DNA of 64,000 nt from Lacipirellulaceae bacterium (GTDB taxonomy: Bacteria; Planctomycetota; Planctomycetia; Pirellulales; Lacipirellulaceae): NCBI GenBank assembly GCA_040218535.1, contig JAVJRG010000012.1, forward strand, positions 496,001 through 560,000, read 5' to 3'. The translations under genes and the position numbers were made by a program. The notes under the pieces were generated by a model. It saw only the letters and a list, made by a program, of their open reading frames with translations. It did not search any database and was not told the DNA's origin. Positions 1 to 64,000 of this stretch are shown here, piece after piece (position 1 is the stretch's first letter; every line of letters begins with the position of its first letter).

Positions 1-1
1 G

Positions 2-2683
2 GTCCTCCGCACCGACGCCAATGGCAGCTTCGTGGAACTGGTCGCCGGTGGGCTGCGTAACTCCTATGACTTTGCCTTCAACGCCGAAGGGGAACTCTTC
101 ACTTACGATGCCGACATGGAATGGGACCGCGGTGCCCCTTGGTACCGCCCGACACGAATCAACCACGTCACCGCCGGTGCCGAAATGGGCTGGCGGAGCG
201 GTTGGGCAAAGTGGCCCAAATACTACCTCGATAGTTTGCCCCCCGCCGTGGAACTCGGCGCAGGCTCACCTACTGGCGTGGAGTTTTATGAGCACACCGC
301 GTTCCCGGAAAAATACCGCGGCGCAATGTTCGGCTGCGATTGGGCGACAGGCAAGATTTACGCGGTAACGTTCCAGCGCGATGGTGCCAGCTACCAAGGC
401 AAGCAGGAGGTCTTCCTGGAAGGCCGCCCGCTTAACGCCACCGATATTGCCGTGGGGCCTGAGGGAGCACTGTACTTCTGCACGGGAGGTCGCGGTACGG
501 ATGGCGGGGTTTATCGAGTCCGCTGGGATGCGGAAATTGCTACCGACCAGGACTTGGGAACAGGCATTGAGCGCGCGATTCGCCAGCCGCAGTTCGACGC
601 CGATTGGGCACGGGGGCGGATTGCCGGGGTGAAACGCAAACTCGGAGCGTCCTGGGGCGAGCAGCTCAACGCCATCGTGGCGAATCCGAATCGCTCGAAT
701 CGCGACCGCATTCGTGCTGTCGATCTGCTGCTCACTTTCGGCCCACGACCTAGCGACGCTTTGATTGTGCAAATGGCCGACGACCGCGAACCGGAGATCC
801 GCGCGAAAGCCGCACGGCTGATGTACGCCAGCGACGCCAAACTTGTACGCAGGCGGCTAGAAGAACTACTCGAAGACCGCGATCCGCTGGTGCGACGTTT
901 AGCTTGCGAATCGCTCATGCGACGCGGCAAACTTCCGGCTGCGGAGTTGGTTCTGCCGTTGCTTTCCGATGATGACCGGTTCGTCGCCTTCGCCGCTAGG
1001 CGTTTGTTGGAGAAGCTGCCCGTTGAAACTTGGGCTCGCGACGTGCTGACGGCACGAGACACGGGCCAGTTCCTGAACGGCTCCGTCGCCCTGCTCACGC
1101 TTGAGCGTCGAGAGGCCACCGCCAAGGCAGTCCTCGCTCGCTGCGAAGACTTACTCGCCCGAGGAGAGCCTTCACTCGACCTGCTGCGTGTCATTCAGCT
1201 CGCTTTGATCCATGGCGAGATCGACCGCAAGGACGTCCCCTCGCTGACGGACGTGATCGCTTCGATTTATCCGACGCGGGAAGCAATGATCGACCGCGAG
1301 CTTGTTCGTTTACTCGTTCATTTGCAATCGCCTGTCGCCGCTCAGAAATTCTCTGCGGAACTCGCACGCGACGATTTGCCCATCCTTGAGAAAACACAAA
1401 TCGCCGCGTATGCCGCTCGACTGCACACCGGCTGGAATCGCGACGCGAAACTCGCGCTGCTGAAATTCTATGAGCAAGCCCGAAGCCTCGAAGGGGGCTA
1501 CAGTGTGAGCGCCTACGTCGAACAGTTTGCTCGCGACTTCTTCACGCAGTTGTCGCTGGCCGAACGTCAGCATCTGCTGGCCAGTGGCGAAAAGTGGCCC
1601 GCCTCTTCGCTTTCCGTGTTGGCTAAGCTACCCAAAGAACCCGGAGCAGAAGTCCTGGAAGTCATTCGCGACCTGGACACACGTGTGGCCCCGCTCTGCA
1701 AGACAAACGACGCCCAACGTCGGTTGCGGGTGGGAATAATCGCTGTGCTTGGCCAAACGACAGACTCGGCTTCGCACGAACACTTGCAGCAGATCTACAT
1801 GACCGAGCCGAACTACCGCGAAGCGGTCGCCATGAGCCTCACGCAGAACCCCGGGGGCGAAAACTGGTCGTTCCTGGTCGACTCGTTGAAAGTCGTCGAA
1901 GGAGCACCCGCCGAGGAAGTCCTCGACGCCCTCGCCACGGTTCGCCAGCGTCCCAGCGAAGCGAAGCACTATCGATACCTGATTCTCGCAGGGCTTCGTG
2001 GCGAAACTTCGGTGGCGAAAAAGGCGTGCGAATTACTTGAGTTCTGGAGTGGTGAGTCTTCAATCGCTGCGAGCGCGAGTCTCGAAAACCAATTGGCCGG
2101 CTGGCAGGCTTGGTACGCTGCCCAGTTCCCGGACGCGCAGGCCGCACAGCTCCCCGTGGATGAAGGTCGCGACAAGTGGAGCTACGACGAACTGCTCACC
2201 TTCCTCGAGAGCGGCAGCGGCAAGAACGGCGATCAGCGACTCGGGCACGAGATCTTCAACAAAGCTCAGTGTGCCGCCTGCCATCGCGTCGGCGCGCGGG
2301 GTGAATCGATGGGGCCTGACCTAACGACGGTGTCCCGCCGTTTCCTCACCAAGGAAATCTTGGAATCGATCGTCTACCCCTCGCACGTGATCTCCGACCA
2401 ATACGCCAGCAAGCTGGTCGTGGTGAACGGCAAAACGCATGTGGGAATTGTCGCCTCCCAAGGCCGCGCCGGCGTGAAGATGCTCACCCAAAGCGGCAAG
2501 GTGCTGGAGTTCTCCCACGCCGACATCGACGAAATCGAAGCGAGCGATCAAAGCGCCATGCCCACGGGGTTGCTCAACAAGCTGACGCTTGAGGAAGTGG
2601 CGGACTTGTTTGCGTATTTGAGGGCAGGCGGAGAGACAGGCTCCACAGGTGTCGCTCGTCGCCGGGCAACGACCGAGCGCTAA
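2..2683 (+). CDS. Pirellula-type membrane-bound dehydrogenase / HEAT / heme-binding protein (5' partial)
   Basis: The reading frame is open to the left edge of the window, so the start lies upstream and about 894 residues of the C-terminal part are visible. The first ~165 residues look like the end of a glucose/sorbosone-dehydrogenase-like beta-propeller (the planctomycete 'membrane-bound dehydrogenase' domain, TIGR02604 type). Residues ~190-700 are alpha-helical HEAT-like repeats. A CAACH heme c motif lies near residue 757, followed by MGPDL, which fits the Pirellula/Verrucomicrobium heme-binding domain (TIGR02603). These proteins are normally exported and are thought to act in periplasmic oxidation, but the substrate is unknown. 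The gene converges with the MscS-type gene. Its stop is followed 2 bp later by a palindromic repeat. Family assignment is confident; function is inferred from the family only. Confidence 0.85.
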   Translation, partial: VLRTDANGSFVELVAGGLRNSYDFAFNAEGELFTYDADMEWDRGAPWYRPTRINHVTAGAEMGWRSGWAKWPKYYLDSLPPAVELGAGSPTGVEFYEHTAFPEKYRGAMFGCDWATGKIYAVTFQRDGASYQGKQEVFLEGRPLNATDIAVGPEGALYFCTGGRGTDGGVYRVRWDAEIATDQDLGTGIERAIRQPQFDADWARGRIAGVKRKLGASWGEQLNAIVANPNRSNRDRIRAVDLLLTFGPRPSDALIVQMADDREPEIRAKAARLMYASDAKLVRRRLEELLEDRDPLVRRLACESLMRRGKLPAAELVLPLLSDDDRFVAFAARRLLEKLPVETWARDVLTARDTGQFLNGSVALLTLERREATAKAVLARCEDLLARGEPSLDLLRVIQLALIHGEIDRKDVPSLTDVIASIYPTREAMIDRELVRLLVHLQSPVAAQKFSAELARDDLPILEKTQIAAYAARLHTGWNRDAKLALLKFYEQARSLEGGYSVSAYVEQFARDFFTQLSLAERQHLLASGEKWPASSLSVLAKLPKEPGAEVLEVIRDLDTRVAPLCKTNDAQRRLRVGIIAVLGQTTDSASHEHLQQIYMTEPNYREAVAMSLTQNPGGENWSFLVDSLKVVEGAPAEEVLDALATVRQRPSEAKHYRYLILAGLRGETSVAKKACELLEFWSGESSIAASASLENQLAGWQAWYAAQFPDAQAAQLPVDEGRDKWSYDELLTFLESGSGKNGDQRLGHEIFNKAQCAACHRVGARGESMGPDLTTVSRRFLTKEILESIVYPSHVISDQYASKLVVVNGKTHVGIVASQGRAGVKMLTQSGKVLEFSHADIDEIEASDQSAMPTGLLNKLTLEEVADLFAYLRAGGETGSTGVARRRATTER

Positions 2684-2685
2684 CG

Positions 2686-2711
2686 TTTCGCCGCAGTGCA
2701 TGCACCGCGCT
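2686..2711. repeat. TTTCGCCGC hairpin repeat, copy 1
   Basis: An imperfect palindrome built on CGCNGTGC-N-GCACCGCG. Near-identical copies lie at 6429-6454 and 59987-60012, with relatives at 50792-50878 and 10980-11048. All are between genes. It starts 2 bp after the stop of the dehydrogenase/heme gene and could fold in its 3' end. Confidence 0.75.
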
Positions 2712-2730
2712 GTCTCCGTAACTAATTCTC

Positions 2731-2818
2731 TCAAGGAATCGCACAAATTTCACGAATCTCGGTTGCATGATCGTGCAGATTGAGCTGAACTCGATTCGTG
2801 CGATTCATGAAATTCGTT
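2731..2818. repeat. CGCACAAATTTCACGAAT-type degenerate repeats
   Basis: Two imperfect, oppositely oriented copies of a motif like AATCGCACGAATTTCACGAAT lie at about 2738-2761 and 2790-2815. They fill the space between two convergent genes. No ORF or rho-independent terminator is obvious here. Confidence 0.45.
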
Positions 2819-2839
2819 GACAAAATATGCTGAGGAGCA

Positions 2840-5800
2840 TCAACCTCCCTGCCCATTGCTAACCCCATTCCCAGCCGCCACCGGCACCTCGCGCCCCGCC
2901 AACCGCTCGAATGCCTTCGGCACCGTTCGCAAGTGCAAGTCCGTCTGCGGGAAGGCGATCTCCAGCCCTGCCTCACGGTACTTCTTATCGATGGCCGTAT
3001 TGAGCTCGTGGATTGTATCAAGCCGCTTCTCCAGGTCCGGCAAGTAGCAGCGCAGGACCAAAATGAGAGCGCTGTCGCCGAAGCGGTCGAACACGACGAT
3101 CGGCGCCGGGTCGTCAAGGACGAGCGGGTGCTCTAAGGCTGCCTCCTTTAGCAACTGACAGGCCAATTCCGTGTCGCTGCCGTAGGCGACGCCTACTTCG
3201 ACGACAATCCGATTGGTGTGATCCGAAAGGGTCCAGTTCAAGAGCCGTTCGGTGATGAGATCCTTGTTGGGGACGACATACTCCTTGCGGTCCCAATCGA
3301 CGATTGTCGTTGACCGCATGCGGATACGATTCACCACGCCGGTGCGGTCACCCAGGGTGATGATGTCGCCGACGCGGATCGGTCGTTCGAACAGCAGAAT
3401 GATCCCCGAAATGAAATTGGCGAAAATCTCCTGCAGGCCGAAACCCAAGCCAACGCCCATCGCAGCGACCAACCACTGGATACTGTCCCAGTGGAAGCCG
3501 AGTGCCCCAAACGCCACGAAGACACCAATCGCAAGCATCACGTAACGGCAAATCGCCATGAATGCGTATCGGCTGCCGCCATCCATCGGCAAGTGTTGCA
3601 ACACGGCAAAGTCCAGTAGGGCCGGCAAGTCGCGGACGGCACCCCAGGTGACGGCGATAATCAACCCGAAGCCGAGCAACTGCCCCCAGGTAGTTCCCCC
3701 CTCAGCAAACAGAATGGGCTTCTCGGTGATGAAGGCCACCGCAGAGAGCATCTCCTCCCAGATGAACCAAGCTGCAATAACCCCTAGGGCTAGCACGACG
3801 GTCTGCACGAGCTTGTTGGTCTGCGCGCCGAGTGCTTTCAAGTCGACGACTTCTTCGGCCAGTTCCTTCGGCGGGGTCGCATTGGCATCCGCAGCGGCGG
3901 CTTGCTGCTCGCGTCGTTTACGGGCCGTCTCCATGGCCAGCTTGCGGCGCGTCGTGAGGATCCACCGCCGGGTGACGCCTCCGATCACTAGCAGCGCGAA
4001 CACAAGAGCCACACTCTCCAGCAATCGTACCGCCATGTGCTGGGCAGTGTAGTAATAGCCCATCGTCGCCAGTACCGCCAAGAAGACCGGTAGCAGCACC
4101 AACACAGGCCCCCACAGCTTATGCAACATCGCCAGCCACGACTTGTCTGACCGTTTCATTGCCAAGAGCAGCGGGCTGCCGCTGGCCAGCAAGACGCGTC
4201 GGAGAACAAATGCAAGCAGCAGCATCACGATGATGAACAGCACGCGCCCGAGTGACGAACTCCAGAGCGGCTCGATGCGCTGTCGCTCCAAACCGACCAA
4301 CCACAATACCAACGGCAAACCCGCCCAAGTGAGCCAACGAAGATTGCGACGGGCCTGGGTCAAACATTCCGCCGGCCACTGAAAGTGCGCATCGGCGAGT
4401 CCCCCCGCACGACAGAGTTGCCGGACGAACTCGAGCAGAAACAAACAGACCGCCACAAACCGTAAACCGTGCGATAGCGTGTGCACGAACTCCGATTCGT
4501 CGGTTGGCCGGTCCATCCACCAGCCGAGAAACCAGAGCAGAATCGGCCAGGGCAGCGAAGTGACCAGGGTCAGCCACAGCGCACGGAGCGTCAGCCAAAA
4601 GTCGGTTGATGTGCTCTTTGACGCCTGCTTGCCGATTTCCGAGAGCAACCGCCGCGAGCGCTGCTGTGCCGCCAGGAGGATTCCCAAGGCGAGGACGAAC
4701 AATCCGACCTGATAAGAATGTTCGCGAGCCGTCTTCAGCGTCATCCGAGCCGCATCGGCCCAATGCCTCGGGTCAAGGCTCCAGAGGGCCGCGTCCACGG
4801 CAGGACGAATGTCAGTTGTGCTCAAAGGAAAACTGCTGCGAATCCACAGCACGCGTTCGGCAATGAAGCCCGCGTAGTTCTCGGTCAACTCAATCAGTTC
4901 CGCTTCCTCAACGCTTAACTCGGCGAGCAGGCGCGAGTATTCCTCGTAGTCGGAAATCAGGTCGTCGAGATATTCTCGCTCCATTTTCAGCAGCTCTCCG
5001 ATTTCCGCCGCCGCTGATTCTCCGACGCGACCGGTTCGCATGTTCTCAGGCAGTTGCTCAACGACCTTTTGGACCTGTTCTTCACGATCGACGCCTGCCA
5101 GATCGCTACTTTGGTCGTTCAGTTCGTACTGTCTGAAAACCACATCTGCGGCCACGGCCTGGCGGGCGGACCGCCGGAGCTTGACTTCGTCCAGGTCTGG
5201 CAGCATCGCTTGCTGCTTCCGCAGCAACTGGCCCATCCCTTCAGAAAGCCCGGTCCCTTCGGCCCGTTCTTGGCTCCGGGTGAACTCGGTCTTGATCGCC
5301 AGTTTCTGATTGGCAATCTCCTGCTTCTGTGCCGTTAGATCGTCGATGTTCTTGAGGACTGTTCTTCGCAGATCGGCGAGTGCGACGTTCCGTTCGGCCA
5401 GTTCGGCTATCGGTGGTAGGCGTTTCTTCTTCGCTTCCCGCGCCGCAGCGTTCGCTTGAGCGGTCGCATCCGCTTGACGGCGGGTGGCGATCGCCTCGCG
5501 CAGTTTCGTAAGTTGTTTCTCTTGGGCAGCCAGTTTGCGAGCGGTGACGTCTTGTTTCAGTTTCAACGCTTCGCTGCCGGTGCTATAGAGCTGCTGCTGG
5601 GCCTGCATCAGTGAGAGCGAAGCTGTCAGTGATTGCCTCCTGGCACGCAGTTTCGTTTCTTCCGCGAGTGCCACAGCATCCGCCGCAGCCGCGCTCGGCG
5701 CAGACTCCAACATGTCGTTGAGCTCTTCCAACTCCTCACGCACCTTGGCCATCAACTCAGGCAATTCCGCCAGCCGCGTCGTACGTTCCGCAGGCTCTGA

Positions 5801-6349
5801 CTGTGACTTGGTGTAGTTTTCGGTCGTCTTCTTGACCAACTGCTCTAATTCGAGTGCCTCGCGTTCCAGGGACTCGAGCTCGGCATCCGGCGAGATGTCC
5901 GTCTGCTTCGGCAAAGGTTCGCTCAGTTGCTCTCGAAACAACTTGGTATTTTGCGGAAGCTTCTTAAGTTTCTCTTCGAGCTTCGCCCGTTCTTCGCTCT
6001 GCTGCTCGGCAAGCGTGAGCGATTCCAAAGCCGCCTGATAAGCCGCGGTCGCCCGGCCCATTTTGGTCTCATCCAGCCCCGCTGATTCTAGGAGCTTGAG
6101 CCGCTCAGTCACTTGCTCGACGGTCAGCTCCGCAGTCGATTTGCTCGGAGTGGAAGCTTCCTCTTCAGCCTCGGGCGACTCGACGTTTTCGGCCTTCTCC
6201 GTAGCCTCGCCCTTTGATTCCGCTGCGTTCTCGCCACGCAGCGGATTGGCCCCTTGTTGGGCGTGGCTCGACGGCAACGCAGCCGGCACTAGGCCCAGAA
6301 CAACGAGAGCGATCCAGCAGCGTGAGAATAAAGAGCGTTTTTGAACCAT
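2840..6349 (-). CDS. Large MscS-family (MscK/KefA-like) mechanosensitive channel
   Basis: About 1169 residues. An upstream in-frame start would add 86 residues without a signal sequence. I chose the ATG at 6349 because it gives a clear Sec signal peptide (MVQKRSLFSRCWIALVVLG... ending SSHAQ). Residues ~40-500 are a long Glu/Lys/Ala-rich periplasmic coiled coil. Several membrane segments follow from ~550 to ~980. The C-terminal ~250 residues hold the MscS pore and beta domain, with the Gly/Ala-rich pore helix (VAAMGVGLGFGLQEIFANF), FERPIRVGDII, and VVPNKDLIT. Such channels release solutes on hypo-osmotic shock, and the long periplasmic part resembles MscK. It appears to be transcribed alone; a palindromic repeat lies in its upstream region. 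Confidence 0.9.
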   Translation of the reverse strand: MVQKRSLFSRCWIALVVLGLVPAALPSSHAQQGANPLRGENAAESKGEATEKAENVESPEAEEEASTPSKSTAELTVEQVTERLKLLESAGLDETKMGRATAAYQAALESLTLAEQQSEERAKLEEKLKKLPQNTKLFREQLSEPLPKQTDISPDAELESLEREALELEQLVKKTTENYTKSQSEPAERTTRLAELPELMAKVREELEELNDMLESAPSAAAADAVALAEETKLRARRQSLTASLSLMQAQQQLYSTGSEALKLKQDVTARKLAAQEKQLTKLREAIATRRQADATAQANAAAREAKKKRLPPIAELAERNVALADLRRTVLKNIDDLTAQKQEIANQKLAIKTEFTRSQERAEGTGLSEGMGQLLRKQQAMLPDLDEVKLRRSARQAVAADVVFRQYELNDQSSDLAGVDREEQVQKVVEQLPENMRTGRVGESAAAEIGELLKMEREYLDDLISDYEEYSRLLAELSVEEAELIELTENYAGFIAERVLWIRSSFPLSTTDIRPAVDAALWSLDPRHWADAARMTLKTAREHSYQVGLFVLALGILLAAQQRSRRLLSEIGKQASKSTSTDFWLTLRALWLTLVTSLPWPILLWFLGWWMDRPTDESEFVHTLSHGLRFVAVCLFLLEFVRQLCRAGGLADAHFQWPAECLTQARRNLRWLTWAGLPLVLWLVGLERQRIEPLWSSSLGRVLFIIVMLLLAFVLRRVLLASGSPLLLAMKRSDKSWLAMLHKLWGPVLVLLPVFLAVLATMGYYYTAQHMAVRLLESVALVFALLVIGGVTRRWILTTRRKLAMETARKRREQQAAAADANATPPKELAEEVVDLKALGAQTNKLVQTVVLALGVIAAWFIWEEMLSAVAFITEKPILFAEGGTTWGQLLGFGLIIAVTWGAVRDLPALLDFAVLQHLPMDGGSRYAFMAICRYVMLAIGVFVAFGALGFHWDSIQWLVAAMGVGLGFGLQEIFANFISGIILLFERPIRVGDIITLGDRTGVVNRIRMRSTTIVDWDRKEYVVPNKDLITERLLNWTLSDHTNRIVVEVGVAYGSDTELACQLLKEAALEHPLVLDDPAPIVVFDRFGDSALILVLRCYLPDLEKRLDTIHELNTAIDKKYREAGLEIAFPQTDLHLRTVPKAFERLAGREVPVAAGNGVSNGQGG

Positions 6350-6428
6350 CAGAAATTCCAATGACACTGAGTTTGCGTAGCGTGTGTCTCGAAGAAGGGC
6401 ATCTCGAAACAGGCACGATGAAACCAAG

Positions 6429-6454
6429 TTTCGCCGCGGTGCTTGCACCGCGCT
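6429..6454. repeat. TTTCGCCGC hairpin repeat, copy 2
   Basis: An almost perfect palindrome, CGCGGTGC-TT-GCACCGCG, between the rplU terminator and the mechanosensitive channel gene. It lies in the channel's upstream region and matches the copies at 2686 and 59987. Confidence 0.75.
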
Positions 6455-6575
6455 GAGGCGAGAATGTGGCGGGACCTCATTCTTGAGGCTATGGTGAGAG
6501 CTTCTGCATCGAAAATGCTCTGCTCTAATTATTGGACACCGACACAAGCGAGCATCGCAAGAGTGGACCGCGCAT

Positions 6576-6603
6576 AAAAAACCGTCGAGCTGAAGCTCGA
6601 CGG
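6576..6603 (-). terminator. Rho-independent terminator of rplU
   Basis: A 9-bp stem (CCGTCGAGC/GCTCGACGG) with a 4-nt loop, followed on the minus strand by six T. It lies about 30 bp after the rplU stop. Confidence 0.85.
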
Positions 6604-6635
6604 CCAAGGTTCTTCTCGTAAGATCGACGAAGTGC

Positions 6636-6950
6636 TCACGAACTGATCTTGTTGATCTTCACCTTCGTATACATGCTGCGGTGGCCGGTCTTGCGACGGC
6701 TGTTTTTGCGTCGACGGATCTTCTGTACCACCAGCTTCGGGCCCTGCTCGGGACCTACCACTTCTGCCGTGACGCTCGCGCCATCAACGGTGGGCGTGCC
6801 CAGCTTCAAGTCGCCGGAGCCGTCACTGACGGCCAACACCTTCTCAAAGGTGAATGTCTCACCTGCGGCGATGTCACGGTAATCGACCGTAACTTCTTGT
6901 CCTTCTTCCACTTTGTGCTGGCGGCCGCCATCGGCGATGATTGCGTACAT
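6636..6950 (-). CDS. rplU: 50S ribosomal protein L21
   Basis: A 104-residue protein, the usual L21 length, starting MYAIIADGGRQHKV. The conserved C-terminal basic segment (KIRRRKNSRRKTGHR) contacts 23S rRNA. Longer in-frame extensions up to 7109 have no family support, so the ATG at 6950 was chosen. A strong terminator follows directly. L27 (rpmA), which is the usual neighbour in many bacteria, is not beside it or anywhere else in the window. Confidence 0.97.
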   Translation of the reverse strand: MYAIIADGGRQHKVEEGQEVTVDYRDIAAGETFTFEKVLAVSDGSGDLKLGTPTVDGASVTAEVVGPEQGPKLVVQKIRRRKNSRRKTGHRSMYTKVKINKISS

Positions 6951-6991
6951 GATAGTCGTGATTCGTAATGGGGGACTGGTAACTGAATAGC

Positions 6992-7016
6992 TAGCCGCGG
7001 TGCTACGCACTGCGGG
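6992..7016. repeat. TAGCCGCGGTGCTACGCAC repeat, copy 1
   Basis: An imperfect palindrome (GTGC-TA-CGCAC core) upstream of rplU. A closely related copy is at 15676-15700, and an inverted relative (CCGCGGCTAG) is at 15771-15790. Confidence 0.6.
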
Positions 7017-7130
7017 AAACTGGAACCCTTCTTTCATGCCAAAGGTTCGTACATAGTTTCGAGCCCCATAGAATAGCAATTTCTCGCCGCCTGTCGAGGG
7101 GGCGAACAACCGACGCCCAGCGAGACTTGC

Positions 7131-7988
7131 CTATTTTGTGGTGAACTGCGTGCGGGCGATTTCCTGCCCGTGGCCCTCGCCGGAGCCGTCTGAAAGCGTC
7201 AGAGCAGCGGATACTGGGCCTGAATCTTCCGCAAAAAGTGCTTCAGGGACTGGGGCCAGAAGCGCGTGGCTTCCCGAGGATTCCTGCAAAGTGCCGGCAA
7301 ATGTCCATTGATCCTCAGCAGCGATTAGCCAGAGCTGATACTCTTGGCCTTGGGGCGGCTTGGGAAGGCCTACCGCGTGGAAGTGCAGTTTTCGAGAAGG
7401 CACATCCCAGGTCAGCATCGCTGCCAGACCGGGCCGCTGCGGCGACTCAAATGCTGCACTTCGTAGCCCCCCTGTTCCAGCCAGTCGCTGGGCGGACTGC
7501 ATCACGCTTGCCAATTCTTCTGCCGCCTGTTGTCGTTTGTCTAAAGCCGCCTGATCAACGCGATTCTCAGCGCTGCGCTCCATCAGCGTCGAAGTGACAA
7601 TTCCCCCAACTGCAACGCCGACGAGCGTCGCGGCCCAGAGCATGCCGCGTGACCATGTGGCTCCCTCGGTTTTCTGAGAGGCAACTTCCTGAGGTTGATC
7701 GAGTGCTTCAGACATGCCAAAGGCTATTGTCGGAGGCGGGGACTCTAGGGGCGCTGAACTTGACTGCTTTTTTGGCAGCGACGCCATCAGCCGCGTTCGC
7801 ATTCCCTCGGGCGGTGCAACAGGCTGAACGGTTTCCGCTAGTAGGGAGAAGGCGGCTTGCGAGTGATTGTAGGCCTTCTGGCAATCGTTGCACTGAGACA
7901 AATGCGCATCGATAGCCGCTTGCTGCTCGCTTGGCAGTTCACCAAGCAAGGCATCATTCAACAGCGGTTGGCATTGGTCGCAGTTCAT
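7131..7988 (-). CDS. Zinc-finger / RskA-type anti-sigma factor
   Basis: A 285-residue protein. Residues ~1-45 form a zinc-finger anti-sigma domain (MNCDQCQ..., then HLSQCNDCQ, giving H-x3-C-x2-C). A single membrane segment (LWAATLVGVAVGGIVTSTL) lies near residue ~125. The C-terminal ~130 residues match the anti-sigma-K factor RskA domain (GQEYQLWLIAAED...). It should hold the adjacent ECF sigma factor at the membrane until a signal releases it. A TTG at 8045 would add 19 residues; I prefer the ATG at 7988 because it begins exactly at the zinc-finger domain. It is the third gene of a minus-strand operon. Confidence 0.88.
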   Translation of the reverse strand: MNCDQCQPLLNDALLGELPSEQQAAIDAHLSQCNDCQKAYNHSQAAFSLLAETVQPVAPPEGMRTRLMASLPKKQSSSAPLESPPPTIAFGMSEALDQPQEVASQKTEGATWSRGMLWAATLVGVAVGGIVTSTLMERSAENRVDQAALDKRQQAAEELASVMQSAQRLAGTGGLRSAAFESPQRPGLAAMLTWDVPSRKLHFHAVGLPKPPQGQEYQLWLIAAEDQWTFAGTLQESSGSHALLAPVPEALFAEDSGPVSAALTLSDGSGEGHGQEIARTQFTTK

Positions 7989-8048
7989 GAGTTTAAGTGG
8001 CCACGTCACCGGAACGTCGTCGCTCGCAACGTTTTCTTCACTCAATCA

Positions 8049-8070
8049 AGACCACCGTCTAGCGACGGTG
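8049..8070. repeat. Small palindrome between sigma and anti-sigma genes
   Basis: CCACCGTC-TAGC-GACGGTGG is a perfect 8-bp-arm hairpin in the gap between the sigma and anti-sigma genes. It lacks a T run, so it is more likely a REP-like element or an mRNA processing/stability hairpin than a terminator. Confidence 0.6.
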
Positions 8071-8096
8071 GCCTCGCCCTTCTTTCTCTCTACTCT

Positions 8097-8759
8097 CTAC
8101 TCTCTCAATGTCCCCGCTTCGTGAGCAGCTACTGCGGAGCGTAGTTTCTCCAAACCCGTACGGATATGCGTTTTCACCGTCCCTAGTGGCAGTTGCAAAT
8201 GATCAGCAATCTGCTGCTGTGTTAATCCTTCAAAGTAGGCCGCTTCGAGGCAAGCTCGCTGATCCTCCCCCAAACTGTGAAGCACCTCGTGAACGAAACT
8301 CATCGTTTCATTCTCTACCGCCGTCTGCTGAGGGCCCTTCACCGGCGAAGGCCCCGAGGCCAGCCGTCCCGCCTCGGCACTGTATTCCGCCTCGTGGGTC
8401 GATCGCGTGGATTCCGATCTAATCCGATCAATCGAACGGCTCCGAGCCAGGGTTGTAAAATAGGTACGGACCCGACCCCGCTCTGGATTGAATCGATCTG
8501 CCCGACGCCAAATTTCATAAAAAACATCGGATAGAACAGCTTGCGCTTCGGCGGGACGCCGCAGAATCTTGAGGCATAATCCGTACAAGTGGCCCGAGTA
8601 GCGGTCGTATAGCTCACCGAGGGCAGCTTCTTCGCCCTGAGCGACCTGGCTCATGAGTTCCGCATCGCTGACCCTCGCCGGCTCCGCTTGCGGGCCTGTG
8701 GAACCCGAACCGCCTGTCGCGGGGGAGTCCTTGGCTAGTAATGGCTCACTGCTGCTCAT
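8097..8759 (-). CDS. ECF sigma-70 family RNA polymerase sigma factor
   Basis: A 220-residue protein. Region 2 spans roughly residues 45-110 (LYDRYSGHLYGLCLKI, VFYEIWRRADRF, RVRTYFTTLARSRSIDRIR). Region 4 is at the C terminus (SLGEDQRACLEAAYFEGLTQ..., LPLGTVKTHIRTGLEKLR helix-turn-helix). The start at 8759 overlaps the stop of the upstream gene as ATGA, which indicates translational coupling. It pairs with the RskA-like anti-sigma gene downstream. The Ser/Gly/Pro-rich N-terminal 40 residues are not part of the domain. Confidence 0.93.
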   Translation of the reverse strand: MSSSEPLLAKDSPATGGSGSTGPQAEPARVSDAELMSQVAQGEEAALGELYDRYSGHLYGLCLKILRRPAEAQAVLSDVFYEIWRRADRFNPERGRVRTYFTTLARSRSIDRIRSESTRSTHEAEYSAEAGRLASGPSPVKGPQQTAVENETMSFVHEVLHSLGEDQRACLEAAYFEGLTQQQIADHLQLPLGTVKTHIRTGLEKLRSAVAAHEAGTLRE

Positions 8760-9370
8760 ACGCCAGGCCCCCGAGGTCGAGGCGGGCTGAGCGGAGGCGA
8801 AATTCTTGAGACCCCATCGGTCATCCAACAATCTTTCAATTCGCTGATCGCGTTGGGGACACCAACTGCCGGTGCGCCCGTCTGCCGCGAAAGGAGAAAT
8901 CGAAAGGCAAAAGGCTCCCCTTCGTGCGTCATCAGGGTGACAAGAACGGCAGCGAATCGATCTCGCGTAATTGCTTCGCCGACCAGAAACGACTTGGCAT
9001 CAATAAGCGGTCGATAGCCGGGCCCGGCCACCATGGCGGCAAAGCGCTCCAGCGGTCCAGTCACGACGCGATTCGAGGGAGAAGCCAGCGCGAAGCAGTT
9101 CGCGATCGCCGTGGGGTTCGTACTGCTTTCAACGAGTGCTTCCATCTGAAGCTGCACTACTTCCCGCGGTGACCAATCAGGATTGGGCGTCACGGTTGCG
9201 TTGTCGGGAAGCTCAATCGAAGACGTTTCCGTCGAAGGTTCTTCCGCGCTGCTCCGGCCGTCACCTCCTGAACCGAACAGGCTCACAAGCACAGCCCCCA
9301 ATAAGACGCCACCCCCGAAACCAACCAAGGCATTGAAGGAAGAACGGGATCTCGCAGGTTGATCAGACAT
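8756..9370 (-). CDS. Membrane-anchored DUF4864-like protein
   Basis: A 204-residue protein with one N-terminal membrane anchor (SFNALVGFGGGVLLGAVLVS). The C-terminal half, with VVQLQMEALVES, CFALASPSNR, LERFAAMVAGPGYRPL, has the spacing typical of DUF4864. Function is not known. It is the first gene of the sigma/anti-sigma operon, so it may take part in sensing. The 4-bp overlap with the sigma gene indicates co-translation. The start at 9370 was chosen over the codon at 9400 because it places the membrane anchor normally. Confidence 0.65.
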   Translation of the reverse strand: MSDQPARSRSSFNALVGFGGGVLLGAVLVSLFGSGGDGRSSAEEPSTETSSIELPDNATVTPNPDWSPREVVQLQMEALVESSTNPTAIANCFALASPSNRVVTGPLERFAAMVAGPGYRPLIDAKSFLVGEAITRDRFAAVLVTLMTHEGEPFAFRFLLSRQTGAPAVGVPNAISELKDCWMTDGVSRISPPLSPPRPRGPGV

Positions 9371-9529
9371 CAAGAAAGCTCGGTGGAAGCATTGGGGCAT
9401 CTTGCACGTTAGAACGCGACCGAGCGAGGGTCAAGACGCACAATCCAGCCAAATAAGCGTGGTTCTCTTTTTGATTTTTTCATAAATCTAAACGCGATTT
9501 TCAATCGTAACCTCACCGGCCCATGCGCT

Positions 9530-9710
9530 CCGTCGATTCTCTCAGGAGGCTCGCGGGGCGCTGTTTTGTGCATTCCCATGTGGCCTTCGCGCTACATGGG
9601 AATGCCTTGTTGGCTTGACTGACCCCCCAACTCACAGCCGCCAACCTATCCCGCGGGCCAATCTCTGGCGAGCCCGGCAGCCCCCCACGTTGCTGCCGGG
9701 CTCGTTTTTT
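9530..9710 (+). ncRNA. Candidate structured RNA ending in a strong terminator
   Basis: About 445 bp between a minus-strand gene and bioF hold no convincing ORF. On the plus strand there is a perfect 12-bp hairpin (9570-9581 with 9594-9605, loop containing CTTCG). After ~60 nt comes a perfect 12-bp terminator stem (9670-9681 with 9692-9703) and a T6 run. A terminator with no gene before it suggests a small RNA. I saw no match to 6S, SRP, tmRNA or RNase P signatures, and no clear promoter. Confidence 0.4.
9670..9710 (+). terminator. Rho-independent terminator without an upstream gene
   Basis: A 12-bp GC-rich stem (GAGCCCGGCAGC/GCTGCCGGGCTC) followed by G and six T. Confidence 0.85.
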
Positions 9711-9727
9711 CTAATACCTATTAAATC

Positions 9728-9798
9728 GTAGGGTGCGTGAGCGACAGCGAACGCACCAACGGTACTGCGGTGCGTTCGCTGTCGCTCACGCACCCTAC
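9728..9798. repeat. Perfect 30-bp inverted repeat upstream of bioF
   Basis: Arms 9728-9757 and 9769-9798 are exact reverse complements (30 of 30) around an 11-nt spacer. The core is GCGTGAGCGACAGCGAACGC. The element ends 17 bp before the bioF start codon, so it would form a very stable hairpin in the bioF leader unless transcription starts inside it. Confidence 0.95.
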
Positions 9799-9815
9799 CT
9801 ACTAGGATAGCAAGC

Positions 9816-10982
9816 ATGCCCACGCTCTCCTGGATTACCGAATCGCTACGAGATCTCGAAGAAGAGGATCTGCTCCGCGAGCTGCCCCTCGGGCTGGAAG
9901 TGGCTAAGCCGCGAGCGGGGGGGCTCGTCAACTTTGCCTCGAACGACTACCTCGGACTCGCCAGCGATCCCCGGGTCGTCGAAGCTGCCAGCGCCGCTTG
10001 TCGTGATCAGGGTGTCGGGCGTGCCGCGAGCCCGCTGATCTGCGGTCGTTCGACTTTGCATGAGCAGCTCGAACGAGAACTTGCCCGTTTCCTCAATGCG
10101 GAAGCGGCCCTGCTGTTCACCAGTGGATATGCCGCCAATGTGGGGATCATTCCCGCACTCGTTGATCGGGGCGATTGCCTCTACGGAGACGCCCTCAATC
10201 ACGCCAGCCTGATCGACGGCTGTCGGCTCGCGCGGGCTGAGCGAAAGGTCTATCGCCACGGCGACATAGAGCAACTCGAAGCGATGCTCCAAGAGGGCCG
10301 GAACTTCCGCCGTCGCCTAATCGTCAGCGATACGCTTTTCAGCATGGACGGCGATCTGGCCCCGCTCCCGCAGCTCGTCCGCTTAGCCCAAAAACACGAC
10401 GCGATGCTGCTCATCGACGAGGCGCACGCCCTGGGAGTTTTCGGAGCAAATGGCTGTGGCGCGTGGGAACACTTTCGTCATGAAATTCCCGATGACGACT
10501 CCTTGCCGGTCGTTCGCATCGGGACGCTCAGCAAGGCGTTCGGATCGGCTGGAGGTTTTGTTGCTGGAAGTCAGAACCTCATCCATTGGCTTGCGAATCG
10601 AGCTCGTAGCTACGTCTTCTCCACAGCACACCCAGCCGCCAACGCTGCGGCAGCACTCAAGTCTCTGGAGATCGTCCACTCAGACCGGACCGCAGGGACA
10701 AAACTTCTCAGCCGAGCGGCCGAGCTACGAGCGAGCCTCGTTGGGCAAGGCTGGGACGTCGCTCCTTCAGCAAGCCAAATCATCCCGCTGCGTGTTGGCT
10801 CTGCGGAGCGGGCAATTCTACTGGGGAAACGACTCCGCGAGGCTGGCTACTGGGTCCCAGCGATCCGCCCTCCCTCGGTCCCCGAAGGGCAGTCACTCCT
10901 GAGGCTGAGCCTGACAGCAGCCCACACGGAGGAAATGATCTCTGGGCTCCTTGCGGCTTTGGGTACCAAAGAGCCCGATTAG
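9816..10982 (+). CDS. bioF: 8-amino-7-oxononanoate synthase-like alpha-oxoamine synthase
   Basis: A 388-residue PLP-dependent class II aminotransferase-fold enzyme. Family motifs are FASNDYLGL (residues 40-48), LFTSGYAANVG (100-110), DALNHASLIDG (125-135), LLIDEAHALGVFG (198-210, with D201 and H204 near PLP) and GTLSKAFGS with the Schiff-base lysine K240. BioF condenses pimeloyl-CoA/ACP with alanine in biotin synthesis. KBL (glycine acetyltransferase) is the close alternative, but length and motifs fit BioF better. No other biotin gene is adjacent. The TAG stop coincides with the first bases of a palindromic repeat. Confidence 0.85.
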   Translation: MPTLSWITESLRDLEEEDLLRELPLGLEVAKPRAGGLVNFASNDYLGLASDPRVVEAASAACRDQGVGRAASPLICGRSTLHEQLERELARFLNAEAALLFTSGYAANVGIIPALVDRGDCLYGDALNHASLIDGCRLARAERKVYRHGDIEQLEAMLQEGRNFRRRLIVSDTLFSMDGDLAPLPQLVRLAQKHDAMLLIDEAHALGVFGANGCGAWEHFRHEIPDDDSLPVVRIGTLSKAFGSAGGFVAGSQNLIHWLANRARSYVFSTAHPAANAAAALKSLEIVHSDRTAGTKLLSRAAELRASLVGQGWDVAPSASQIIPLRVGSAERAILLGKRLREAGYWVPAIRPPSVPEGQSLLRLSLTAAHTEEMISGLLAALGTKEPD

Positions 10983-11048
10983 CCGTCGAGCTTGCTCGGC
11001 GCTTGATTCTTGGGCAATTCTATCGCTGAGCAAGCTCAGCAGCGAAAC
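10980..11048. repeat. AGCTTGCTC inverted repeat at the bioF 3' end
   Basis: Arms 10980-11001 and 11022-11048 are imperfect inverted copies (GAGCTTGCTCGGCG against CGCTGAGCAAGCTC). The bioF stop codon is the first triplet of the left arm. The right arm ends AGCAGCGAAAC, linking it to the copy at 50852-50878. Confidence 0.7.
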
Positions 11049-11284
11049 ATCCGGAAAAGCCCTGCCGATCATGCCGGTCGTATCGGTTCTGGCCTTATAT
11101 GTCCGCAAGCCGTAACCCTATGCCCAGCAAAAACTTGACCCCACTCCTAGGGCTACTTAGTATCGAGTGAGGGACAAAATGTTTACAAGTAGGGGCTTCC
11201 GGTAAAGTAGAATCTACCGGTGCATCGCTCGCTCGTCTTTATTTTGGGCGTACGCGGGTCCGCAATCAGTAATAGGAAACAGCG
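11049..11284. other. Intergenic leader, no gene seen
   Basis: The region between the repeat after bioF and the next gene holds no convincing ORF. CCGGTA...TACCGG at about 11201-11222 is a small palindrome with a -10-like TAGAAT inside it, so a promoter for the downstream membrane protein may lie here. The promoter idea is weak. Confidence 0.3.
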
Positions 11285-12520
11285 TTGGGCATCATCATTC
11301 TAGCCGTGATTGGAATCATCGCCCTGCTTGCGCTGGTGGCGACGTTTCTGAGCATCAAGAACTGGCACTGGGCACAGATGCTCCTCGTGTTGGGGCTGTT
11401 TCTTTTCTCGCTCTGCGCACTTTTCCTCTCCGCTGAGGTATTACGGATCCATCAAGCACTGCGGAAGAACTTGCCAAGCAACCGGGCCAAACTCGAAGAA
11501 GCCCAAGCAATCAATGATGCGTTGCGTAAAGGGAGTAGCGACGCTGGCCTGATTGGTCGTGTTTTCCGCGGCACCGAAGGCGGCTCGCCATTTGGGGCTG
11601 ATGTTCAGCGGATGCCCAGCCTCGCTCAACTCAATCAACAAGTGAAACAACTCACCCGTCAACGCGGCCGCGTCTGGCGTGGCGTGCGCCCACAAGGGGG
11701 ACTCAACCAGGGAACGATCCAAGTCGCCATCCCGCAGCCCTCGCCGCACGGCCTGCCACCCGAAGCGATCGTCTATGCCTTCGAGATCGGCTTGGCGAAC
11801 GGGCCAAATCCGCAAGAGGGAGCCCAGTACCTGGGGCAATTCAAAGTCGAAAGCGTGTCTGCCGAAGGAGCAGTACTTTCGCCGATTCAGCAACTCGACG
11901 GACGCACTGGTCCGCGATTGGAACAAAGCCAGGGACCTTGGAGCATCTATGAAACGATGCCCGACGATCGTCACGAACTTTACGCGGAACTACCGCCTGA
12001 GCAGAAAGAGCAAATCCTGCGACGCTTGCTTCCTGGCGAGACCGTCGAAGAGTACCTCCGCCACGGAGGCCCTGCGACGGCTGACGACGATGAGTTCCAC
12101 GTCGCCGGCTACGACGAGGATGGCAAGCGAGTGCCACCCGACGAAACAGACAATGCCGCTGAGAAACGATACGATCGCCCTTTACGTTCTTATGCCTATC
12201 TATTTGACGAGCTCAATCGCGAGAAGGTGGTAATGCTTGCGGATCAAGTGGCTCTTCAACGAGACATCGAACTGGTCACGCAAGCCCAAGAAAGTGCCGC
12301 GAAGCTAGAGTCTTACCGCAAGGCAGAGAAGGCGAAACTAGCTCAGGACAAGAAACTAATGATCCGTGATCGGGAGGCAATCGAAGCCCTCTCGCAGACA
12401 CTGACCAACATGGTCGAAAACGCCAGCGGCTTGCTGAAGCAGGCCCTCGACGCAAACGCCCAGTTGGCTGATCAGCTCATGCTTCGCCAAGTCGGTCGGA
12501 TCGAGACTTCAACGCGATAG
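11285..12520 (+). CDS. Hypothetical protein with two N-terminal membrane helices
   Basis: A 411-residue protein that I do not recognise. Two hydrophobic helices (residues 2-23 and 30-50) are followed by a soluble region of beta-rich appearance (residues ~110-240), an acidic stretch (TADDDEFHVAGYDEDG), and a C-terminal coiled coil (from ~320, with alternating Lys/Glu/Ala and LAQDKKLMIRDREAIEALS). The start is a TTG at 11285 with AGGAAA a few bases upstream; no ATG gives a better model. It may be a membrane-anchored structural or envelope protein, but no function can be assigned. Confidence 0.75.
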   Translation: MGIIILAVIGIIALLALVATFLSIKNWHWAQMLLVLGLFLFSLCALFLSAEVLRIHQALRKNLPSNRAKLEEAQAINDALRKGSSDAGLIGRVFRGTEGGSPFGADVQRMPSLAQLNQQVKQLTRQRGRVWRGVRPQGGLNQGTIQVAIPQPSPHGLPPEAIVYAFEIGLANGPNPQEGAQYLGQFKVESVSAEGAVLSPIQQLDGRTGPRLEQSQGPWSIYETMPDDRHELYAELPPEQKEQILRRLLPGETVEEYLRHGGPATADDDEFHVAGYDEDGKRVPPDETDNAAEKRYDRPLRSYAYLFDELNREKVVMLADQVALQRDIELVTQAQESAAKLESYRKAEKAKLAQDKKLMIRDREAIEALSQTLTNMVENASGLLKQALDANAQLADQLMLRQVGRIETSTR

Positions 12521-12525
12521 CACAC

Positions 12526-12553
12526 GAGCCGAGAGGCGTCAGCCCTCGGGTAC
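12526..12553. repeat. GAGCCG-GAGGCGT-AGCCC repeat, solo copy
   Basis: A single arm of the family seen as a pair at 24884-24955 (GAGCCGNGAGGCGTNAGCCC). It lies just after the stop of the coiled-coil membrane protein. Confidence 0.55.
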
Positions 12554-12705
12554 GTTTGCTTCTCTCGCCACTCTGGCGAACAATGCTAGCATCGGCAACC
12601 CATACGCAATGCCAGCCTGGGTTCCTCTATCGGTAGCCTGGGAAGAAAAGTACCCTTGGCTAAAACTGAATCTAGCCCCTACCCCCTCGCCCCTGGCCCC
12701 TCTCC

Positions 12706-13557
12706 ATGGGATTCGAAAACCGCGACTACTTCCGTGAAGACCAGCCCGGCGTGCAGCTTTCCATGCCGCAGACGGTGACGATGCGCTTGGTGCTGCTGAA
12801 CGTGGCGATCTATTTCCTGCAGTTAATCATGCAGTCCGGCGATACGTCGGTGATCAATCAGTACTTCGCACTGAGGGCTGACTGGTTCTCGCGTCCCTGG
12901 CAGGCCTATCAGCTACTCACTTACGGTTTCCTCCATTCGCTAGGTAACGTGGGTCACATTCTGCTGAACATGTTCATGCTCTGGATGTTTGGTTCGCAAG
13001 TTGAACAGCGATACGGACCGAAAAGCTTTCTCGCCTTTTATCTCACTGCCATTGTTTTCGCCGGACTCGGTTGGTCGCTTACTGAGCTGGCCTACCAGGG
13101 TTCGCCCTCAGGGATGCTTGGCGCTTCAGGCGGAATCGCAGCCATGTTTATTCTCTACGCTTTGAATTGGCCGCATCGTCAAATCATGTTTATGATGATC
13201 ATCCCCGCGCCGGCTTGGTTGGTTGCATCGCTCGGCATACTACTCGACATGCAGGGCGCTATCTCTCGCAGTGGAAACGTCGCCTTCACCGCCCACTTGG
13301 CGGGCGCACTGTTCGGTTACCTTTTCTACCGAACGGGCTTCAACCCACTCGCGAAACTGCTTGACGGTGCTTCCGCTCCCAAAATTCGCCGTGGCCCCAA
13401 ACTGCGAGTTCATACCCCCGACGATGACGAGGATGAAGGCGACAGCGAAGTCGATCGTATCCTCCGCAAAATCAGCGAACAGGGTCAGGACAGCCTCACA
13501 AGGCGTGAACGGAGAACGCTCGAACAGGCCAGCCGAGAGATGAAAGGCCGCCGGTAA
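12706..13557 (+). CDS. Rhomboid family intramembrane serine protease
   Basis: A 283-residue, six-helix rhomboid. The Ser-His dyad is visible: S141 in GASGG (TM4) and H197 in FTAHLAG (TM6). The conserved FLHSLGNVGHILLNM segment in TM2 provides the oxyanion Asn. The C-terminal ~70 residues are cytosolic, acidic then basic (DDDEDEGDSEVDRIL... RREREMKGRR-like) and contain a predicted short helix often found in planctomycete rhomboids. It cleaves membrane protein substrates; the substrate is unknown. It appears to be monocistronic. Confidence 0.93.
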   Translation: MGFENRDYFREDQPGVQLSMPQTVTMRLVLLNVAIYFLQLIMQSGDTSVINQYFALRADWFSRPWQAYQLLTYGFLHSLGNVGHILLNMFMLWMFGSQVEQRYGPKSFLAFYLTAIVFAGLGWSLTELAYQGSPSGMLGASGGIAAMFILYALNWPHRQIMFMMIIPAPAWLVASLGILLDMQGAISRSGNVAFTAHLAGALFGYLFYRTGFNPLAKLLDGASAPKIRRGPKLRVHTPDDDEDEGDSEVDRILRKISEQGQDSLTRRERRTLEQASREMKGRR

Positions 13558-13575
13558 CGCTTGCGAACCCAAGGC

Positions 13576-13640
13576 AGCCGCGACTTAAAAGGTCGCCGGA
13601 AATTACTCGTTGGCTTTCGGCGACCTGTTAGGTCGCGGCT
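13576..13640. repeat. AGCCGCGAC-AGGTCGCCG inverted repeat
   Basis: Arms 13576-13602 and 13615-13640 are near-perfect inverted copies (AGCCGCGACTTAAAAGGTCG against CGACCTGTTAGGTCGCGGCT), forming a ~26-bp stem between the rhomboid and FGE-like genes. There is no T run after it. Confidence 0.85.
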
Positions 13641-13682
13641 AGTGGAAACTTCAACAACTCATTATTACTTGGCACGGAAGCC

Positions 13683-14591
13683 ATGCTGCGAATCCTACTC
13701 ATCGTCGCTGCCCTTGCGACTGCGGCGGTTTGGCCACGGGCTACAGAAGAGCCTACGGCGAAACCGCAAGCGTCGCGGGTGACGGTTGGGCAGCTCGTTG
13801 AGGTTCCTGGCGGTGCCTTCTCGATGGGCGCACCGCGACCCTTCCCAGCGGATCAGCAACCCGTGCATCGCGTCGTGGTCGAACCCTTTCAAATGGAAGC
13901 CACACTCGTCACCAATGCTCAGTTCGCAAAGTTTGTCGAAGCTACCGGCCACGTCACCACTGCTGAGCGACGTGGCACTTCACGAGTCTTCGTTCCAGCA
14001 AAGCGTGTTTGGCGGGAGGTTGCCGGAGCGACTTGGCGAAATCCCAAAGGGCCGGGCAGCTCAATCGCTGGGCGTGATGATTACCCCGTGGTGCATGTCT
14101 CGTGGTACGACGCCAGTGCGTACGCGGCTTGGGCGGGCCATCGTTTGCCGACCGAGGCTGAGTTCGAATATGCCGCTCGTGATGGAAGAGTTGATTGCCC
14201 CTATCCGTGGGGCCGAGAGCTCGCCCCCAGCGGAAACACCTCACAGAAAAAGTGGCTCGCCAACGGTTGGCAGGGCTGGTTCCCCCAGGATGATGCTGCT
14301 GAGGACGGCTATCACGGCCTTTCCCCCGTGGATGCCTTCCCACCCACGCGTTGGGGGCTCTACGATATGGCTGGGAACGTCTGGTGCTGGTGCCAGGATA
14401 GCTACGACCCCGAAGGCTATGGAAAAATCGCTTCAGGCAACACTCCTCGCCAAACCAGTGAACATCGGGTCCGCCGTGGCGGTTCATGGTTGTCAGCGGC
14501 CAACTATGGTGATGGGCTGGTCGTGAGCTATCGCGACCATGCCCCGCCCGAAGAAACAACCAATCACACTGGGTTTCGGTGTGCCGAGTAG
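13683..14591 (+). CDS. SUMF1/FGE-fold (formylglycine-generating-like) exported protein
   Basis: A 302-residue protein with a short signal peptide (MLRILLIVAALATAAVWPRA). The FGE-sulfatase fold is clear: VPGGAFSMG, VTNAQFAKFVEATGH, PVVHVSWYDASAYAAWAG, RLPTEAEFEYAARDG, GLYDMAGNVWCWCQD, RRGGSW and the terminal GFRCAE. In true formylglycine-generating enzymes two cysteines lie in the segment after RGGS(W/Y). Here that segment reads LSAANYGDGLVVSYR and has no cysteine, so classical FGE activity is doubtful. It may be one of the many divergent members of this fold. Planctomycetes carry many sulfatases, but none is adjacent here. Confidence 0.85.
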   Translation: MLRILLIVAALATAAVWPRATEEPTAKPQASRVTVGQLVEVPGGAFSMGAPRPFPADQQPVHRVVVEPFQMEATLVTNAQFAKFVEATGHVTTAERRGTSRVFVPAKRVWREVAGATWRNPKGPGSSIAGRDDYPVVHVSWYDASAYAAWAGHRLPTEAEFEYAARDGRVDCPYPWGRELAPSGNTSQKKWLANGWQGWFPQDDAAEDGYHGLSPVDAFPPTRWGLYDMAGNVWCWCQDSYDPEGYGKIASGNTPRQTSEHRVRRGGSWLSAANYGDGLVVSYRDHAPPEETTNHTGFRCAE

Positions 14592-14740
14592 GGTCCACTA
14601 TGCGGACAGAGAATAGTCGCTTAGCGATCACATTCAAAAAGCTCAGTCTCACAGAGCCACCCAAGAACCAATTCAATGGTCCGCACAACGGACCCTCCGA
14701 ACTGAGGCCTAAAGCCCCGTAAACCCAAGACAGACTCTCC

Positions 14741-15652
14741 ATGAGCGACACAGCACAAACCATTATCGTCACCGGTGCCAGCGGCCTCGTTGGTTCCGCC
14801 CTGGTCACGGCCCTTGAGAACGACGGCCACAAAGTCATCCGTGCGGTGCGTCGAGAAGTGAAAGACTCCGCACGTGAGTTGCACTGGGATCCCGACAAGG
14901 GTGAAATCGACGCCGATCGGTTCGAGGGCGCGGATGCCGTCGTTCATCTTGCGGGAGAGGGGATCGCCGACAAGCGTTGGAACGAAACGGTCAAGCAGCG
15001 AATCCATCACAGTCGCACCAAGGGCACCCTGCTGATCGCCGAAACGATGGCCAAGTGTGAAAACAAACCCCACACGCTCGCTTGCGCTTCAGCGATCGGC
15101 TACTACGGCAACTGCGGCGACACGGTACTCACGGAGCAATCCCCAGCCGGCAAGGACTTCCTCGCCGATGTTTGCCAACAATGGGAAGCCGCCTGCCAAC
15201 CGGCGCGCGACGCGGGCATCCGTGTTGCCAACATGCGGATTGGTGTGGTCCTCAGCACCAAGGGCGGTGCGCTGGCCAAGATGCTCCTCCCGTTCAAACT
15301 CGGCGCTGGTGGTGTGCTGGGAAATGGTCAGCAGTACTTCAGTTGGATCACTCTGGACGATCTCGTCTCCGGAATCCAGCACGTCTTGAACACCGAATCA
15401 CTCTCCGGCCCCGTCAATATGACGGCTCCCAATCCGGTGACGAATCACAAGTACACCAAGACACTTGGCAGCGTACTCGGACGTCCCACAATCATCCCGG
15501 TTCCCGCCTTTGGTGCGAGACTCGCCTTCGGCGAAATGGCCGACGCGTTGCTGCTCGCCAGCATGCGAGTGAAACCAGCGGTGCTGACCGACACGGGTTT
15601 TAGCTTTGCTCATGCTGAGCTAGAGCCGGCGCTGGAATATTTGCTGAAGTAA
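14741..15652 (+). CDS. TIGR01777-type NAD(P)-binding epimerase (YfcH-like)
   Basis: A 303-residue extended SDR protein. The Rossmann motif is TGASGLVGS at residues 8-16, and the TIGR01777 signatures are VVHLAGEGIADKRW, SRTKGT, SAIGYYG, ADVCQQWEAA, MRIGVVLS and FSWITLDDLV. The usual SDR YxxxK is not evident, as in other members. The substrate is unknown; homologs have been called cell-division-inhibitor SulA-like or nucleoside-diphosphate-sugar epimerases without proof. Confidence 0.88.
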   Translation: MSDTAQTIIVTGASGLVGSALVTALENDGHKVIRAVRREVKDSARELHWDPDKGEIDADRFEGADAVVHLAGEGIADKRWNETVKQRIHHSRTKGTLLIAETMAKCENKPHTLACASAIGYYGNCGDTVLTEQSPAGKDFLADVCQQWEAACQPARDAGIRVANMRIGVVLSTKGGALAKMLLPFKLGAGGVLGNGQQYFSWITLDDLVSGIQHVLNTESLSGPVNMTAPNPVTNHKYTKTLGSVLGRPTIIPVPAFGARLAFGEMADALLLASMRVKPAVLTDTGFSFAHAELEPALEYLLK

Positions 15653-15675
15653 GACTTCGCAAATTCAAGGGGCCC

Positions 15676-15790
15676 TAGCCGTAGTGCTACGCACTGCCGG
15701 AAGAATGCCTTCTCGCAAGCATTAAAGTCGCTAGAAAGGCTGACCGACCGCTCGCGGAGAATACTGGCGGAGTCGTGGCTCCGCGGCTAG
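15676..15790. repeat. TAGCCG-GTGCTACGCAC repeat pair before lpd
   Basis: A copy of the 6992 repeat at 15676-15700 is followed by an inverted relative at 15771-15790 (GTGGCTCCGCGGCTAG). Together they fill most of the space between the epimerase gene and lpd. No gene is seen here. Confidence 0.55.
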
Positions 15791-15935
15791 TGGCTCAGAG
15801 AAACAGATTTTCAGCCAGCCTCGTAGACAAACCGAGCCCCACTCAGAGCCCTATATCTGAGCCTCCTTTAGCGTTAAACTGGGGGTTTCACGAAAAGTCC
15901 TGGCTCCCGGTCCCTAACCCCTCGCCTCTCTCTAC

Positions 15936-17351
15936 ATGCATTCTCAAGTTGTTGTTCTCGGAGGCGGTCCCGGCGGTTACGCCGCGGCGTTTATGGCTGC
16001 AGACTTGGGACTGGAAGTTGCCATTGTCGAGGCCGACCCGCGACTCGGCGGCACTTGCCTCTTGCGGGGGTGCATCCCTTCGAAGGCATTGCTGCACGTT
16101 GCCAAAGTGATCAGCGAATCGCGCGAGATGCACGAGTGGGGCGTCGACTTCACCGAACCAAAGCTCAACGTCGACACGATGCGGGCGCGTAAGGAAAAGG
16201 TCGTCGATACGCTCACCGGCGGGCTGGCGGAATTGGCCAAGCGTCGCAAGGTGAAAAAGATTCACGCTCGCGGGGTGTTTGTCGATTCGACCACGCTGCA
16301 ACTCGAAGGAGGCAACCCCGACACCTACGAGAGCGAAAGGATCACGTTCGATCATTGTATCCTTGCCACCGGCAGCGTCCCGGCGATGCCTGGGATGTTC
16401 AAGATCGGCTCCGACCGCGTGATGGACTCCACCGGCGCACTCGCGCTGGAAGACATCCCTGAATCACTCTTGGTCATTGGCGGCGGTTACATTGGCCTTG
16501 AAATGGGTACCGTCTATGCGGAGCTCGGATCGGAGGTTTCGGTCGTCGAGATGACCTCAGGCCTGCTCCCCGGAGCCGACCGCGACTTAGTAAAGCCACT
16601 TGCCAAGCGGCTCTCCCAATTGCTCACCGAAATCCACCTCGAAACGAAAGTCACCGCGCTGCGTGATGCTGGCGATAAGGTCGAAGTCGATATCGAACAT
16701 GCCGAAGGCAGCGAGACCAAAACCTACGACCGCGTGCTCGTCTCCGTCGGACGTTGGCCGGTCTCCAAGGGCTTTGGCCTCGAGAACACGAAAGTCGAAG
16801 TCGACGAGCGCGGCTTCGCGAAGGTGGACAACCAGCAACGGACCACTGACCCGCACATTCTGGCCATCGGCGATGTGGCGGGCGATCCGATGCTCGCCCA
16901 CAAAGCCGCTTATGAAGGAAAAATCGCCGCCGAAGTTCTCGCCGGCCACCCGGCAGCCAACGACACGCAGGCAATTCCTGCCGTGGTATTCACCGACCCC
17001 GAAATCGCCTGGGCGGGTCTCACCGCCGAGGAAGCAAAGGCCCAGGGACGCAACGTAAAAATCGCCCAATACCCCTGGCAAGCTAGTGGCCGTGCGATCG
17101 CCAACGGCAGGACCGACGGCATGACAAAGTGGATCGTCGACCCCGAGACCGATCGCGTCCTCGGCTGCGGCATTGTCGGCTCTGGCGCAGGCGAACTAAT
17201 CGCTGAAGCCGTGGTTGCCATCGAAATGGGCTGCCAAGTACGCGACCTCGCCGAGAGCATTCACCCGCATCCAACGCTCAGTGAAACGGTGGCGTTTGCG
17301 GGGGAAGTTTATTTGGGAACCGCGACGGAAGTTTACCGGCCGAAGAGATAG
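15936..17351 (+). CDS. lpdA: Dihydrolipoyl dehydrogenase (E3)
   Basis: A 471-residue FAD-dependent disulfide oxidoreductase. The FAD-binding GGGPGGYAAAF motif is at residues 9-19. The redox-active pair is C41/C46 in GGTCLLRGCIPSK. The NAD-binding GGGYIGLEMG lies near residue 181, and the catalytic H445/E450 pair is in HPHPTLSE. It reoxidises dihydrolipoamide on the E2 subunit and makes NADH. It heads a cluster with aceE and aceF, consistent with serving pyruvate dehydrogenase. The cluster is interrupted immediately downstream by an inverted-repeat-flanked insert. Confidence 0.96.
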   Translation: MHSQVVVLGGGPGGYAAAFMAADLGLEVAIVEADPRLGGTCLLRGCIPSKALLHVAKVISESREMHEWGVDFTEPKLNVDTMRARKEKVVDTLTGGLAELAKRRKVKKIHARGVFVDSTTLQLEGGNPDTYESERITFDHCILATGSVPAMPGMFKIGSDRVMDSTGALALEDIPESLLVIGGGYIGLEMGTVYAELGSEVSVVEMTSGLLPGADRDLVKPLAKRLSQLLTEIHLETKVTALRDAGDKVEVDIEHAEGSETKTYDRVLVSVGRWPVSKGFGLENTKVEVDERGFAKVDNQQRTTDPHILAIGDVAGDPMLAHKAAYEGKIAAEVLAGHPAANDTQAIPAVVFTDPEIAWAGLTAEEAKAQGRNVKIAQYPWQASGRAIANGRTDGMTKWIVDPETDRVLGCGIVGSGAGELIAEAVVAIEMGCQVRDLAESIHPHPTLSETVAFAGEVYLGTATEVYRPKR

Positions 17352-17375
17352 ATGACGGTCACAGCTGCTATTTGA

Positions 17376-17860
17376 ACCACAGAGATCACGGAGAACACGG
17401 AGGTTTGTTGGAAACCGCAAGATAGCCGCAAGCCGCCATGCAAGATGAGCAACTAACGAGTGAGGTTATTGGGTGTGCGATGGAAGTTCATCGTGCGTTG
17501 GGGCCTGGGCTGCTCGAATCGACTTATGAGAAGTGTTTGCTTTTTGAGTTACGCGAAAAAAGGATCAACGCCGAGGCTCAAGTTGCCTTACCCATCAAAT
17601 ATAAAGGCGAATCACTCGATGCCGGCTACCGAATTGATTTACTGGTTGAGGACAAAGTAATCGTCGAACTCAAATCTATTGATTCACTGCTACCGATCCA
17701 CGAAGCTCAATTACTCTCCTACCTAAAGCTAAGCGGTCTACACACCGGACTATTAATCAACTTCAACACCAAACTATTAAAAGAAGGCATCAAGAGAATG
17801 GTTAACGGCTAGGCATAAGCGTCTCTAACAAACCTCCGTGCTCTCCGTGCCCTCTGTGGT
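17376..17860. mobile_element. GxxExxY gene cassette flanked by 40-bp inverted repeats
   Basis: Left arm 17376-17415 and right arm 17821-17860 are inverted copies matching at about 35 of 40 positions (core CACGGAG-A/G-ACACGGAGGTTTGTT). They enclose only the 124-codon GxxExxY gene. The unit is about 485 bp and sits between lpd and aceE. Its composition is visibly more AT-rich than both neighbours. I saw no clear target-site duplication and no transposase. Calling it mobile is an inference from symmetry, composition and the related repeats at 28450-28721 and 23691-23719. Confidence 0.6.
17438..17812 (+). CDS. GxxExxY protein (PD-(D/E)XK nuclease superfamily)
   Basis: A 124-residue protein. The family name motif appears as [13 protein letters not shown] (residues ~27-39). 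A PD-(D/E)XK-like core follows: [17 protein letters not shown] (D near 68, ExK near 77-79). The family (TIGR04256 / PDDEXK_3) is predicted to be nuclease-like, but no member's role is well established to my knowledge. It is small, AT-rich relative to its surroundings, and enclosed by 40-bp inverted repeats inside a housekeeping operon. That context suggests a selfish or horizontally acquired cassette rather than a pyruvate dehydrogenase component. Confidence 0.9.
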
Positions 17861-17892
17861 AAATAAAAAGAAGCTTCAAGAAAGCAACCATC

Positions 17893-20598
17893 ATGTCAAA
17901 TGCCAACCTCGAACCCCGCTCTCCTATTCCTGGCGACGTCGACCCTGGTGAAACCGCCGAGTGGCTCGAATCGCTCGATTACGTCTTGGAGAGCAAAGGC
18001 CCGGAGCGTGTCCAGCAGTTGCTCGCTGCACTCGACGAGACGGCCCATCGCAATGGGGTCGAGCTGCCGTTTACTGCGACCACACCCTACATCAACACGA
18101 TCCCCGCAGACAAGACGCCTGCATTTCCAGGCAATCGCGAACTGGAACGCCGCATCAAGTCGTTTGTCCGCTGGAATGCGATGGCGATGGTCACGCGTGC
18201 GAACCGCGACCCGGCGGCTCCCGGTGGGCACATCAGCACCTTCGCTAGCTCCGCCACCTTGTATGAAGTCGCGTTGAACCACTTCATCCGTGGTCGTGGC
18301 GAAGATGGTTACTCGGGCGATCAGGTTTACTATCAGGGCCATGCCGCTCCCGGCATGTACGCCCGGGCATTCCTCGAAGGCCGACTCACTGAGAAAAACC
18401 TCGTGAACTTCCGTCGCGAGCTGAGTGAAGGCGGCGGGCTTTCCTCTTATCCTCATCCGTGGTTGATGCCTGAGTTCTGGGAGTTTCCGACCGTCTCGAT
18501 GGGCCTCGGCCCAATCATGTCGATCTATCAGGCTCGCTTCAATCGTTACCTGACTGACCGGGGCATCAAGGATGTCGCTGGCAAGCGTGTCTGGGCGTTT
18601 CTGGGCGACGGCGAGTGCGACGAGCCGGAAACTCTTGGCGCGATCACCCTCGCTGCCCGCGAACATCTGGACAACCTCACTTTCGTCATCAACTGCAACC
18701 TACAACGGCTCGACGGACCGGTCCGCGGCAACGGCAAGATCATTCAGGAACTCGAAGGCGCTTTCCGTGGCGCTGGCTGGAATGTCATTAAAGTCATCTG
18801 GGGAAGCGACTGGGATCCGCTCATTGAAGACGACGAGCATGGCCTGCTCGCTGAGCGCATGATGGCCACGATCGATGGCGAGTATCAAAAATATGTCGTC
18901 AGTGGTGGAAAGTACATTCGCGAACACTTCTTCGGCACCCATCCTGAGCTGCTCGCGATGGTGAAGAACTACTCGGATGAGCGTCTCGACAAACTCAAAC
19001 GAGGCGGTCACGACCCTGAAAAAGTCTTCGCTGCCATGCAAGCTGCCACGGAGTGTGAAGGGCGCCCGACGGTCATCATCGCCAAGACGATCAAAGGCTA
19101 CGGCGTGGGTGAAAGTGGCGAAGGGCGTAACATCACGCACAATCAGAAGAAGCTCAACGAGCAAGAACTGCGTGAATTCCGTAGCCGATTCGGTATCCCT
19201 ATCTCCGACGAACGCGTAGCCGAAGCACCGTTTTATCGCCCCCCGGAAGATAGCCCCGAAATGAAATACATGCGCGAGCAACGCGCTAAACTCGGCGGCA
19301 GCGTCCCGGCACGCAACAACGACCCAGTGCCTATGGAAGTGCCTCGCCTGGCAGACTACTCCAAAACAATGGACAAGCTTGCCAGCGCTGATGAAACCAA
19401 ACCGATGTCCACCACGATGGGCTTTGTCCGTTTGCTGGGTGATCTTCTCCGTGACAAAAAGATCGGTAAGCAAATCGTTCCTATCGTGCCGGACGAATCG
19501 CGTACCTTCGGCATGGAGGGCCTCTTCCGCCAAGTCGGCATTTACGCCCACACCGGGCAGCTTTACGAGCCGGTCGACTCCGATCAGCTCGCCTTCTACA
19601 AGGAAGCAAAGGACGGTCAGCTTCTCGAAGAAGGAATCACCGAAGCGGGCTCGATGAGCAGTTTCATAGCCGCAGGCACCAGCTACTCGTCCCACGGCGT
19701 GAACATGATCCCTATGTTCATCTACTACTCGATGTTCGGCTTCCAGCGCATCGGCGACCTCATCTGGGCTGCCGCCGATTGCCGGGCGAAGGGTTTCATG
19801 CTCGGCGGAACTGCAGGGCGGACGACGCTCAATGGCGAAGGTCTCCAGCACCAGGATGGCCATAGCCTTTTGAATGCGATTGCCTTCCCCACAGTCCGCG
19901 CTTACGACCCGGCCTACGCCTACGAGACGGCAGTCATCATCTTCGACGGTATGAAGAAACTGTACGAAGAGAACGAGACAGCCATCTATTATCTCACGCT
20001 GGAAAATGAAAACTACGTCATGCCCCCGATGCCCGAGGGATGCGAGGAAGGCATCATCCGCGGCATGTACCAGCTCAAGGACAAGACCACCGACGACGCC
20101 AAGCATCGCGTTACGCTTCTCGGCAGCGGACCGATCTTGCGAGAAGCGATCCGCGCCCAGCAGATTTTGTTTGAGAAGTACGATGTCGCCAGCGACATTT
20201 GGAGTGTCACCAGCTATACCGAACTCCGCCGCGACGCACAGGAGTGCCAACGCTGGAACATGCTCCACCCAACCGAAGAAGCGAAAGTGCCTTATGTGGC
20301 GGAGCAACTCGCGGCCGTCGAACACCCAGTCGTCGCCGCCAGCGATTACGTGCAAGCCCTGCCCGAGCAAATCGATCCTTGGGTCCCCGGCGGATTAACC
20401 GTCCTGGGAACCGACGGTATGGGCCGTAGTGAAAGCCGCGAAGCCTTGCGACGCCACTTCGAAGTCGACGCCGAATGCATCACCATCGCCGCGCTCTACG
20501 AATTGAGCCGCCGTGGTGAGATTGATGCGAAGGTTGTAGCGAAAGCGATTCAAGATCTCGGCGTCGATCCCGAAAAGCAATCCGCTCTGTATGCATAA
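17893..20598 (+). CDS. aceE: Pyruvate dehydrogenase E1 component, homodimeric type
   Basis: A 901-residue protein, the usual length for single-chain E1 of the AceE type. The thiamine diphosphate motif begins at GDGECDEPE near residue 237 and ends in the ...NCNLQRLDGPV segment. Other AceE signatures are HISTFASSATLYEVALNHF, QGHAAPGMYARAFLEGRL, SYPHPWLMPEFWEFPTVSMG, and EGLQHQDGHS. It decarboxylates pyruvate and transfers the acetyl group to the lipoyl domain of AceF. The start at 17893 follows the right arm of the inserted cassette by 32 bp, so any native leader has been replaced or displaced by that insertion. Confidence 0.97.
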   Translation: MSNANLEPRSPIPGDVDPGETAEWLESLDYVLESKGPERVQQLLAALDETAHRNGVELPFTATTPYINTIPADKTPAFPGNRELERRIKSFVRWNAMAMVTRANRDPAAPGGHISTFASSATLYEVALNHFIRGRGEDGYSGDQVYYQGHAAPGMYARAFLEGRLTEKNLVNFRRELSEGGGLSSYPHPWLMPEFWEFPTVSMGLGPIMSIYQARFNRYLTDRGIKDVAGKRVWAFLGDGECDEPETLGAITLAAREHLDNLTFVINCNLQRLDGPVRGNGKIIQELEGAFRGAGWNVIKVIWGSDWDPLIEDDEHGLLAERMMATIDGEYQKYVVSGGKYIREHFFGTHPELLAMVKNYSDERLDKLKRGGHDPEKVFAAMQAATECEGRPTVIIAKTIKGYGVGESGEGRNITHNQKKLNEQELREFRSRFGIPISDERVAEAPFYRPPEDSPEMKYMREQRAKLGGSVPARNNDPVPMEVPRLADYSKTMDKLASADETKPMSTTMGFVRLLGDLLRDKKIGKQIVPIVPDESRTFGMEGLFRQVGIYAHTGQLYEPVDSDQLAFYKEAKDGQLLEEGITEAGSMSSFIAAGTSYSSHGVNMIPMFIYYSMFGFQRIGDLIWAAADCRAKGFMLGGTAGRTTLNGEGLQHQDGHSLLNAIAFPTVRAYDPAYAYETAVIIFDGMKKLYEENETAIYYLTLENENYVMPPMPEGCEEGIIRGMYQLKDKTTDDAKHRVTLLGSGPILREAIRAQQILFEKYDVASDIWSVTSYTELRRDAQECQRWNMLHPTEEAKVPYVAEQLAAVEHPVVAASDYVQALPEQIDPWVPGGLTVLGTDGMGRSESREALRRHFEVDAECITIAALYELSRRGEIDAKVVAKAIQDLGVDPEKQSALYA

Positions 20599-20599
20599 G

Positions 20600-20705
20600 A
20601 GTTACCAGTTTTCAGTGTTCAGTTTTTCAGTTCCCAATGGCTGTGCCAGATCGAAACTGAAAATTGCTCCTCACTGAAAACTGAACACTGACAACTGAAA
20701 ACTAA
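20600..20705. repeat. CAGTTTTCAGTGTTCAG inverted repeat between aceE and aceF
   Basis: Left arm ~20600-20632 and right arm ~20671-20705 are imperfect inverted copies rich in CAGTTTTCAGTGTTCAG. They occupy nearly the whole 113-bp gap between aceE and aceF. A related pair lies at 47491-47590 between the RNase E/G and EI genes. Confidence 0.85.
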
Positions 20706-20711
20706 TTTACT

Positions 20712-22121
20712 ATGCCAACACAAATCAAACTTCCCAACCTAGGCGAAAACGTCGAGTCCGGTGATGTCCTCACCCTGTTTGTGTCCGAGGGAGATACCGT
20801 CTCCAAAGACCAAGACTTGATGGAACTTGAAACCGACAAGGCGACCCTGCCGATCCCTTCCCCCGAGGCGGGTACGATCACCAAGATCTTGGTGAGTGAA
20901 GGTGACACCGTTGAGGTTGATCAGGCGATTGTTGAGATCGATGCCAATGGTGCGGCGAGCGCTCCTGCCCCAGCGGCTGAAACACCTAAAGAGGAGGAGC
21001 CTGCACCTGAGCCGGAACCTCAACCCCCAGCGTCGCAGCCGTCAGCGCCACAACCTCCCGCAGCCCAACCTCCAGCACCGCAGCCTGTCGCGGCGACCCC
21101 ACCGCCAGCTCCTGAACCTGCACCTGCTCCAGCTGCGACACCCGCGCCTGTGGCAGAGCCTCCAGCTCCGGTAGCAGCGCCTCAAGCGAATGTTGATCTC
21201 CCCGGTGATGGACACTCCGCCGCCGCTGCGGGGCCTGCCGTGCGTCGTTTGGCCCGTGAATTGGGCGTCGATCTTCGCAGCGTGAAGCCCGCCAGTGGCA
21301 ATCGCATCACCGAAGCCGACGTACAAGCGCACGTCCGCGCTGCCAATCAGCAGGCGACCGCCAGCGCCCCCAAAGGCGTCACGCCCCCGGGGATGCCGGA
21401 CTCCGACAGCGGAGGAGCCGTTCGCGTCGAGAAGATGACCCGCATGCGGCAGACCATCGCCCGCAACATGGTCGCCTCCTACACGACGATCCCGCAACTC
21501 ACGAACTTCGACGACGTGGACGTCACGGACCTGGAGCGTATCCGCAAGGAGAGCAAAGAGGACTATGCCGCTCAGGGCATCAAGCTCACCCACATGCCAT
21601 TCATCGTGAAGAGCGTTGCCACGGCACTGAAGCATCACCCAATCGTCAACGCTTCGGTCTCCGACGAAGGCACGGAGATCATTTACAAAGAGTACGTGAA
21701 CATCGGCATCGCCGTCGACACCGAGCGCGGCTTGGTGGTCCCCGTGTTGCGAGACGCGGATCGCAAGAGCATCCCAACGATCGCTTCAGAGATCGCTGAA
21801 ATCGCCGAAGCGGCCCGCACGGGTACGCTCGCCGTCGACGACATGCGCGGTGGCACGTTCACTATCAGCAACCTCGGCGCGATCGGCGGCACCTACAGCA
21901 CGCCCATCATCAACCCACCCGAGGCCGCTATCCTCTTAATCGGTCGCAGCCGCATGCTGCCGCAGTTCGATAAGGAGAGCAAGACGTTCGAACCCCGCCT
22001 GATGATGCCCCTCTCGCTCACCTACGACCACCGCATCGTCGACGGCGCCGCAGCGGCACGGTTCTTGAATGACGCGAAGAGCTATCTGGGGAATCCAGGG
22101 CGGTTGTTGCTCGCGCCGTAG
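20712..22121 (+). CDS. aceF: Pyruvate dehydrogenase E2, dihydrolipoyllysine acetyltransferase
   Basis: A 469-residue protein with three domains. There is one lipoyl domain (residues 1-80) with the lipoylated K43 in ELETDKATLP. A Pro/Ala/Glu-rich flexible linker (~82-165) follows, then the peripheral subunit-binding domain (~173-208, AVRRLARELGVDL, GRITEADV-like). The catalytic acetyltransferase domain (~235-469) has the active-site DHRIVDGA near residue 438. It transfers acetyl groups to CoA and forms the complex core. A single lipoyl domain combined with AceE-type E1 is noted. The insert between aceE and aceF leaves only 6 bp before this start. Confidence 0.97.
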   Translation: MPTQIKLPNLGENVESGDVLTLFVSEGDTVSKDQDLMELETDKATLPIPSPEAGTITKILVSEGDTVEVDQAIVEIDANGAASAPAPAAETPKEEEPAPEPEPQPPASQPSAPQPPAAQPPAPQPVAATPPPAPEPAPAPAATPAPVAEPPAPVAAPQANVDLPGDGHSAAAAGPAVRRLARELGVDLRSVKPASGNRITEADVQAHVRAANQQATASAPKGVTPPGMPDSDSGGAVRVEKMTRMRQTIARNMVASYTTIPQLTNFDDVDVTDLERIRKESKEDYAAQGIKLTHMPFIVKSVATALKHHPIVNASVSDEGTEIIYKEYVNIGIAVDTERGLVVPVLRDADRKSIPTIASEIAEIAEAARTGTLAVDDMRGGTFTISNLGAIGGTYSTPIINPPEAAILLIGRSRMLPQFDKESKTFEPRLMMPLSLTYDHRIVDGAAAARFLNDAKSYLGNPGRLLLAP

Positions 22122-22141
22122 ATTATTGGTTCGTCCCAAAA

Positions 22142-22171
22142 TTGACTTTCGTGCGAAATCGGAGTCATAAT
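22142..22171 (+). promoter_or_regulatory. Sigma-70-like promoter of the toxin/antitoxin pair
   Basis: TTGACT at 22142-22147 and CATAAT at 22166-22171 are separated by 18 bp. Transcription would be expected to start about 7 nt downstream, at or very near the ATG at 22178, which implies a leaderless message. Confidence 0.65.
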
Positions 22172-22177
22172 GGACTT

Positions 22178-22453
22178 ATGCAAATCAACATCCCTCCACT
22201 CGCTGAACAACAGCTCGCGCAACACGCCACCGCTGCTGGCTACAGCGATGTCACGGTCTATGTCACAGAACATGTGCTCGCACTAGCTGAGCAACCAACG
22301 TCGCAAGAACACCCACCACTCAGCGAGCAACAGTTGCAAGCCAGTCTCGCCTCTTGCGACCTAAGTATGGCACAGTTTGAGCAAGGCTTAGGACTCACAA
22401 CGGAAGAGGCGCGTGAGCGCACGAAGAATCTCCTCCGCCAGCAAGAACCATGA
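22178..22453 (+). CDS. Putative antitoxin of a type II toxin/antitoxin pair
   Basis: A 91-residue, mostly alpha-helical acidic protein starting MQINIPPLAEQQLAQHA. It has no strong family match by eye. Its position directly before a ParE/RelE-like gene, with a 4-bp ATGA overlap, and its size make an antitoxin role likely. The repeated pattern PPLAEQQLAQ...PPLSEQQLQAS (residues ~6-15 and ~47-57) suggests internal duplication. A longer frame starts at 22142, but that would overlap the -35 box, so the ATG at 22178 was chosen. Confidence 0.7.
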   Translation: MQINIPPLAEQQLAQHATAAGYSDVTVYVTEHVLALAEQPTSQEHPPLSEQQLQASLASCDLSMAQFEQGLGLTTEEARERTKNLLRQQEP

Positions 22454-22770
22454 AGCAATACAAGGTGCGCACCTCGCCGCACGCGACCGAGAAGATTGCT
22501 TACTATGGAAGTTACATCGCTCACAAGTCCGCGTCATTAGAAGTTGCCGATCATTGGGTTGATCAAGTTTACGCGGCCATCGACACACTCGCTCACGCCC
22601 CGTATCGATTCGAACTTGCCGAAGAAAATGCCCATCGCGACTACGAGGTCCGCTGTCGAGTGATCGGCAATTATCTTGCCCTCTACACCGTTGATGAAGA
22701 AGCAGGCGTAGTTCGCGTTCTGAACTTCCGGCATAGCAGGCAGTTGCCACAGCCTGAGGAGTTGCCTTAG
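22450..22770 (+). CDS. ParE/RelE-superfamily toxin
   Basis: A 106-residue protein with the ParE-type layout: HATEKIAYYGSYIAHKSASLEVADHWVDQV (helices 1-2), a central strand region, then YEVRCRVIGNYLALYTVDEE and VRVLNFRHSRQ at the C terminus, which is the usual RHxxR-like tail. ParE toxins poison gyrase and RelE toxins cleave mRNA; which applies cannot be told. Translation is coupled to the antitoxin by the ATGA overlap. Confidence 0.82.
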   Translation: MKQYKVRTSPHATEKIAYYGSYIAHKSASLEVADHWVDQVYAAIDTLAHAPYRFELAEENAHRDYEVRCRVIGNYLALYTVDEEAGVVRVLNFRHSRQLPQPEELP

Positions 22771-22836
22771 CGTTGAGCAATAGCCAACGGGCTCTTGATT
22801 TGTTCAGAATCTTTTATGCGATGCCTGCATTTCACG

Positions 22837-23685
22837 TTATTCAACGCTGCCTGAACCAAACTCTGCCGTTTCGTACGGAGCCATCAACTCACTTTCGATT
22901 GCAGATAACTCAACCTGCTCTCGGGCGGTAAGTTTCCGTTCGCCTAGATCAAAATCTTGCTTCACAGTCTCGTTGCCCTGGCCGCGTGAAATGCTTTTGA
23001 CCGTTCCATCCTCATATAACGAGTAGCGGCATGGCTCGGTACCACTTCTTCGTCGGACGCTTCGCAATTCGCCATCTGGGAAATAACCTACGGCCAGACC
23101 GGACGTTCCTGGCCCAAATTCTTCGTTGACTGTCGAACAACTTGTCGTTGCCCCTAGGCGATTGAGCCAACGCAGAGAAATCACTCTTCCCTGTTGCGTG
23201 GCCAATTGCACCGGCAAGCGATCAAAGGCCTGCACTCCGTTGCCCTCGCTCACTTCGCTCAACAGCTTACCAGTCTTGTCGTAGTACTTTGCATTCCAAA
23301 CCCGAAATGGATGCAAGATGGGACCCGTGGAAATAGCTTCCTGTCGTACATAGCACGTTCCTTCAGACAGCAACTCGCCAGTGGGGTAAAAGCATTGAAA
23401 CGGTTCATATTCCGAACCTGTTAGCTCCACTTTGATGCTGCTCTTCCCGATGAATGATCCCAGCTCACCTTCAAGACGGACCCAACTCCTCCCAAAAAAT
23501 CCCGGCTCACTTTCCCAACCTAGTCCGTGATAGTACCCGCGGCACTTCCCATGCCCGCAATAAACGGAGATTGCTTCTTCGCGAGGCATAAGATAGGTGC
23601 CCCACAACCCAACAACGACCATGAGCGCAGTCAGCCCACCAAGCAAATAGAGCAGCTTCCGCGATTTCGGCTTCTCATCGATCAT
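22837..23685 (-). CDS. Membrane-anchored protein with YwqK/MORN-variant repeats
   Basis: A 282-residue protein. One N-terminal membrane helix (LYLLGGLTALMVVVGLWGTY) places the rest outside the cytoplasm. MORN-variant repeats of the YwqK type are visible: FYPTGELLSEG, YYDKTGKLLSEV, YFPDGELRSVR and YEDGTVKSIS. Such repeats often serve as binding scaffolds; no function is known here. A GTG one codon upstream (23688) is an alternative start. A single arm of the CGCAGAG repeat family lies immediately upstream. Confidence 0.7.
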   Translation of the reverse strand: MIDEKPKSRKLLYLLGGLTALMVVVGLWGTYLMPREEAISVYCGHGKCRGYYHGLGWESEPGFFGRSWVRLEGELGSFIGKSSIKVELTGSEYEPFQCFYPTGELLSEGTCYVRQEAISTGPILHPFRVWNAKYYDKTGKLLSEVSEGNGVQAFDRLPVQLATQQGRVISLRWLNRLGATTSCSTVNEEFGPGTSGLAVGYFPDGELRSVRRRSGTEPCRYSLYEDGTVKSISRGQGNETVKQDFDLGERKLTAREQVELSAIESELMAPYETAEFGSGSVE

Positions 23686-23690
23686 CACTC

Positions 23691-23719
23691 AGCGTCCTCC
23701 GCGCCTCTGCGTGGGACCA
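23691..23719. repeat. GGTCCCACGCAGAGGCG repeat, solo arm
   Basis: The minus strand reads TTTGGTCCCACGCAGAGGCG, the same family as the arms at 28450-28487 and 28683-28721, and related in style to the cassette arms around the GxxExxY gene. It lies between two minus-strand genes. Confidence 0.6.
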
Positions 23720-23752
23720 AACAAGCAGCTAAGCCACGAGTGGCGCGTTCGC

Positions 23753-24826
23753 TCACATCGTGAACCCCAGAATCGGGAAACAAAGCACCGGGATACTCAA
23801 GCTCGCGATCCCGATCCACCAGCGCACCTCGTCGATCTCCACCTTATCATTGGCGGTCTTCGGATGGTGGATGCCCATCAGAATCACCAGGATCAGCATC
23901 GGGGTCCACATCACGGCGTGGTCGAGGTTGATCACGATGTAAAAGATTGAGAACGACGTGAACACCTTGGCGATCGTGTGCGCTTTGTCCAGAAACAGGG
24001 CGTAGATCGTGTGTCCACCGTCGAGCTGGCTCACGGGAAGCATGTTCAACCCGGTGATCAGCATCCCCACCCAGCCGGCCATGAAGTACGGGTTCACCTG
24101 CGAGAGGGGAATCCAGCGCGTGCCCGCCCATTGCGGTTGGAGGTAGTCGAGCATCCAACTCCCCAGCACCGGCAGATAGAGTTGCAATTCGTCAGGCTTC
24201 TTCGGTCCCCCCAACTGTAAATCGCCAATGCCCCACCAGAACACAGGCACGGCTACCACTAACCCGGCCAGTGGTCCGGCGATGCCGATGTCGAAGATTT
24301 GCCGCCGGTCAGCACGCATCCCATCCATGCCGATCACGGCGCCCATCGTGCCGATCGGATTAAATGGCACGGGAATGCACATCGGGTAGCTGGCCGCGAT
24401 GCGATACTTCACGGTTTGGATGAAGTGGCCCATCTCGTGCGTGAGCAGAATGGCGAGCACGGCCACCATATATTGCAGCCCGATTCGCCAGTTTGCCGTG
24501 ACCGTCTGCCACATCGCCTCGTAGGTGCCGAGATAACGCGGGTGAGTCGGTTCCCACTCCGTGCAGCCAACCCAAAAAGTCGACAGACACGTGGCGACAA
24601 ACAGCAGAATCGGCAAGACCGTGCGACGCTTGCGGAACTCCCGTGGCGGCTCCAGGTCGGAAGCCTTCAATTCAGGCAGTTTCGCGTATGCCGGATCATG
24701 AAACGGATCATCCGGCCCGGGCTTCCGCACCGCTTGCGGCTTAGCCGTTGAGGGTTGGGCCGCCGTAGGTTGGGCCGCCGGAGTTTGGGCGGGGGCGTCT
24801 TCACTATTCTGCTTAGGCTCGTCCAT
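23753..24826 (-). CDS. Site-2 protease family (M50) membrane metalloprotease
   Basis: A 357-residue multi-pass protein. The zinc site is HEMGH (about residues 130-134) in a membrane helix (MVAVLAILLTHEMGHF). The third ligand is in NMLPVSQLDGGHTIYALF. A proline/alanine/glutamine-rich cytosolic N terminus (~40 residues) precedes the membrane part. Site-2 proteases cleave membrane-bound regulators such as anti-sigma factors, or act in envelope homeostasis; the target here is unknown. GTG at 24829 is an alternative start. The gene is monocistronic. Confidence 0.92.
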   Translation of the reverse strand: MDEPKQNSEDAPAQTPAAQPTAAQPSTAKPQAVRKPGPDDPFHDPAYAKLPELKASDLEPPREFRKRRTVLPILLFVATCLSTFWVGCTEWEPTHPRYLGTYEAMWQTVTANWRIGLQYMVAVLAILLTHEMGHFIQTVKYRIAASYPMCIPVPFNPIGTMGAVIGMDGMRADRRQIFDIGIAGPLAGLVVAVPVFWWGIGDLQLGGPKKPDELQLYLPVLGSWMLDYLQPQWAGTRWIPLSQVNPYFMAGWVGMLITGLNMLPVSQLDGGHTIYALFLDKAHTIAKVFTSFSIFYIVINLDHAVMWTPMLILVILMGIHHPKTANDKVEIDEVRWWIGIASLSIPVLCFPILGFTM

Positions 24827-24883
24827 CACGCAATTCTAGGGCAGAAAACAAGCCCCGTCGAAGGGGCAGCTCATTTCGTCTCT

Positions 24884-24955
24884 GAGCCGTGAGGCGTTAG
24901 CCCGCGGGTGGTATTCTCACAAGCTTCCACCCGCGGGCTAACGTCCTGCGGCTCA
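24884..24955. repeat. GAGCCG-GAGGCGTTAGCCCGCGGGTGG inverted repeat
   Basis: Arms 24884-24911 and 24927-24955 are inverted copies (GGCGTTAGCCCGCGGGTGG against CCACCCGCGGGCTAACG), forming a long GC-rich stem with a 15-nt loop. It lies between the divergent site-2 protease and TPR genes. A single arm of the family is at 12526. The remaining ~290 bp to the TPR gene show no ORF I can support. Confidence 0.85.
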
Positions 24956-25244
24956 TGGGTTGAAGACCTGTGGCTTAGGAGTCCAGCAGAAAAAATCCGC
25001 ACATTCAGCACATTTTACCAAACGTCCACCCCAAGACTCGCCGATAGTTGTCGATGGACAGGCTGAAAAGTCTCGTCGAGCGTGCGGGGATTGGCCGCTT
25101 TTATTAAGGCAAGACTGCCGGTGATGAAAAACAACGCTCGTCGGAACTCAAGTCGCAAACAACTTTTCAAGAGATCGCGCTCGATCTGGAGCATTCTGGC
25201 TCGGACAACCGTTCCAGCCGCGATCAACAACGGGGGAACGAGTT

Positions 25245-27524
25245 ATGAGTGGGGACACACTTCTAGCAGCTCTTGAGCGTCGGGCTTGGTGGGCATGTCA
25301 GCGATCGCGCGAGGCGATCGTCCTCGGCAGTTTTGCCCTCGCCTCGGTCGGTCTCCCTTCGCTCGTGCATGCCGAAGGTGCCGACTGCGACACGAAGAAG
25401 GATGAAAAATCCATCGTCGTGAAGGCCGGCGAAGCACTCGACCGCATCGCTTTGGCAGACGCGGAGAAAGTGTCCGAGGAGAAAAGCGAAAGCGACGCTT
25501 CTTCGACGGCTCCACTTGAGCCAATCGCTAATGTCTCTGACTACGAACCCGACCTGGCCGATGAGCCAACGGCAATTGCTGAAGAGCCTACCCCAGCACT
25601 GAAAGAGATCGCAACCAAAGACACCAACGACGAAGTCGTCGTTTCTGACCAAGCTGCGGAACAGGAATCAGCAGAAGCGGCTAGTGAAGAAGCCGAATCA
25701 GAAGAAACAGCATCCACAGAAATCCAACCTTCGAGCTTCTTCGGGGCCACCCCTGGCTACACGAAGCGGGATACACTCGTCGAAGAGTGGGGCGTTCCGG
25801 TCGATGGCGATACCGCCTCGAACCTCTTGGTTTACGAATTAAAAGGTTTCCCTCGTGTCACGGTTCGACTCAAAGACGACGTCGTCTCGCGGATTCGCGT
25901 CCAACTGAGCAAGCCTTTCGTCGCCAATTCGCTCATCGAACGGCTTCAGCTCAGCAGCTTCGACACCTACACGCGCACCAACAGCCGTGGGGACGTCACG
26001 GAGACGGTTGTGCCTGAACGCGGTGTTACGCTCAATCACGAATTGATCCGTGCGGACGATCTTGCTTACAGCTCGGAAGACCAATCCGTCCAGGAAGCCA
26101 CCGGCGAGTACCTCGTTCACGGCCTCGTGATCGAAACGATTCAAGGGGAGCACTTCCTCAGCCGTGCTGAGCGTCGATCACCACGCGATTATGATGCACG
26201 CGTGGCCGATCTGGAAACGGCTTTGACCTATGATAGCGAACTGGCTGTCGCGAAGCTCGAGCTTTCAAAGATCGGCTTCGAGTTAGGACGTCCCCAGCTC
26301 GCACTCGAACTTATCGAAGAGGCCTTGGAATCCAATCCTGAGTCCTCGGAATTTCAACTGCAACGCGCTCGCTGCCTCACCACGCAAGCCAAGTACGGTG
26401 AAGCCGTGGCCGCTTGCCAGAAACTCTTGGAGTCGACAGAGACGCCAAAGCTCGTCCGTGCTCAAACGCTTTACCAAATGGGTTTGCTGTCGGCTTTAGG
26501 CTCGCAGGAAATCGCTAAGCAGACCGTGCCTCTGCACAACAAGGCGATTGAACTGGCTGACGAACTGTCGATCAGCGAAGACCCTGCCGTCGCCAGTGCC
26601 GCGGGTAAGCTGCTAGTGGATGCTCACCTTGCCGTAGCGAACGCGATTTCCTCAGGGGAGTGGCAGGATAAGGAAGCAACCGTCGCCCAGTGGATCGAAC
26701 GCGCTTCGGGGCTCGCTGAACAACAGATCGAAACGAATGTTGCGAACCTGCATCTTCGTTTGCAAGTCGCTGTGGAAGCTTTGGCCGCCGGTGCTAAGTT
26801 GAGTCCGCCAATTGATCCCAAGCTGTGGGTCGCGGAGGCGGAAGAGACGGCTGCCAAACTGAACGCCCTCAACGGTGACACTTCCGCCACGGAAGCCACC
26901 AACTGGCAACTCGGTCTGGCTTACTACTTCGCCACCGACATCCAGCATCGTCGCGGCAAGAGCGCTTCGGCTCTGCGTTACGGCGATCTGGCCGAATCGC
27001 AACTGGCGGAACTTGCCGAGTCACGCAGCGAACTCCCTGACACGGACTTCCTGGTCGGACGCCTCTACTTCCAAATCGGTGCCGTCCACGCGGTTCATCG
27101 CAGCGATCACGACATCGCTTGCAAGTACTACGACAAGGCTGGTGAATTGCTCATGCAGCCCTGCCCTGTCACGGCTCTGGCTAGCCCAGGTCGTCACGGC
27201 GACGCTTTGGTAAGCATGGGCGTCAGTTACTGGCACGTTGGCCAGAAGACACTTGCCTACGATTACACGAAGAACGGCGTTGAAATCGTCAGCCAGGGCA
27301 TCAAGGAAGGCCTGCTCGAGGGCGATGCGTCAGCTGTTGCTGAAGGGAACCTCGCCGCGATGGATCGTGCGATGGGCAAGGTCGAGGTGATCGCCCCAGT
27401 GACACCGACTCCGCAAACCCAAGTTGCAAAGAAAAGCAACCAGCGTCGTACGAACTCGAATAGCTCGAAGCAACGCGTCGCACGAAAGAACTCGCAGCAA
27501 CGCAATCGTACGCAACGTCGCTAG
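25245..27524 (+). CDS. Exported tetratricopeptide-repeat protein
   Basis: A 759-residue protein. An N-terminal signal-like segment (REAIVLGSFALASVGLPSLVHA) ends near residue 44. An acidic Glu/Ala/Ser linker (~60-165) follows. Residues ~165-300 form a globular domain with TPGYTKRDTLVEEWG. TPR-like helices run from ~312 to ~730 (DARVADLETALTYDSELAVAKLELSKIGFELGRPQLALELI). The tail is basic (NQRRTNSNSSKQRVARK). The start is supported by a good ribosome binding site (GGGGGAACG). It is probably a periplasmic scaffold or secretion accessory protein; no partner is evident. A terminator follows. Confidence 0.85.
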   Translation: MSGDTLLAALERRAWWACQRSREAIVLGSFALASVGLPSLVHAEGADCDTKKDEKSIVVKAGEALDRIALADAEKVSEEKSESDASSTAPLEPIANVSDYEPDLADEPTAIAEEPTPALKEIATKDTNDEVVVSDQAAEQESAEAASEEAESEETASTEIQPSSFFGATPGYTKRDTLVEEWGVPVDGDTASNLLVYELKGFPRVTVRLKDDVVSRIRVQLSKPFVANSLIERLQLSSFDTYTRTNSRGDVTETVVPERGVTLNHELIRADDLAYSSEDQSVQEATGEYLVHGLVIETIQGEHFLSRAERRSPRDYDARVADLETALTYDSELAVAKLELSKIGFELGRPQLALELIEEALESNPESSEFQLQRARCLTTQAKYGEAVAACQKLLESTETPKLVRAQTLYQMGLLSALGSQEIAKQTVPLHNKAIELADELSISEDPAVASAAGKLLVDAHLAVANAISSGEWQDKEATVAQWIERASGLAEQQIETNVANLHLRLQVAVEALAAGAKLSPPIDPKLWVAEAEETAAKLNALNGDTSATEATNWQLGLAYYFATDIQHRRGKSASALRYGDLAESQLAELAESRSELPDTDFLVGRLYFQIGAVHAVHRSDHDIACKYYDKAGELLMQPCPVTALASPGRHGDALVSMGVSYWHVGQKTLAYDYTKNGVEIVSQGIKEGLLEGDASAVAEGNLAAMDRAMGKVEVIAPVTPTPQTQVAKKSNQRRTNSNSSKQRVARKNSQQRNRTQRR

Positions 27525-27561
27525 TTCAGCAGCTTTCGCGAAACATTTTACCAACCACTAG

Positions 27562-27589
27562 CCGGCGACCTACGCGTCGCCGGTTTTTT
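27562..27589 (+). terminator. Rho-independent terminator after the TPR gene
   Basis: An 8-bp stem (CCGGCGAC/GTCGCCGG) with a 6-nt loop and six T, 37 bp after the stop. Confidence 0.9.
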
Positions 27590-27600
27590 ATGCGCTACTG

Positions 27601-28341
27601 CTAAAAATCCAACACCATCCCGTCGGTGCCAATCTCAACGTTTGGGAAGATCTTTCTTGCCGCTTCGAGATCCAGCACCGAATCATCATCAAATAGCGGA
27701 TTGATGTGCACGAGCACCATCCGCCCAATCTCGGCCTTCTTGGCGACCTCGACCACGGGCGTCAAGCAACTGTGCCCGGTCAGTTGCGCGTGTTCCTCCA
27801 TGCCGTCGTCGAAGTTGCACTCGTGGATCAGCAAATCGACACCTGCAATCTTTTCGAGATAGTCCGCGTCCGTTTTGGCAACTGTATCAGTAACGTAAGC
27901 CATCGAACGATCAGGCCAATCCAGCCGATAGCCGATCGAACCGCCCGGGTGCTCCAGCGGAAAATGCGTCAGCTTGCCGCCGTGGGGTAGCTCGACACTT
28001 TCGGCAATCGGCTGCATGTCGATCGGCGGAAGCACCGGGAACAGCAGCTCTGAGAAGAGATGCTCGCGGATCGCTTCGAGCTTCGCTTGCTCGCCGTGCA
28101 CATTCACGCGCTCCACGTTCTTTTCATGCAGCACGTCGAATAGAAACGTCAGCCCAATGCAATGATCGAGATGGGCGTGAGTGAGAAAAATGTCAAGCGT
28201 CTCGGTCTCGATCAGTGGCCGCGCCCGATAAATGGCCGTCCCCGCATCAAGCAACACCCCAATCTCAGGCAGCATCAAACAAGCCGTCTGGCGACGATCG
28301 TTGGGGTGATAGCCAGTGGTGCCGAGAAGGACGAGTTTCAT
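27601..28341 (-). CDS. MBL-fold metallo-hydrolase (RNase Z-like)
   Basis: A 246-residue metallo-beta-lactamase-fold protein. The metal motif is LTHAHLDHCIG (residues ~53-63), with further ligands expected at D in YVTDTV and H in the LIHECNF and GHSC segments. The layout resembles the RNase Z/ElaC group, but it lacks that family's long exosite arm, so tRNA processing is uncertain. A TTG one codon upstream is an alternative start. It converges with the TPR gene. Confidence 0.85.
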   Translation of the reverse strand: MKLVLLGTTGYHPNDRRQTACLMLPEIGVLLDAGTAIYRARPLIETETLDIFLTHAHLDHCIGLTFLFDVLHEKNVERVNVHGEQAKLEAIREHLFSELLFPVLPPIDMQPIAESVELPHGGKLTHFPLEHPGGSIGYRLDWPDRSMAYVTDTVAKTDADYLEKIAGVDLLIHECNFDDGMEEHAQLTGHSCLTPVVEVAKKAEIGRMVLVHINPLFDDDSVLDLEAARKIFPNVEIGTDGMVLDF

Positions 28342-28449
28342 CAAAAGTAGACGGCGGGGAGATTCTTGTTCCGACGATATTCATTGACGCAGTGCTATAT
28401 TGTAGCTAGTGAGTGCAAATATCGCATCTAGCATTTCTTGGCCGATTTT

Positions 28450-28721
28450 GTAGGTCCCACGCAGAGACGCAGAGGTCGCGGAGATTCCTAGTTGAAAGTG
28501 TCATTCCGACGGGAGGCTCGCCGACCGAGGAATCCGGTCTAAACTCAGGTTGAGTCAACAAGAGTACACGCCCGATTCCTCGGTCGCTGGGGCTCGGTCG
28601 GAATGACATAATGGCACACTTGGCACACGTGCATCGAAAACCGAAGATCGGCTCCGCAATGAATCAGCCTCCAGCCCCCAACCACTCTCCGCGTCTCTGC
28701 GCCTCTGCGCGGGACCTCTAC
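28450..28721. repeat. Nested composite inverted repeat
   Basis: Outer arms 28450-28487 and 28683-28721 carry the GTCCCACGCAGAGACGCAGAG family in opposite orientation. Inner arms 28500-28537 and 28572-28607 (GTCATTCCGACGGGAGGCTC... against ...CTCGGTCGGAATGAC) form a second, independent inverted repeat with GACCGAGGAATC at its core. The right outer arm lies inside the coding sequence of the lipoprotein that follows. This looks like one element inserted into another. Confidence 0.85.
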
Positions 28722-29720
28722 ACCTGCCTTCTGTTAAGCCTTACCCTACTCGCCGGCTGCGTCCCATCTGAGAAGCGTGAGGTGATTGTCTACACGGCAC
28801 TCGACGAGCCCTTCTCGCAACCCGTGTTCGACGAGTTCACCCGCGAGACGGGCATCGCCGTTCGGGCAAAGTTCGATACCGAATCTACCAAGACCGTCGG
28901 CCTCACCCAAGCGATCATTGCTGAACGGGAAAGACCCCGCTGCGATCTGTTCTGGAATAACGAAGTCGTCAATACGTTGCGACTTGAGCAGGAAGATCTC
29001 CTCGCCAGCTACGCCTCACCCGCCGCGAAAGTTTTCCCCAAGCAATACCGTTCCCCCCAAAGCCACTGGCACGGCTTTGCCGCACGGGCCCGCGTGCTGA
29101 TCGTGAATACGGAGCTACTCGCCGAAGAAGATCGTCCCGATTCAATCCTCGCGCTCGCGGACGACAGATGGAAAGGCAAATGTGGGCTGGCTAAACCCCT
29201 AGCCGGAACAACGGCCACCCACGCCGCTTGCGTCTTCGCCGCCTGGGGAGAAGACCGCGCCAAAGAGTTCCTCAGCCAAGTCGCCACCAATGCCCAAATC
29301 CTCAGCGGCAACAAGCAAGTCGCCCGCGCGGTGGCCGACGGGCAAATCGCGTTCGGCCTCACCGACACTGACGACGCCCTCATCGAACAGGCCGCGGGAA
29401 AGCCGGTCGCGATTGTTTACCCCGACCAAGGTGAGGGCCAACTGGGGACGCTATTCATCCCCAACACAATCGCCCTGATCCAAGGCGCTCCCCACGGCGA
29501 AGATGCAAAGCGATTGGTTGACTTTTTGCTCTCACCCAAAGTCGAACGAATGCTGGCCGAGGGGGCGAGTGCGCAGATTCCGCTCAACCCCAAGGTCAAA
29601 GGCTCCGACCGCGTCGAGACCCCACAAACCGTGCGGGCGATGGAGGTCGATTTCGGGGAAGCGGCCAAGCAGTGGGATGTCGCGGCGGAGTTTTTGCGGG
29701 ATGAGTTTACCGTCAAATAA
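28659..29720 (+). CDS. Iron(III)-type ABC transporter substrate-binding lipoprotein
   Basis: A 353-residue protein. It has a lipoprotein signal ending in LTLLAGC (Cys34) and then the class II binding-protein fold: VIVYTALDEPFSQPVFDEF, VRAKFDTES, CDLFWNNEV, KCGLAKPLAGTTATHAACVFA, and GLTDTDDAL. This matches FbpA/AfuA-type ferric-iron or related anion/thiamine binding proteins. No permease or ATPase gene is adjacent, so it is an orphan here. The first ~20 residues (SPRLCASARDLYT) are encoded by a repeat arm. The ATG at 28611 would extend it by 16 residues. Confidence 0.85.
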   Translation: MNQPPAPNHSPRLCASARDLYTCLLLSLTLLAGCVPSEKREVIVYTALDEPFSQPVFDEFTRETGIAVRAKFDTESTKTVGLTQAIIAERERPRCDLFWNNEVVNTLRLEQEDLLASYASPAAKVFPKQYRSPQSHWHGFAARARVLIVNTELLAEEDRPDSILALADDRWKGKCGLAKPLAGTTATHAACVFAAWGEDRAKEFLSQVATNAQILSGNKQVARAVADGQIAFGLTDTDDALIEQAAGKPVAIVYPDQGEGQLGTLFIPNTIALIQGAPHGEDAKRLVDFLLSPKVERMLAEGASAQIPLNPKVKGSDRVETPQTVRAMEVDFGEAAKQWDVAAEFLRDEFTVK

Positions 29721-29778
29721 TTCGCGGCTGTGGCATCCTGCCGAAGTAAAAAAACTGAATCGTTAGTCTTATCGCACA

Positions 29779-30102
29779 TCAATGGCGTGTAATAATTACG
29801 CCTTGATTTTTGCAGCTGTTACGAATTGAGAGTTGGTAATAATCAAAATCCCAAACTGCCACCATGGTATCGGAGATGTTGAGCGACATGCGCCAGTCAA
29901 CTTCATTTCCCCCGGGGAAATCTGGGGAGCCAAATCGTTCGACGAGAAACGCGAACAGTGCAATAAACCCAAGCATTCCAATATCTTTGTCATCCAATAC
30001 GGAGATATCGCCCAAAGGAATACCAACGATTAGTGTTTCCTCATATTCCGTTCGTGCAACGCCCAACCACTCGTCGAGTCCGTGAAAGGGTGTTTGTTGC
30101 AT
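29779..30102 (-). CDS. Hypothetical protein, 107 residues
   Basis: Starts MQQTPFHGLDEWLGVARTEYEETLIVGIPLGDISVLDD. One hydrophobic stretch (DIGMLGFIALFAFLVERF) could be a membrane segment or a buried helix. I recognise no family. It lies between a lipoprotein gene and a helicase gene, and its base composition is lower in GC than its neighbours, which may indicate transfer or weak coding. Confidence 0.5.
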   Translation of the reverse strand: MQQTPFHGLDEWLGVARTEYEETLIVGIPLGDISVLDDKDIGMLGFIALFAFLVERFGSPDFPGGNEVDWRMSLNISDTMVAVWDFDYYQLSIRNSCKNQGVIITRH

Positions 30103-30152
30103 AGCTCAATTCTAGATCAACTGGTGTTGCGTCTGCCATTGGTTATTCAAGC

Positions 30153-31421
30153 CTACAACCCCCGCCGATGCCGCTTCCGCGGCCTTCTCCCCGGCGGTGG
30201 TGGCGGAGCGGGTTTCTCGGGCTCCTCCGGCTTCAGTTCCTCCGCCGGCGGGGCGGCTTGAGCAACTGTTTGGAAGCCTTCGATCTCGTCGCGTTCCAGA
30301 AGCTTGTTGATCAGCATTTCGATCCGCGTCAACTCACTCCCCTGCTCTGGGGTGACAAACGAAAAGGCGATGCCCTCGCGGCCCATCCGCCCGGTACGGC
30401 CGACACGATGCACGTAATCGTCGGACGACTGCGGCAGGTCGTAGTTGATGATATGCGAGATACCGCTCACGTCGATCCCGCGGCCTACGACGTCGGTCGC
30501 GACCAGCAGTTTTGATTTCTCGGCACGAAAGGCTTTCATCACGCGGTCGCGGACGTTCTGGGCCATGTCGCCGTGGATGCAGGACGCGTCTTTGTACTTT
30601 TTGCTGAGCTTACGATGCGTGCGATCGGTTCCCCGCTTCGTCCGGCAAAAGATAATCGCTTGCTCCGGCTCTTCTCGCTTGAGCAACTGAAGCAGAAGGT
30701 CGAACTTCCGTTCCTCTTCGACGGTAAAGTAACGCTGCTCAATCGTGTCGGCGGATTTTCCCTTGGGGGAAAAGTCCATCACCTCGGGCTCTCGCATGTA
30801 ACGCTTGGCGAGGCGTTCGACCGCCGGCGCGACCGTCGCACTGAGCAGCAACGTCTGGCGATCACGGGGACACTTACGAAGAATCTTCTCGATGTCGGGC
30901 CGAAAACCGATATCGAGCATCCGGTCCGCCTCGTCGAGGACCACGACTTCCAACTCACCAAGTTGGAGCGTTCCCCGCGAAAGGTGATCGAGCACCCGAC
31001 CTGGCGTCCCCACGACAAAATCGCAACCCCGTTCGAGTCGCCCGATCTGCGACTTGATCGGCTTGCCACCGTAGACGGCCACAGTCTTCAACTTGCGACC
31101 ATGTGACAGGCGTTCCACCTCATCGCGGACTTGCACGGCCAACTCGCGCGTCGGCACCAGTGCTAGCGCCCGTGGCCGTTTGCTTTTCCGCGGCTTGTCC
31201 ATTCGCTCCAGAATGGGAATCGCAAACGCGGCCGTCTTCCCGGTCCCTGTGCGGGCTTGCCCCAGGACATCGATGCCCTCAATCGCACGGGGAATGACCC
31301 CCGCTTGCACGGGTGTTGCCGTCTCGTAGCCGACCTCCACCAGGGCGGCTTGCATCGTGTCAGAAAGATCAAGATCAGCAAACAGCGTTGGGGCTTGCTC
31401 GGAAGATTGGGAAGAGGACAA
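30153..31421 (-). CDS. DEAD-box ATP-dependent RNA helicase (RhlE-like)
   Basis: A 422-residue helicase with all core motifs: Q motif (FADLDLSDTMQAALVEVGY...PVQ), Walker A ARTGTGKT (residues 56-63), PTRELAVQV, GTPGRVLDHL, DEAD near 159, SAT (LLSATV), and HRVGRTGRMGREG. A Pro/Glu then Arg/Lys-rich tail (PPPPPGRRPRKRHRRGL) likely binds RNA. It unwinds RNA in ribosome assembly or mRNA decay. The start is a TTG at 31421; the first internal ATG would remove half of the Q motif, so TTG is preferred. Confidence 0.93.
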   Translation of the reverse strand: MSSSQSSEQAPTLFADLDLSDTMQAALVEVGYETATPVQAGVIPRAIEGIDVLGQARTGTGKTAAFAIPILERMDKPRKSKRPRALALVPTRELAVQVRDEVERLSHGRKLKTVAVYGGKPIKSQIGRLERGCDFVVGTPGRVLDHLSRGTLQLGELEVVVLDEADRMLDIGFRPDIEKILRKCPRDRQTLLLSATVAPAVERLAKRYMREPEVMDFSPKGKSADTIEQRYFTVEEERKFDLLLQLLKREEPEQAIIFCRTKRGTDRTHRKLSKKYKDASCIHGDMAQNVRDRVMKAFRAEKSKLLVATDVVGRGIDVSGISHIINYDLPQSSDDYVHRVGRTGRMGREGIAFSFVTPEQGSELTRIEMLINKLLERDEIEGFQTVAQAAPPAEELKPEEPEKPAPPPPPGRRPRKRHRRGL

Positions 31422-31521
31422 CCGTCTATCGCTTATTTTGGGTGTTTTCGTGCGTTTTTCCTATGCTCAAGCTATCACCGTGGCCGCTTTGGGTCAACGC
31501 AAGCTATTGTCTCGCGCGGAG

Positions 31522-31658
31522 ACAGTAACTCCAAGCTCCGCGTGGAGAGGCACCTCGAATCGGTCTCGTATTCGGTAAGTGTTGCAAGTTGGGTTGAGAA
31601 ACCTGAGTCCAAGCTGCCCGCTTCTCAGAGGCTGAACCACGCGGAGCTTGGTTTTACA
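31522..31658. repeat. CCACGCGGAGCTTGG inverted repeat pair
   Basis: Arms 31522-31548 (ACAGTAACTCCAAGCTCCGC...) and 31632-31658 (CCACGCGGAGCTTGG...ACAG) are inverted copies about 83 bp apart. The same family forms a compact hairpin at 63354-63404. This is most of the 364-bp gap between helicase and histone-like genes; no ORF is supported in it. Confidence 0.65.
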
Positions 31659-31719
31659 GAAGAATCTGTGTCATCCGTGTCCCGACCAGTCGGGATGGCC
31701 TAAAACTCAGCGCTACCAA

Positions 31720-31757
31720 CACAAGAAACGACGCCCCGCAAGACTGGAGCGTCGTTC
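31720..31757 (-). terminator. Probable terminator of the histone-like gene
   Basis: The minus strand has AACGACGC ... GCGTCGTT followed by TCTTGT, an 8-bp stem about 30 bp after the stop. The T tract is imperfect. Confidence 0.6.
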
Positions 31758-31785
31758 GATAACCTGCAAATTCCAGAAGCAGCGA

Positions 31786-32097
31786 CTACTTCTTCGCACG
31801 GCCGCGCTTGGCGGTCGTTTTCTTAGGCGAACGCTTGGCAGTCGCCTTCTTGGTGGTGCGCTTCGCAGTCGCTTTCTTCTTCGGCGACTTCTTGGCGGCC
31901 TTTTTGGTTGTGACGCGCTTGGTCGTCTTCTTCTTAGGAGACTTCTTTGCTGCCTTCTTCTTTGGGCTCTTTTTAGCAGCTTTTTTCTTCGGCGACTTTT
32001 TAGCCGTTGCCTTCTTGGCGGTCGCACGCTTCGAGGTCTTCTTTTTAGGGGACTTCTTTGCCGTTCGCTTGGAAGCGGTCTTCTTCGCTGCAGCCAT
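31786..32097 (-). CDS. Histone H1-like, SPKK-repeat DNA-binding protein
   Basis: A 103-residue protein made almost entirely of Lys, Ala, Ser, Thr, Pro and Arg. Six SPKK/RSPKK units are spaced through it (KKSPKKKTSKR, KKSPKKKAAKK and so on). SPKK motifs bind the DNA minor groove in eukaryotic H1 tails, and lysine-rich HC2/H1-like proteins compact bacterial chromosomes. Planctomycetes have condensed nucleoids, so a nucleoid role is a reasonable inference. The repeat-built sequence makes length variation between strains likely. The gene is monocistronic with its own terminator. Confidence 0.88.
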   Translation of the reverse strand: MAAAKKTASKRTAKKSPKKKTSKRATAKKATAKKSPKKKAAKKSPKKKAAKKSPKKKTTKRVTTKKAAKKSPKKKATAKRTTKKATAKRSPKKTTAKRGRAKK

Positions 32098-32214
32098 TAT
32101 AGTTTGGCTCCTTCCTAAGGATTGGTACCCTGATCAAGTACAGAAGCTCTTCTCCCGGGTACCAAAGAGGCTAGGAAGAGCCGTTCAAAAAAGGGGGATC
32201 TCTAGGAAGAGCTC

Positions 32215-32424
32215 CTAGAGTTCATGCTGAGGTTGGTATGGTTCCACGCGGGCAGCGGTTGGGGCAACTGATGGTGCGGGATCGGGGTGCCCAAAAGGTT
32301 TGCGTTCAATTTTCGCGTCATTCGCCGAGGATGGCGACAGGGCAATCGTGACCTGCGGCCGGGGTGTCTCTTGCTCTGCTAAACGTAGCAGAACATGAAG
32401 CTCGTCCAAACTTCCCAGCTTCAA
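32215..32424 (-). CDS. Possible small hypothetical protein (weak)
   Basis: An open frame of 69 codons (MKLGSLDELHVLLRLAEQETPR...). Pro/Ala-rich C-terminal half and no recognised domain. It fills part of the 481-bp gap between the histone-like and K+ channel genes. The amino-acid composition is not clearly protein-like, and I include it only because nothing else explains the stretch. Confidence 0.25.
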   Translation of the reverse strand: MKLGSLDELHVLLRLAEQETPRPQVTIALSPSSANDAKIERKPFGHPDPAPSVAPTAARVEPYQPQHEL

Positions 32425-32578
32425 TTGCGCGCATTGAAGCAGTTTTTTGTGAATCGCTCAATACGAATTGCGAAGAAAGTGAAAGTTTTTTCCGGTCTCT
32501 TCAGGTCGAGCCTCGCAGCGATCGTAGGCGTGACGTTTACCTCGGCATATCATTCGAACCACTACGATTGGAGAAGCG

Positions 32579-33655
32579 CTAACTCATCTTCACTCCACGA
32601 TACATCATTGGCGAACCGCTCTCTTGGAACTTGGCGGCCAATTGGGGAATATCGTCGTGGTGCCCAAGCACAATCACCGTATCGCCCGCGGCCAGGGGCG
32701 TCGATTGCGAAGGATTCAGCGAGAGCGTTCCGTCAGCGGTCCTCACACCGACGATCAGAAATCCCTGGTTGCCTCGAACTTCGATGTCGGCAAGCGTTTT
32801 CTCGGCAAGCTGCGAATCGGCAGTGACTTCAATTTCCTCAAATTGCAAACCGATCTGGCCCAGTTCTTCACTCACGCTGCTTTGCTGAGTCATCTGCTCC
32901 AGCATGTTTTCTGCCGAGGGTCGAATGATTAGCTGCGCAACCTTCGACGCCCCGATTGCAGTGGGCAAAATCACACGATCCGCCCCGCTACTACGCAACT
33001 TCTTCTCCGTACGAGGGTTTTCGCCTCGTGCGATGATCATCAGGTTGGGGTTCATCTCGCGGGCGGTAATCGTGACGAAAACGTTCAGCGCGTCTTCAGA
33101 GAGTACCGTCGCAACGACCGAAGCACGCTCAATTCCTGCCTGCTGAAGGATGCTCTCCTCGGTCGCGTCGCCATCGATGATCAGATAGCCCGCTTCGGCA
33201 GCATCTTGTAATCGTCGCTCGTCGCGGTCAATCACCACAAAGGGTTTGCCTGCCGCATGAAGCTCTCGCGCAAGCATCGAGCCCATCCGTCCAACGCCGC
33301 AGAGTATCGTATGATTCTCCAACTGCTCTAGACCTTTTGTCATACGTCGCGCTCCTAGAGATCGGTTCAGTTCGCCATCAATGAGCATCTGGATGAAACC
33401 CCCGCCGGTATAGATCAAGGCCCCGTAGCCGAGGATGATCACCAGAATGGTCAGGAATCGGAGACCTGACGACTCGATCGGCTGGACTTCGCCATAACCA
33501 ACCCCGAAGATGGTGATCACAACCATGTAGACGGAATCAGTAAGCTTCCACCCTGCCGACATGTAACCGGCGACCGCCAACACGCAGATCGTGAGAAACA
33601 AGCCCAAACCGACGCTGATTTTACGAAACGGTTCGGAACTTGCAGAACGATTCAT
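32579..33655 (-). CDS. Potassium channel with RCK (TrkA-N/TrkA-C) domains
   Basis: A 358-residue two-TM channel of the Kch/MthK type. The selectivity filter is TIFGVGYGEVQP (residues 48-59). TM1 is around residues 14-33 and TM2 around 66-90. The RCK N domain begins at HTILCGVGRMGSMLA (residues 115-129) and ends near 250; the RCK C domain occupies ~265-350. RCK domains gate the pore with Ca2+ or nucleotides in relatives; the ligand here is unknown. The gene is single and lies downstream of glnN. Confidence 0.93.
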   Translation of the reverse strand: MNRSASSEPFRKISVGLGLFLTICVLAVAGYMSAGWKLTDSVYMVVITIFGVGYGEVQPIESSGLRFLTILVIILGYGALIYTGGGFIQMLIDGELNRSLGARRMTKGLEQLENHTILCGVGRMGSMLARELHAAGKPFVVIDRDERRLQDAAEAGYLIIDGDATEESILQQAGIERASVVATVLSEDALNVFVTITAREMNPNLMIIARGENPRTEKKLRSSGADRVILPTAIGASKVAQLIIRPSAENMLEQMTQQSSVSEELGQIGLQFEEIEVTADSQLAEKTLADIEVRGNQGFLIVGVRTADGTLSLNPSQSTPLAAGDTVIVLGHHDDIPQLAAKFQESGSPMMYRGVKMS

Positions 33656-33837
33656 TCGAGAACGATTCTCAGGCGATGAGACTCAGCGGCGATCGACCAT
33701 GCCCAGTCAAAGTAAGCAATCCTCAAAAGGGAGGGCTGGCATCCGTGCCATTCGGTTCCCATCCCGTGGAGCAATCCGCCCTTTCACACAGTCGATCTCC
33801 CAGGGGCCAATCAAAGTTGTCAGCTATTGGAGACACG

Positions 33838-36090
33838 TTATTTGATGAATAGCATCTCTTGATAGGTCGGCAGCGGCCAAAGATCGTCGGCCACCATGCC
33901 TTCGAGTTGGTCGGCAAACTCACGGACTTTCGCCATAGCCGGCAAGACCACGTCACAGCAGTGACGCGCTTCCGCGTGGTAATCGTCCGAAGCCGTTTCT
34001 GCCACCGCAGATTCGAGCTCGGCGATGCTGTCTTGCAGGGACTTGACCAAAGAAGTGGTCTTATCGAGCGTGTTGGTATCGAACTCGTATCCGAGTGCTT
34101 TCAGATTCGCACAAGTCGCAGCCAGCTCATTCTGGTAGCGAATCGCCGCCGGGAAGATCAGCGTGCGTGCCATCTCGATCGTCAGATTCGATTCAACATC
34201 GATCGACATGCAATATTGTTCGAGATAGGTCTCTAAACGGCTTTCTAGTTCCCGCTTGCTGAGCACCTCGTACTTTTCGAACAATTCTTGCACTTCCGTA
34301 GCTTGGAGTGCCGGTAGCGCATCGGCGGTGGTCTTCAGGTTGAGCAGGCCTCGCTTCTCAGCCTCTTCGTGCCACCAAGCGCTATAACCATCGCCATTGA
34401 AGACGACGGTCCCATGCTCATTCATGATTTCCGTAAGTAGCGTTTGGAGCTCGCCGTGCAGCTTTTCAGGATCACCACCGGTGGCCTCTTCCAGACATGT
34501 CGCACAGAAGTCGAGAGATTCCGCGATGATCGTATTCATTGCCACTAACGGCCCAGCAATCGACTGATTCGAACCGACGGCGCGGAACTCAAACCGATTG
34601 CCGGTAAAGGCGAAGGGGCTCGTACGATTCCGATCTCCCGCATCTTTTGGTAGCGGAGGCAAAACGTCCACGCCGACGGTCAGGGTGCCCTTGGGGATCG
34701 AAGAGTTTGCACCGCCCGATTTGATCTGCTCAAACACATCGGTCAGTTGATCGCCCAAAAAGATGGAGATAATCGCCGGCGGTGCCTCATTGGCACCCAG
34801 CCGATGATCGTTACTTGCTGAGGCAACCACGGATCGCAACAGCCCTTGATACTTGTGTACGGCGCGGATCACCGCGGCACAGATCAGCAGAAATTGAGCA
34901 TTGTCATGAGGAGTATCACCCGGGTCGAGCAGGTTGCCTTGCGAAGAACTTCCCATCGACCAGTTCACATGTTTACCCGAACCGTTGACGCCAGCGAACG
35001 GTTTCTCATGCGTCAGACAAGCCATGCCGTACTTCTCGGCGACTTTCTTAAGTGTCGTCATCGTGAGCTGTTGATGATCGGCCGCGACGTTGGCACTCTC
35101 GTACATCGGGGCAACTTCATACTGGCCCGGAGCCACCTCGTTGTGGCGGGTCTTTACAGGAATGCCTAATTTGAAGAGTTCGCGTTCCGCTTCCAGCATA
35201 AAAGCCAGGACGCGATCAGGAATCGCGCCAAAGTAGTGGTCGTCGAATTCTTGCCCTTTTGGGGGCTTCGCCCCAAACAGCGTCCGTCCCGCGGTTAGCA
35301 AGTCAGGGCGGGCGAAGTAGAAGTGACGATCGATGAGAAAGTACTCCTGCTCTGGTCCTGCCGTTGACGAAACCAGAGCTCCGTCGGTGTGACCGAACAG
35401 CTTCAGGATCCGCTGCGCCTGCGTGTTGAGCGCTTGCATCGAACGCAGCACGGGCGTTTTCTTATCGAGCGCTTCGCCCGTCCAAGAAACAAACGCGGTG
35501 GGAATGCAGAGCGTGGTACCATTAGCATTCTCAAGCAGATACGCGGGGCTCGTCACATCCCAAATCGTATAGCCACGGGCCTCGAAAGTAACGCGAATGC
35601 CACCCGTCGGGAAACTCGAACCGTCCGGCTCACCTTGAATCAGTTGCTTACCGCTGAACTCGGCAAGTGCCCCCCCCTCGCCATCGGGTGAGAGAAAGCT
35701 GTCGTGCTTTTCAGCCGTCAGACCGGTCAGCGGATAAAAGACGTGGGCATAATGAGTGGCTCCATTGTCGAGCGCCCAATCCTTCATCGCTGCGGCAACG
35801 ACATCGGCCGTCGAACAGTCGAGCTTTTCACCTTTTTCAATGGTCTTAGTGAGCGTCTTGAAGACATCCTTAGGTAGCCGCTTTTTCATCTCCGCTTTTG
35901 AGAAGACATTCGCGTTGAACAAGTCACCCGTCGCTTCTTCGGCGAACCCGTTCGGGCCACCCGACTTGTAATTGACGACCGCCGAAATTGCCGATGCTCG
36001 TGCGGAGCCGGTGGCCGTGGTCGGAGACGAACCGCCAACGGGAGAAGCGGTACTAGAGGAACCTGGACTCTTGGTTAATGTCGTTGACAT
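33838..36090 (-). CDS. glnN: Glutamine synthetase type III
   Basis: A 750-residue protein, the expected size for GSIII. Visible signatures are [69 protein letters not shown] (catalytic loop) and [21 protein letters not shown]. It makes glutamine from glutamate, ammonia and ATP. A low-complexity Ser/Thr/Gly/Ala N terminus (~40 residues) precedes the domain. The 265-bp upstream region is AT-rich near 36180-36240 and probably carries the promoter; no specific operator is recognised. Confidence 0.95.
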
Positions 36091-36355
36091 CGGTACGCCT
36101 GACTGAAGAAGGGAGTGAAGACGAGCCGGTGCGGACGGGTTTCTCCGGCTCTAGGGGCAATCGGCAATCCTTTGCCACGACAGCAAATTGCTGTAATCTA
36201 GATAGTGATTGCAAACTTTATACCAACCCAGCAAGTTGCTACTTTGCACGTGTAATCAACTGCCTCTCGAAGGTGATGCCGCGTTCCCTGGCTCGTAATG
36301 CTCCAAGAGCGGGCAATGGGCTTCTCTTCGCTAGCACCAGCCTTGAGTCGTCTCT

Positions 36356-36904
36356 ATGTCCAGCTTCAATCCAAACGATTACGGCCCGGTACTTTCTGAA
36401 CTCGTCGATATCGACCGCCAACGTCCGCTCGACTCGGGGAATCCCTCACAAGCAGCCAAGGCCAAACTAAGGACGGCAACACTTGATTCCGCCTTCGCTC
36501 ATACAGAGATTGCCGATGCGGAAATGGCCCGTTGCGTTCTCTCCGGAGTTTGGCTGCTGCACGACTTTCTTGATGAATCGCATACGTTCAGCCAGGCGAT
36601 TCACACTTCCGAGGGAAGCTTCTGGCATGGCATCATGCACCGTCGCGAGGGAGATTTTTCCAATGCAAAATATTGGTTCCGCAACGCCGGAGACCATCCG
36701 GCGTATTCCCTGATCGCGGCTCGTGTGGCCAACGAAGTTGAAGGGGGCGAATCACTACTCAGCGGCACGGACTGGGAACCGTTCGACTTCGTCGACGCTT
36801 GCCAGGCGGCGCTACGCACTGGCGAGCAAGCCACTGCGTGCCTTCATGCCCAACAAATCGAATGGGAAGTGCTGTTCGACCACTGCTACCAAGCAGCTCT
36901 GTAG
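36356..36904 (+). CDS. Conserved-looking hypothetical protein, 182 residues
   Basis: A soluble, largely helical protein (MSSFNPNDYGPVLSELVDIDRQRPLD...). Trp/His-rich segments such as SFWHGIMHRREGDFSNAKYWFRNAGDHP look like a TPR-like helical pair, so it may be a protein-binding module. Function is unknown. It is divergent from glnN. Its TAG stop (36902-36904) is part of the left arm of the following inverted repeat. Confidence 0.7.
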   Translation: MSSFNPNDYGPVLSELVDIDRQRPLDSGNPSQAAKAKLRTATLDSAFAHTEIADAEMARCVLSGVWLLHDFLDESHTFSQAIHTSEGSFWHGIMHRREGDFSNAKYWFRNAGDHPAYSLIAARVANEVEGGESLLSGTDWEPFDFVDACQAALRTGEQATACLHAQQIEWEVLFDHCYQAAL

Positions 36905-36969
36905 CTCGGGCCTCCAGGCCTGAGTTAAAGAGTCAGTGAACTACTCTCAGCCCTGGAGGGCCGAGCTAC
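36901..36969. repeat. GTAGCTCGGGCCTCCAGG inverted repeat
   Basis: Arms 36901-36924 and 36946-36969 match at 22 of 24 positions in inverted orientation around a 21-nt spacer. It follows the hypothetical gene and precedes the tpx promoter. No T run follows, so it is not a standard terminator. Confidence 0.85.
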
Positions 36970-36976
36970 TAGAGCC

Positions 36977-37025
36977 TTGAAAGTCAGCCTGACACCCTGA
37001 TAATGAAGGGTTCAAAATAACCCTT
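36977..37025 (+). promoter_or_regulatory. Candidate tpx promoter with downstream operator palindrome
   Basis: TTGAAA (36977-36982) and TAATGA (37001-37006) are 18 bp apart. A perfect 7-bp inverted repeat, AAGGGTT-CAAAAT-AACCCTT (37006-37025), overlaps the end of the -10 box and the expected transcription start. That position suits a repressor or redox regulator. Not tested against any known operator. Confidence 0.45.
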
Positions 37026-37058
37026 CCAGCAAACCTCCCCTCCCATAGGACCCTCCCC

Positions 37059-37577
37059 ATGTCGCGTTCTGGCGTCGTAACGTTCAAAGGCAACCCCATG
37101 ACTCTCGCCGGCGAGGAAGTGAAGGCCGGCCAAGCCGCTCCTGACTTCACGCTGCATTACTTCAAAGACGGCATGCAGTCGATCTCACTCGCCGACGTGA
37201 AAGGCAAACCGACCATCCTCAGTGTCGTGCCTTCGCTCGATACGGGCGTCTGTGCGATGCAGACCAAGAAGTTCAACGAAACGCTCGGTGCAATGGGCGA
37301 TTCGATCAACGCCCTCACGGTCAGCCTCGATCTCCCCTTCGCGATGAACCGCTTCTGCGGTGCCGAGGGCATCGAGAACATGCAGTCTGCCAGTGACTAC
37401 CAGGAACGAAACTTCGGCACCGACTACGGCACCATGCTCGAGGAGCTAAAGATCCTCACTCGTGCCGTGTTCGTCCTGGATGCCGACGGAAACGTCACCT
37501 ATGCGGAGTACGTTCCCGAAGTCACCAGCGAACCCAACTACGACGCCGCTTTGGAAGCACTCAAGGCCGCTTCGTAA
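37059..37577 (+). CDS. tpx: Thiol peroxidase (atypical 2-Cys peroxiredoxin)
   Basis: A 172-residue Tpx. The peroxidatic cysteine is C65 in PSLDTGVCAMQTKKFN and the resolving cysteine is C100 in RFCGAEGIEN, the spacing typical of Tpx. The N-terminal FKGNPMTLAGEEVKAGQAAPDFTL also matches. It reduces lipid and hydrogen peroxides using thioredoxin. Its own terminator follows, but aquaporin and cytochrome c peroxidase genes come next, so the region looks peroxide-related. Confidence 0.96.
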   Translation: MSRSGVVTFKGNPMTLAGEEVKAGQAAPDFTLHYFKDGMQSISLADVKGKPTILSVVPSLDTGVCAMQTKKFNETLGAMGDSINALTVSLDLPFAMNRFCGAEGIENMQSASDYQERNFGTDYGTMLEELKILTRAVFVLDADGNVTYAEYVPEVTSEPNYDAALEALKAAS

Positions 37578-37606
37578 GAGTTTCAATCTCAACGAAAGAC
37601 CCGTAG

Positions 37607-37635
37607 CCCCCAGCGCAAGCTGGGGGTTCTTTTTT
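37607..37635 (+). terminator. Rho-independent terminator after tpx
   Basis: An 8-bp stem (CCCCCAGC/GCTGGGGG) with a GCAA tetraloop and TTCTTTTTT. It ends only 11 bp before the aquaporin ATG. Confidence 0.92.
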
Positions 37636-37645
37636 GACTACGAAC

Positions 37646-38407
37646 ATGGCGCTAACCACCAACCAACGTGCTGTCCTCAGCGAGCTGCTCGGAACGTTCC
37701 TCTTCTGTTTCATCGGCATCGCCGCCGTCCTGGCAACGTTTCCTCCAATTGAATCTGGCGGCGGATTACTTGGCGTGGCGCTGGCCCACGGACTTGGGAT
37801 CGCAATTGCCGTCAATTGTTTTTGGGGACACGGCGGGGCACACTTCAACCCAGCGGTGACGGTGGCGCTTCTGACCGTGGGAAAGATTAAGCTCCCGCTG
37901 GCGATTCAGTACATCGCGGTTCAAATTCTGGCCGCGGCGGTTGCTTCGCTCTGCTGCGTGGCGATCTTCCCTGAAGCAGTCATTGATGCGGGAATGCTGG
38001 CGATCCCCCGCCCTGGCGTTTTCCCAGGTGAGTCGCAACCCTGGATCACCCCCGGCGGCATTCTCTTAGCCGAGTTCCTTCTCACATTCCTACTAATGAC
38101 CGCCATCTACGGGGCGGCAATCGACCCCACGGGAAAACCGATGAACATCGCTGCCTTCGGCATCGGACTAGCAGTCACGGCACTGATTCTGGCCGGAGGT
38201 CCGATCACCGGGGCTTCGATGAACCCGGCCCGCTCGCTGGGTCCCGCATTGGTCTATTCACTGTTTGGCGGGGCGCGCAGCAGTGAGGCTTTTGCACTAC
38301 ACTGGTGTTACTGGGTCGCCACAATTGCGGGCGCTATTGTAGCGGCTCAGCTTTATGAAATGTTCTTGATAAGTCGTACCGAATCGGGGAAACGCGAAGA
38401 TGGGTAG
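37646..38407 (+). CDS. MIP-family aquaporin/glycerol facilitator-like channel
   Basis: A 253-residue, six-helix channel. Both NPA boxes are present: HFNPAVTVALL in the first half and SMNPARSLGPAL in the second. SELLGTFLFCFIG and GGAHFNPA are typical. A TTG at 37634 lies within the terminator T run, so the ATG at 37646 was chosen. The 3' end overlaps the next gene by 8 bp, indicating co-translation with the cytochrome c peroxidase. Water, glycerol or hydrogen peroxide may be the substrate; the neighbours suggest peroxide, but this is inference. Confidence 0.92.
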   Translation: MALTTNQRAVLSELLGTFLFCFIGIAAVLATFPPIESGGGLLGVALAHGLGIAIAVNCFWGHGGAHFNPAVTVALLTVGKIKLPLAIQYIAVQILAAAVASLCCVAIFPEAVIDAGMLAIPRPGVFPGESQPWITPGGILLAEFLLTFLLMTAIYGAAIDPTGKPMNIAAFGIGLAVTALILAGGPITGASMNPARSLGPALVYSLFGGARSSEAFALHWCYWVATIAGAIVAAQLYEMFLISRTESGKREDG

Positions 38408-40007
38408 ATTGATTGTCGTTGTACTTGTCCTGTTGGCCATCGCCTTCTTGGCGAACAAATACCTCATTCAAGGCGGAGATATTCCCGACCAAATGGTCGA
38501 AAAAATGGAGGAAGAAGAAGCCGCTCGCGGCTTAGCCGAAGAAAAGGAAGAAGTCGAACCCGTCGAACCCTCTGCCAGCGACGTTGCCGAAGATCTGACC
38601 AAAGACGAAACAGAATCGACCGAAGAAACCGCAACTGAGGACCAGGAACCGGCGACACCAGCAAAACCTGAGACCGAACTCCCCGCTGAACAAGTCGAAG
38701 AAGCCACCACCGTTGGTGTTACGGCCGAGGAAGAAGCCTCAGATGCCGAACCCGAAACCGTCCTCCTCGGCACCGATGAACTCTACGACGGCATTCCCGG
38801 CGGCGAGGGAGACTTAACCCTCGACCAAGTAAAACTTTGGCTTGCTGATCCCAACAACCACGTCACGCTCACGCCTGATCTCCCCCTCGGCTTGAAAGCC
38901 GGTGCCGGCGAGATCGTTGGCATCGAGGAGAATCCGCTCACCCGTGCGAAGATCGAACTGGGTCGTCAGTTGTTCTTCGACCCTCGCCTCTCCGGCGACA
39001 ACTCGATCAGTTGTGCAAGCTGCCATCACCCTGACTTCGGCTACGGGAAAGACACTCAATTCGGTGTCGGCGTCGAAGGTCAGACAGGCAATCGTAACTC
39101 GCCGACCGCATACAACCGCATCCTCAGCGGTAAGCAGTTCTGGGACGGGCGTGCGGAAAGCTTGGAGGAGCAAGCCAAGGGCCCGATCGCCAACCCCATT
39201 GAAATGGCCAATTCCCATGAAGCGACTGTGGCTGATCTAAAAACCGTCCCCGAGTATGTGATGCAGTTTGAAGCCGTCTTCGGCGATCGCGAAGGGGACG
39301 ATGCCGTGGAGATTGAGAACGCCGCCAAAGCAATCGCCGCGTTTGAGCGAACCCTCGTCACCGGCCCCACGCCTTGGGATTATCACGTCGAAATCCAATC
39401 GCTTGAGGAAGGCTACCAAATTGAAGAGGAATACCTAGACGAGCTAAAAGAAGAAGACCCTGATGTCTATGACGAGTACATGGCTCTGAAAGCAAAAGCG
39501 GAGGAAGCTCCGCTCACCGAATCAGCCCGTCGCGGCGGCGAGCTTTTCTTCAGCGACAAAGCAGGCTGCACCGCCTGCCACGTGGGTGCCAACTTCGCCG
39601 ACGAAAAATACCACAACCTGGGCGTCGGCTTAGAAAAACTCGACGCAGAGAAACCCGCAGAAACCGAAGGCATCGACTGGGGACGCTTCGCAATCACCAA
39701 CGAAGAAATCGACCGCGGTGCTTTCAAGACACCCACCATCCGCAACGTCGCCGACACGGCCCCCTACATGCACGACGGCACACAGAAAACCTTGGAAGAA
39801 GTCGTCGAGTGGTACGCCAAGGGCGGCCACGCGAACCCGTGGTTGAGCGAAAAAGTAAAGAAGCTCGACCTCACTGAGCAAGACAAGCAGGACCTCGTGA
39901 ACTTCATGAAAAAAGGACTGCAGGGATCGCTGCCGAAGATCGAGCAAGGCCGTCTACCCGCGGGGGCGGAAACGGCGAAGGAGGAAGCGGTGGCGAGTGT
40001 GGAGTAA
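38400..40007 (+). CDS. Di-heme cytochrome c peroxidase (MauG/CCP family)
   Basis: A 535-residue protein. Residues 1-22 form a membrane anchor (LIVVVLVLLAIAFLANKY). Residues ~35-125 are a strongly acidic Glu/Thr/Pro linker. The CCP domain follows, with heme motifs CASCH (near residue 206) and CTACH (near 390), and FDPRLSGDNSISC plus QFWDGRAESL. A ~40-residue acidic insert (YQIEEEYLDELKEEDPDVYD) precedes the second heme. It reduces periplasmic H2O2 using cytochrome electrons. Longer than the usual ~330-residue enzyme because of the anchor and linkers. Confidence 0.93.
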   Translation: MGRLIVVVLVLLAIAFLANKYLIQGGDIPDQMVEKMEEEEAARGLAEEKEEVEPVEPSASDVAEDLTKDETESTEETATEDQEPATPAKPETELPAEQVEEATTVGVTAEEEASDAEPETVLLGTDELYDGIPGGEGDLTLDQVKLWLADPNNHVTLTPDLPLGLKAGAGEIVGIEENPLTRAKIELGRQLFFDPRLSGDNSISCASCHHPDFGYGKDTQFGVGVEGQTGNRNSPTAYNRILSGKQFWDGRAESLEEQAKGPIANPIEMANSHEATVADLKTVPEYVMQFEAVFGDREGDDAVEIENAAKAIAAFERTLVTGPTPWDYHVEIQSLEEGYQIEEEYLDELKEEDPDVYDEYMALKAKAEEAPLTESARRGGELFFSDKAGCTACHVGANFADEKYHNLGVGLEKLDAEKPAETEGIDWGRFAITNEEIDRGAFKTPTIRNVADTAPYMHDGTQKTLEEVVEWYAKGGHANPWLSEKVKKLDLTEQDKQDLVNFMKKGLQGSLPKIEQGRLPAGAETAKEEAVASVE

Positions 40008-40598
40008 TTGAAGGTGAGATTCAAACTTCGTTCTCTGTTGGTACTGTCTTCGATACTCGCTGCGGTCCTAGCGTTCAGCAACTATAGACCCTCACCTTTT
40101 CTCTCCCACGAAGAACAAGCGATAATTAGATCCTTAGTCGAAGCTCATTTGCCCGCTGACGAAACCGATGGATTATTTGTGAAGAGTTGGACGTTCGGTG
40201 GAGAGACTTACCATGGAGACCCAGAGTCCTTGCAAGCTCAACTTTTGCAGGCCACCACGAGTACAAGTCCGGGACTATTGGAGAGCTTCGTAGTTCGTAA
40301 TAAAGAGTCGCGTCTGCTCCGCCCCGAGTTGCGGAAGCTGCCCAACGTCTTTTTGGCTCCTCAGGAGCAATGGCAAGAAATAGCTCAGCAACACGCAATC
40401 GAACGCGGAAGATCGATGACGTTCTCTTGCCCTGGCATTAGCGAAGATGGAAAGCTCGCACTGGTTTATCTTTCTTCACAGGCACCCCATGATATACGCT
40501 CGACAATGACTTGGTTTTTGCTCAAGAAAGTAGATGACAAGTGGGAGACCGTAGAGTGGCGAAATAGTTACAGCGATTCGTGGCTGTCACCCCTGTGA
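40008..40598 (+). CDS. Hypothetical exported protein
   Basis: A 196-residue protein starting at a TTG that directly abuts the upstream TAA. The N terminus (KVRFKLRSLLVLSSILAAVLAFSNY) is a signal peptide or membrane anchor. The remainder has no recognised domain. Its base composition is lower in GC than the CCP gene. Direct abutment suggests co-transcription with the peroxidase, but a role in the same process is not shown. Confidence 0.6.
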   Translation: MKVRFKLRSLLVLSSILAAVLAFSNYRPSPFLSHEEQAIIRSLVEAHLPADETDGLFVKSWTFGGETYHGDPESLQAQLLQATTSTSPGLLESFVVRNKESRLLRPELRKLPNVFLAPQEQWQEIAQQHAIERGRSMTFSCPGISEDGKLALVYLSSQAPHDIRSTMTWFLLKKVDDKWETVEWRNSYSDSWLSPL

Positions 40599-40661
40599 TT
40601 CTGGTGTTCTATTTGATCAGTTGCTACGTGCTCCCTCTCAGAAAAGCGAAACGGTTAAGCC

Positions 40662-41228
40662 GTGAAACTCGACCACCCTGCGCTCGTCGAACTCCTCCAA
40701 CTCGCCTACTCCGCGGAGAAGGCCGCCGCGTTTGCTTACATCGGTCACGCCGGCAGCGTCAAAGACGCTGAAGCGAAGGAGGTCATAAAGCAGATTGAGC
40801 TCGACGAGTGGGGCCACCGCGAGACGGTTCTCGCCATCATGCAGGAGTACGACATCCCCATCTCTCGCTACAAGGAGGTGAAATATCACATCATAGGCAA
40901 GATCATCTCCGCGAGTTGCTACGTGATTGGCTGGTTCATGCCCTACTACTTCGCCGGGCGACTGGAAAGCGGCAACGTCTGCGAGTACTTCGTCGCGATG
41001 CACTACTTCAACGACTTGGGCATCACCAAGCACGACGACGCCCTCTACGAAATGGGCATGAAGGAGAAGGAGCACGAGGTTTACTTCCAGAAAAGCCTGG
41101 AGAACAACCGGATGCTGCCCTTGTTCGAGAAAATCTTCGGCTGGGGAGAAAACAGCAGCTACAACGATATTGATTTGGAGAACAAGTATTCCGTGAAGGC
41201 GTCGAAAGCTTATTGTCGGAAGAAGTAG
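40662..41228 (+). CDS. Ferritin-like diiron protein (COQ7/rubrerythrin-like)
   Basis: A 188-residue four-helix-bundle protein starting at a GTG. Metal-ligand pattern of ferritin-like diiron carboxylates is complete: E19, E49-x-x-H52, E108 and E135-x-x-H138. The arrangement resembles demethoxyubiquinone hydroxylase (COQ7) and related ferritin-like proteins, with a hydrophobic helix (HIIGKIISASCYVIGWFMPYYF) that could contact the membrane. A hydroxylase or oxidase role is inferred. It follows the peroxide group, but the link is only positional. Confidence 0.75.
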   Translation: MKLDHPALVELLQLAYSAEKAAAFAYIGHAGSVKDAEAKEVIKQIELDEWGHRETVLAIMQEYDIPISRYKEVKYHIIGKIISASCYVIGWFMPYYFAGRLESGNVCEYFVAMHYFNDLGITKHDDALYEMGMKEKEHEVYFQKSLENNRMLPLFEKIFGWGENSSYNDIDLENKYSVKASKAYCRKK

Positions 41229-41302
41229 TGAACCCATAGCACTGCCAAGGGGTCCTCGGCACTGACGATCTCACCTAAGATTCCGAACCAGGGTGTTCCC
41301 GC

Positions 41303-41710
41303 GTGTCAATCTCTTACGCAAGCGAGCCTGAACTAAATGTTGAAGAGTTTGTTGATATTCTGGAACGCTCGACTCTAGCCCAACGGCGACCCACGAACAA
41401 TTCGCAACGTATCGCAGGAATGCTTGCCGGCGCTGACGTGATTGTCACCGCACGCAATCAAGAGGGACTGCTCGTCGGCGTCTCCCGCGCGATCTCCGAC
41501 TTTCACTACTGCACCTATCTTTCTGACCTAGCGGTCGACGTTGCGTATCAGAGGCAAGGAATTGGCAAGCAGTTGATTCAAGAAACTCATCAACTGGCGG
41601 GACGGCAAACCCAGTTGGTTTTGCTGTCAGCGCCTGCCGCACGTGACTACTATCCTCGTCTCGGCATGCAGCGTCATGACTCCTGTTGGACGTTTTCTAG
41701 CAACGCTTAA
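41303..41710 (+). CDS. GNAT-family N-acetyltransferase
   Basis: A 135-residue GNAT fold with the acetyl-CoA motif [20 protein letters not shown] (residues ~73-92) and the C-terminal [10 protein letters not shown]. The substrate is unknown. The start is a GTG at 41303. The stop is followed 10 bp later by the transglutaminase start, suggesting co-transcription. Confidence 0.88.
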
Positions 41711-41720
41711 ATGCAATTTG

Positions 41721-42311
41721 ATGCCAAGCCGTAGCCCAGCCCCTCAAAACTTTCTCGCCTCGTGTGAAGTCATTGACTTCGACAACCCGGACGTCGCAGC
41801 TTTGGCGGCATGCCTCAAGAGGGATAACTCAACAGACACCGCCCAAGCGTGTTTCGAGTTTGTCCGCGACGAAATCAAACACAGCAGCGACCACCAGCTC
41901 AACCCCGTTACCTGCACCGCCTCTGAAGTTCTGAAGCACGGCACGGGCTACTGCTACGCCAAGAGCCACTTACTGTGTGCTCTGATTCGCGCAAATGGCA
42001 TCTCGGCTGGCATGACATATCAACGACTAAGCATCGACGGTGAAGGACCGCCGTTTTGCCTGCATGGCTTGAATGCGGTCTACCTCGAAGAACACGGCTG
42101 GTACCGCATCGATCCGCGTGGCAACCGCGATGATGTTGATGCACAATTCGATCCGCCGCACGAAAAGCTGGCGTTCGCGACAAACCTGCCCGGAGAGTAC
42201 GACCTGGCGAGCATCTGCGCGAAGCCAATGCCCATCGTTCTCAAAGCTCTTCGAGCCTACACGAACTGGTGTGAACTGGGAGAGAATCTACCAGATGTGC
42301 AGCAGTCTTAG
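41721..42311 (+). CDS. Transglutaminase-like (TGc domain) protein
   Basis: A 196-residue cysteine-protease-fold protein. The catalytic triad is readable: C78 in HGTGYCYAKSH, H115 in FCLHGLNAVYL and D131 in YRIDPRGN. Bacterial members act as peptidases or amidases rather than crosslinking enzymes; substrate unknown. Longer starts would run into the acetyltransferase gene, so the ATG at 41721 was chosen. Its last 4 bp overlap the 3' end of the convergent gene. Confidence 0.88.
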   Translation: MPSRSPAPQNFLASCEVIDFDNPDVAALAACLKRDNSTDTAQACFEFVRDEIKHSSDHQLNPVTCTASEVLKHGTGYCYAKSHLLCALIRANGISAGMTYQRLSIDGEGPPFCLHGLNAVYLEEHGWYRIDPRGNRDDVDAQFDPPHEKLAFATNLPGEYDLASICAKPMPIVLKALRAYTNWCELGENLPDVQQS

Positions 42312-43792
42312 GCGTATGCCTCGTTTCTCTTTTCTTGCTTCTCAGCAGCCCGCTTAATCCCTCGCAGCATTCCGTTGAACACAAAATGGTGCAACGGCAG
42401 CACCGAGTACCAGTAGAGAATGCCGCTAAGCCCGCGCGGGCGGAAGCGTGCGGTCATGGTGAGTTTGGTCCTCTCCTGCTGACCAGAGAGCGGTTCGAGA
42501 TGAAACTCTAGCCGAGCAACTCCCGGCAGTTTCATCTCCGCAAGTAAGAGAAGTGAGCGGTCGCGTTCAATCCCCACGACTCTCCAGAAATCGAGCGCCT
42601 CGCCAAACTCGACGCGTTCGGGATTTCTTCGACCACGGCGTAACCCCGGCCCACCAACGATTTGATCCATCCATCCACGAATGCGCCAGAGGATATCCGC
42701 TGCATACCAACCGTGCCCGCCACCAATCCGACAGACGGCAGCAAACACCGCGGTGGGGTCGGCATTAATCTCGATGGTTCGCTGATCCTTGAAGACTTTA
42801 CCACCCGCCCAGTCAGGGTCGCCAGGAATCGGCCCCGCCGCGGACCAACGCGTTGGGACTTCGCCACTCTTCGTGCGTTGAACGCTTCGATGAATCGCCT
42901 CTTTCACGGATAGAGGTTCGTGCGGCATGAGGTCCTGGGCAGGATTCTTCGTCACCACGACACGGTTGCGCAACCCATCAGCCAATGGCCGTGCGATGCG
43001 ATAGTTCACCGGTGTAACAAGGCTGATCCATAGGGAGCTTAGGCGAGGTGTGAGCACGGGCAGCGGGACGATGACCCTTCGACGCAGTCCAAGCTCTTTC
43101 GCACAGACTTGCATCAGTTGCTGATAGGGCAGGACATCAGGACCGCCAACCTCGATCGTTTGCCCAATCGTTTCGGGAGTCTCCAGGCAAGTCACTAACC
43201 AATGCAGGACGTCTGCAATCCCGATCGGTTGGCATTCGGTCTTCACCCAGCGCGGCGTGACCATCACCGGCAGTCGTTCGACTAAGTAGCGAAGAATCTC
43301 GAATGAGGCACTACCCGAGCCAATGATCATCGCCGCCCGAAACGTGGTGACGGGTATCCCCGTCGAGGCGAGTACTTCTTCGACCTCTCGGCGGCTTCGC
43401 AAATGCTCGCTCAGCCCGTCGCCAAGCTCACCGAGTCCGCCGAGATAAATGATTCGCTGGATGCCTGCCTTGGCGGCCGCTTCAGCAAACGTGGTGGCCA
43501 GCCGACGATCACGTTCAGCGTATTCGCCGCCGCTGGAGATCATCGAGTGAATCAGATAATAAGCGACCTCGCAGCCCTGCATCTTACTCGCGAGCTCATC
43601 AACATCGTCGATACTCCCCTCGACGACTGATACACGGCTACTTGACCGCCAAGGCCGTTCTTCGAGCTTCCGTGGCTCACGCGCCAAGCATCGGACACGG
43701 TAGTTGCACTCTAACAATTTCGGAGCAAGCCGACCGCCAACGTATCCAGTGGCACCGGTGAGGAATATTTCGGGCATGGAAAGCTTCTGCAT
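42308..43792 (-). CDS. NAD(P)-binding SDR with C-terminal DUF2867 domain
   Basis: A 494-residue two-domain protein. The N-terminal ~300 residues are an atypical SDR (FLTGATGYVGGRLAPKLLE, IIYLGGLGE, AAMIIGSGSASFEI). The C-terminal ~180 residues are DUF2867, a START/Bet v1-like lipid- or ligand-binding fold (IEINADPTAVFAAVCRIGG, DFWRVVGIERDRSLLLLAEM). Members are called YbjT-like or oxidoreductases of unknown substrate. Three possible starts exist (43804, 43792, 43777); 43792 has GAGG just upstream. Confidence 0.88.
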   Translation of the reverse strand: MQKLSMPEIFLTGATGYVGGRLAPKLLECNYRVRCLAREPRKLEERPWRSSSRVSVVEGSIDDVDELASKMQGCEVAYYLIHSMISSGGEYAERDRRLATTFAEAAAKAGIQRIIYLGGLGELGDGLSEHLRSRREVEEVLASTGIPVTTFRAAMIIGSGSASFEILRYLVERLPVMVTPRWVKTECQPIGIADVLHWLVTCLETPETIGQTIEVGGPDVLPYQQLMQVCAKELGLRRRVIVPLPVLTPRLSSLWISLVTPVNYRIARPLADGLRNRVVVTKNPAQDLMPHEPLSVKEAIHRSVQRTKSGEVPTRWSAAGPIPGDPDWAGGKVFKDQRTIEINADPTAVFAAVCRIGGGHGWYAADILWRIRGWMDQIVGGPGLRRGRRNPERVEFGEALDFWRVVGIERDRSLLLLAEMKLPGVARLEFHLEPLSGQQERTKLTMTARFRPRGLSGILYWYSVLPLHHFVFNGMLRGIKRAAEKQEKRNEAYA

Positions 43793-43865
43793 GTCCTCTA
43801 GCATAGCAGACCGATAGTTAGATAGCTTACTAATGGCGTCTTTAGCAGAAGTAGTTTCGGCTGGT

Positions 43866-44126
43866 TTACTTGACTAGCCAACTGATGAGCTTAGACGGCG
43901 TGGGCAATACTTCGACTTTGCCCCATTGGCGGAAGCTCGCAGTCACCGAAAGGGGACTTAACGAATATGTTGAGTAGATTGATCGCAAGTACTCTAAAAC
44001 ATATTTCGATTTTCGAGCAACAATGACGCCGCGTAAGCTCTCAAACTCAACATTCGCGTTGAGATCGCTAAAACGTATTTGGACCGGACAACCATCAACA
44101 GACCCGTCAAGCTGTCCGGCCAACAT
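43866..44126 (-). CDS. Small hypothetical protein coupled to the upstream gene
   Basis: An 86-residue frame starting MLAGQLDGSVDGCPVQIRF. Its ATG shares one base with the upstream stop (TAATG), a typical translational coupling. The first ~40 residues look protein-like and beta-rich; no family is recognised. A frame extending further upstream overlaps the neighbour and could instead mean that the two frames are one gene broken by a frameshift. Confidence 0.5.
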   Translation of the reverse strand: MLAGQLDGSVDGCPVQIRFSDLNANVEFESLRGVIVARKSKYVLEYLRSIYSTYSLSPLSVTASFRQWGKVEVLPTPSKLISWLVK

Positions 44127-44332
44127 TAGTTTGGGGACGCGCCGTCCCGTGTGCTGATTTTCAGCGTACCAGAGAGAACCCACTTCGCATGTTCGGCACT
44201 CTCACCCGTTCCGCTGGGAATCTGGATGTTCATATCGTCAAAGTGGTAGGAAATTTCCGCATTTCGGCCCGTAAGACGGTCATAAAGCCCAATGGCAAGG
44301 TCGGGCCAGTTCTTCGTTTGTTCGCTACTCAT
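44126..44332 (-). CDS. Small conserved-looking hypothetical protein
   Basis: A 68-residue protein (MSSEQTKNWPDLAIGLYDRL..., ...HFDDMNIQIPSGTGESAEHAKW). It looks like a compact soluble domain. It starts with an ATG and ends in the TAATG junction with the next small gene. Function unknown. The last ten residues could be out of frame if a single-base shift has occurred near 44150. Confidence 0.55.
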   Translation of the reverse strand: MSSEQTKNWPDLAIGLYDRLTGRNAEISYHFDDMNIQIPSGTGESAEHAKWVLSGTLKISTRDGASPN

Positions 44333-44428
44333 CGTTTGCTACTCCTGCTGATGGTGAAGTTGTGTTGTGGACTTTGGAGCAGACCGGGAAAAGCCTAGTG
44401 CACTTAACCACCTGCGGAAACAGAATTG

Positions 44429-45211
44429 TCAGGTAATACCAAGGATCCAACCCTCTTTGCTAGCGATCCTTTGCTGTTCCGACGTTAGCGGTGGATTGAA
44501 ATAACGCTGCAGGAACCCGCGCTGGTCGTTCTCGACAAGCCACCTTGCGACCGCATAGGCGTCTTGTTCGTCCGCGGTTCTTTCTGCCCGTTCAAACCGC
44601 TTGCTGAAAACTGACGGATACACCTCGGCGATTACGGATTTCTCACTTGGTGGATCCCAACCCTCAAAAGGCCAAATGTGGACTTGTTCACCCACGGCTT
44701 GGCGAATCCACCCCAGCCAAGGCAGTCCGGCGTGCGTACTCTTCGCAACCGAGCCCTGAACGTCGAACAGAAAAACCGACTTTGCCGACGGTGACCACGT
44801 TTCAGTCAACCGATAGTCTTTTCCTTCACGCGTAAACTCGTAGTGGCGCTTTCGATGAGGGCGAAAGTCTTCCACACGAGCATCGTCGGCCAGCAGAGGC
44901 CAATGCCGGCAAAAGTCATCGAGGAATTCGTGCCATGACTTAAGCTTGTATCGCTCGAAGTAGGCCATCGGAAAAGAAAAGGCATGATCGATGCCAGCGA
45001 GAACGCGCTTTCCCGAAGCAATCTCCGAGACCAACCATTCCGCGATCTCGCGACGATTCCACGAACGAACTCGCTTGTTGGTCGAACCAAGAGATCGGAC
45101 AGCGACCGGCTGCTCGCCCGCCGACGCGGCATAAACCTGGAGCGTTCGGCTACGGGCAATCGGTGTTGAGGCTCCCGAGTAATCGATCCCGACATAAAGG
45201 TCGTAGGCCAT
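44429..45211 (-). CDS. RNase H-fold-like hypothetical protein (DUF429-like)
   Basis: A 260-residue protein. VGIDYSGAS at the N terminus, AGIDHAFSFP in the middle and DEQDAYAVARWL near the C terminus place acidic residues as in RNase H-fold families such as DUF429. A nuclease or regulatory role is only suggested by the fold. It lies 3 bp upstream of the convergent-spacing FxsA gene on the same strand, so the two may be co-transcribed. Confidence 0.6.
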   Translation of the reverse strand: MAYDLYVGIDYSGASTPIARSRTLQVYAASAGEQPVAVRSLGSTNKRVRSWNRREIAEWLVSEIASGKRVLAGIDHAFSFPMAYFERYKLKSWHEFLDDFCRHWPLLADDARVEDFRPHRKRHYEFTREGKDYRLTETWSPSAKSVFLFDVQGSVAKSTHAGLPWLGWIRQAVGEQVHIWPFEGWDPPSEKSVIAEVYPSVFSKRFERAERTADEQDAYAVARWLVENDQRGFLQRYFNPPLTSEQQRIASKEGWILGIT

Positions 45212-45214
45212 GTT

Positions 45215-45709
45215 CTATTCTTCGACCCGCGTTTCCACCACCCGCGCGTCGATGACTTCTCCCTTCGGCATCTCTGCCTGCGGTGGTCGCTCGACATACG
45301 GCGACGGCTCTTCAGCGAAGCCTTGCCAGAAGTTGGTGGTTGTCACTTGCACTCGCTTGGTCAGCCATGCGGTTGCAAACTTGCGAACGGCACTCCGCAC
45401 CGGAGGCAATAAAAGTGACAGGCCGACGATGTCCGTCAAAATACCTGGCGTGATTAGCACGACACCAGCAATCAGTATGAGCACCCCATCGATCACCTTA
45501 TCCGCAGGCAAGCGTCCTTGGACAAGTTCACCGCGTAACGCGTTCAGCGCGAGAAAGCCCTGCAACTTCGCTAGCCAAGCTCCGACAATACCTGTGCCGA
45601 GTACGAGCAGCAGCGTTCCTGGCCAGCCCAGCAACTCGCTAAGTTTGAACAGCAGCGTCACCTCGATGATCGGGATGAGCGTAAACAGAATTAGTAAGCG
45701 GAAGAACAT
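45215..45709 (-). CDS. fxsA: FxsA family membrane protein
   Basis: A 164-residue protein matching FxsA: FRLLILFTLIPIIEVTLLFKL at the N terminus, GWPGTLLLVLGTGIVGAWLAKLQG, then LPADKVIDGVLILIAGVVLITPGILTD. It has three to four membrane segments. In E. coli FxsA suppresses phage T7 exclusion by the F plasmid; the normal role is unknown. The C-terminal acidic tail (EERP-like) is cytosolic. It lies 21 bp from the RNase E/G gene. Confidence 0.9.
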   Translation of the reverse strand: MFFRLLILFTLIPIIEVTLLFKLSELLGWPGTLLLVLGTGIVGAWLAKLQGFLALNALRGELVQGRLPADKVIDGVLILIAGVVLITPGILTDIVGLSLLLPPVRSAVRKFATAWLTKRVQVTTTNFWQGFAEEPSPYVERPPQAEMPKGEVIDARVVETRVEE

Positions 45710-45730
45710 TTGGCATCACTCTAATTGAAA

Positions 45731-47419
45731 CTACCGCTCAGAAACCTTCACCTCGCGTCCTTGTTCATCCTCGCACTCAATCCTCAAGAACTCCGGCGAC
45801 ACATCCTCGCGACTGACAACGAGCAGCTCTATTTCGTGGGCGTCTTCAATGCGTGCGAGCTCTCTGCGCTTGCGGTTGTTGATGTAGCTGGCGACTTCCT
45901 CTTCGATTGTTACGGTCAGTTTGGTCACTCGGTTCTCTTGAGCCGCCATAATCAGCTTGCGAATCACTTCAATCGCCATGCTCTCAGCACTTTTCACTAC
46001 GCCGGTGCCGCTGCAGGCGGGACATTCCTTGTAAACGCTGCGTTTGAGGCTGGGGCGAATCCTTTGGCGAGTCATTTCGATCAGGCCAAACGGGCTGGTT
46101 CGCAGAATCTTTGTCCGCGCCCGATCTCTCCGCACGGCGTCTCGGAGCGTGTTCTCTACCTTGCGGCGGTGACGGTCGTGCCGCATGTCGATGAAGTCGT
46201 TCACCACCACGCCGCCGAGATCTCGCAGCCGCAACTGGCGGGCGATTTCCTTCGCAGCAATCATATTCAGACGGTACGCACTTTCCTCAGCAGAGCCATC
46301 GGTGCGGAAGCTGCCGCTGTTCACGTCAATGGCGACGAGTGCTTCGGTTTGATCGATGACCAACGAACCGCCCCCTTTGAGCGGAACGTGGCGATGGTTG
46401 ATTTGAGCGATCTCGTTGTCCAACTTGTATTTGTGAAACAACGGCTCCTTGCCATCATAAAGCTGCAAACGATTCGCATATCGCGGCATGGTAATGTGCA
46501 GGAACTCTTTCGCTCGCTCGAACGCCTCCTCCTGGTCAATGTGTATCGCGTCGACATCGCTGGTGAAGATGTCGCGGATCGTCCGAATGATCATGTCGGA
46601 CTCTTGGTAGATGTCGCACGGCGCAGGCGTACTCTTGATCCGGCGGACGATCGTTTTCCAGAGCCTTAGTAGATAAGCCAAGTCGCGCGAGAGTTCTTTC
46701 TTGGTTCGATCCGTTCCGGCGGTACGCACAATGAAGCCAAGTCCCTTGGGAGGACTCAAGTCGCGAAGAATATCGCGCAGTCGGCGGCGAGCTTGTTCAT
46801 CTTCAATCTTGCGAGAAACACCAATCCGTCCCAAGGCCGGCATCAACACTAGATAGCGTCCAGGGATACTGATGTAGGTCGAAAGCGTCGGCCCCTTTGT
46901 GCCGATGCCCTCCTTGATGACCTGCACCAATACCTCATCACCACGGCGAAAGATATCTTGAATCGGCGGCTTCACCCGCGGGCGTACGCCAGGACGCGTT
47001 TTCCTTTGCGATCGTTGGCGAGTTTTCGTTCCGCCGCTGCCATTCCCAGAATCGCTCCCCTCGGAGTCTCCCTCGTCGGCTTCCTCACTGGAGGGAGATC
47101 CATTGGACGAATCGTGGGGACGATCATCTCGCTGTGTACCGTCCGGCTGAATCGGCTTGTCTGGATCGAAGCCGCCTTGGCGGAAGTACTGCGACTCGAC
47201 GTCGCTAATGTGCAAAAAGCCGTTTCTTCCGACACCAAAATCGACAAACGCCGCTTGGATGCTCGGCTCGAGGTTAACGATCTTTCCCTTGTAGATGTTC
47301 CCTACATAGTTGTCTTGGCTACTCCGCTCGATGTACAGCTCTTCGAGCTGATTATCCTCAACAATCGCAATCCGGCATTCCTCCGGCTGAGCGACGTTGA
47401 TCAGCATTTCCTGTTTCAT
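45731..47419 (-). CDS. rng: Ribonuclease E/G family endoribonuclease
   Basis: A 562-residue RNase E/G. It starts MKQEMLINVAQPEECRIAIV and has an S1 domain (~35-190). A Ser/Gly/Asp/Glu-rich, then Arg/Lys-rich, insert of ~75 residues (about 80-155) splits the S1 domain. The catalytic Asp residues lie in ALVAIDVNSGSF and NDFIDMRH, and the zinc-link CPACSGTG is near residue 470. It cleaves single-stranded RNA 5' ends for rRNA maturation and mRNA decay. Symbol rng/rne cannot be separated; no long degradosome tail is present, so rng is used. Confidence 0.92.
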   Translation of the reverse strand: MKQEMLINVAQPEECRIAIVEDNQLEELYIERSSQDNYVGNIYKGKIVNLEPSIQAAFVDFGVGRNGFLHISDVESQYFRQGGFDPDKPIQPDGTQRDDRPHDSSNGSPSSEEADEGDSEGSDSGNGSGGTKTRQRSQRKTRPGVRPRVKPPIQDIFRRGDEVLVQVIKEGIGTKGPTLSTYISIPGRYLVLMPALGRIGVSRKIEDEQARRRLRDILRDLSPPKGLGFIVRTAGTDRTKKELSRDLAYLLRLWKTIVRRIKSTPAPCDIYQESDMIIRTIRDIFTSDVDAIHIDQEEAFERAKEFLHITMPRYANRLQLYDGKEPLFHKYKLDNEIAQINHRHVPLKGGGSLVIDQTEALVAIDVNSGSFRTDGSAEESAYRLNMIAAKEIARQLRLRDLGGVVVNDFIDMRHDRHRRKVENTLRDAVRRDRARTKILRTSPFGLIEMTRQRIRPSLKRSVYKECPACSGTGVVKSAESMAIEVIRKLIMAAQENRVTKLTVTIEEEVASYINNRKRRELARIEDAHEIELLVVSREDVSPEFLRIECEDEQGREVKVSER

Positions 47420-47490
47420 GTTCGGTTACTCTCTCGATTAGATGTATTTGATATTGGCGCGACGCTGCGCACCCTTTGAAAATTGGTTGG

Positions 47491-47590
47491 AAGTTTTCAG
47501 TGTTCAGTTTTCAGTGTTCAGTCACGCATGGTTCGCTGTTGAGAGCTTATGCCCTCTCCGACTGAAACCGAACACTGCCAACTGATAACT
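47491..47590. repeat. CAGTTTTCAGTGTTCAG inverted repeat, second locus
   Basis: Left arm 47491-47522 and right arm 47560-47590 are imperfect inverted copies, the same family as 20600-20705. The repeat fills the gap between EI and RNase E/G. Confidence 0.8.
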
Positions 47591-47594
47591 AGCT

Positions 47595-49337
47595 TCATAC
47601 CGGTAACTCCGGGAATACTTTTGATAGTTCGTCTCGCAAGAACGCTTTGATGTCTCGTGCGCTCTCGAGCTTCATCACATGGGCGGCTATCTCTTGACAA
47701 TGCTCGACAGAGACGCTGCGGCAAATGCGTTTGATCTCGGGCACGGCCGCCGGGGTGACGCTCATGCTTCTCAGTCCTAAGCCCAGCAGCAGCATGGTGT
47801 ACATGGGATTGCCACACATCTGGCCGCACATGCTGACCGGCTTGCCAGCTTCCGTTGCGATGCTAACCGTTTGTTGAATCAGCCGTAGCACAGCAGGGTC
47901 AGCCGACGTGTAGAGATTCGCCACGTCTTTATTACTTCGATCCACTGCTAAGCAATACTGCACGAGGTCGTTGGTACCGATGCTGAAGAAATCAACTTCT
48001 TCGACGAATCGGTCCAGCATCACCACCGCCGAGGGAACTTCGACCATCATGCCGACTTTGATGTCGCGATCGAAAGCAACGCCCGCTTCCTCTAAGTCCT
48101 CCATTGCATCGTTGAGCACCATCTTGGCTTGCCGTAACTCAAGCAAATTGCTGATCAGCGGAAACATGAGGCGAATATTCCCAGCAACGCTCGCTCTCAA
48201 GATGGCTCGAAGTTGTGTGCGGAACAGATCCCGATTCCTCAGCGCTAAGCGAATACTCCGCAAACCCAAGAAGGGGTTCCGCTCGTCCTCAGGATTGGGC
48301 AGCATCCGCATCTTATCCGCACCTAAGTCGAGCGTCCGCATGACGACCGGCTTGCCTTGCATCGCCTCGACAACACCGCAATAAGCTTCGTAGTGAGTAT
48401 CCTCGCTAGGGTCGTCGTCTCGTCCTAGATAAAGAAACTCGGTTCGGTACAAACCGATTCCATCGGCGCCCCGTTCCTTACATTGCTCGACTTCATGGGG
48501 GAACTCAATGTTCCCCAGCAACTGCACGACCTCCCCGTCGGTAGTGACTGCGGGTAAGTCCCGGAGCATTTCTAGCTTCGCCGCCAGGGAACGCTGCTCT
48601 TCCACCTCGTGACGATACCGGGCGAGCGTTTCCTCGTCGGGGTGCAGAATAATCTGCCCTTGGTCGCCGTCGATAATGACGGTATCGCCGCCAGAGACAT
48701 CCGTAAGAAAACCACCGACGCCGACGATGGCGGGAATCCCGAGACCTTCGGCTACGATCGCCGTGTGGCTGCCTGGTCCGCCAATCTCCGTGACCATGCC
48801 CATCACGAACTGAGGATTCAAGTTTGCCGTTTCGCTAGGAGTAAGATTCCTCGCCAGCACCAAGACCGGGGACGTCACCTGCGACAGTTCTTCCCTCCGC
48901 ATTCCCAAGAGATTACGCAGGATGCGTTTCTCAATGTCGAAAATGTCGTTCGCCCGCTCGGCCATGTATTCGCCGTCGAGCGATTCGAACACCTTCGCGT
49001 ACTTTCGCAGCGAACGGCTGACCGCGTACTCAGGCGAGTAGTGACGCGTGCGAATCAGCTCTTCGACTTCTTCTCGCAAGCGCCGATCGCGCATCATTTG
49101 CACATGTGCGGAGAAAATGGCCGCGTACTCGTCGCCCAGCTCGGCGGCCACGCGATCACGGTTGCGTTCCACCTCGCTGGTGGCGGCTTCCATCGCTTTG
49201 TGCAGGCGATCGAGTTCTTCCTCGACCGCATCGCGCGGGAGGAACCGACGGGGGATCCGAAATCCCTCGTTGTCGAGCACGAGTGCTTCGCCGATCGCCA
49301 CGCCGGGCGAAACGGCAATTCCCTGTAGGCGTTCCAT
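47595..49337 (-). CDS. ptsI: Phosphoenolpyruvate-protein phosphotransferase (enzyme I)
   Basis: A 580-residue EI. The phosphorylated histidine is H191 in GGPGSHTAIVAEGLGIPAIVG. The PEP-binding C-terminal barrel shows RTEFLYLGRDDDPSED, MRTLDLGADKM, NPFLGLRSIR, EVPSAVVMLDRF, FFSIGTNDLVQYCLAVDR and SMCGQMCGNP with the catalytic cysteine. It transfers phosphate from PEP to HPr. The usual sequence before the histidine is TSH; here it is GSH. The next gene upstream is ptsH, but 549 bp away. Confidence 0.95.
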   Translation of the reverse strand: MERLQGIAVSPGVAIGEALVLDNEGFRIPRRFLPRDAVEEELDRLHKAMEAATSEVERNRDRVAAELGDEYAAIFSAHVQMMRDRRLREEVEELIRTRHYSPEYAVSRSLRKYAKVFESLDGEYMAERANDIFDIEKRILRNLLGMRREELSQVTSPVLVLARNLTPSETANLNPQFVMGMVTEIGGPGSHTAIVAEGLGIPAIVGVGGFLTDVSGGDTVIIDGDQGQIILHPDEETLARYRHEVEEQRSLAAKLEMLRDLPAVTTDGEVVQLLGNIEFPHEVEQCKERGADGIGLYRTEFLYLGRDDDPSEDTHYEAYCGVVEAMQGKPVVMRTLDLGADKMRMLPNPEDERNPFLGLRSIRLALRNRDLFRTQLRAILRASVAGNIRLMFPLISNLLELRQAKMVLNDAMEDLEEAGVAFDRDIKVGMMVEVPSAVVMLDRFVEEVDFFSIGTNDLVQYCLAVDRSNKDVANLYTSADPAVLRLIQQTVSIATEAGKPVSMCGQMCGNPMYTMLLLGLGLRSMSVTPAAVPEIKRICRSVSVEHCQEIAAHVMKLESARDIKAFLRDELSKVFPELPV

Positions 49338-49886
49338 GGCGCCCCCAATGTTCGGTTAGGGCGTCATCACGCTGCGGCAACTATTTCTTTTGGACAAGCA
49401 ACCAATCGCTTGCGTCTTCGCCGCAAGCGGAGGGTCAAGTCGACCACAACTTCAGCGTTGATAGCTATTTCACCAACGCTTCATGGGACTCTGACGAACA
49501 GTTTCAACTCCCAGTTTGTGATTGGAATTGTTCCTGGCAATCATTAGCAATTGAGAATATGCGACTACTCCGCGTTTCCTCAAAAAGCATCAATGCATTC
49601 ACCGAGCCCGGGTCACTTCGATGCACTGCGCTTCGATGCGTTGACTCGATAAAACGTGGTTGCTTGTCGTTGTCTTAGCTACCAGCGTAAGACGCACGAC
49701 GTTCGAGCCGCAAGAAGCATCAGGCTCACAAAGTGAGGTTGCATTACTTCAGATAATCTTTGCGAAATATTCAGCGGCTGTATGAAGCGGCTGACCAATC
49801 CTTTTGGCTTTGAGTTCTCATCGTGTCGGCCGAAGTCAAACTTCGCCCGAGCGAACTCTCTTCGCACGGAATGTCTAAGTACTGTC
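49338..49886. other. 549-bp gap between ptsI and ptsH, no gene seen
   Basis: No frame here looks protein-coding on either strand. Composition is lower in GC than the flanks around 49440-49760. On the minus strand it separates ptsH from ptsI, which are often adjacent. It may hold a ptsI promoter or the decayed remains of a gene; I could not identify either. Confidence 0.4.
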
Positions 49887-50189
49887 TTAACCTGAGTTCT
49901 CGCTACTCATTGTTTCATTATCTGCAAAATCGTTTTCCACTAGCTGCGCGATCGCATCGATGGCCTCTTGGGCATCCTTACCACGCGCTTCAAGCGTCAG
50001 CTCGACACCCTGCCGGGCGGCTAGCGTCATTACGTGCATGATGCTTTTCGCATCCACACGGTAGGTCTCGTGGGTAATCGTAATTTCAGAGTTGAACTGT
50101 TCAGCTAGCCGCGCAAGCTGCTCGGCAGGGCGAATGTGAATTCCCTGCGGATTGGTCACCGTCACGGTTCGTTGGACAGTTGAAGTCAT
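49887..50189 (-). CDS. ptsH: HPr-family phosphocarrier protein
   Basis: A 100-residue HPr. The phosphorylation histidine is H18 in PQGIHIRPAEQLARLA. The regulatory serine region is DAKSIMHVMTLAA (S49). In many bacteria HprK phosphorylates this serine; no hprK is in the window. The C-terminal ~10 residues (NETMSSENSG) are a non-conserved tail. It accepts phosphate from EI and passes it to the adjacent IIA. Confidence 0.94.
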   Translation of the reverse strand: MTSTVQRTVTVTNPQGIHIRPAEQLARLAEQFNSEITITHETYRVDAKSIMHVMTLAARQGVELTLEARGKDAQEAIDAIAQLVENDFADNETMSSENSG

Positions 50190-50246
50190 ACTCTACTTCA
50201 ATGGGTTCTATGCAAATATCGACGATCCAGCGTTCCTCGCTAACAA

Positions 50247-50732
50247 CTAGCTCGCACCGCCAGCAAACTTCCCTGCATCAGCTTCTTCGAGCAGTTGCCA
50301 CACATCGTCCGCTTCTTTGGTCTGCTTGAGGAAGCTGCAGAAGGTATCGTCGCGAAGCTGCCGAGAGATATTCTCTAAAGCTCGCAAATGATCGCCGGGA
50401 CGATCTGGCGGGGAAATCAACAGAAAGAGCAGATGAACTTTCTCTCCATCGAGGCTGTCGAACTCAACGCCTTCATCACTTACGGCAACGGTGCCAACAA
50501 GTTCACTAACACTGGGGTGCTTCGTATGAGGAACGGCTACCCCGCGACCGATTCCGGTACTCCCGAGCTCTTCTCGTTTCAGAATCGCTTCAACAATGCC
50601 TTCGTACTGATCGTCGCCGATCTTGCCCGCTTCCTTGAGCGAAGTGGCCATCGTACGAATCACTTCTTCTTTCGAGGTTGCCGCCACATTGGTGCGAATC
50701 GCCTCGCGATTGATAAAGTCAACAAATTTCAT
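50247..50732 (-). CDS. ptsN: PTS IIA domain protein (PtsN/EIIA-Ntr-like)
   Basis: A 161-residue IIA of the fructose/mannitol/Ntr group. The active histidine is H69 in [16 protein letters not shown]. Other signatures are [49 protein letters not shown]. As a stand-alone IIA without a IIB/IIC permease and next to HPF, it is most like the regulatory PtsN, which relays phosphorylation state to nitrogen, potassium or stress control. Confidence 0.93.
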
Positions 50733-50791
50733 ACCTAACGTATTCCTTGAATCGAAAATGTGTGTTTCGTATTTACTTTGTTTCGTTCCTA

Positions 50792-50878
50792 TTTCGCCGC
50801 TGCGCTCTCACCGCGATCATTGACCCAGACGGAGGCGCTGCCAGACATCTCATCGCGGAGCAAGCTCAGCGGCGAAAC
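50792..50878. repeat. TTTCGCCGCTG / CAGCGGCGAAA inverted repeat
   Basis: Arms 50792-50817 and 50852-50878 are imperfect inverted copies, related to the repeats at 2686, 6429, 59987 and 10980. They lie between HPF and ptsN in a minus-strand operon, where they could limit read-through or stabilise the message end. Confidence 0.7.
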
Positions 50879-50885
50879 GAATGTC

Positions 50886-51245
50886 TCATTCTTCTTCATC
50901 TTCGCCAACAGGGACTTCGGCTCGTCGCGCATCGGGGTTACGATGTCGCTCTTGTACCTTCGTCTTATACTTGCGAAGTTGCTGTTCAATCTTGGCGATC
51001 GCACTTTCCACCGCCCCCATGAGGCTGTCCGCCCGATCAGCCGTCTCGTGAGCCACAAAGTCGTGCTTGTGCTCTGCTGAAACTTCCAAGGTCACCTTGG
51101 GGTGAATCTGATCCTCAAGATCAACAACAATTTCGATCGAGGTGATTCGATCGAAAATGCGAGTCAACTTGTCCGCTTTCTTCTTGAGTTTCTCCTGCGA
51201 GGCCTCGCTCAGGTGGCCATGCCGGGTGGCAACGCTAATCTGCAC
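50886..51245 (-). CDS. hpf: Ribosome hibernation-promoting factor, short form
   Basis: A 119-residue HPF/RaiA domain protein: MQISVATRHGHLSEASQEKL, FDRITSIEIVVDLED, and AHETADRADSLMGAVESAIAKIEQQLRKYK. The C-terminal tail is acidic (PVGEDEEE). The start is a GTG at 51245 with a strong AAGGAG 7-8 nt upstream; the longer frame to 51290 would add a non-conserved 15 residues. It binds 30S subunits and promotes 70S dormancy. Upstream of ptsN and ptsH, it matches the common rpoN-hpf-ptsN order, minus rpoN. Confidence 0.94.
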   Translation of the reverse strand: MQISVATRHGHLSEASQEKLKKKADKLTRIFDRITSIEIVVDLEDQIHPKVTLEVSAEHKHDFVAHETADRADSLMGAVESAIAKIEQQLRKYKTKVQERHRNPDARRAEVPVGEDEEE

Positions 51246-51537
51246 GTGGTGCTCCTTCTGTGCTATGGAGTCCGAAATGCGCTCCAGCAAGCATTTCGCT
51301 CAGCTCAGCAGTTCGGTCGTAATTCTAGGCAGTCGTGCATTTTAGCGGTTTTGGGGCAATGCGACAAACGGGCAAAACTCGAGATTATTACGGTGTTTTG
51401 GCATGAAATCTCGCTCCGAAATGAGGTTTCCTCCTAGCACCCCCAACGCCGCAGGATTGCTTTGTGGGATCAACGGGAAGCAGATAAATTAAGAAACTTC
51501 TGCTTCGCTCCTCGCTCCTCTTCGGGACTATTCGGCC

Positions 51538-52926
51538 ATGGATCGTTCTGTCCGCTCATTGAGCCTGCTGGCCCTGTCAGTATTGGTCATCCCCTCCGCC
51601 AAAGCACAGCCGTTCCGCTATGTGCAGACCCTGACCGCCAGTGACACGGCCGACGGCGATTTGTTCGGCACCTTGGTCGACCTAGACGGAGACATAGCAA
51701 TTGTCCGCAGCCGGGCTGCCTATGGTGAATACGAAACCAGCCCACAAACACACGTCTTCGAGTTCTCAGCCGGCCAGTTCGTCGAAACGGATATCATCGC
51801 GTTTCCAGATCTTTTCCAAGACGGCGGTTTCTATACGGGGCAAGAATCAGCAATCGACAACGGCGTGATCGTCAACGGCCAATCGTTCGGCTACCAAAGG
51901 GCCGGGATTCGTGGCATTACTTTCGCTGAGAAAACCAACCCCGGCTGGGATTGGAAATCGTTGACAACAGACAGCCAAGATCGTTTGCGTATCCATCAAG
52001 AGTATCGCCAAGGACTAAGAGCGGTGAGCCGCTCCGTGGCAATCAGCAACGGCGTGGTTGTGGCAGGGGATCTGGCGGGAGAAGCGAAGGTCACAGGACA
52101 GCAAGGCGTCGTTCACTTTTTTGAGCAGTCTTCTGCCGGCGCGTGGAAGTGGGGTGGGCTGATCCAGCCCGACGGACCGACCGAACCAGTCTACGGCTAC
52201 TCGGTCGCCATCGACAACAACACGGTTGTCGCCACAACAAAACCCTTCCCGCACGCTAGTCAACAACCGGCGGCACATTTCTTCGAACGTCAGCCTGATG
52301 GCTCGTGGCAAGAGTCCGCCAAGTTTCAGTACGACATCAGCACTGGCGGCTTCGGTGCCCTGTTCTTCGAGATCAGCGGCGACACGGCAATCGGCCGCAC
52401 AGAAAATGAACTTCTAGTCTACGAACGTCGAAACACGCCCGACCCCGTCACGGGCAATCTGTGGGAACAAACGGCCACACTGCCGCAAACACGCGTTAAC
52501 TCCTTAAGCAAGTCGGCCACCATCGACGGCAACCTTATCGCCGTCACAACGCTCGATCCAGTGGCGTCGGCTGAATATTTTGAGGCGATAGACTTCCTTC
52601 GCGCTAACCCCGGGCTCGCCGATGTCGTGATTCCTGAGCGACCTACCCCGCAGATCGATCTCTATCGTCGCAATGCGTCAGGCGATTGGCAACTCGCACA
52701 AAGCCTTCACTCCCCTGACCTCGATTATGCCGACACCTTCGGTGCGAGCCTCGCCTTGGATAACGGGCGGCTACTCATCGGCGCTGCGAACGCTAACGAC
52801 CAACAAAATCAACCCGGGGCGGCATTTTTGTTTATGGTAGTGCCGGAGCCGAGTGCGGCTGCTTTGCTGACTCTCTCAGCGTTTACGTGTTCTTGCCTAT
52901 CGCGATCTTCCCACGGTCGTGCTTAA
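51538..52926 (+). CDS. PEP-CTERM sorting domain protein
   Basis: A 462-residue exported protein. A signal peptide (SLLALSVLVIPSAKAQPF) is followed by repeated FG-GAP-like segments with GDIAIV, NGVIVNG, NGVVVAG, NNTVVAT patterns (about residues 45-410), typical of beta-propeller surface proteins. The C terminus has MVVPEPSAAALLTLSAFT, a PEP-CTERM signal, then SRSSHGRA. The final GRA-stop is encoded by a palindromic repeat, so the true C terminus may have been altered by insertion. Likely exported and sorted by an exosortase. Confidence 0.88.
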   Translation: MDRSVRSLSLLALSVLVIPSAKAQPFRYVQTLTASDTADGDLFGTLVDLDGDIAIVRSRAAYGEYETSPQTHVFEFSAGQFVETDIIAFPDLFQDGGFYTGQESAIDNGVIVNGQSFGYQRAGIRGITFAEKTNPGWDWKSLTTDSQDRLRIHQEYRQGLRAVSRSVAISNGVVVAGDLAGEAKVTGQQGVVHFFEQSSAGAWKWGGLIQPDGPTEPVYGYSVAIDNNTVVATTKPFPHASQQPAAHFFERQPDGSWQESAKFQYDISTGGFGALFFEISGDTAIGRTENELLVYERRNTPDPVTGNLWEQTATLPQTRVNSLSKSATIDGNLIAVTTLDPVASAEYFEAIDFLRANPGLADVVIPERPTPQIDLYRRNASGDWQLAQSLHSPDLDYADTFGASLALDNGRLLIGAANANDQQNQPGAAFLFMVVPEPSAAALLTLSAFTCSCLSRSSHGRA

Positions 52927-52937
52927 GCACGACGGCC
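52915..52937. repeat. GTGCTTAAGCAC palindrome, copy 1
   Basis: GGTCGTGCTTAAGCACGACG and flanking GCC form a near-perfect palindrome. It overlaps the last codons and supplies the TAA stop of the PEP-CTERM gene. Related copies are at 53691-53717 and 58361-58387. Confidence 0.85.
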
Positions 52938-52968
52938 ATACTGCTCACTCTAATGAGACACGCCGACT

Positions 52969-53628
52969 ATGACGTTGATCTCTGACGGATTCGACATTGT
53001 TGAGCAGTGCCTCACCGCACCAGAATGCAGGGATGTTTCCTCTGGGCTCTCAACCGTAAAGTCCGCTGGCACACGTAAGTTGTTAGAGAGCCGCTGGTGT
53101 CAGGAATTGGCCGCAACGCTGCGGGAGCGTCTCGCTCCCCACTATTCCGTACTCTCCGAATTAGTTGCGATCCAATGCAACTACTTCCACAAATCACCCA
53201 AGAGCAATTGGCTCGTCGCGTTTCACCAAGACCTCAGCATTCCAGTTGCAGCTTCGGCTTCTGCTAAGACCCAGCCCGGTTGGTCGCAAAAGGAAGGAAT
53301 GACATTCGCCCACGGCAGCGAGAAACTACTCGCCCACATGTTGGCCGTTCGCCTTCATTTGGACGACTCCAACGACTTGAATGGCCCGTTGCAAGTCGTT
53401 CCCGGCTCGCATCGTCAGGGAATACTTGCACAGGGTGATGCAAGCAGCCTGCGTGAGAGTTCACCGGAACAAACACTGAATGTCAATCAGGGAGGTGTCA
53501 TCCTGATGCGGCCGCTCCTGCTGCATGCCTCTTCAAAATCACAGACTTCCAGTCCTCGGCGTGTGTTGCACTTTGTCTTCGCACCAAGGAAGCCGCCTAA
53601 AGGACTCAAGTGGAATCTCGCTGTCTAA
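52969..53628 (+). CDS. Phytanoyl-CoA dioxygenase family (PhyH) oxygenase
   Basis: A 219-residue Fe(II)/2-oxoglutarate oxygenase. The iron ligands H86 and D88 are in VAFHQDLSI, and the distal histidine is in RPLLLHASSKS with the 2-oxoglutarate-binding Arg in SPRRVLHF. GPLQVVPGSHRQG is a family motif. It hydroxylates an unknown small molecule. It follows the PEP-CTERM gene and ends just before the convergent terminator palindrome. Confidence 0.88.
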   Translation: MTLISDGFDIVEQCLTAPECRDVSSGLSTVKSAGTRKLLESRWCQELAATLRERLAPHYSVLSELVAIQCNYFHKSPKSNWLVAFHQDLSIPVAASASAKTQPGWSQKEGMTFAHGSEKLLAHMLAVRLHLDDSNDLNGPLQVVPGSHRQGILAQGDASSLRESSPEQTLNVNQGGVILMRPLLLHASSKSQTSSPRRVLHFVFAPRKPPKGLKWNLAV

Positions 53629-53690
53629 CCTAGGAGTTTTTCGCCTTCGTTATCACTGCACTCGCCTGCTCTACCCCCTCACCATTCCCT

Positions 53691-53717
53691 GGCCGTCGTG
53701 CTTAAGCACGACGGGCC
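53691..53717. repeat. GTGCTTAAGCAC palindrome, copy 2 (possible bidirectional terminator)
   Basis: A near-perfect 27-bp palindrome (GGCCGTCGTGCTTAAGCACG...) between two convergent genes. It could terminate both, though no T run is present on either side. Confidence 0.8.
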
Positions 53718-53735
53718 AAGAGGCACTGCTAGGCT

Positions 53736-55910
53736 TCAACAGATTGAATCGTCAACCAGTCGATCCACACACATTGTCTCCGCAGACAGCACTTCATAGC
53801 CGTGGGCTCGCCAAAACGCTCGGCCCCGCCAGCACAAGCCGCCAACTAGAAAAACGGCAAGTAAGATCGCGGCACTTGGCTCGGGGACATTCGTGAAAGC
53901 AGCGGTGGAGGAGTAGACCTTGCCGTACTCTTCTCCCCACTGCTTGATGTCTTGCGAGTTCACAAGCCCATCGCCGTTGGCGTCTCCGCTTAAGGTCCTC
54001 GGCTGGCCGATACCGCGCTGGATTGTTAAAAAGTCGAAGCCGTCAACCAAGCCGCTGTCGTCAACGTCGGCGTTGGCGAGATCGGCAACTACGCTCAACG
54101 TGACCGCCAAAGGTTCGTAACTCAAGTCCCAGCCCAACCCTGGGGACAGGCTTGGCAATTCCAGATTGTCAAACTCACCATGAATGCCTGTATTGCTCGT
54201 CATGATGAGAAACTCATCCCCCAGCACGGGATCGAAGGTTTCCTCGTTGATCGGCAGCCCCTCAAGCACCCCGTCCAAATGAGCATCGCCCACGACATGC
54301 AGATGCCCGGTAAGATCAGTCTTAAGATGATCGTAGTCTTCCTCCTCCAACAAAAAGACCTGCATCGTCCCGCTACCGGCTTGGTAATAGTCCTGCCAGA
54401 AGGTCGAGGGAGCCGCAGCATAGCTGTAATGCACTTTGACGTTTCCCTCGTTGATGATCACGATATCCATGCTGGCACTGGCATGGGCCAGCAACTCCCC
54501 CTGAGGCTCGACGCGAATCCGCCCGCCGCCACCCACTTGGGCATGCTCAAGCACTTTCAAGGGAGCAGCCACCAAAAGCTCCGTCGCAGGATCGATTAAC
54601 GTTGTGGAGGTTGGCCGAAGATTCACTTCCGATTCCAGACGCCCCCCCGCGCCGCTCACATAGAGCTGTCCTGCTTTGTTGAAAAACGAATCGCTTCGCA
54701 CGGTCGAGGGAACTTGGCTTTGGCTGCCCCCCAGTTCCATATAGCCATCATGCGTCGTATGACCGTATCCGGTCGGATCAAATCGATTGAACTCCAAAAT
54801 GGCACTGTCGGCCTCGATGCGGCCAGAAATTTCGCGTTGGTTCTCGAAAAGGCCTGAGGAAGGGCCGTTGAATTGCAGGAGCGAACCGGGGCTGAGGCTC
54901 ATCACATGGTTGGGGTGCGCATCAACCGCACCGTTGAGCTTCAGCGTGCTAAACGGGTTGAGCGTCGTGCTGCCGCTGGAAGCGAGGACGACATCGCTGT
55001 CGATTTCTCCGCGGCGGGCCGTATCCACGCTCAACTCGCCTTCGATGCGTCCTTCTGCTCCCGTGATATAGCCGCCAGGTAAGGTGATCGGCGTTTGACC
55101 GTAACCGAAGGTCAACGTCCCCTCAAGCTCCCAAGGGTGCGAGAAATCGAGCCGATTTCCTCCGCCCACGATCACATCGCCGTAGAGCGGCGACGACAAC
55201 TCAGACTCAATGAACAGATCGCTATAGTAATGGGTCACTTCGATATCCGTATCGCCGAAGTAGATCCGCCCGCCTCCGGTGGCTCGCAGGGTAAGTCGGT
55301 CACCTTGCGACCCGCCAATCGGCAGGACGAGTGAATTCGACAGGAAGGCCATCGCATTGCCGCTGCCGCCAGCCTCGACGAGACCGTAACCATATAGATT
55401 GCCGCCGAGGTAATCGATTTCGCGATCGACCTGTAAGCGACCACCGCTTATGGTCACGTGAGCATCGTTGCGCACTTCCAGGTAGTCCGTATCGACGTCG
55501 GGCCCTGTTCCTGGCCGGTCACCTACGTAGAGCCCCGACCAGTCGCCGGTGACGGTAATTTTGGCATCTCCCGTGCTATTGCCCACTGGGAGCTTTTGCC
55601 CCGTCGTACCGACCGATGATCCCCCAGCGATGTAGAGGCTGCGTATCCGCTCGGCATCCTGATTATTGAGAATGACGCCAGCGTTCACGTCAATCACCAC
55701 CGCATCGCCTGCTTGCGGCACTCCAAGGTTCCAATGCTCGCTCTGGTGCCAAGAGGCGGCAAGATCTGGAGACGTCCAAGTCACCACCCGACCACCACCA
55801 GGATTGTCGAACTGGGCGAAAGCAGTCTGCGACCACCAACTGAAGCCGATCGCGACGATGAATGCAGCAAGTGCGATACTGGGAAGACGGTTCGTCGTGA
55901 GTGAAAACAT
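53736..55910 (-). CDS. Large exported PEP-CTERM protein with dockerin-like segment, paralog A
   Basis: A 724-residue protein. The ATG at 55910 was chosen because GGGAG lies upstream and a signal peptide follows (LAAFIVAIGFSWWSQTAFAQ). Most of the protein is a beta-helix-like repeat region with autotransporter/pectate-lyase-type phrases (FDNPGGGRVVTW, NWNLGVP-like, ITVTGDWSG, GGGGRIRVEPQG). A dockerin type I-like segment (NADVDDSGLVDGFDFLTIQR, ANGDGLVNSQDIKQW) lies near residues 610-660. VPEPSAAILLAVFLVGG is the PEP-CTERM signal, but ~25 unusual residues follow the Arg cluster. The function of the family is unknown; surface or matrix display is inferred. Confidence 0.85.
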   Translation of the reverse strand: MFSLTTNRLPSIALAAFIVAIGFSWWSQTAFAQFDNPGGGRVVTWTSPDLAASWHQSEHWNLGVPQAGDAVVIDVNAGVILNNQDAERIRSLYIAGGSSVGTTGQKLPVGNSTGDAKITVTGDWSGLYVGDRPGTGPDVDTDYLEVRNDAHVTISGGRLQVDREIDYLGGNLYGYGLVEAGGSGNAMAFLSNSLVLPIGGSQGDRLTLRATGGGRIYFGDTDIEVTHYYSDLFIESELSSPLYGDVIVGGGNRLDFSHPWELEGTLTFGYGQTPITLPGGYITGAEGRIEGELSVDTARRGEIDSDVVLASSGSTTLNPFSTLKLNGAVDAHPNHVMSLSPGSLLQFNGPSSGLFENQREISGRIEADSAILEFNRFDPTGYGHTTHDGYMELGGSQSQVPSTVRSDSFFNKAGQLYVSGAGGRLESEVNLRPTSTTLIDPATELLVAAPLKVLEHAQVGGGGRIRVEPQGELLAHASASMDIVIINEGNVKVHYSYAAAPSTFWQDYYQAGSGTMQVFLLEEEDYDHLKTDLTGHLHVVGDAHLDGVLEGLPINEETFDPVLGDEFLIMTSNTGIHGEFDNLELPSLSPGLGWDLSYEPLAVTLSVVADLANADVDDSGLVDGFDFLTIQRGIGQPRTLSGDANGDGLVNSQDIKQWGEEYGKVYSSTAAFTNVPEPSAAILLAVFLVGGLCWRGRAFWRAHGYEVLSAETMCVDRLVDDSIC

Positions 55911-56099
55911 GATGGCTCTCCCTTGCATAAGGCGGGCTCGATTCGAGGAGCAAGGTCTCGAAACGAGGTCAGCGAGCGGAGAAGCCCCCCGACAGAAGTA
56001 AAACCAAGAAAACGCCCAAGAACCGGACACGCGGGGAAGAAGAGTTTCAAACTTGCCAATTAGCAAGAGAATTGGCCAGAAAATCTAACGCGGGAGCGA

Positions 56100-58199
56100 T
56101 CAGCGCCGCTTGGTCAGTGCAACCAAACCCAGCACCGAAAGCAAAACCAACGAACTCGGCTCTGGGACGGCCCCTAACCCGACCTTGCTCGACGGATTCG
56201 TGCCGTATTGCTCCTGCCAACGTGCAATGTCGGCCCCATTCACGTAACCATCCCCGGTTGCGTCAGCCGGGTTGGGACTCGGTCCACCGAAGCCACGCTG
56301 AATCGCGAGAAAATCGAATCCGTCAACCTGCCCGCTATTGTTCGTGTCGGCGTCGAAGACATCCTGCACAACGCTCAGAATAAGATCGTTGGGCGTGTAA
56401 TCGAGATACCAGGCTAAGCCCTCGCCAAGCGCTGGCAAAACGACATCTTCGAATCGACCGCTGAAACCTTCGTTAGCGGCCAACACCAAAAAGTCGTCCC
56501 CGAGACTAGGCTCGTAGTCCCCCCAGGCGGCCACTTCGAGCACTCCGCCCAAATGGGCTCGCCCGCCAACCAGCAGCCGATCGTACCCAAGCCCCTTGTA
56601 GGGCCCCATGCCGATATGCAAACGCCCGTCACCTGCTTGGTAATAGTCTTCGGCGACTTCGAAGTGAGCGCCCACGCCGACCGCGATACCGATCTGCAGA
56701 TCGCCCAGGTTGATCACGTCGCTGTCGACAACGGCCGAGTTGAGACCAAGTAACTGCCCCTGCTCTTCAATTCGGATGCGACCGCCTCCGCCCAATTGGG
56801 CAGTCGCGTGAACGACGCTCAAATCGGCGATTTCCAGTTCCGCACCCGGGTTGATCCAAGTAGACGAGCCAGGCCTGAATTGGATTCCTGTTTCAGTCCG
56901 GGCGCCAATACCCGTGACAAACATCTGACCACTTTGCATCACCGAAGACGTGCCTCGGATCGTGGAAGGAACCTGCGTACTGCCACCGAGCGTCATCACG
57001 CCATGATTGGTCCAATGACCAAATGAGTCCGGTTCCGCGGGCAGGTTGAGTTCGAGAATAGCGCTGTCTGCCTCGACGCGGCCACTGTATTCCGTGTAGG
57101 TCCCAAGCGAGTTTCCCGCAGGGGAATTGATCTGTAAGAGTGAACCCGGTTTCAAATCGAAGAGGTGATTCGCGTGCGACGAAATCTCCCCGTGTAGTTT
57201 CAGCGTGCTAAACGGGTTGAGCGTCGTCTTGCCGCTGGAAGTCAGATTCAAGTCGCTGTGGATTTCCCCTGTACGGAAAGCATCAACCGTGATTTCGCCC
57301 TCAATGCGCCCTTCAGCACCTGTGACACTGCCGCGTCCATTTGTGAAGTTCAGCAGTCCGTCCAACTGCCACGGGTGTTGGAAGTAAATCTCGTTCTCAC
57401 CGCTTTGGTAGCTGGTCCCGACACGCATGGTGTTGTAGATCGGGCTACTCAGGGGCCCTTCAAACCGGACACCTCCGGTCCAAGCCGTCGCATCGATTTC
57501 CGCGTTCCCCAAATAGATGCTTCCATTCGGGGTTCGAAGTCTCAAGTCGCCACCCACGGGCGACAACTTTGAAGTTGCACTAAAGGCAATCGCGTTACCG
57601 CCACCCAGCACTTCGAGGAGTCCGTACCCACCGATCTCGACATCACCCACCATGTCGATCTCGCGATCCACCTGCGCATAGCCACTGTTGTACAACCGAA
57701 AGCTCGCGCCATTCTGGAGGTTCAAGTAATCCGTGTCGAAAGCGGGGCCGTTTCCTTGGTGATTGTAAGAAACCCGCAGCTCCGTCCCTTCGCCAATCAG
57801 TGTCGTGGTCGCGTCACCGGTGCTGTTCCCAACAGGAAGTTTGCTCCCGTAGGTGCTAAGCTCCGCACCACCGCTAAGGTGCAGGCTGCGAATCCGTTTG
57901 GGAGCCTCGTACTCAGAGAGGATGAGTATCGGAATTTCACTGAAGCCGATGATCACCGCTTCGCCATCCTGCGGGACGCCAAGATTCCAGTTGCCGTTCT
58001 GGTGCCAGTAATTCGCCGACGCCTTCCCAGTCCAAGTGACGACGTCGCCCCCGCCGCCCGGATTGACGATTTGGCCAAAGGCTGGCGCGTGCCACCAACT
58101 GAACGTGAGAATCCCAACAACTGCAAGCCAAGAGCGAAAGCTCCGTAGCATCACAGCGAACATGGTACGAAGCGTGACTTTCTGAGCGACGCGGATCAT
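56100..58199 (-). CDS. Large exported PEP-CTERM protein with dockerin-like segment, paralog B
   Basis: A 699-residue protein. A signal peptide (LAVVGILTFSWWHAPAFGQ) precedes the same beta-helix-like layout as the preceding gene: IVNPGGGGDVVTWT, NGNWNLGVPQDGEAVIIG, LHLSGGAEL, VGNSTGDATTT, GGGGRIRIEEQG. A dockerin-like pair (DADTNNSGQVDGFDFLAIQR, ATGDGYVNGADIARWQEQYG) lies near 610-660, then AVPEPSSLVLLSVLGLVALTKRR, a clean PEP-CTERM end. It is a tandem paralog of 53736-55910. Several starts are possible; 58199 was kept. Confidence 0.85.
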   Translation of the reverse strand: MIRVAQKVTLRTMFAVMLRSFRSWLAVVGILTFSWWHAPAFGQIVNPGGGGDVVTWTGKASANYWHQNGNWNLGVPQDGEAVIIGFSEIPILILSEYEAPKRIRSLHLSGGAELSTYGSKLPVGNSTGDATTTLIGEGTELRVSYNHQGNGPAFDTDYLNLQNGASFRLYNSGYAQVDREIDMVGDVEIGGYGLLEVLGGGNAIAFSATSKLSPVGGDLRLRTPNGSIYLGNAEIDATAWTGGVRFEGPLSSPIYNTMRVGTSYQSGENEIYFQHPWQLDGLLNFTNGRGSVTGAEGRIEGEITVDAFRTGEIHSDLNLTSSGKTTLNPFSTLKLHGEISSHANHLFDLKPGSLLQINSPAGNSLGTYTEYSGRVEADSAILELNLPAEPDSFGHWTNHGVMTLGGSTQVPSTIRGTSSVMQSGQMFVTGIGARTETGIQFRPGSSTWINPGAELEIADLSVVHATAQLGGGGRIRIEEQGQLLGLNSAVVDSDVINLGDLQIGIAVGVGAHFEVAEDYYQAGDGRLHIGMGPYKGLGYDRLLVGGRAHLGGVLEVAAWGDYEPSLGDDFLVLAANEGFSGRFEDVVLPALGEGLAWYLDYTPNDLILSVVQDVFDADTNNSGQVDGFDFLAIQRGFGGPSPNPADATGDGYVNGADIARWQEQYGTNPSSKVGLGAVPEPSSLVLLSVLGLVALTKRR

Positions 58200-58354
58200 G
58201 CTGGATTCTCACGCAGCTGGAGGCAACTCTGACTCCAGTGGGCCAACTGTCATCAGACCGGGGAGAAACGTTCCCCCCGGCGGAAGTAAAACCAACAAAC
58301 GCGCAAGAAACCTGACAAGGCTACACAATTTTCTTGCAAAAGGTCCCGCGCAAC

Positions 58355-58387
58355 AAAAAAGGCCCGGGGTGCTTAAGCACCCCGGCC
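58355..58387 (-). terminator. GTGCTTAAGCAC palindrome, copy 3, acting as terminator
   Basis: A 27-bp palindrome (GGCCCGGGGTGCTTAAGCAC...) followed on the minus strand by six T (58355-58360). It lies 40 bp after the Gfo/Idh/MocA stop and is a good rho-independent terminator. Confidence 0.88.
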
Positions 58388-58426
58388 AGGAGATTCTCGG
58401 TCCTCTAGTCTTGAGAACTCGTTTCT

Positions 58427-59923
58427 TCAGGAAGCCGCAACCTGCTCCGCTTTGATTTCCGGAACGGCAAACTCCTCGCGGTAATCATTGTCCCGCAGGA
58501 AGCTGTTCGCCAGCTCCGCAGTTCCGCCAGTGAACTTTTCCTGTGCCGGATCGAAATCAAGCATCGGACCCAAAGCGAATTCCGCTTTGTCGCCACCGTG
58601 TTGTTCGCAGATCTTCTGCAAGCCCTGATAGACCTGGGCGATCTCCGGCGTATCCATCGCCAGGACAACATCTTGAATCGACTTCGCTGCGACCTTTTCA
58701 CCACTGTTGGCAACCTGCGAACCGACATTGGCCAAGTTGCACCAGCCGGTTGAATAATAGCCTTCTTTGATCGGCGCGTTCAGTAGCGAAGGATCGTTCG
58801 CGCGGATGGCATCAGCAAAGTTTTGCTGGTGATTGCCTCCGGCGTTGCCGCCACTCTTGCCGCCAAACTTCGCCATCTCGCTACCTGTTTCGGCATCGTA
58901 AGCAATCGCACGACCGCGTTGGCCCTCAAAGCGGCCTCCCTCGCAGTGGACGACGTAACCACTGTCGGGCCCCGCCAAGCCGGGCGACCAGCGAACGTAG
59001 TTGTCCATCTTCAAATTGCACACGCCAATCGTGACAGGAATACCGCCCGCGTTGAGGACCGCAAAGTGCAAGTTCGGCGTGTTGCCCGCGTCGTTCCATC
59101 CGAAACGACCACCAGCAGAAATCACTTGCGAGGGCATCGCGACCTCATCTTGGAACACATTGTTGCGGACGTCATCAACGATATGCACGCCCCAGTTGCC
59201 CATCTCCCCCGAGCCGGTGTTCCAGACCCAGTGCCAATCGTAATGAAAGTTCTTACGGTAGATCGGAACGTCCTTGGCGGGGCCAAGCCACAGGTTGTAG
59301 TCGACGGTCTTCGGTGGTGCGAGTGGCGTATCACGCTTGCCGATTGAACCGCGCTGACCATAGCGATTCACTTGCACCCATTTGATCTCGCCCAGCTTCT
59401 TCTCTTCGTGCAGAAACTTTTTGATCTCCGACTGCATCGGATCGGTCCGCTGCTGCGTTCCGATCTGGCAAATTAAACCGCTATTGGTCGCCGCATTGAC
59501 TACCTGCTGACCTTCCCACTGCGTTTGGCAGAGGGGCTTCTCGACGTAGACATGCTTGCCGGCCTGCATCGCCAGAATCGACGCCAACCCGTGCCAATGA
59601 TTGCACGTTGCAACGACCACGGCATCAATGTCCTTGGATTCGATCATCTTGCGTAAGTCGGTGTAGGTCTTCGCACCCTTGTGTTTTTCACTCATCTTGC
59701 CGGAACGCGCCGTGTCAGGATCACAGAGCCCAGCGACCTTCATCCCAGGCACCTTCGCACAACTATTGATGAGCAGCCCACCGCGACCACCGCAACCAAT
59801 GAGCCCGACGTTAATCTGTTCATTGGCACTTGAAGCTAATAGCGAACGCGTGGGTAGCGTGAGCGCCGCGCTGGCAGTAAGCCCAGCTTGAAGAAAACGA
59901 CGACGTGAAAGTGAGTTTTTCAT
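58427..59923 (-). CDS. Tat-exported Gfo/Idh/MocA family oxidoreductase
   Basis: A 498-residue protein. A Tat signal (SLSRRRFLQAGLTASAALTL) ends near residue 32. The Rossmann motif is VGLIGCGGRGGLLIN, followed by HVYVEKPLCQTQWEGQQV, the typical MocA catalytic lysine region, and YNLWLGPAKDVPIYRKNFHYDW. Such enzymes use bound NAD(P) to oxidise or epimerise sugars and cyclitols outside the cytoplasm. Planctomycetes carry many copies; the substrate here is unknown. The start 59923 was chosen over 59935 because it begins the Tat signal directly. Confidence 0.93.
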   Translation of the reverse strand: MKNSLSRRRFLQAGLTASAALTLPTRSLLASSANEQINVGLIGCGGRGGLLINSCAKVPGMKVAGLCDPDTARSGKMSEKHKGAKTYTDLRKMIESKDIDAVVVATCNHWHGLASILAMQAGKHVYVEKPLCQTQWEGQQVVNAATNSGLICQIGTQQRTDPMQSEIKKFLHEEKKLGEIKWVQVNRYGQRGSIGKRDTPLAPPKTVDYNLWLGPAKDVPIYRKNFHYDWHWVWNTGSGEMGNWGVHIVDDVRNNVFQDEVAMPSQVISAGGRFGWNDAGNTPNLHFAVLNAGGIPVTIGVCNLKMDNYVRWSPGLAGPDSGYVVHCEGGRFEGQRGRAIAYDAETGSEMAKFGGKSGGNAGGNHQQNFADAIRANDPSLLNAPIKEGYYSTGWCNLANVGSQVANSGEKVAAKSIQDVVLAMDTPEIAQVYQGLQKICEQHGGDKAEFALGPMLDFDPAQEKFTGGTAELANSFLRDNDYREEFAVPEIKAEQVAAS

Positions 59924-59986
59924 CGGTAACACCATTGCCTGGGAAGAATGAGTTTTAGGAGGGAGCGTATCAATCGAGATGCGTCA

Positions 59987-60012
59987 TTTCGCCGCGGTGC
60001 TCGCACCGCGCT
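59987..60012. repeat. TTTCGCCGC hairpin repeat, copy 3
   Basis: Near-identical to the copies at 2686 and 6429 (CGCGGTGC-TC-GCACCGCG core). It lies upstream of the oxidoreductase gene. Confidence 0.75.
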
Positions 60013-60162
60013 AAAACAGCTTTGACCATGTAAAAAAGAGACTGCGTCACAAGCCTAGAATTTACGCTTCAAGCACGCAGTTTGCAAGAAATCGCTCACG
60101 TCAATAGTATAGGAAGCCCCTGGTTGCTTCGGGAGAGTCCGGAACCAACTTAAGAGTACGTC

Positions 60163-60621
60163 ATGTTCAAAAAAATCAGTCTGCTATTCCTCTCGGCAAT
60201 TTTGCTAGTCGGAGGCTGGGTGTACTACAGGCTGCACAACATGAACCATACCGACCAACTCGTCGGTGTTTGGGAGCTTGACGCTGCTGCGATGGTTCAG
60301 GAGGCCGAACGAAAATCCAAGGAAGCGAATATCGAGGGTTTACTCGCTTTGCAAGACCTAATGGAGAATTCCGATTACGTATATCGACTAATTGTTCGAG
60401 AAAACGATACTTTGGCACTCAAGTTTGGCACCGAGGAGCTTGCGGGCAAGTGGAGAACCAGACCTGAGCTCTCGACGCCGAAAGAGACCTTCTTTGAGGT
60501 CGAAAACTCTGAGGGGAAACTATTCTTTGTCGTTTGGACCCTGATCGATGAAAACCACCTGAAGATTCGACTGAGCCTACGGGAAGTGGATGAAATCATC
60601 TACTTCAAACGCGCTGGATAA
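60163..60621 (+). CDS. Hypothetical exported small protein
   Basis: A 152-residue protein with an N-terminal signal or anchor (ISLLFLSAILLVGGWVYYRL) and a beta-rich remainder (LVGVWELDAAAMVQEAERK, LKFGTEELAGKWRTR, KLFFVVWTLIDENHLKIRL) that resembles small lipocalin-like or 'lipoprotein with GVWELD' domains. No confident family. It is the only plus-strand gene between 53.7 and 64 kb. Confidence 0.65.
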   Translation: MFKKISLLFLSAILLVGGWVYYRLHNMNHTDQLVGVWELDAAAMVQEAERKSKEANIEGLLALQDLMENSDYVYRLIVRENDTLALKFGTEELAGKWRTRPELSTPKETFFEVENSEGKLFFVVWTLIDENHLKIRLSLREVDEIIYFKRAG

Positions 60622-60697
60622 CAATCTAGCTCGTGCTGGAAAGACCTGTCGCTTCGCGGAAGAAAGGTAATTCGTAGAGAAGACGCGACGCACTCGC

Positions 60698-63202
60698 TTA
60701 CCGATCTTTGCGCAACTTCAGCTTCCCTTTTTCCAGATAGCTCCAGTAAACATCAGCCGACTTGCGTCGTTGACTCTCGCTGTCCGTAGGGCTGTATTTC
60801 CCCGGATTCATGTCCGTAATCTCTTGCAAATTGTGGAACGCAAGCACCCGGTAATACAACTTGGGTGACTCGAGCCAGCGGATCAATCGCTGGAGAGTTC
60901 CGCTGTCCGGTGAATCTGCCTCAGCTCGCAGGACCGCACTGCTGTAGCCGAGCAACATTTCCATCAAGTCGGCGGCTTCATCTTCACGCTTCTTCCTGGC
61001 AAACGTCAGGAACACTGCCTCTGCTGCGCCCGGATCGTAAGCGATTGCCTCGCGGACGGTATCGATCAGTTTCCCCCAGAAAGCCTTTTGATCAGTGTCC
61101 TTGAGCGAATCCAAAAAGGGTTCGAAAACGCCCACGTAAGCACCACACTCGACAACACCACGGCGGACTTCTTGCAGACGATGGTCCGCGAGTTCCAGCA
61201 AGCTGAGATTCACTGGCTCGCCAGCGGTAAGATAGTTTGAGATCTCTTTTCGCGCTCGCTCGTTGATCCCTTTGAAAAGTTTATCTTCTTTGCCCCACTC
61301 AGGAAGCTTCTCGACGGGCTTGACCGAAGTATCGATGCCCGAGAGCGTTAACCACTTGGAGTTCTGCCCCGCCTCTCCACCTTCCCACGTCGCATTCCCC
61401 TCAACCACATACCACTGCATCTCCAACGGACCTGCACTTGTCAGATCAGTACCCGGCTGGAACTTGCGGCGTGCCTCGACCCAGAGGGTGGTCGAGCTGG
61501 CTAGGTCGAAAGTATGGCTCGACTCTCCACTGGTAATCGTCACACGACTCTCTTCGGCCCCTGTCGTCAACTGCATCTGGCCGAACAAGAGCTCAAGTGC
61601 AACGTCGGCAGGCTGCTGTTGATCGACTTCTTCTACCGCCAAGAAACGGACCCGAGTACCGCCGAGCAGCGCGGCTCGCACGTCTTTGTTGAGCAATAGA
61701 TTCGCACGAAACTTTGGCAGAACAAGCACCTGCTGGCTACTGAAGACCGAGCCATCGCCGGTCAATCGTTTCCAAAGCTTGTCGTTACGCGACCAGCCAA
61801 GCAGCATGCTTTCGGCATCCGCGCTCGCTTGAAATTGCCCAACCACAACCGGTTCAGCGGGCTCTGCAACCACAGCCTCTTCTGAGGGCTCTGACTCGTC
61901 ATCTTCGGTCGCCTCTTCTTTGGTTGGCCCCTCTTCGGTTGGTTCTTCCTCCTCCGAGGTCGGTGGCACGGGAACCGGTGGCGGTCCGCTGGGCTCACTC
62001 TCCGTAGCGTCTTCCGTTGGCGGCTCTTTCATATCTGGGCCGATGCGTGTTGTTGAATCACCTGACGGTTCGCTTGGCGACTCGGTATCAAAGGTCTCAA
62101 CATCAATGGGACCTAGCGGCTCTATCTCTCTCCCCTCATCGCCCTTGCGATAGTTAGGATCCTCGACTCTCGGCGGCAGATCAGGAAGCTCATCCCCTCC
62201 GCCACCCGCCTCCTCACCGGTTGCGTCGTCTTTCGAAGTTGGGCCGTCACCATTCTCGGCTGGCGTCCCCGGCACAAACGGCGGTGGTCCATCTCCTTCG
62301 GCACCACTTGGGTCGAACGGTGGAGGCCCATCACCAGTCGCCTCTGGAACGGGCATATCGGCGCCAGAGGATTCACCACCGGCTAGCGGGTCCTCGATCT
62401 CCAATCCCCCGTCCACATCTTCCGGCATGCTTTGCGCGACTTCGTTAGAAACCTCCACGGGTCCTTGAGGCCAGAATAGATAGGTGAGCGAAAGCCCCAA
62501 CACCAACGCCGCGGCAATCGCCAACTTCGTGTTACGACTTCTTCGCTCGCTGGCCGCAGCGGTCCGTAAGTAATCCGGGACTTCTTTACTGTCGCTCGCT
62601 TTCGTTTCCCTTGGTTCCTCACGCACGGCAGCAACCGGCGGTGCTACAGGCTCGGCTGCTTCAGCAGCCGTGTTCGTCGGCTCACCAGTTTCACCAACCG
62701 CATCGGCATGCGCGGGCTCAATTCGTAGCTTCTCACCAATCGGGTCGGCACTTTGGCCTGCCGCGGCCATCATCGCTTCCGCCTTGGCCTTCAGCGAGTA
62801 CATCCGCTCGCGTACTTCGGTCGGCACGTCGGCCGGCTCTCCCAGAACCATCGTCAAAATGTGATGGCAAGAAGCGACTTCCGCCAACCGCATGTCGGCG
62901 TCCATTCCCATCTCAAGGCACTGGCGTTCGAAGACAGCCACTTGCTCCGGCGGCATCGTGTTGTCGAGATACTCCGCCACCGCATTCGCATCCAGGTTAG
63001 GCGTACCCCCGAGAACTTCGTCGTTGTCCCCAGCATCAACGTCCGGCGCCGCCAGCTTAGTCCGCCGCACGGTGTCACGCGTCCGATGAATCAGCTCGGT
63101 GGCGAAGTCGCTCGATTCGATCTTCCGACCCAATTCCTCATGGTCGGCCGGATCGAGGATGTCGTCCATGTAAGCAAGTAGCGTACGGAGAGTAAGTCGC
63201 AT
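60698..63202 (-). CDS. Large anti-sigma-like membrane protein with Pro/Glu-rich linker
   Basis: An 834-residue protein. The N-terminal ~140 residues resemble an anti-sigma or adaptor domain (EYLDNTMPPEQVAVFERQC, RLAEVASCHHILTMVLGEPA; the Cys and His pattern suggests zinc binding but is not exact). A membrane helix (LAIAAALVLGLSLTYLFWP) lies near residue 235. A Pro/Glu/Gly/Asp-rich linker (~255-450) precedes a C-terminal extracytoplasmic domain of ~390 residues without recognised family. It may be a signalling or stress protein; this is inference from the architecture. The start at 63202 fits the domain best. Confidence 0.7.
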   Translation of the reverse strand: MRLTLRTLLAYMDDILDPADHEELGRKIESSDFATELIHRTRDTVRRTKLAAPDVDAGDNDEVLGGTPNLDANAVAEYLDNTMPPEQVAVFERQCLEMGMDADMRLAEVASCHHILTMVLGEPADVPTEVRERMYSLKAKAEAMMAAAGQSADPIGEKLRIEPAHADAVGETGEPTNTAAEAAEPVAPPVAAVREEPRETKASDSKEVPDYLRTAAASERRSRNTKLAIAAALVLGLSLTYLFWPQGPVEVSNEVAQSMPEDVDGGLEIEDPLAGGESSGADMPVPEATGDGPPPFDPSGAEGDGPPPFVPGTPAENGDGPTSKDDATGEEAGGGGDELPDLPPRVEDPNYRKGDEGREIEPLGPIDVETFDTESPSEPSGDSTTRIGPDMKEPPTEDATESEPSGPPPVPVPPTSEEEEPTEEGPTKEEATEDDESEPSEEAVVAEPAEPVVVGQFQASADAESMLLGWSRNDKLWKRLTGDGSVFSSQQVLVLPKFRANLLLNKDVRAALLGGTRVRFLAVEEVDQQQPADVALELLFGQMQLTTGAEESRVTITSGESSHTFDLASSTTLWVEARRKFQPGTDLTSAGPLEMQWYVVEGNATWEGGEAGQNSKWLTLSGIDTSVKPVEKLPEWGKEDKLFKGINERARKEISNYLTAGEPVNLSLLELADHRLQEVRRGVVECGAYVGVFEPFLDSLKDTDQKAFWGKLIDTVREAIAYDPGAAEAVFLTFARKKREDEAADLMEMLLGYSSAVLRAEADSPDSGTLQRLIRWLESPKLYYRVLAFHNLQEITDMNPGKYSPTDSESQRRKSADVYWSYLEKGKLKLRKDR

Positions 63203-63353
63203 GAGAGGGTCCAGATTCAAGAGAAAGCGGTAGGCAGCCGCAGGCTAACCAGCCTGCCGGAGAATCACCAAAAAGTTCCACCATGAGTAATAGTGGGAAT
63301 CGCGAGCAGATTTCGTGCAAGAAAATCACGAAAAGGGAGAAAGTTTTCTGAAA

Positions 63354-63404
63354 TTTCCACCACGCGGAGCGTGGTGTTACTGTAACTCCACGCTCCGCGT
63401 GGAA
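63354..63404. repeat. CCACGCGGAGCGTGG hairpin
   Basis: TTTCCACCACGCGGAGCGTG and its inverted copy CCACGCTCCGCGTGGAAA flank TTACTGTAA. Same family as 31522-31658. It lies between two minus-strand genes. Confidence 0.8.
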
Positions 63405-63410
63405 AAGCGT

Positions 63411-63869
63411 CTAAGAAGCAGTCGCACCTTGACGAGTTACCAGCCCCCGCCGCTTCTCATGCCGCGCCGCTTGCGTCTTCGCCGTCGCAGTCTCGCCCGC
63501 CAGCACCCGAGCTCGACTAGGAAACGCCATCAGCGCAAGCGAAGAAAGCCCAAGCTGCAGCGCCGCGATGATCCCCGGATGCGGCAACGGCCAAGGGTTC
63601 GATGACGGGGCCGGATCGAGGACATGACGTCGCTCCCAACCGTCGCGCGTGCGGATCCAGTCGCCAACACTCGACCTCGCGGTCCCCAGAGTCGCCGATC
63701 CGTAGCCGAAGGATTCCGCGCCGCCTTGACCTTGAGCGACTTGTCGCACCTCCAACTCGCAGCGCGAGAAGAGTCCCGCCAAGCAGGAAACGATCAGTAG
63801 TGTCAGACAGAAACGACGCACAGCACGGCTCGCAAAGAAGGAGGATCGCCAAGACAGGCAATTCACCAT
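63411..63869 (-). CDS. Hypothetical membrane protein (uncertain)
   Basis: A 152-residue frame with an N-terminal hydrophobic segment (FCLTLLIVSCLAGLF) and a second one (HPGIIAALQLGLSSLALMAF) near residue ~110; both could be membrane-spanning. The sequence between (YGSATLGTARSSVGDWIRTRDGWERRHV) looks protein-like. An overlapping frame starting at 63993 also exists on this strand, but its composition is less convincing. No family recognised. Confidence 0.5.
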   Translation of the reverse strand: MVNCLSWRSSFFASRAVRRFCLTLLIVSCLAGLFSRCELEVRQVAQGQGGAESFGYGSATLGTARSSVGDWIRTRDGWERRHVLDPAPSSNPWPLPHPGIIAALQLGLSSLALMAFPSRARVLAGETATAKTQAARHEKRRGLVTRQGATAS

Positions 63870-64000
63870 TTCGCAAGGGACGTACCGCGTCGGAAAATGC
63901 CGCGAGATTCGGACTATTCGTTACAGGCAGACGCGAGATGATTCCAAGAGGCAACGCCCGTGGCGAATTCGCCACTTCAGAGGGATTCTTCATGCGAACT

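Follow-up and report, generated by a model that had tools for sequence, protein, structure and literature searches.

Two inverted repeats, one lying inside the other, occupy positions 28450–28721 of the window, by which we mean the whole 64-kb stretch of DNA analyzed here, and the right arm of the outer repeat reaches into the 5′ end of a lipoprotein gene (Table 1). The locus therefore raises the question of what kind of element the outer repeat is, how one repeat came to lie within another, and whether the start of the lipoprotein gene was changed by them.

The nested inverted repeats reported in the initial annotation are real and far above chance. The two outer arms are inverted copies of each other, differing by a 1-nt indel and a few mismatches, and they are built of 7-nt units, e.g., CGCAGAG, that point inward. 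The 12-nt ends of the inner palindrome pair perfectly. The predicted fold of the 272-nt stretch has an energy of −140.8 kcal/mol, compared with −91.3 ± 5.0 kcal/mol in shuffled sequences (z = −9.9; reached in 0/200). At equal thresholds we found 76 inverted-repeat clusters in 400 kb of the real contig and none in 400 kb of a first-order Markov control. An 864-kb sample, consisting of the window and 800 kb of the window's own contig, contains 152 clusters of imperfect inverted repeats, of which nine are in the window. Given this number and the empty Markov control, the genome is crowded with palindromic elements. Inside the window itself no excess of either sequence is seen: the arm pattern gives 10 matches with 3 mismatches (12.9 expected) and the end of the inner palindrome gives five matches with 2 mismatches (5.95 expected). 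Thus, the case for the repeats rests on the pairing of the arms and on the genome-wide families.

Table 1. Coordinates of the nested repeats, their neighboring genes and a cassette used for comparison (positions in the window).
Feature	Position	Strand	Remarks
Left outer arm	28452..28484	+	GTCCCACGCAGAG subtype, three heptad units
Right outer arm	28686..28717	-	Inverted copy of the left arm; its + strand reading supplies lipoprotein residues SPRLCASARDL
Inner 110-nt palindrome	28499..28608	.	TGTCATTCCGAC...GTCGGAATGACA ends; dispersed family; REPIN-like layout
ABC-transporter substrate-binding lipoprotein gene (SBP_bac families)	28659..29720	+	Preferred start ATG 28659; in-frame alternative ATG 28611
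Metallo-beta-lactamase-fold gene, divergent	27601..28344	-	Synteny anchor in the orthologue comparison
GxxExxY cassette, same window, for comparison only	17369..17865	+	Gene 17438-17806; CACAGAG/CACGGAG inverted arms 17369-17415 and 17821-17865

Both repeats belong to dispersed families. For the outer arms, a genome-wide search with the pattern CGCAGAGNCGCGGAG and at most 1 mismatch yielded 26 + 22 matches, as opposed to 6 + 7 for the reversed pattern used as control. The arms form a class separate from the inner palindrome, whose 7-nt units include CGCAGAG and CGCGGAG in the arms, and the outer end of heptad arms is often GTCCC or GTCTC. Among the loci fetched, 22 pairs were called, one of which (L091) looks spurious; their arms face each other and are separated by interiors between 23 and about 500 nt long. 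These interiors are mostly unrelated to one another, and an all-against-all comparison of the 22, searching for an interior common to pairs, gave only a second arm type in three of them and one weak 17-nt match. Of the heptad pairs in the 864-kb sample, 28 point inward and one points outward. The GxxExxY motif is found inside three of the 28, and 19 lie entirely outside called ORFs, though ORFs, which were called mechanically, cover 85% of the DNA. Some heptad pairs enclose other ORFs, and the arms may bracket varied cargo. Two such pairs were seen around other small ORFs at L211 2877-3436 and L204 2098-2731; one of these ORFs matches DUF7684 and the other has no Pfam match.

In this genome, arms of the window's subtype also flank a GxxExxY gene (L104; C5:1242558-1243003); the cassette encloses a 128-aa ORF that matches TIGR04256 (GxxExxY) and PF13366 (PDDEXK_3). 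This genome has seven GxxExxY places, only one of which is inside the 22 called pairs. In related genomes we examined 51 GxxExxY genes, which remained from 57 matches after removal of one at an edge, two partial and three duplicate ones, and several of which are mutually orthologous. The flanks of 47 of these are inverted copies of each other above the 99th percentile of shuffles. None of 10,000 permutations of the partners reached the observed sum, and a gene's own partner was the best match in 30/51. A second set, comprising the best 80 of 580 relatives from named genomes in many phyla, gave a similar picture: after four loci with too-short flanks had been dropped, 63 of the 76 usable loci passed the inverted-arm test (archaeal loci, 1/2), again with 0/10,000 permutations and with the own partner best in 33/76. 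Flanks taken 400–600 bp away served as control, and here 0/66 passed. Inverted arms went undetected by the flank test in 4/51 and 13/76 genes, respectively. The flavor of the arms varies among GxxExxY genes and includes CACAGAG, CGCAAAG, CGCCAAG, CACGAAT, CACGGAT and others. Target-site duplication is a criterion for MITEs; in 86 GxxExxY cassettes it had an observed mean of 1.86 against 1.91 ± 0.15 in permutations, with none above chance, which counts against a classical transposon.

The protein encoded by these cassettes carries the residues of the PD-(D/E)XK signature: in 28 sequences D67 and K79 are invariant and E77 is present in at least 90%. Its structural model (pLDDT 95.2) resembles PD-(D/E)XK structures, with 4ic1 as the best match in VIA-align (Z 9.5, rmsd 4.4, 100 residues aligned). 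Foldseek gave nothing at an E-value of 0.001 or better, its best match being lambda exonuclease at 0.0016, and a sequence search for a relative of solved structure gave one match at E 0.54. The fold and the D...ExK residues are thus found together in the alignment, the PF13366 match and the model, and we regard GxxExxY as a candidate nuclease, bearing in mind that a shared fold alone does not show activity. A label as a defense system was also considered and rejected: PADLOC, run on two proteins, returned a Cas4 match at E 0.008 for one and nothing for the other.

We conclude that the outer repeat is a member of a widely distributed class, which in most cases flanks small nuclease-like genes on both sides, and that the pair in the window is gene-less. 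It has inward-facing inverted arms of two or more heptad units each, as the class has, and no GxxExxY gene is present between 28452 and 28717, which makes it a gene-less relative only.

A view of gene-bearing and gene-less pairs at one and the same place is offered by the junction between two genes that we take, from their protein sequences, to be gltB and gltD. We inspected this junction by eye at 30 loci; some were too short or too distant to use. Arms around a GxxExxY gene occur here in G000, G004, G006, G011, G015 and G023. G012 has arms in the same slot around a short non-coding interior in which no GxxExxY remnant was found, and it is the best evidence that gene-less and gene-bearing pairs can be states of one element. 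Among the seven pairs present in this slot, left arms resemble the right arms of their own pair more closely than those of other pairs (as good a fit came from 95 of 5,040 permutations). This suggests that paired arms change in concert, though the genomes are related. A different cassette, with AATGACCAAT-type inverted arms around ORFs of one kind (L338, L319, L317 and L328), occupies the junction in G002, G005, G007 and G018. The G002 ORF matches PF05635, the 23S rRNA intervening-sequence protein, and gene-less AATGACCAAT pairs are present in the window's own contig; possibly, these arms and their ORFs represent a second protein family with arms of its own. The remaining loci have neither kind of cassette.

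In G001 and G017 the left arm at this junction is followed by a RAYT gene. This bears on the explanation in which RAYT, a Y1 transposase, has spread the outer arms as ordinary REP/REPIN elements and GxxExxY genes are frequent passengers or neighbors. The window's genome has 11 Y1_Tnp matches and many other palindromic families, some of them GTAG-ended. Furthermore, in a comparison of 39 genomes, arm excess was correlated with Y1_Tnp gene number (rho 0.35, p 0.03) and equally with GxxExxY gene number (rho 0.34, p 0.03). The two gene numbers are themselves intercorrelated (0.54), and none of these values takes the relatedness of the genomes into account. Such equal correlations mean that arm number does not single out GxxExxY. 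All five genomes without Y1 have at most three arm matches, but the same holds for six of the seven without GxxExxY. G007 has no GxxExxY gene, yet 17 arm matches (control 8). G004 has 63 + 62 matches of the CGCAGAG type (control 4 + 2), topped in the family only by G018 (84 + 81, control 38 + 37), and this flavor was not seen by eye at any of its nine GxxExxY genes. Together with the correlations, these two genomes speak against a simple one-enzyme picture. Spread by RAYT is nevertheless unlikely to account for the arms, given the large majority of GxxExxY genes bracketed by them in both sets. In G017, moreover, the RAYT gene stands behind a truncated GxxExxY start and bears its own GTCCCGGAGGGAC-type repeats, which by eye suggests that it was inserted later.

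The inner palindrome is of another kind. It was found at no fewer than 40 distinct places in the genome, 33 of them with a span of at least 86 nt, and since 40 of 78 candidates were scored, the true number may be higher. It thus has the inverted-doublet form and the many dispersed copies of a REPIN. The GTAG/CGTC end tag of tagged REPs, as defined in PMC3733652, is absent from it. Within about 2 kb on each side of 7 of the 11 Y1_Tnp matches of this genome we found no convincing copy of the palindrome. An arrangement resembling that of the window occurs at L101 839-920 (G000:C5:843838-843919), where a GTCATTCC palindrome of the inner type begins after a CGCAGAG arm. The window also contains further strong palindromes of other families at 9728-9798 (GTAG-ended, like the described GTAG REPs), 13576-13640, 24883-24955, 36896-36975 and 63360-63402.

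In order to see what the repeats mean for the lipoprotein, we turned to its orthologues. The initial annotation was right that residues just before the hydrophobic core come from the repeat, as the right arm is read in frame there. It had further proposed that a repeat insertion displaced the original gene start, and this found no support. The comparison uses one genome per species, and G001 is the only genome of the same genus in the search. At the matching places G001 has what look like decayed arms, a match as good being found in 5/2000 shuffles for the left arm and in about 55/2000 for the right; their order and orientation are as expected and the distances are similar. The right-arm remnant is weak by itself. 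PLRKRASTW of G001 aligns to PRLCASARD of the window at common GCCTCT codons, and the A of the common ‘AS’ is codon 15 from ATG 28659 in the window and codon 14 from the ATG of G001. The two predicted starts are equivalent. The inner palindrome is absent from the orthologous place in G001. Decayed arms without an inner palindrome point to two events of different age instead of a single displacing insertion: the outer pair seems to have been present in the ancestor of the genus and the inner palindrome to have inserted afterwards, the outer pair being dated mainly by the arms of this one genome.

The likeness of G001 to the arms could also be due to chance, in which case the outer pair would be recent in the window's lineage, as originally supposed. 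A de novo scan of the G001 place found no significant inverted repeat, and the frequency of right-arm matches in shuffles would fit this explanation. We consider it quite improbable in view of the rarer left match, the expected order, orientation and distances of the two remnants, and start codons that are only one codon apart.

Orthologues without the arms had been expected to differ from the window at the N terminus and to be shorter. They do differ, in that the residues SPRLCASARDL were seen by eye in the N terminus of no other orthologue locus. Only part of them are shorter: taking the ATG nearest to the Cys, a rough proxy that gave no value for 5 of the 30 loci, G022 among them, the distance is 34 codons in the window, 30 in G001 and 16–76 in the other 23 loci, 17 of which are below 34. 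The N termini of L079 and L075 read NPKSKIQN and DPQSKIHN; these look like translations of another simple repeat, and perhaps they are further repeat-derived n-regions.

A metallo-beta-lactamase-fold gene lies upstream in 19 of the 30 orthologue loci. Among these syntenic loci a clear inverted repeat is present in two, the window, in which the inner palindrome scores best, and G022; L075 is marginal. In G022, which belongs to a different genus, the corresponding intergenic region is taken up by three concentric arm pairs (CGCCAAG, CACGACG and CGCGGAT types), with an inverted-repeat score of 32.0; the highest score among 60 shuffles was 10.5. The signal, charged and hydrophobic parts alike, is encoded entirely by the right arms as FFQRRARRASNSLRISLALLASLAVAFSAGC, and the innermost left arm contains the sole in-frame ATG of the stretch examined. 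Judged from these sequences, G022 appears to be an independent parallel in which arms encode the whole predicted signal peptide.

This distribution also bears on the idea that the arms are functional RNA hairpins, such as an attenuator, an mRNA stabilizer or a bidirectional terminator, kept by selection and not mobile DNA. The very stable predicted fold and the better pairing of own than of swapped arms would be in accordance with such a role. However, one of two divergent genes has its start codon within the pair, the arms of G001 have decayed while the gene was retained, and a clear repeat at so few of the syntenic loci is not what a selected hairpin would predict. The region furthermore has no promoter-like match, one weak terminator-like match and a sole Rfam match far below the cut-off (MIR2646, 22.9 bits versus 245), which we took as chance. 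An RNA function is thus very unlikely.

Taken together, we favor the following explanation, to which we assign a probability of roughly two in three. The outer pair would be a gene-less cassette of a class that consists of two inward-facing inverted arms of 7-nt units and whose gene-bearing form encloses a GxxExxY gene with the PD-(D/E)XK fold. Judging by the decayed arms in G001, the place between the metallo-beta-lactamase-fold gene and the lipoprotein gene was probably occupied by the pair before the two congeneric species diverged. The 5′ end of the lipoprotein gene lies inside the pair, and the right arm is read as part of the n-region of the signal peptide. A different, dispersed 110-bp palindrome may later have inserted inside the pair in the window's lineage, which would give the locus its nested look. 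By analogy with REPIN-RAYT, we infer that single-stranded or supercoiled DNA might allow the arms to form a hairpin or cruciform, and that they might be mobile, being spread or kept alike through the action of a nuclease or through recombination, with GxxExxY as the likely partner. The n-region of signal peptides has few sequence constraints, and an arm within the coding region may have been tolerated for this reason.

A wider version, which we put forward tentatively and hold to be rather doubtful, would see in GxxExxY and the heptad arms a selfish system that is pan-prokaryotic and, though parallel to REPIN-RAYT, independent of it. Here the nuclease would recognize hairpin or cruciform arms, keep them alike and seed gene-less pairs, which would tend to land in existing pairs and would occasionally supply signal peptides. 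For the CACAGAG- or CGCAGAG-type inverted doublets scattered through these genomes, the nuclease-fold family in any case is a concrete candidate partner with testable biochemistry. The lipoprotein, along with its parallel in a second genus, illustrates a route by which selfish repeats may enter a functional protein, as part or whole of a signal peptide.

In the open-access literature searched we found no report of heptad arms or of their link to GxxExxY, and earlier reports may exist elsewhere. ‘Multicopy nucleotide sequences’ have been described in Geobacter bemidjiensis (PMC2996986). According to PMC3733652, the palindromic insertions of Rickettsia resemble the present case in that a repeat is inserted into a protein and translated within it; here, in contrast, one arm forms part of an n-region at the start of a gene, and in a separate lineage (G022) three concentric pairs form a whole signal peptide. 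With the MITEs as outlined in the same text, the cassettes share their shortness, terminal inverted repeats and the existence of gene-less members with gene-bearing relatives. They differ from MITEs in having no detected target-site duplication, mostly unshared interiors and no identified transposase of a known MITE family. The closest counterpart is the REPIN/RAYT system, described by Bertels and Rainey (2011; PMC3116915) as dispersed, mostly extragenic inverted-repeat doublets with a spacer, capable of forming hairpins. The present elements are likewise dispersed, mostly extragenic inverted doublets with a spacer, presumably hairpin-forming, and have a small associated gene near related repeats, but the partner is the PD-(D/E)XK-fold GxxExxY protein and not a Y1 HUH transposase, and each arm is an array of 7-nt units, of which many flavors occur, around interiors that vary in length and are mostly unrelated.
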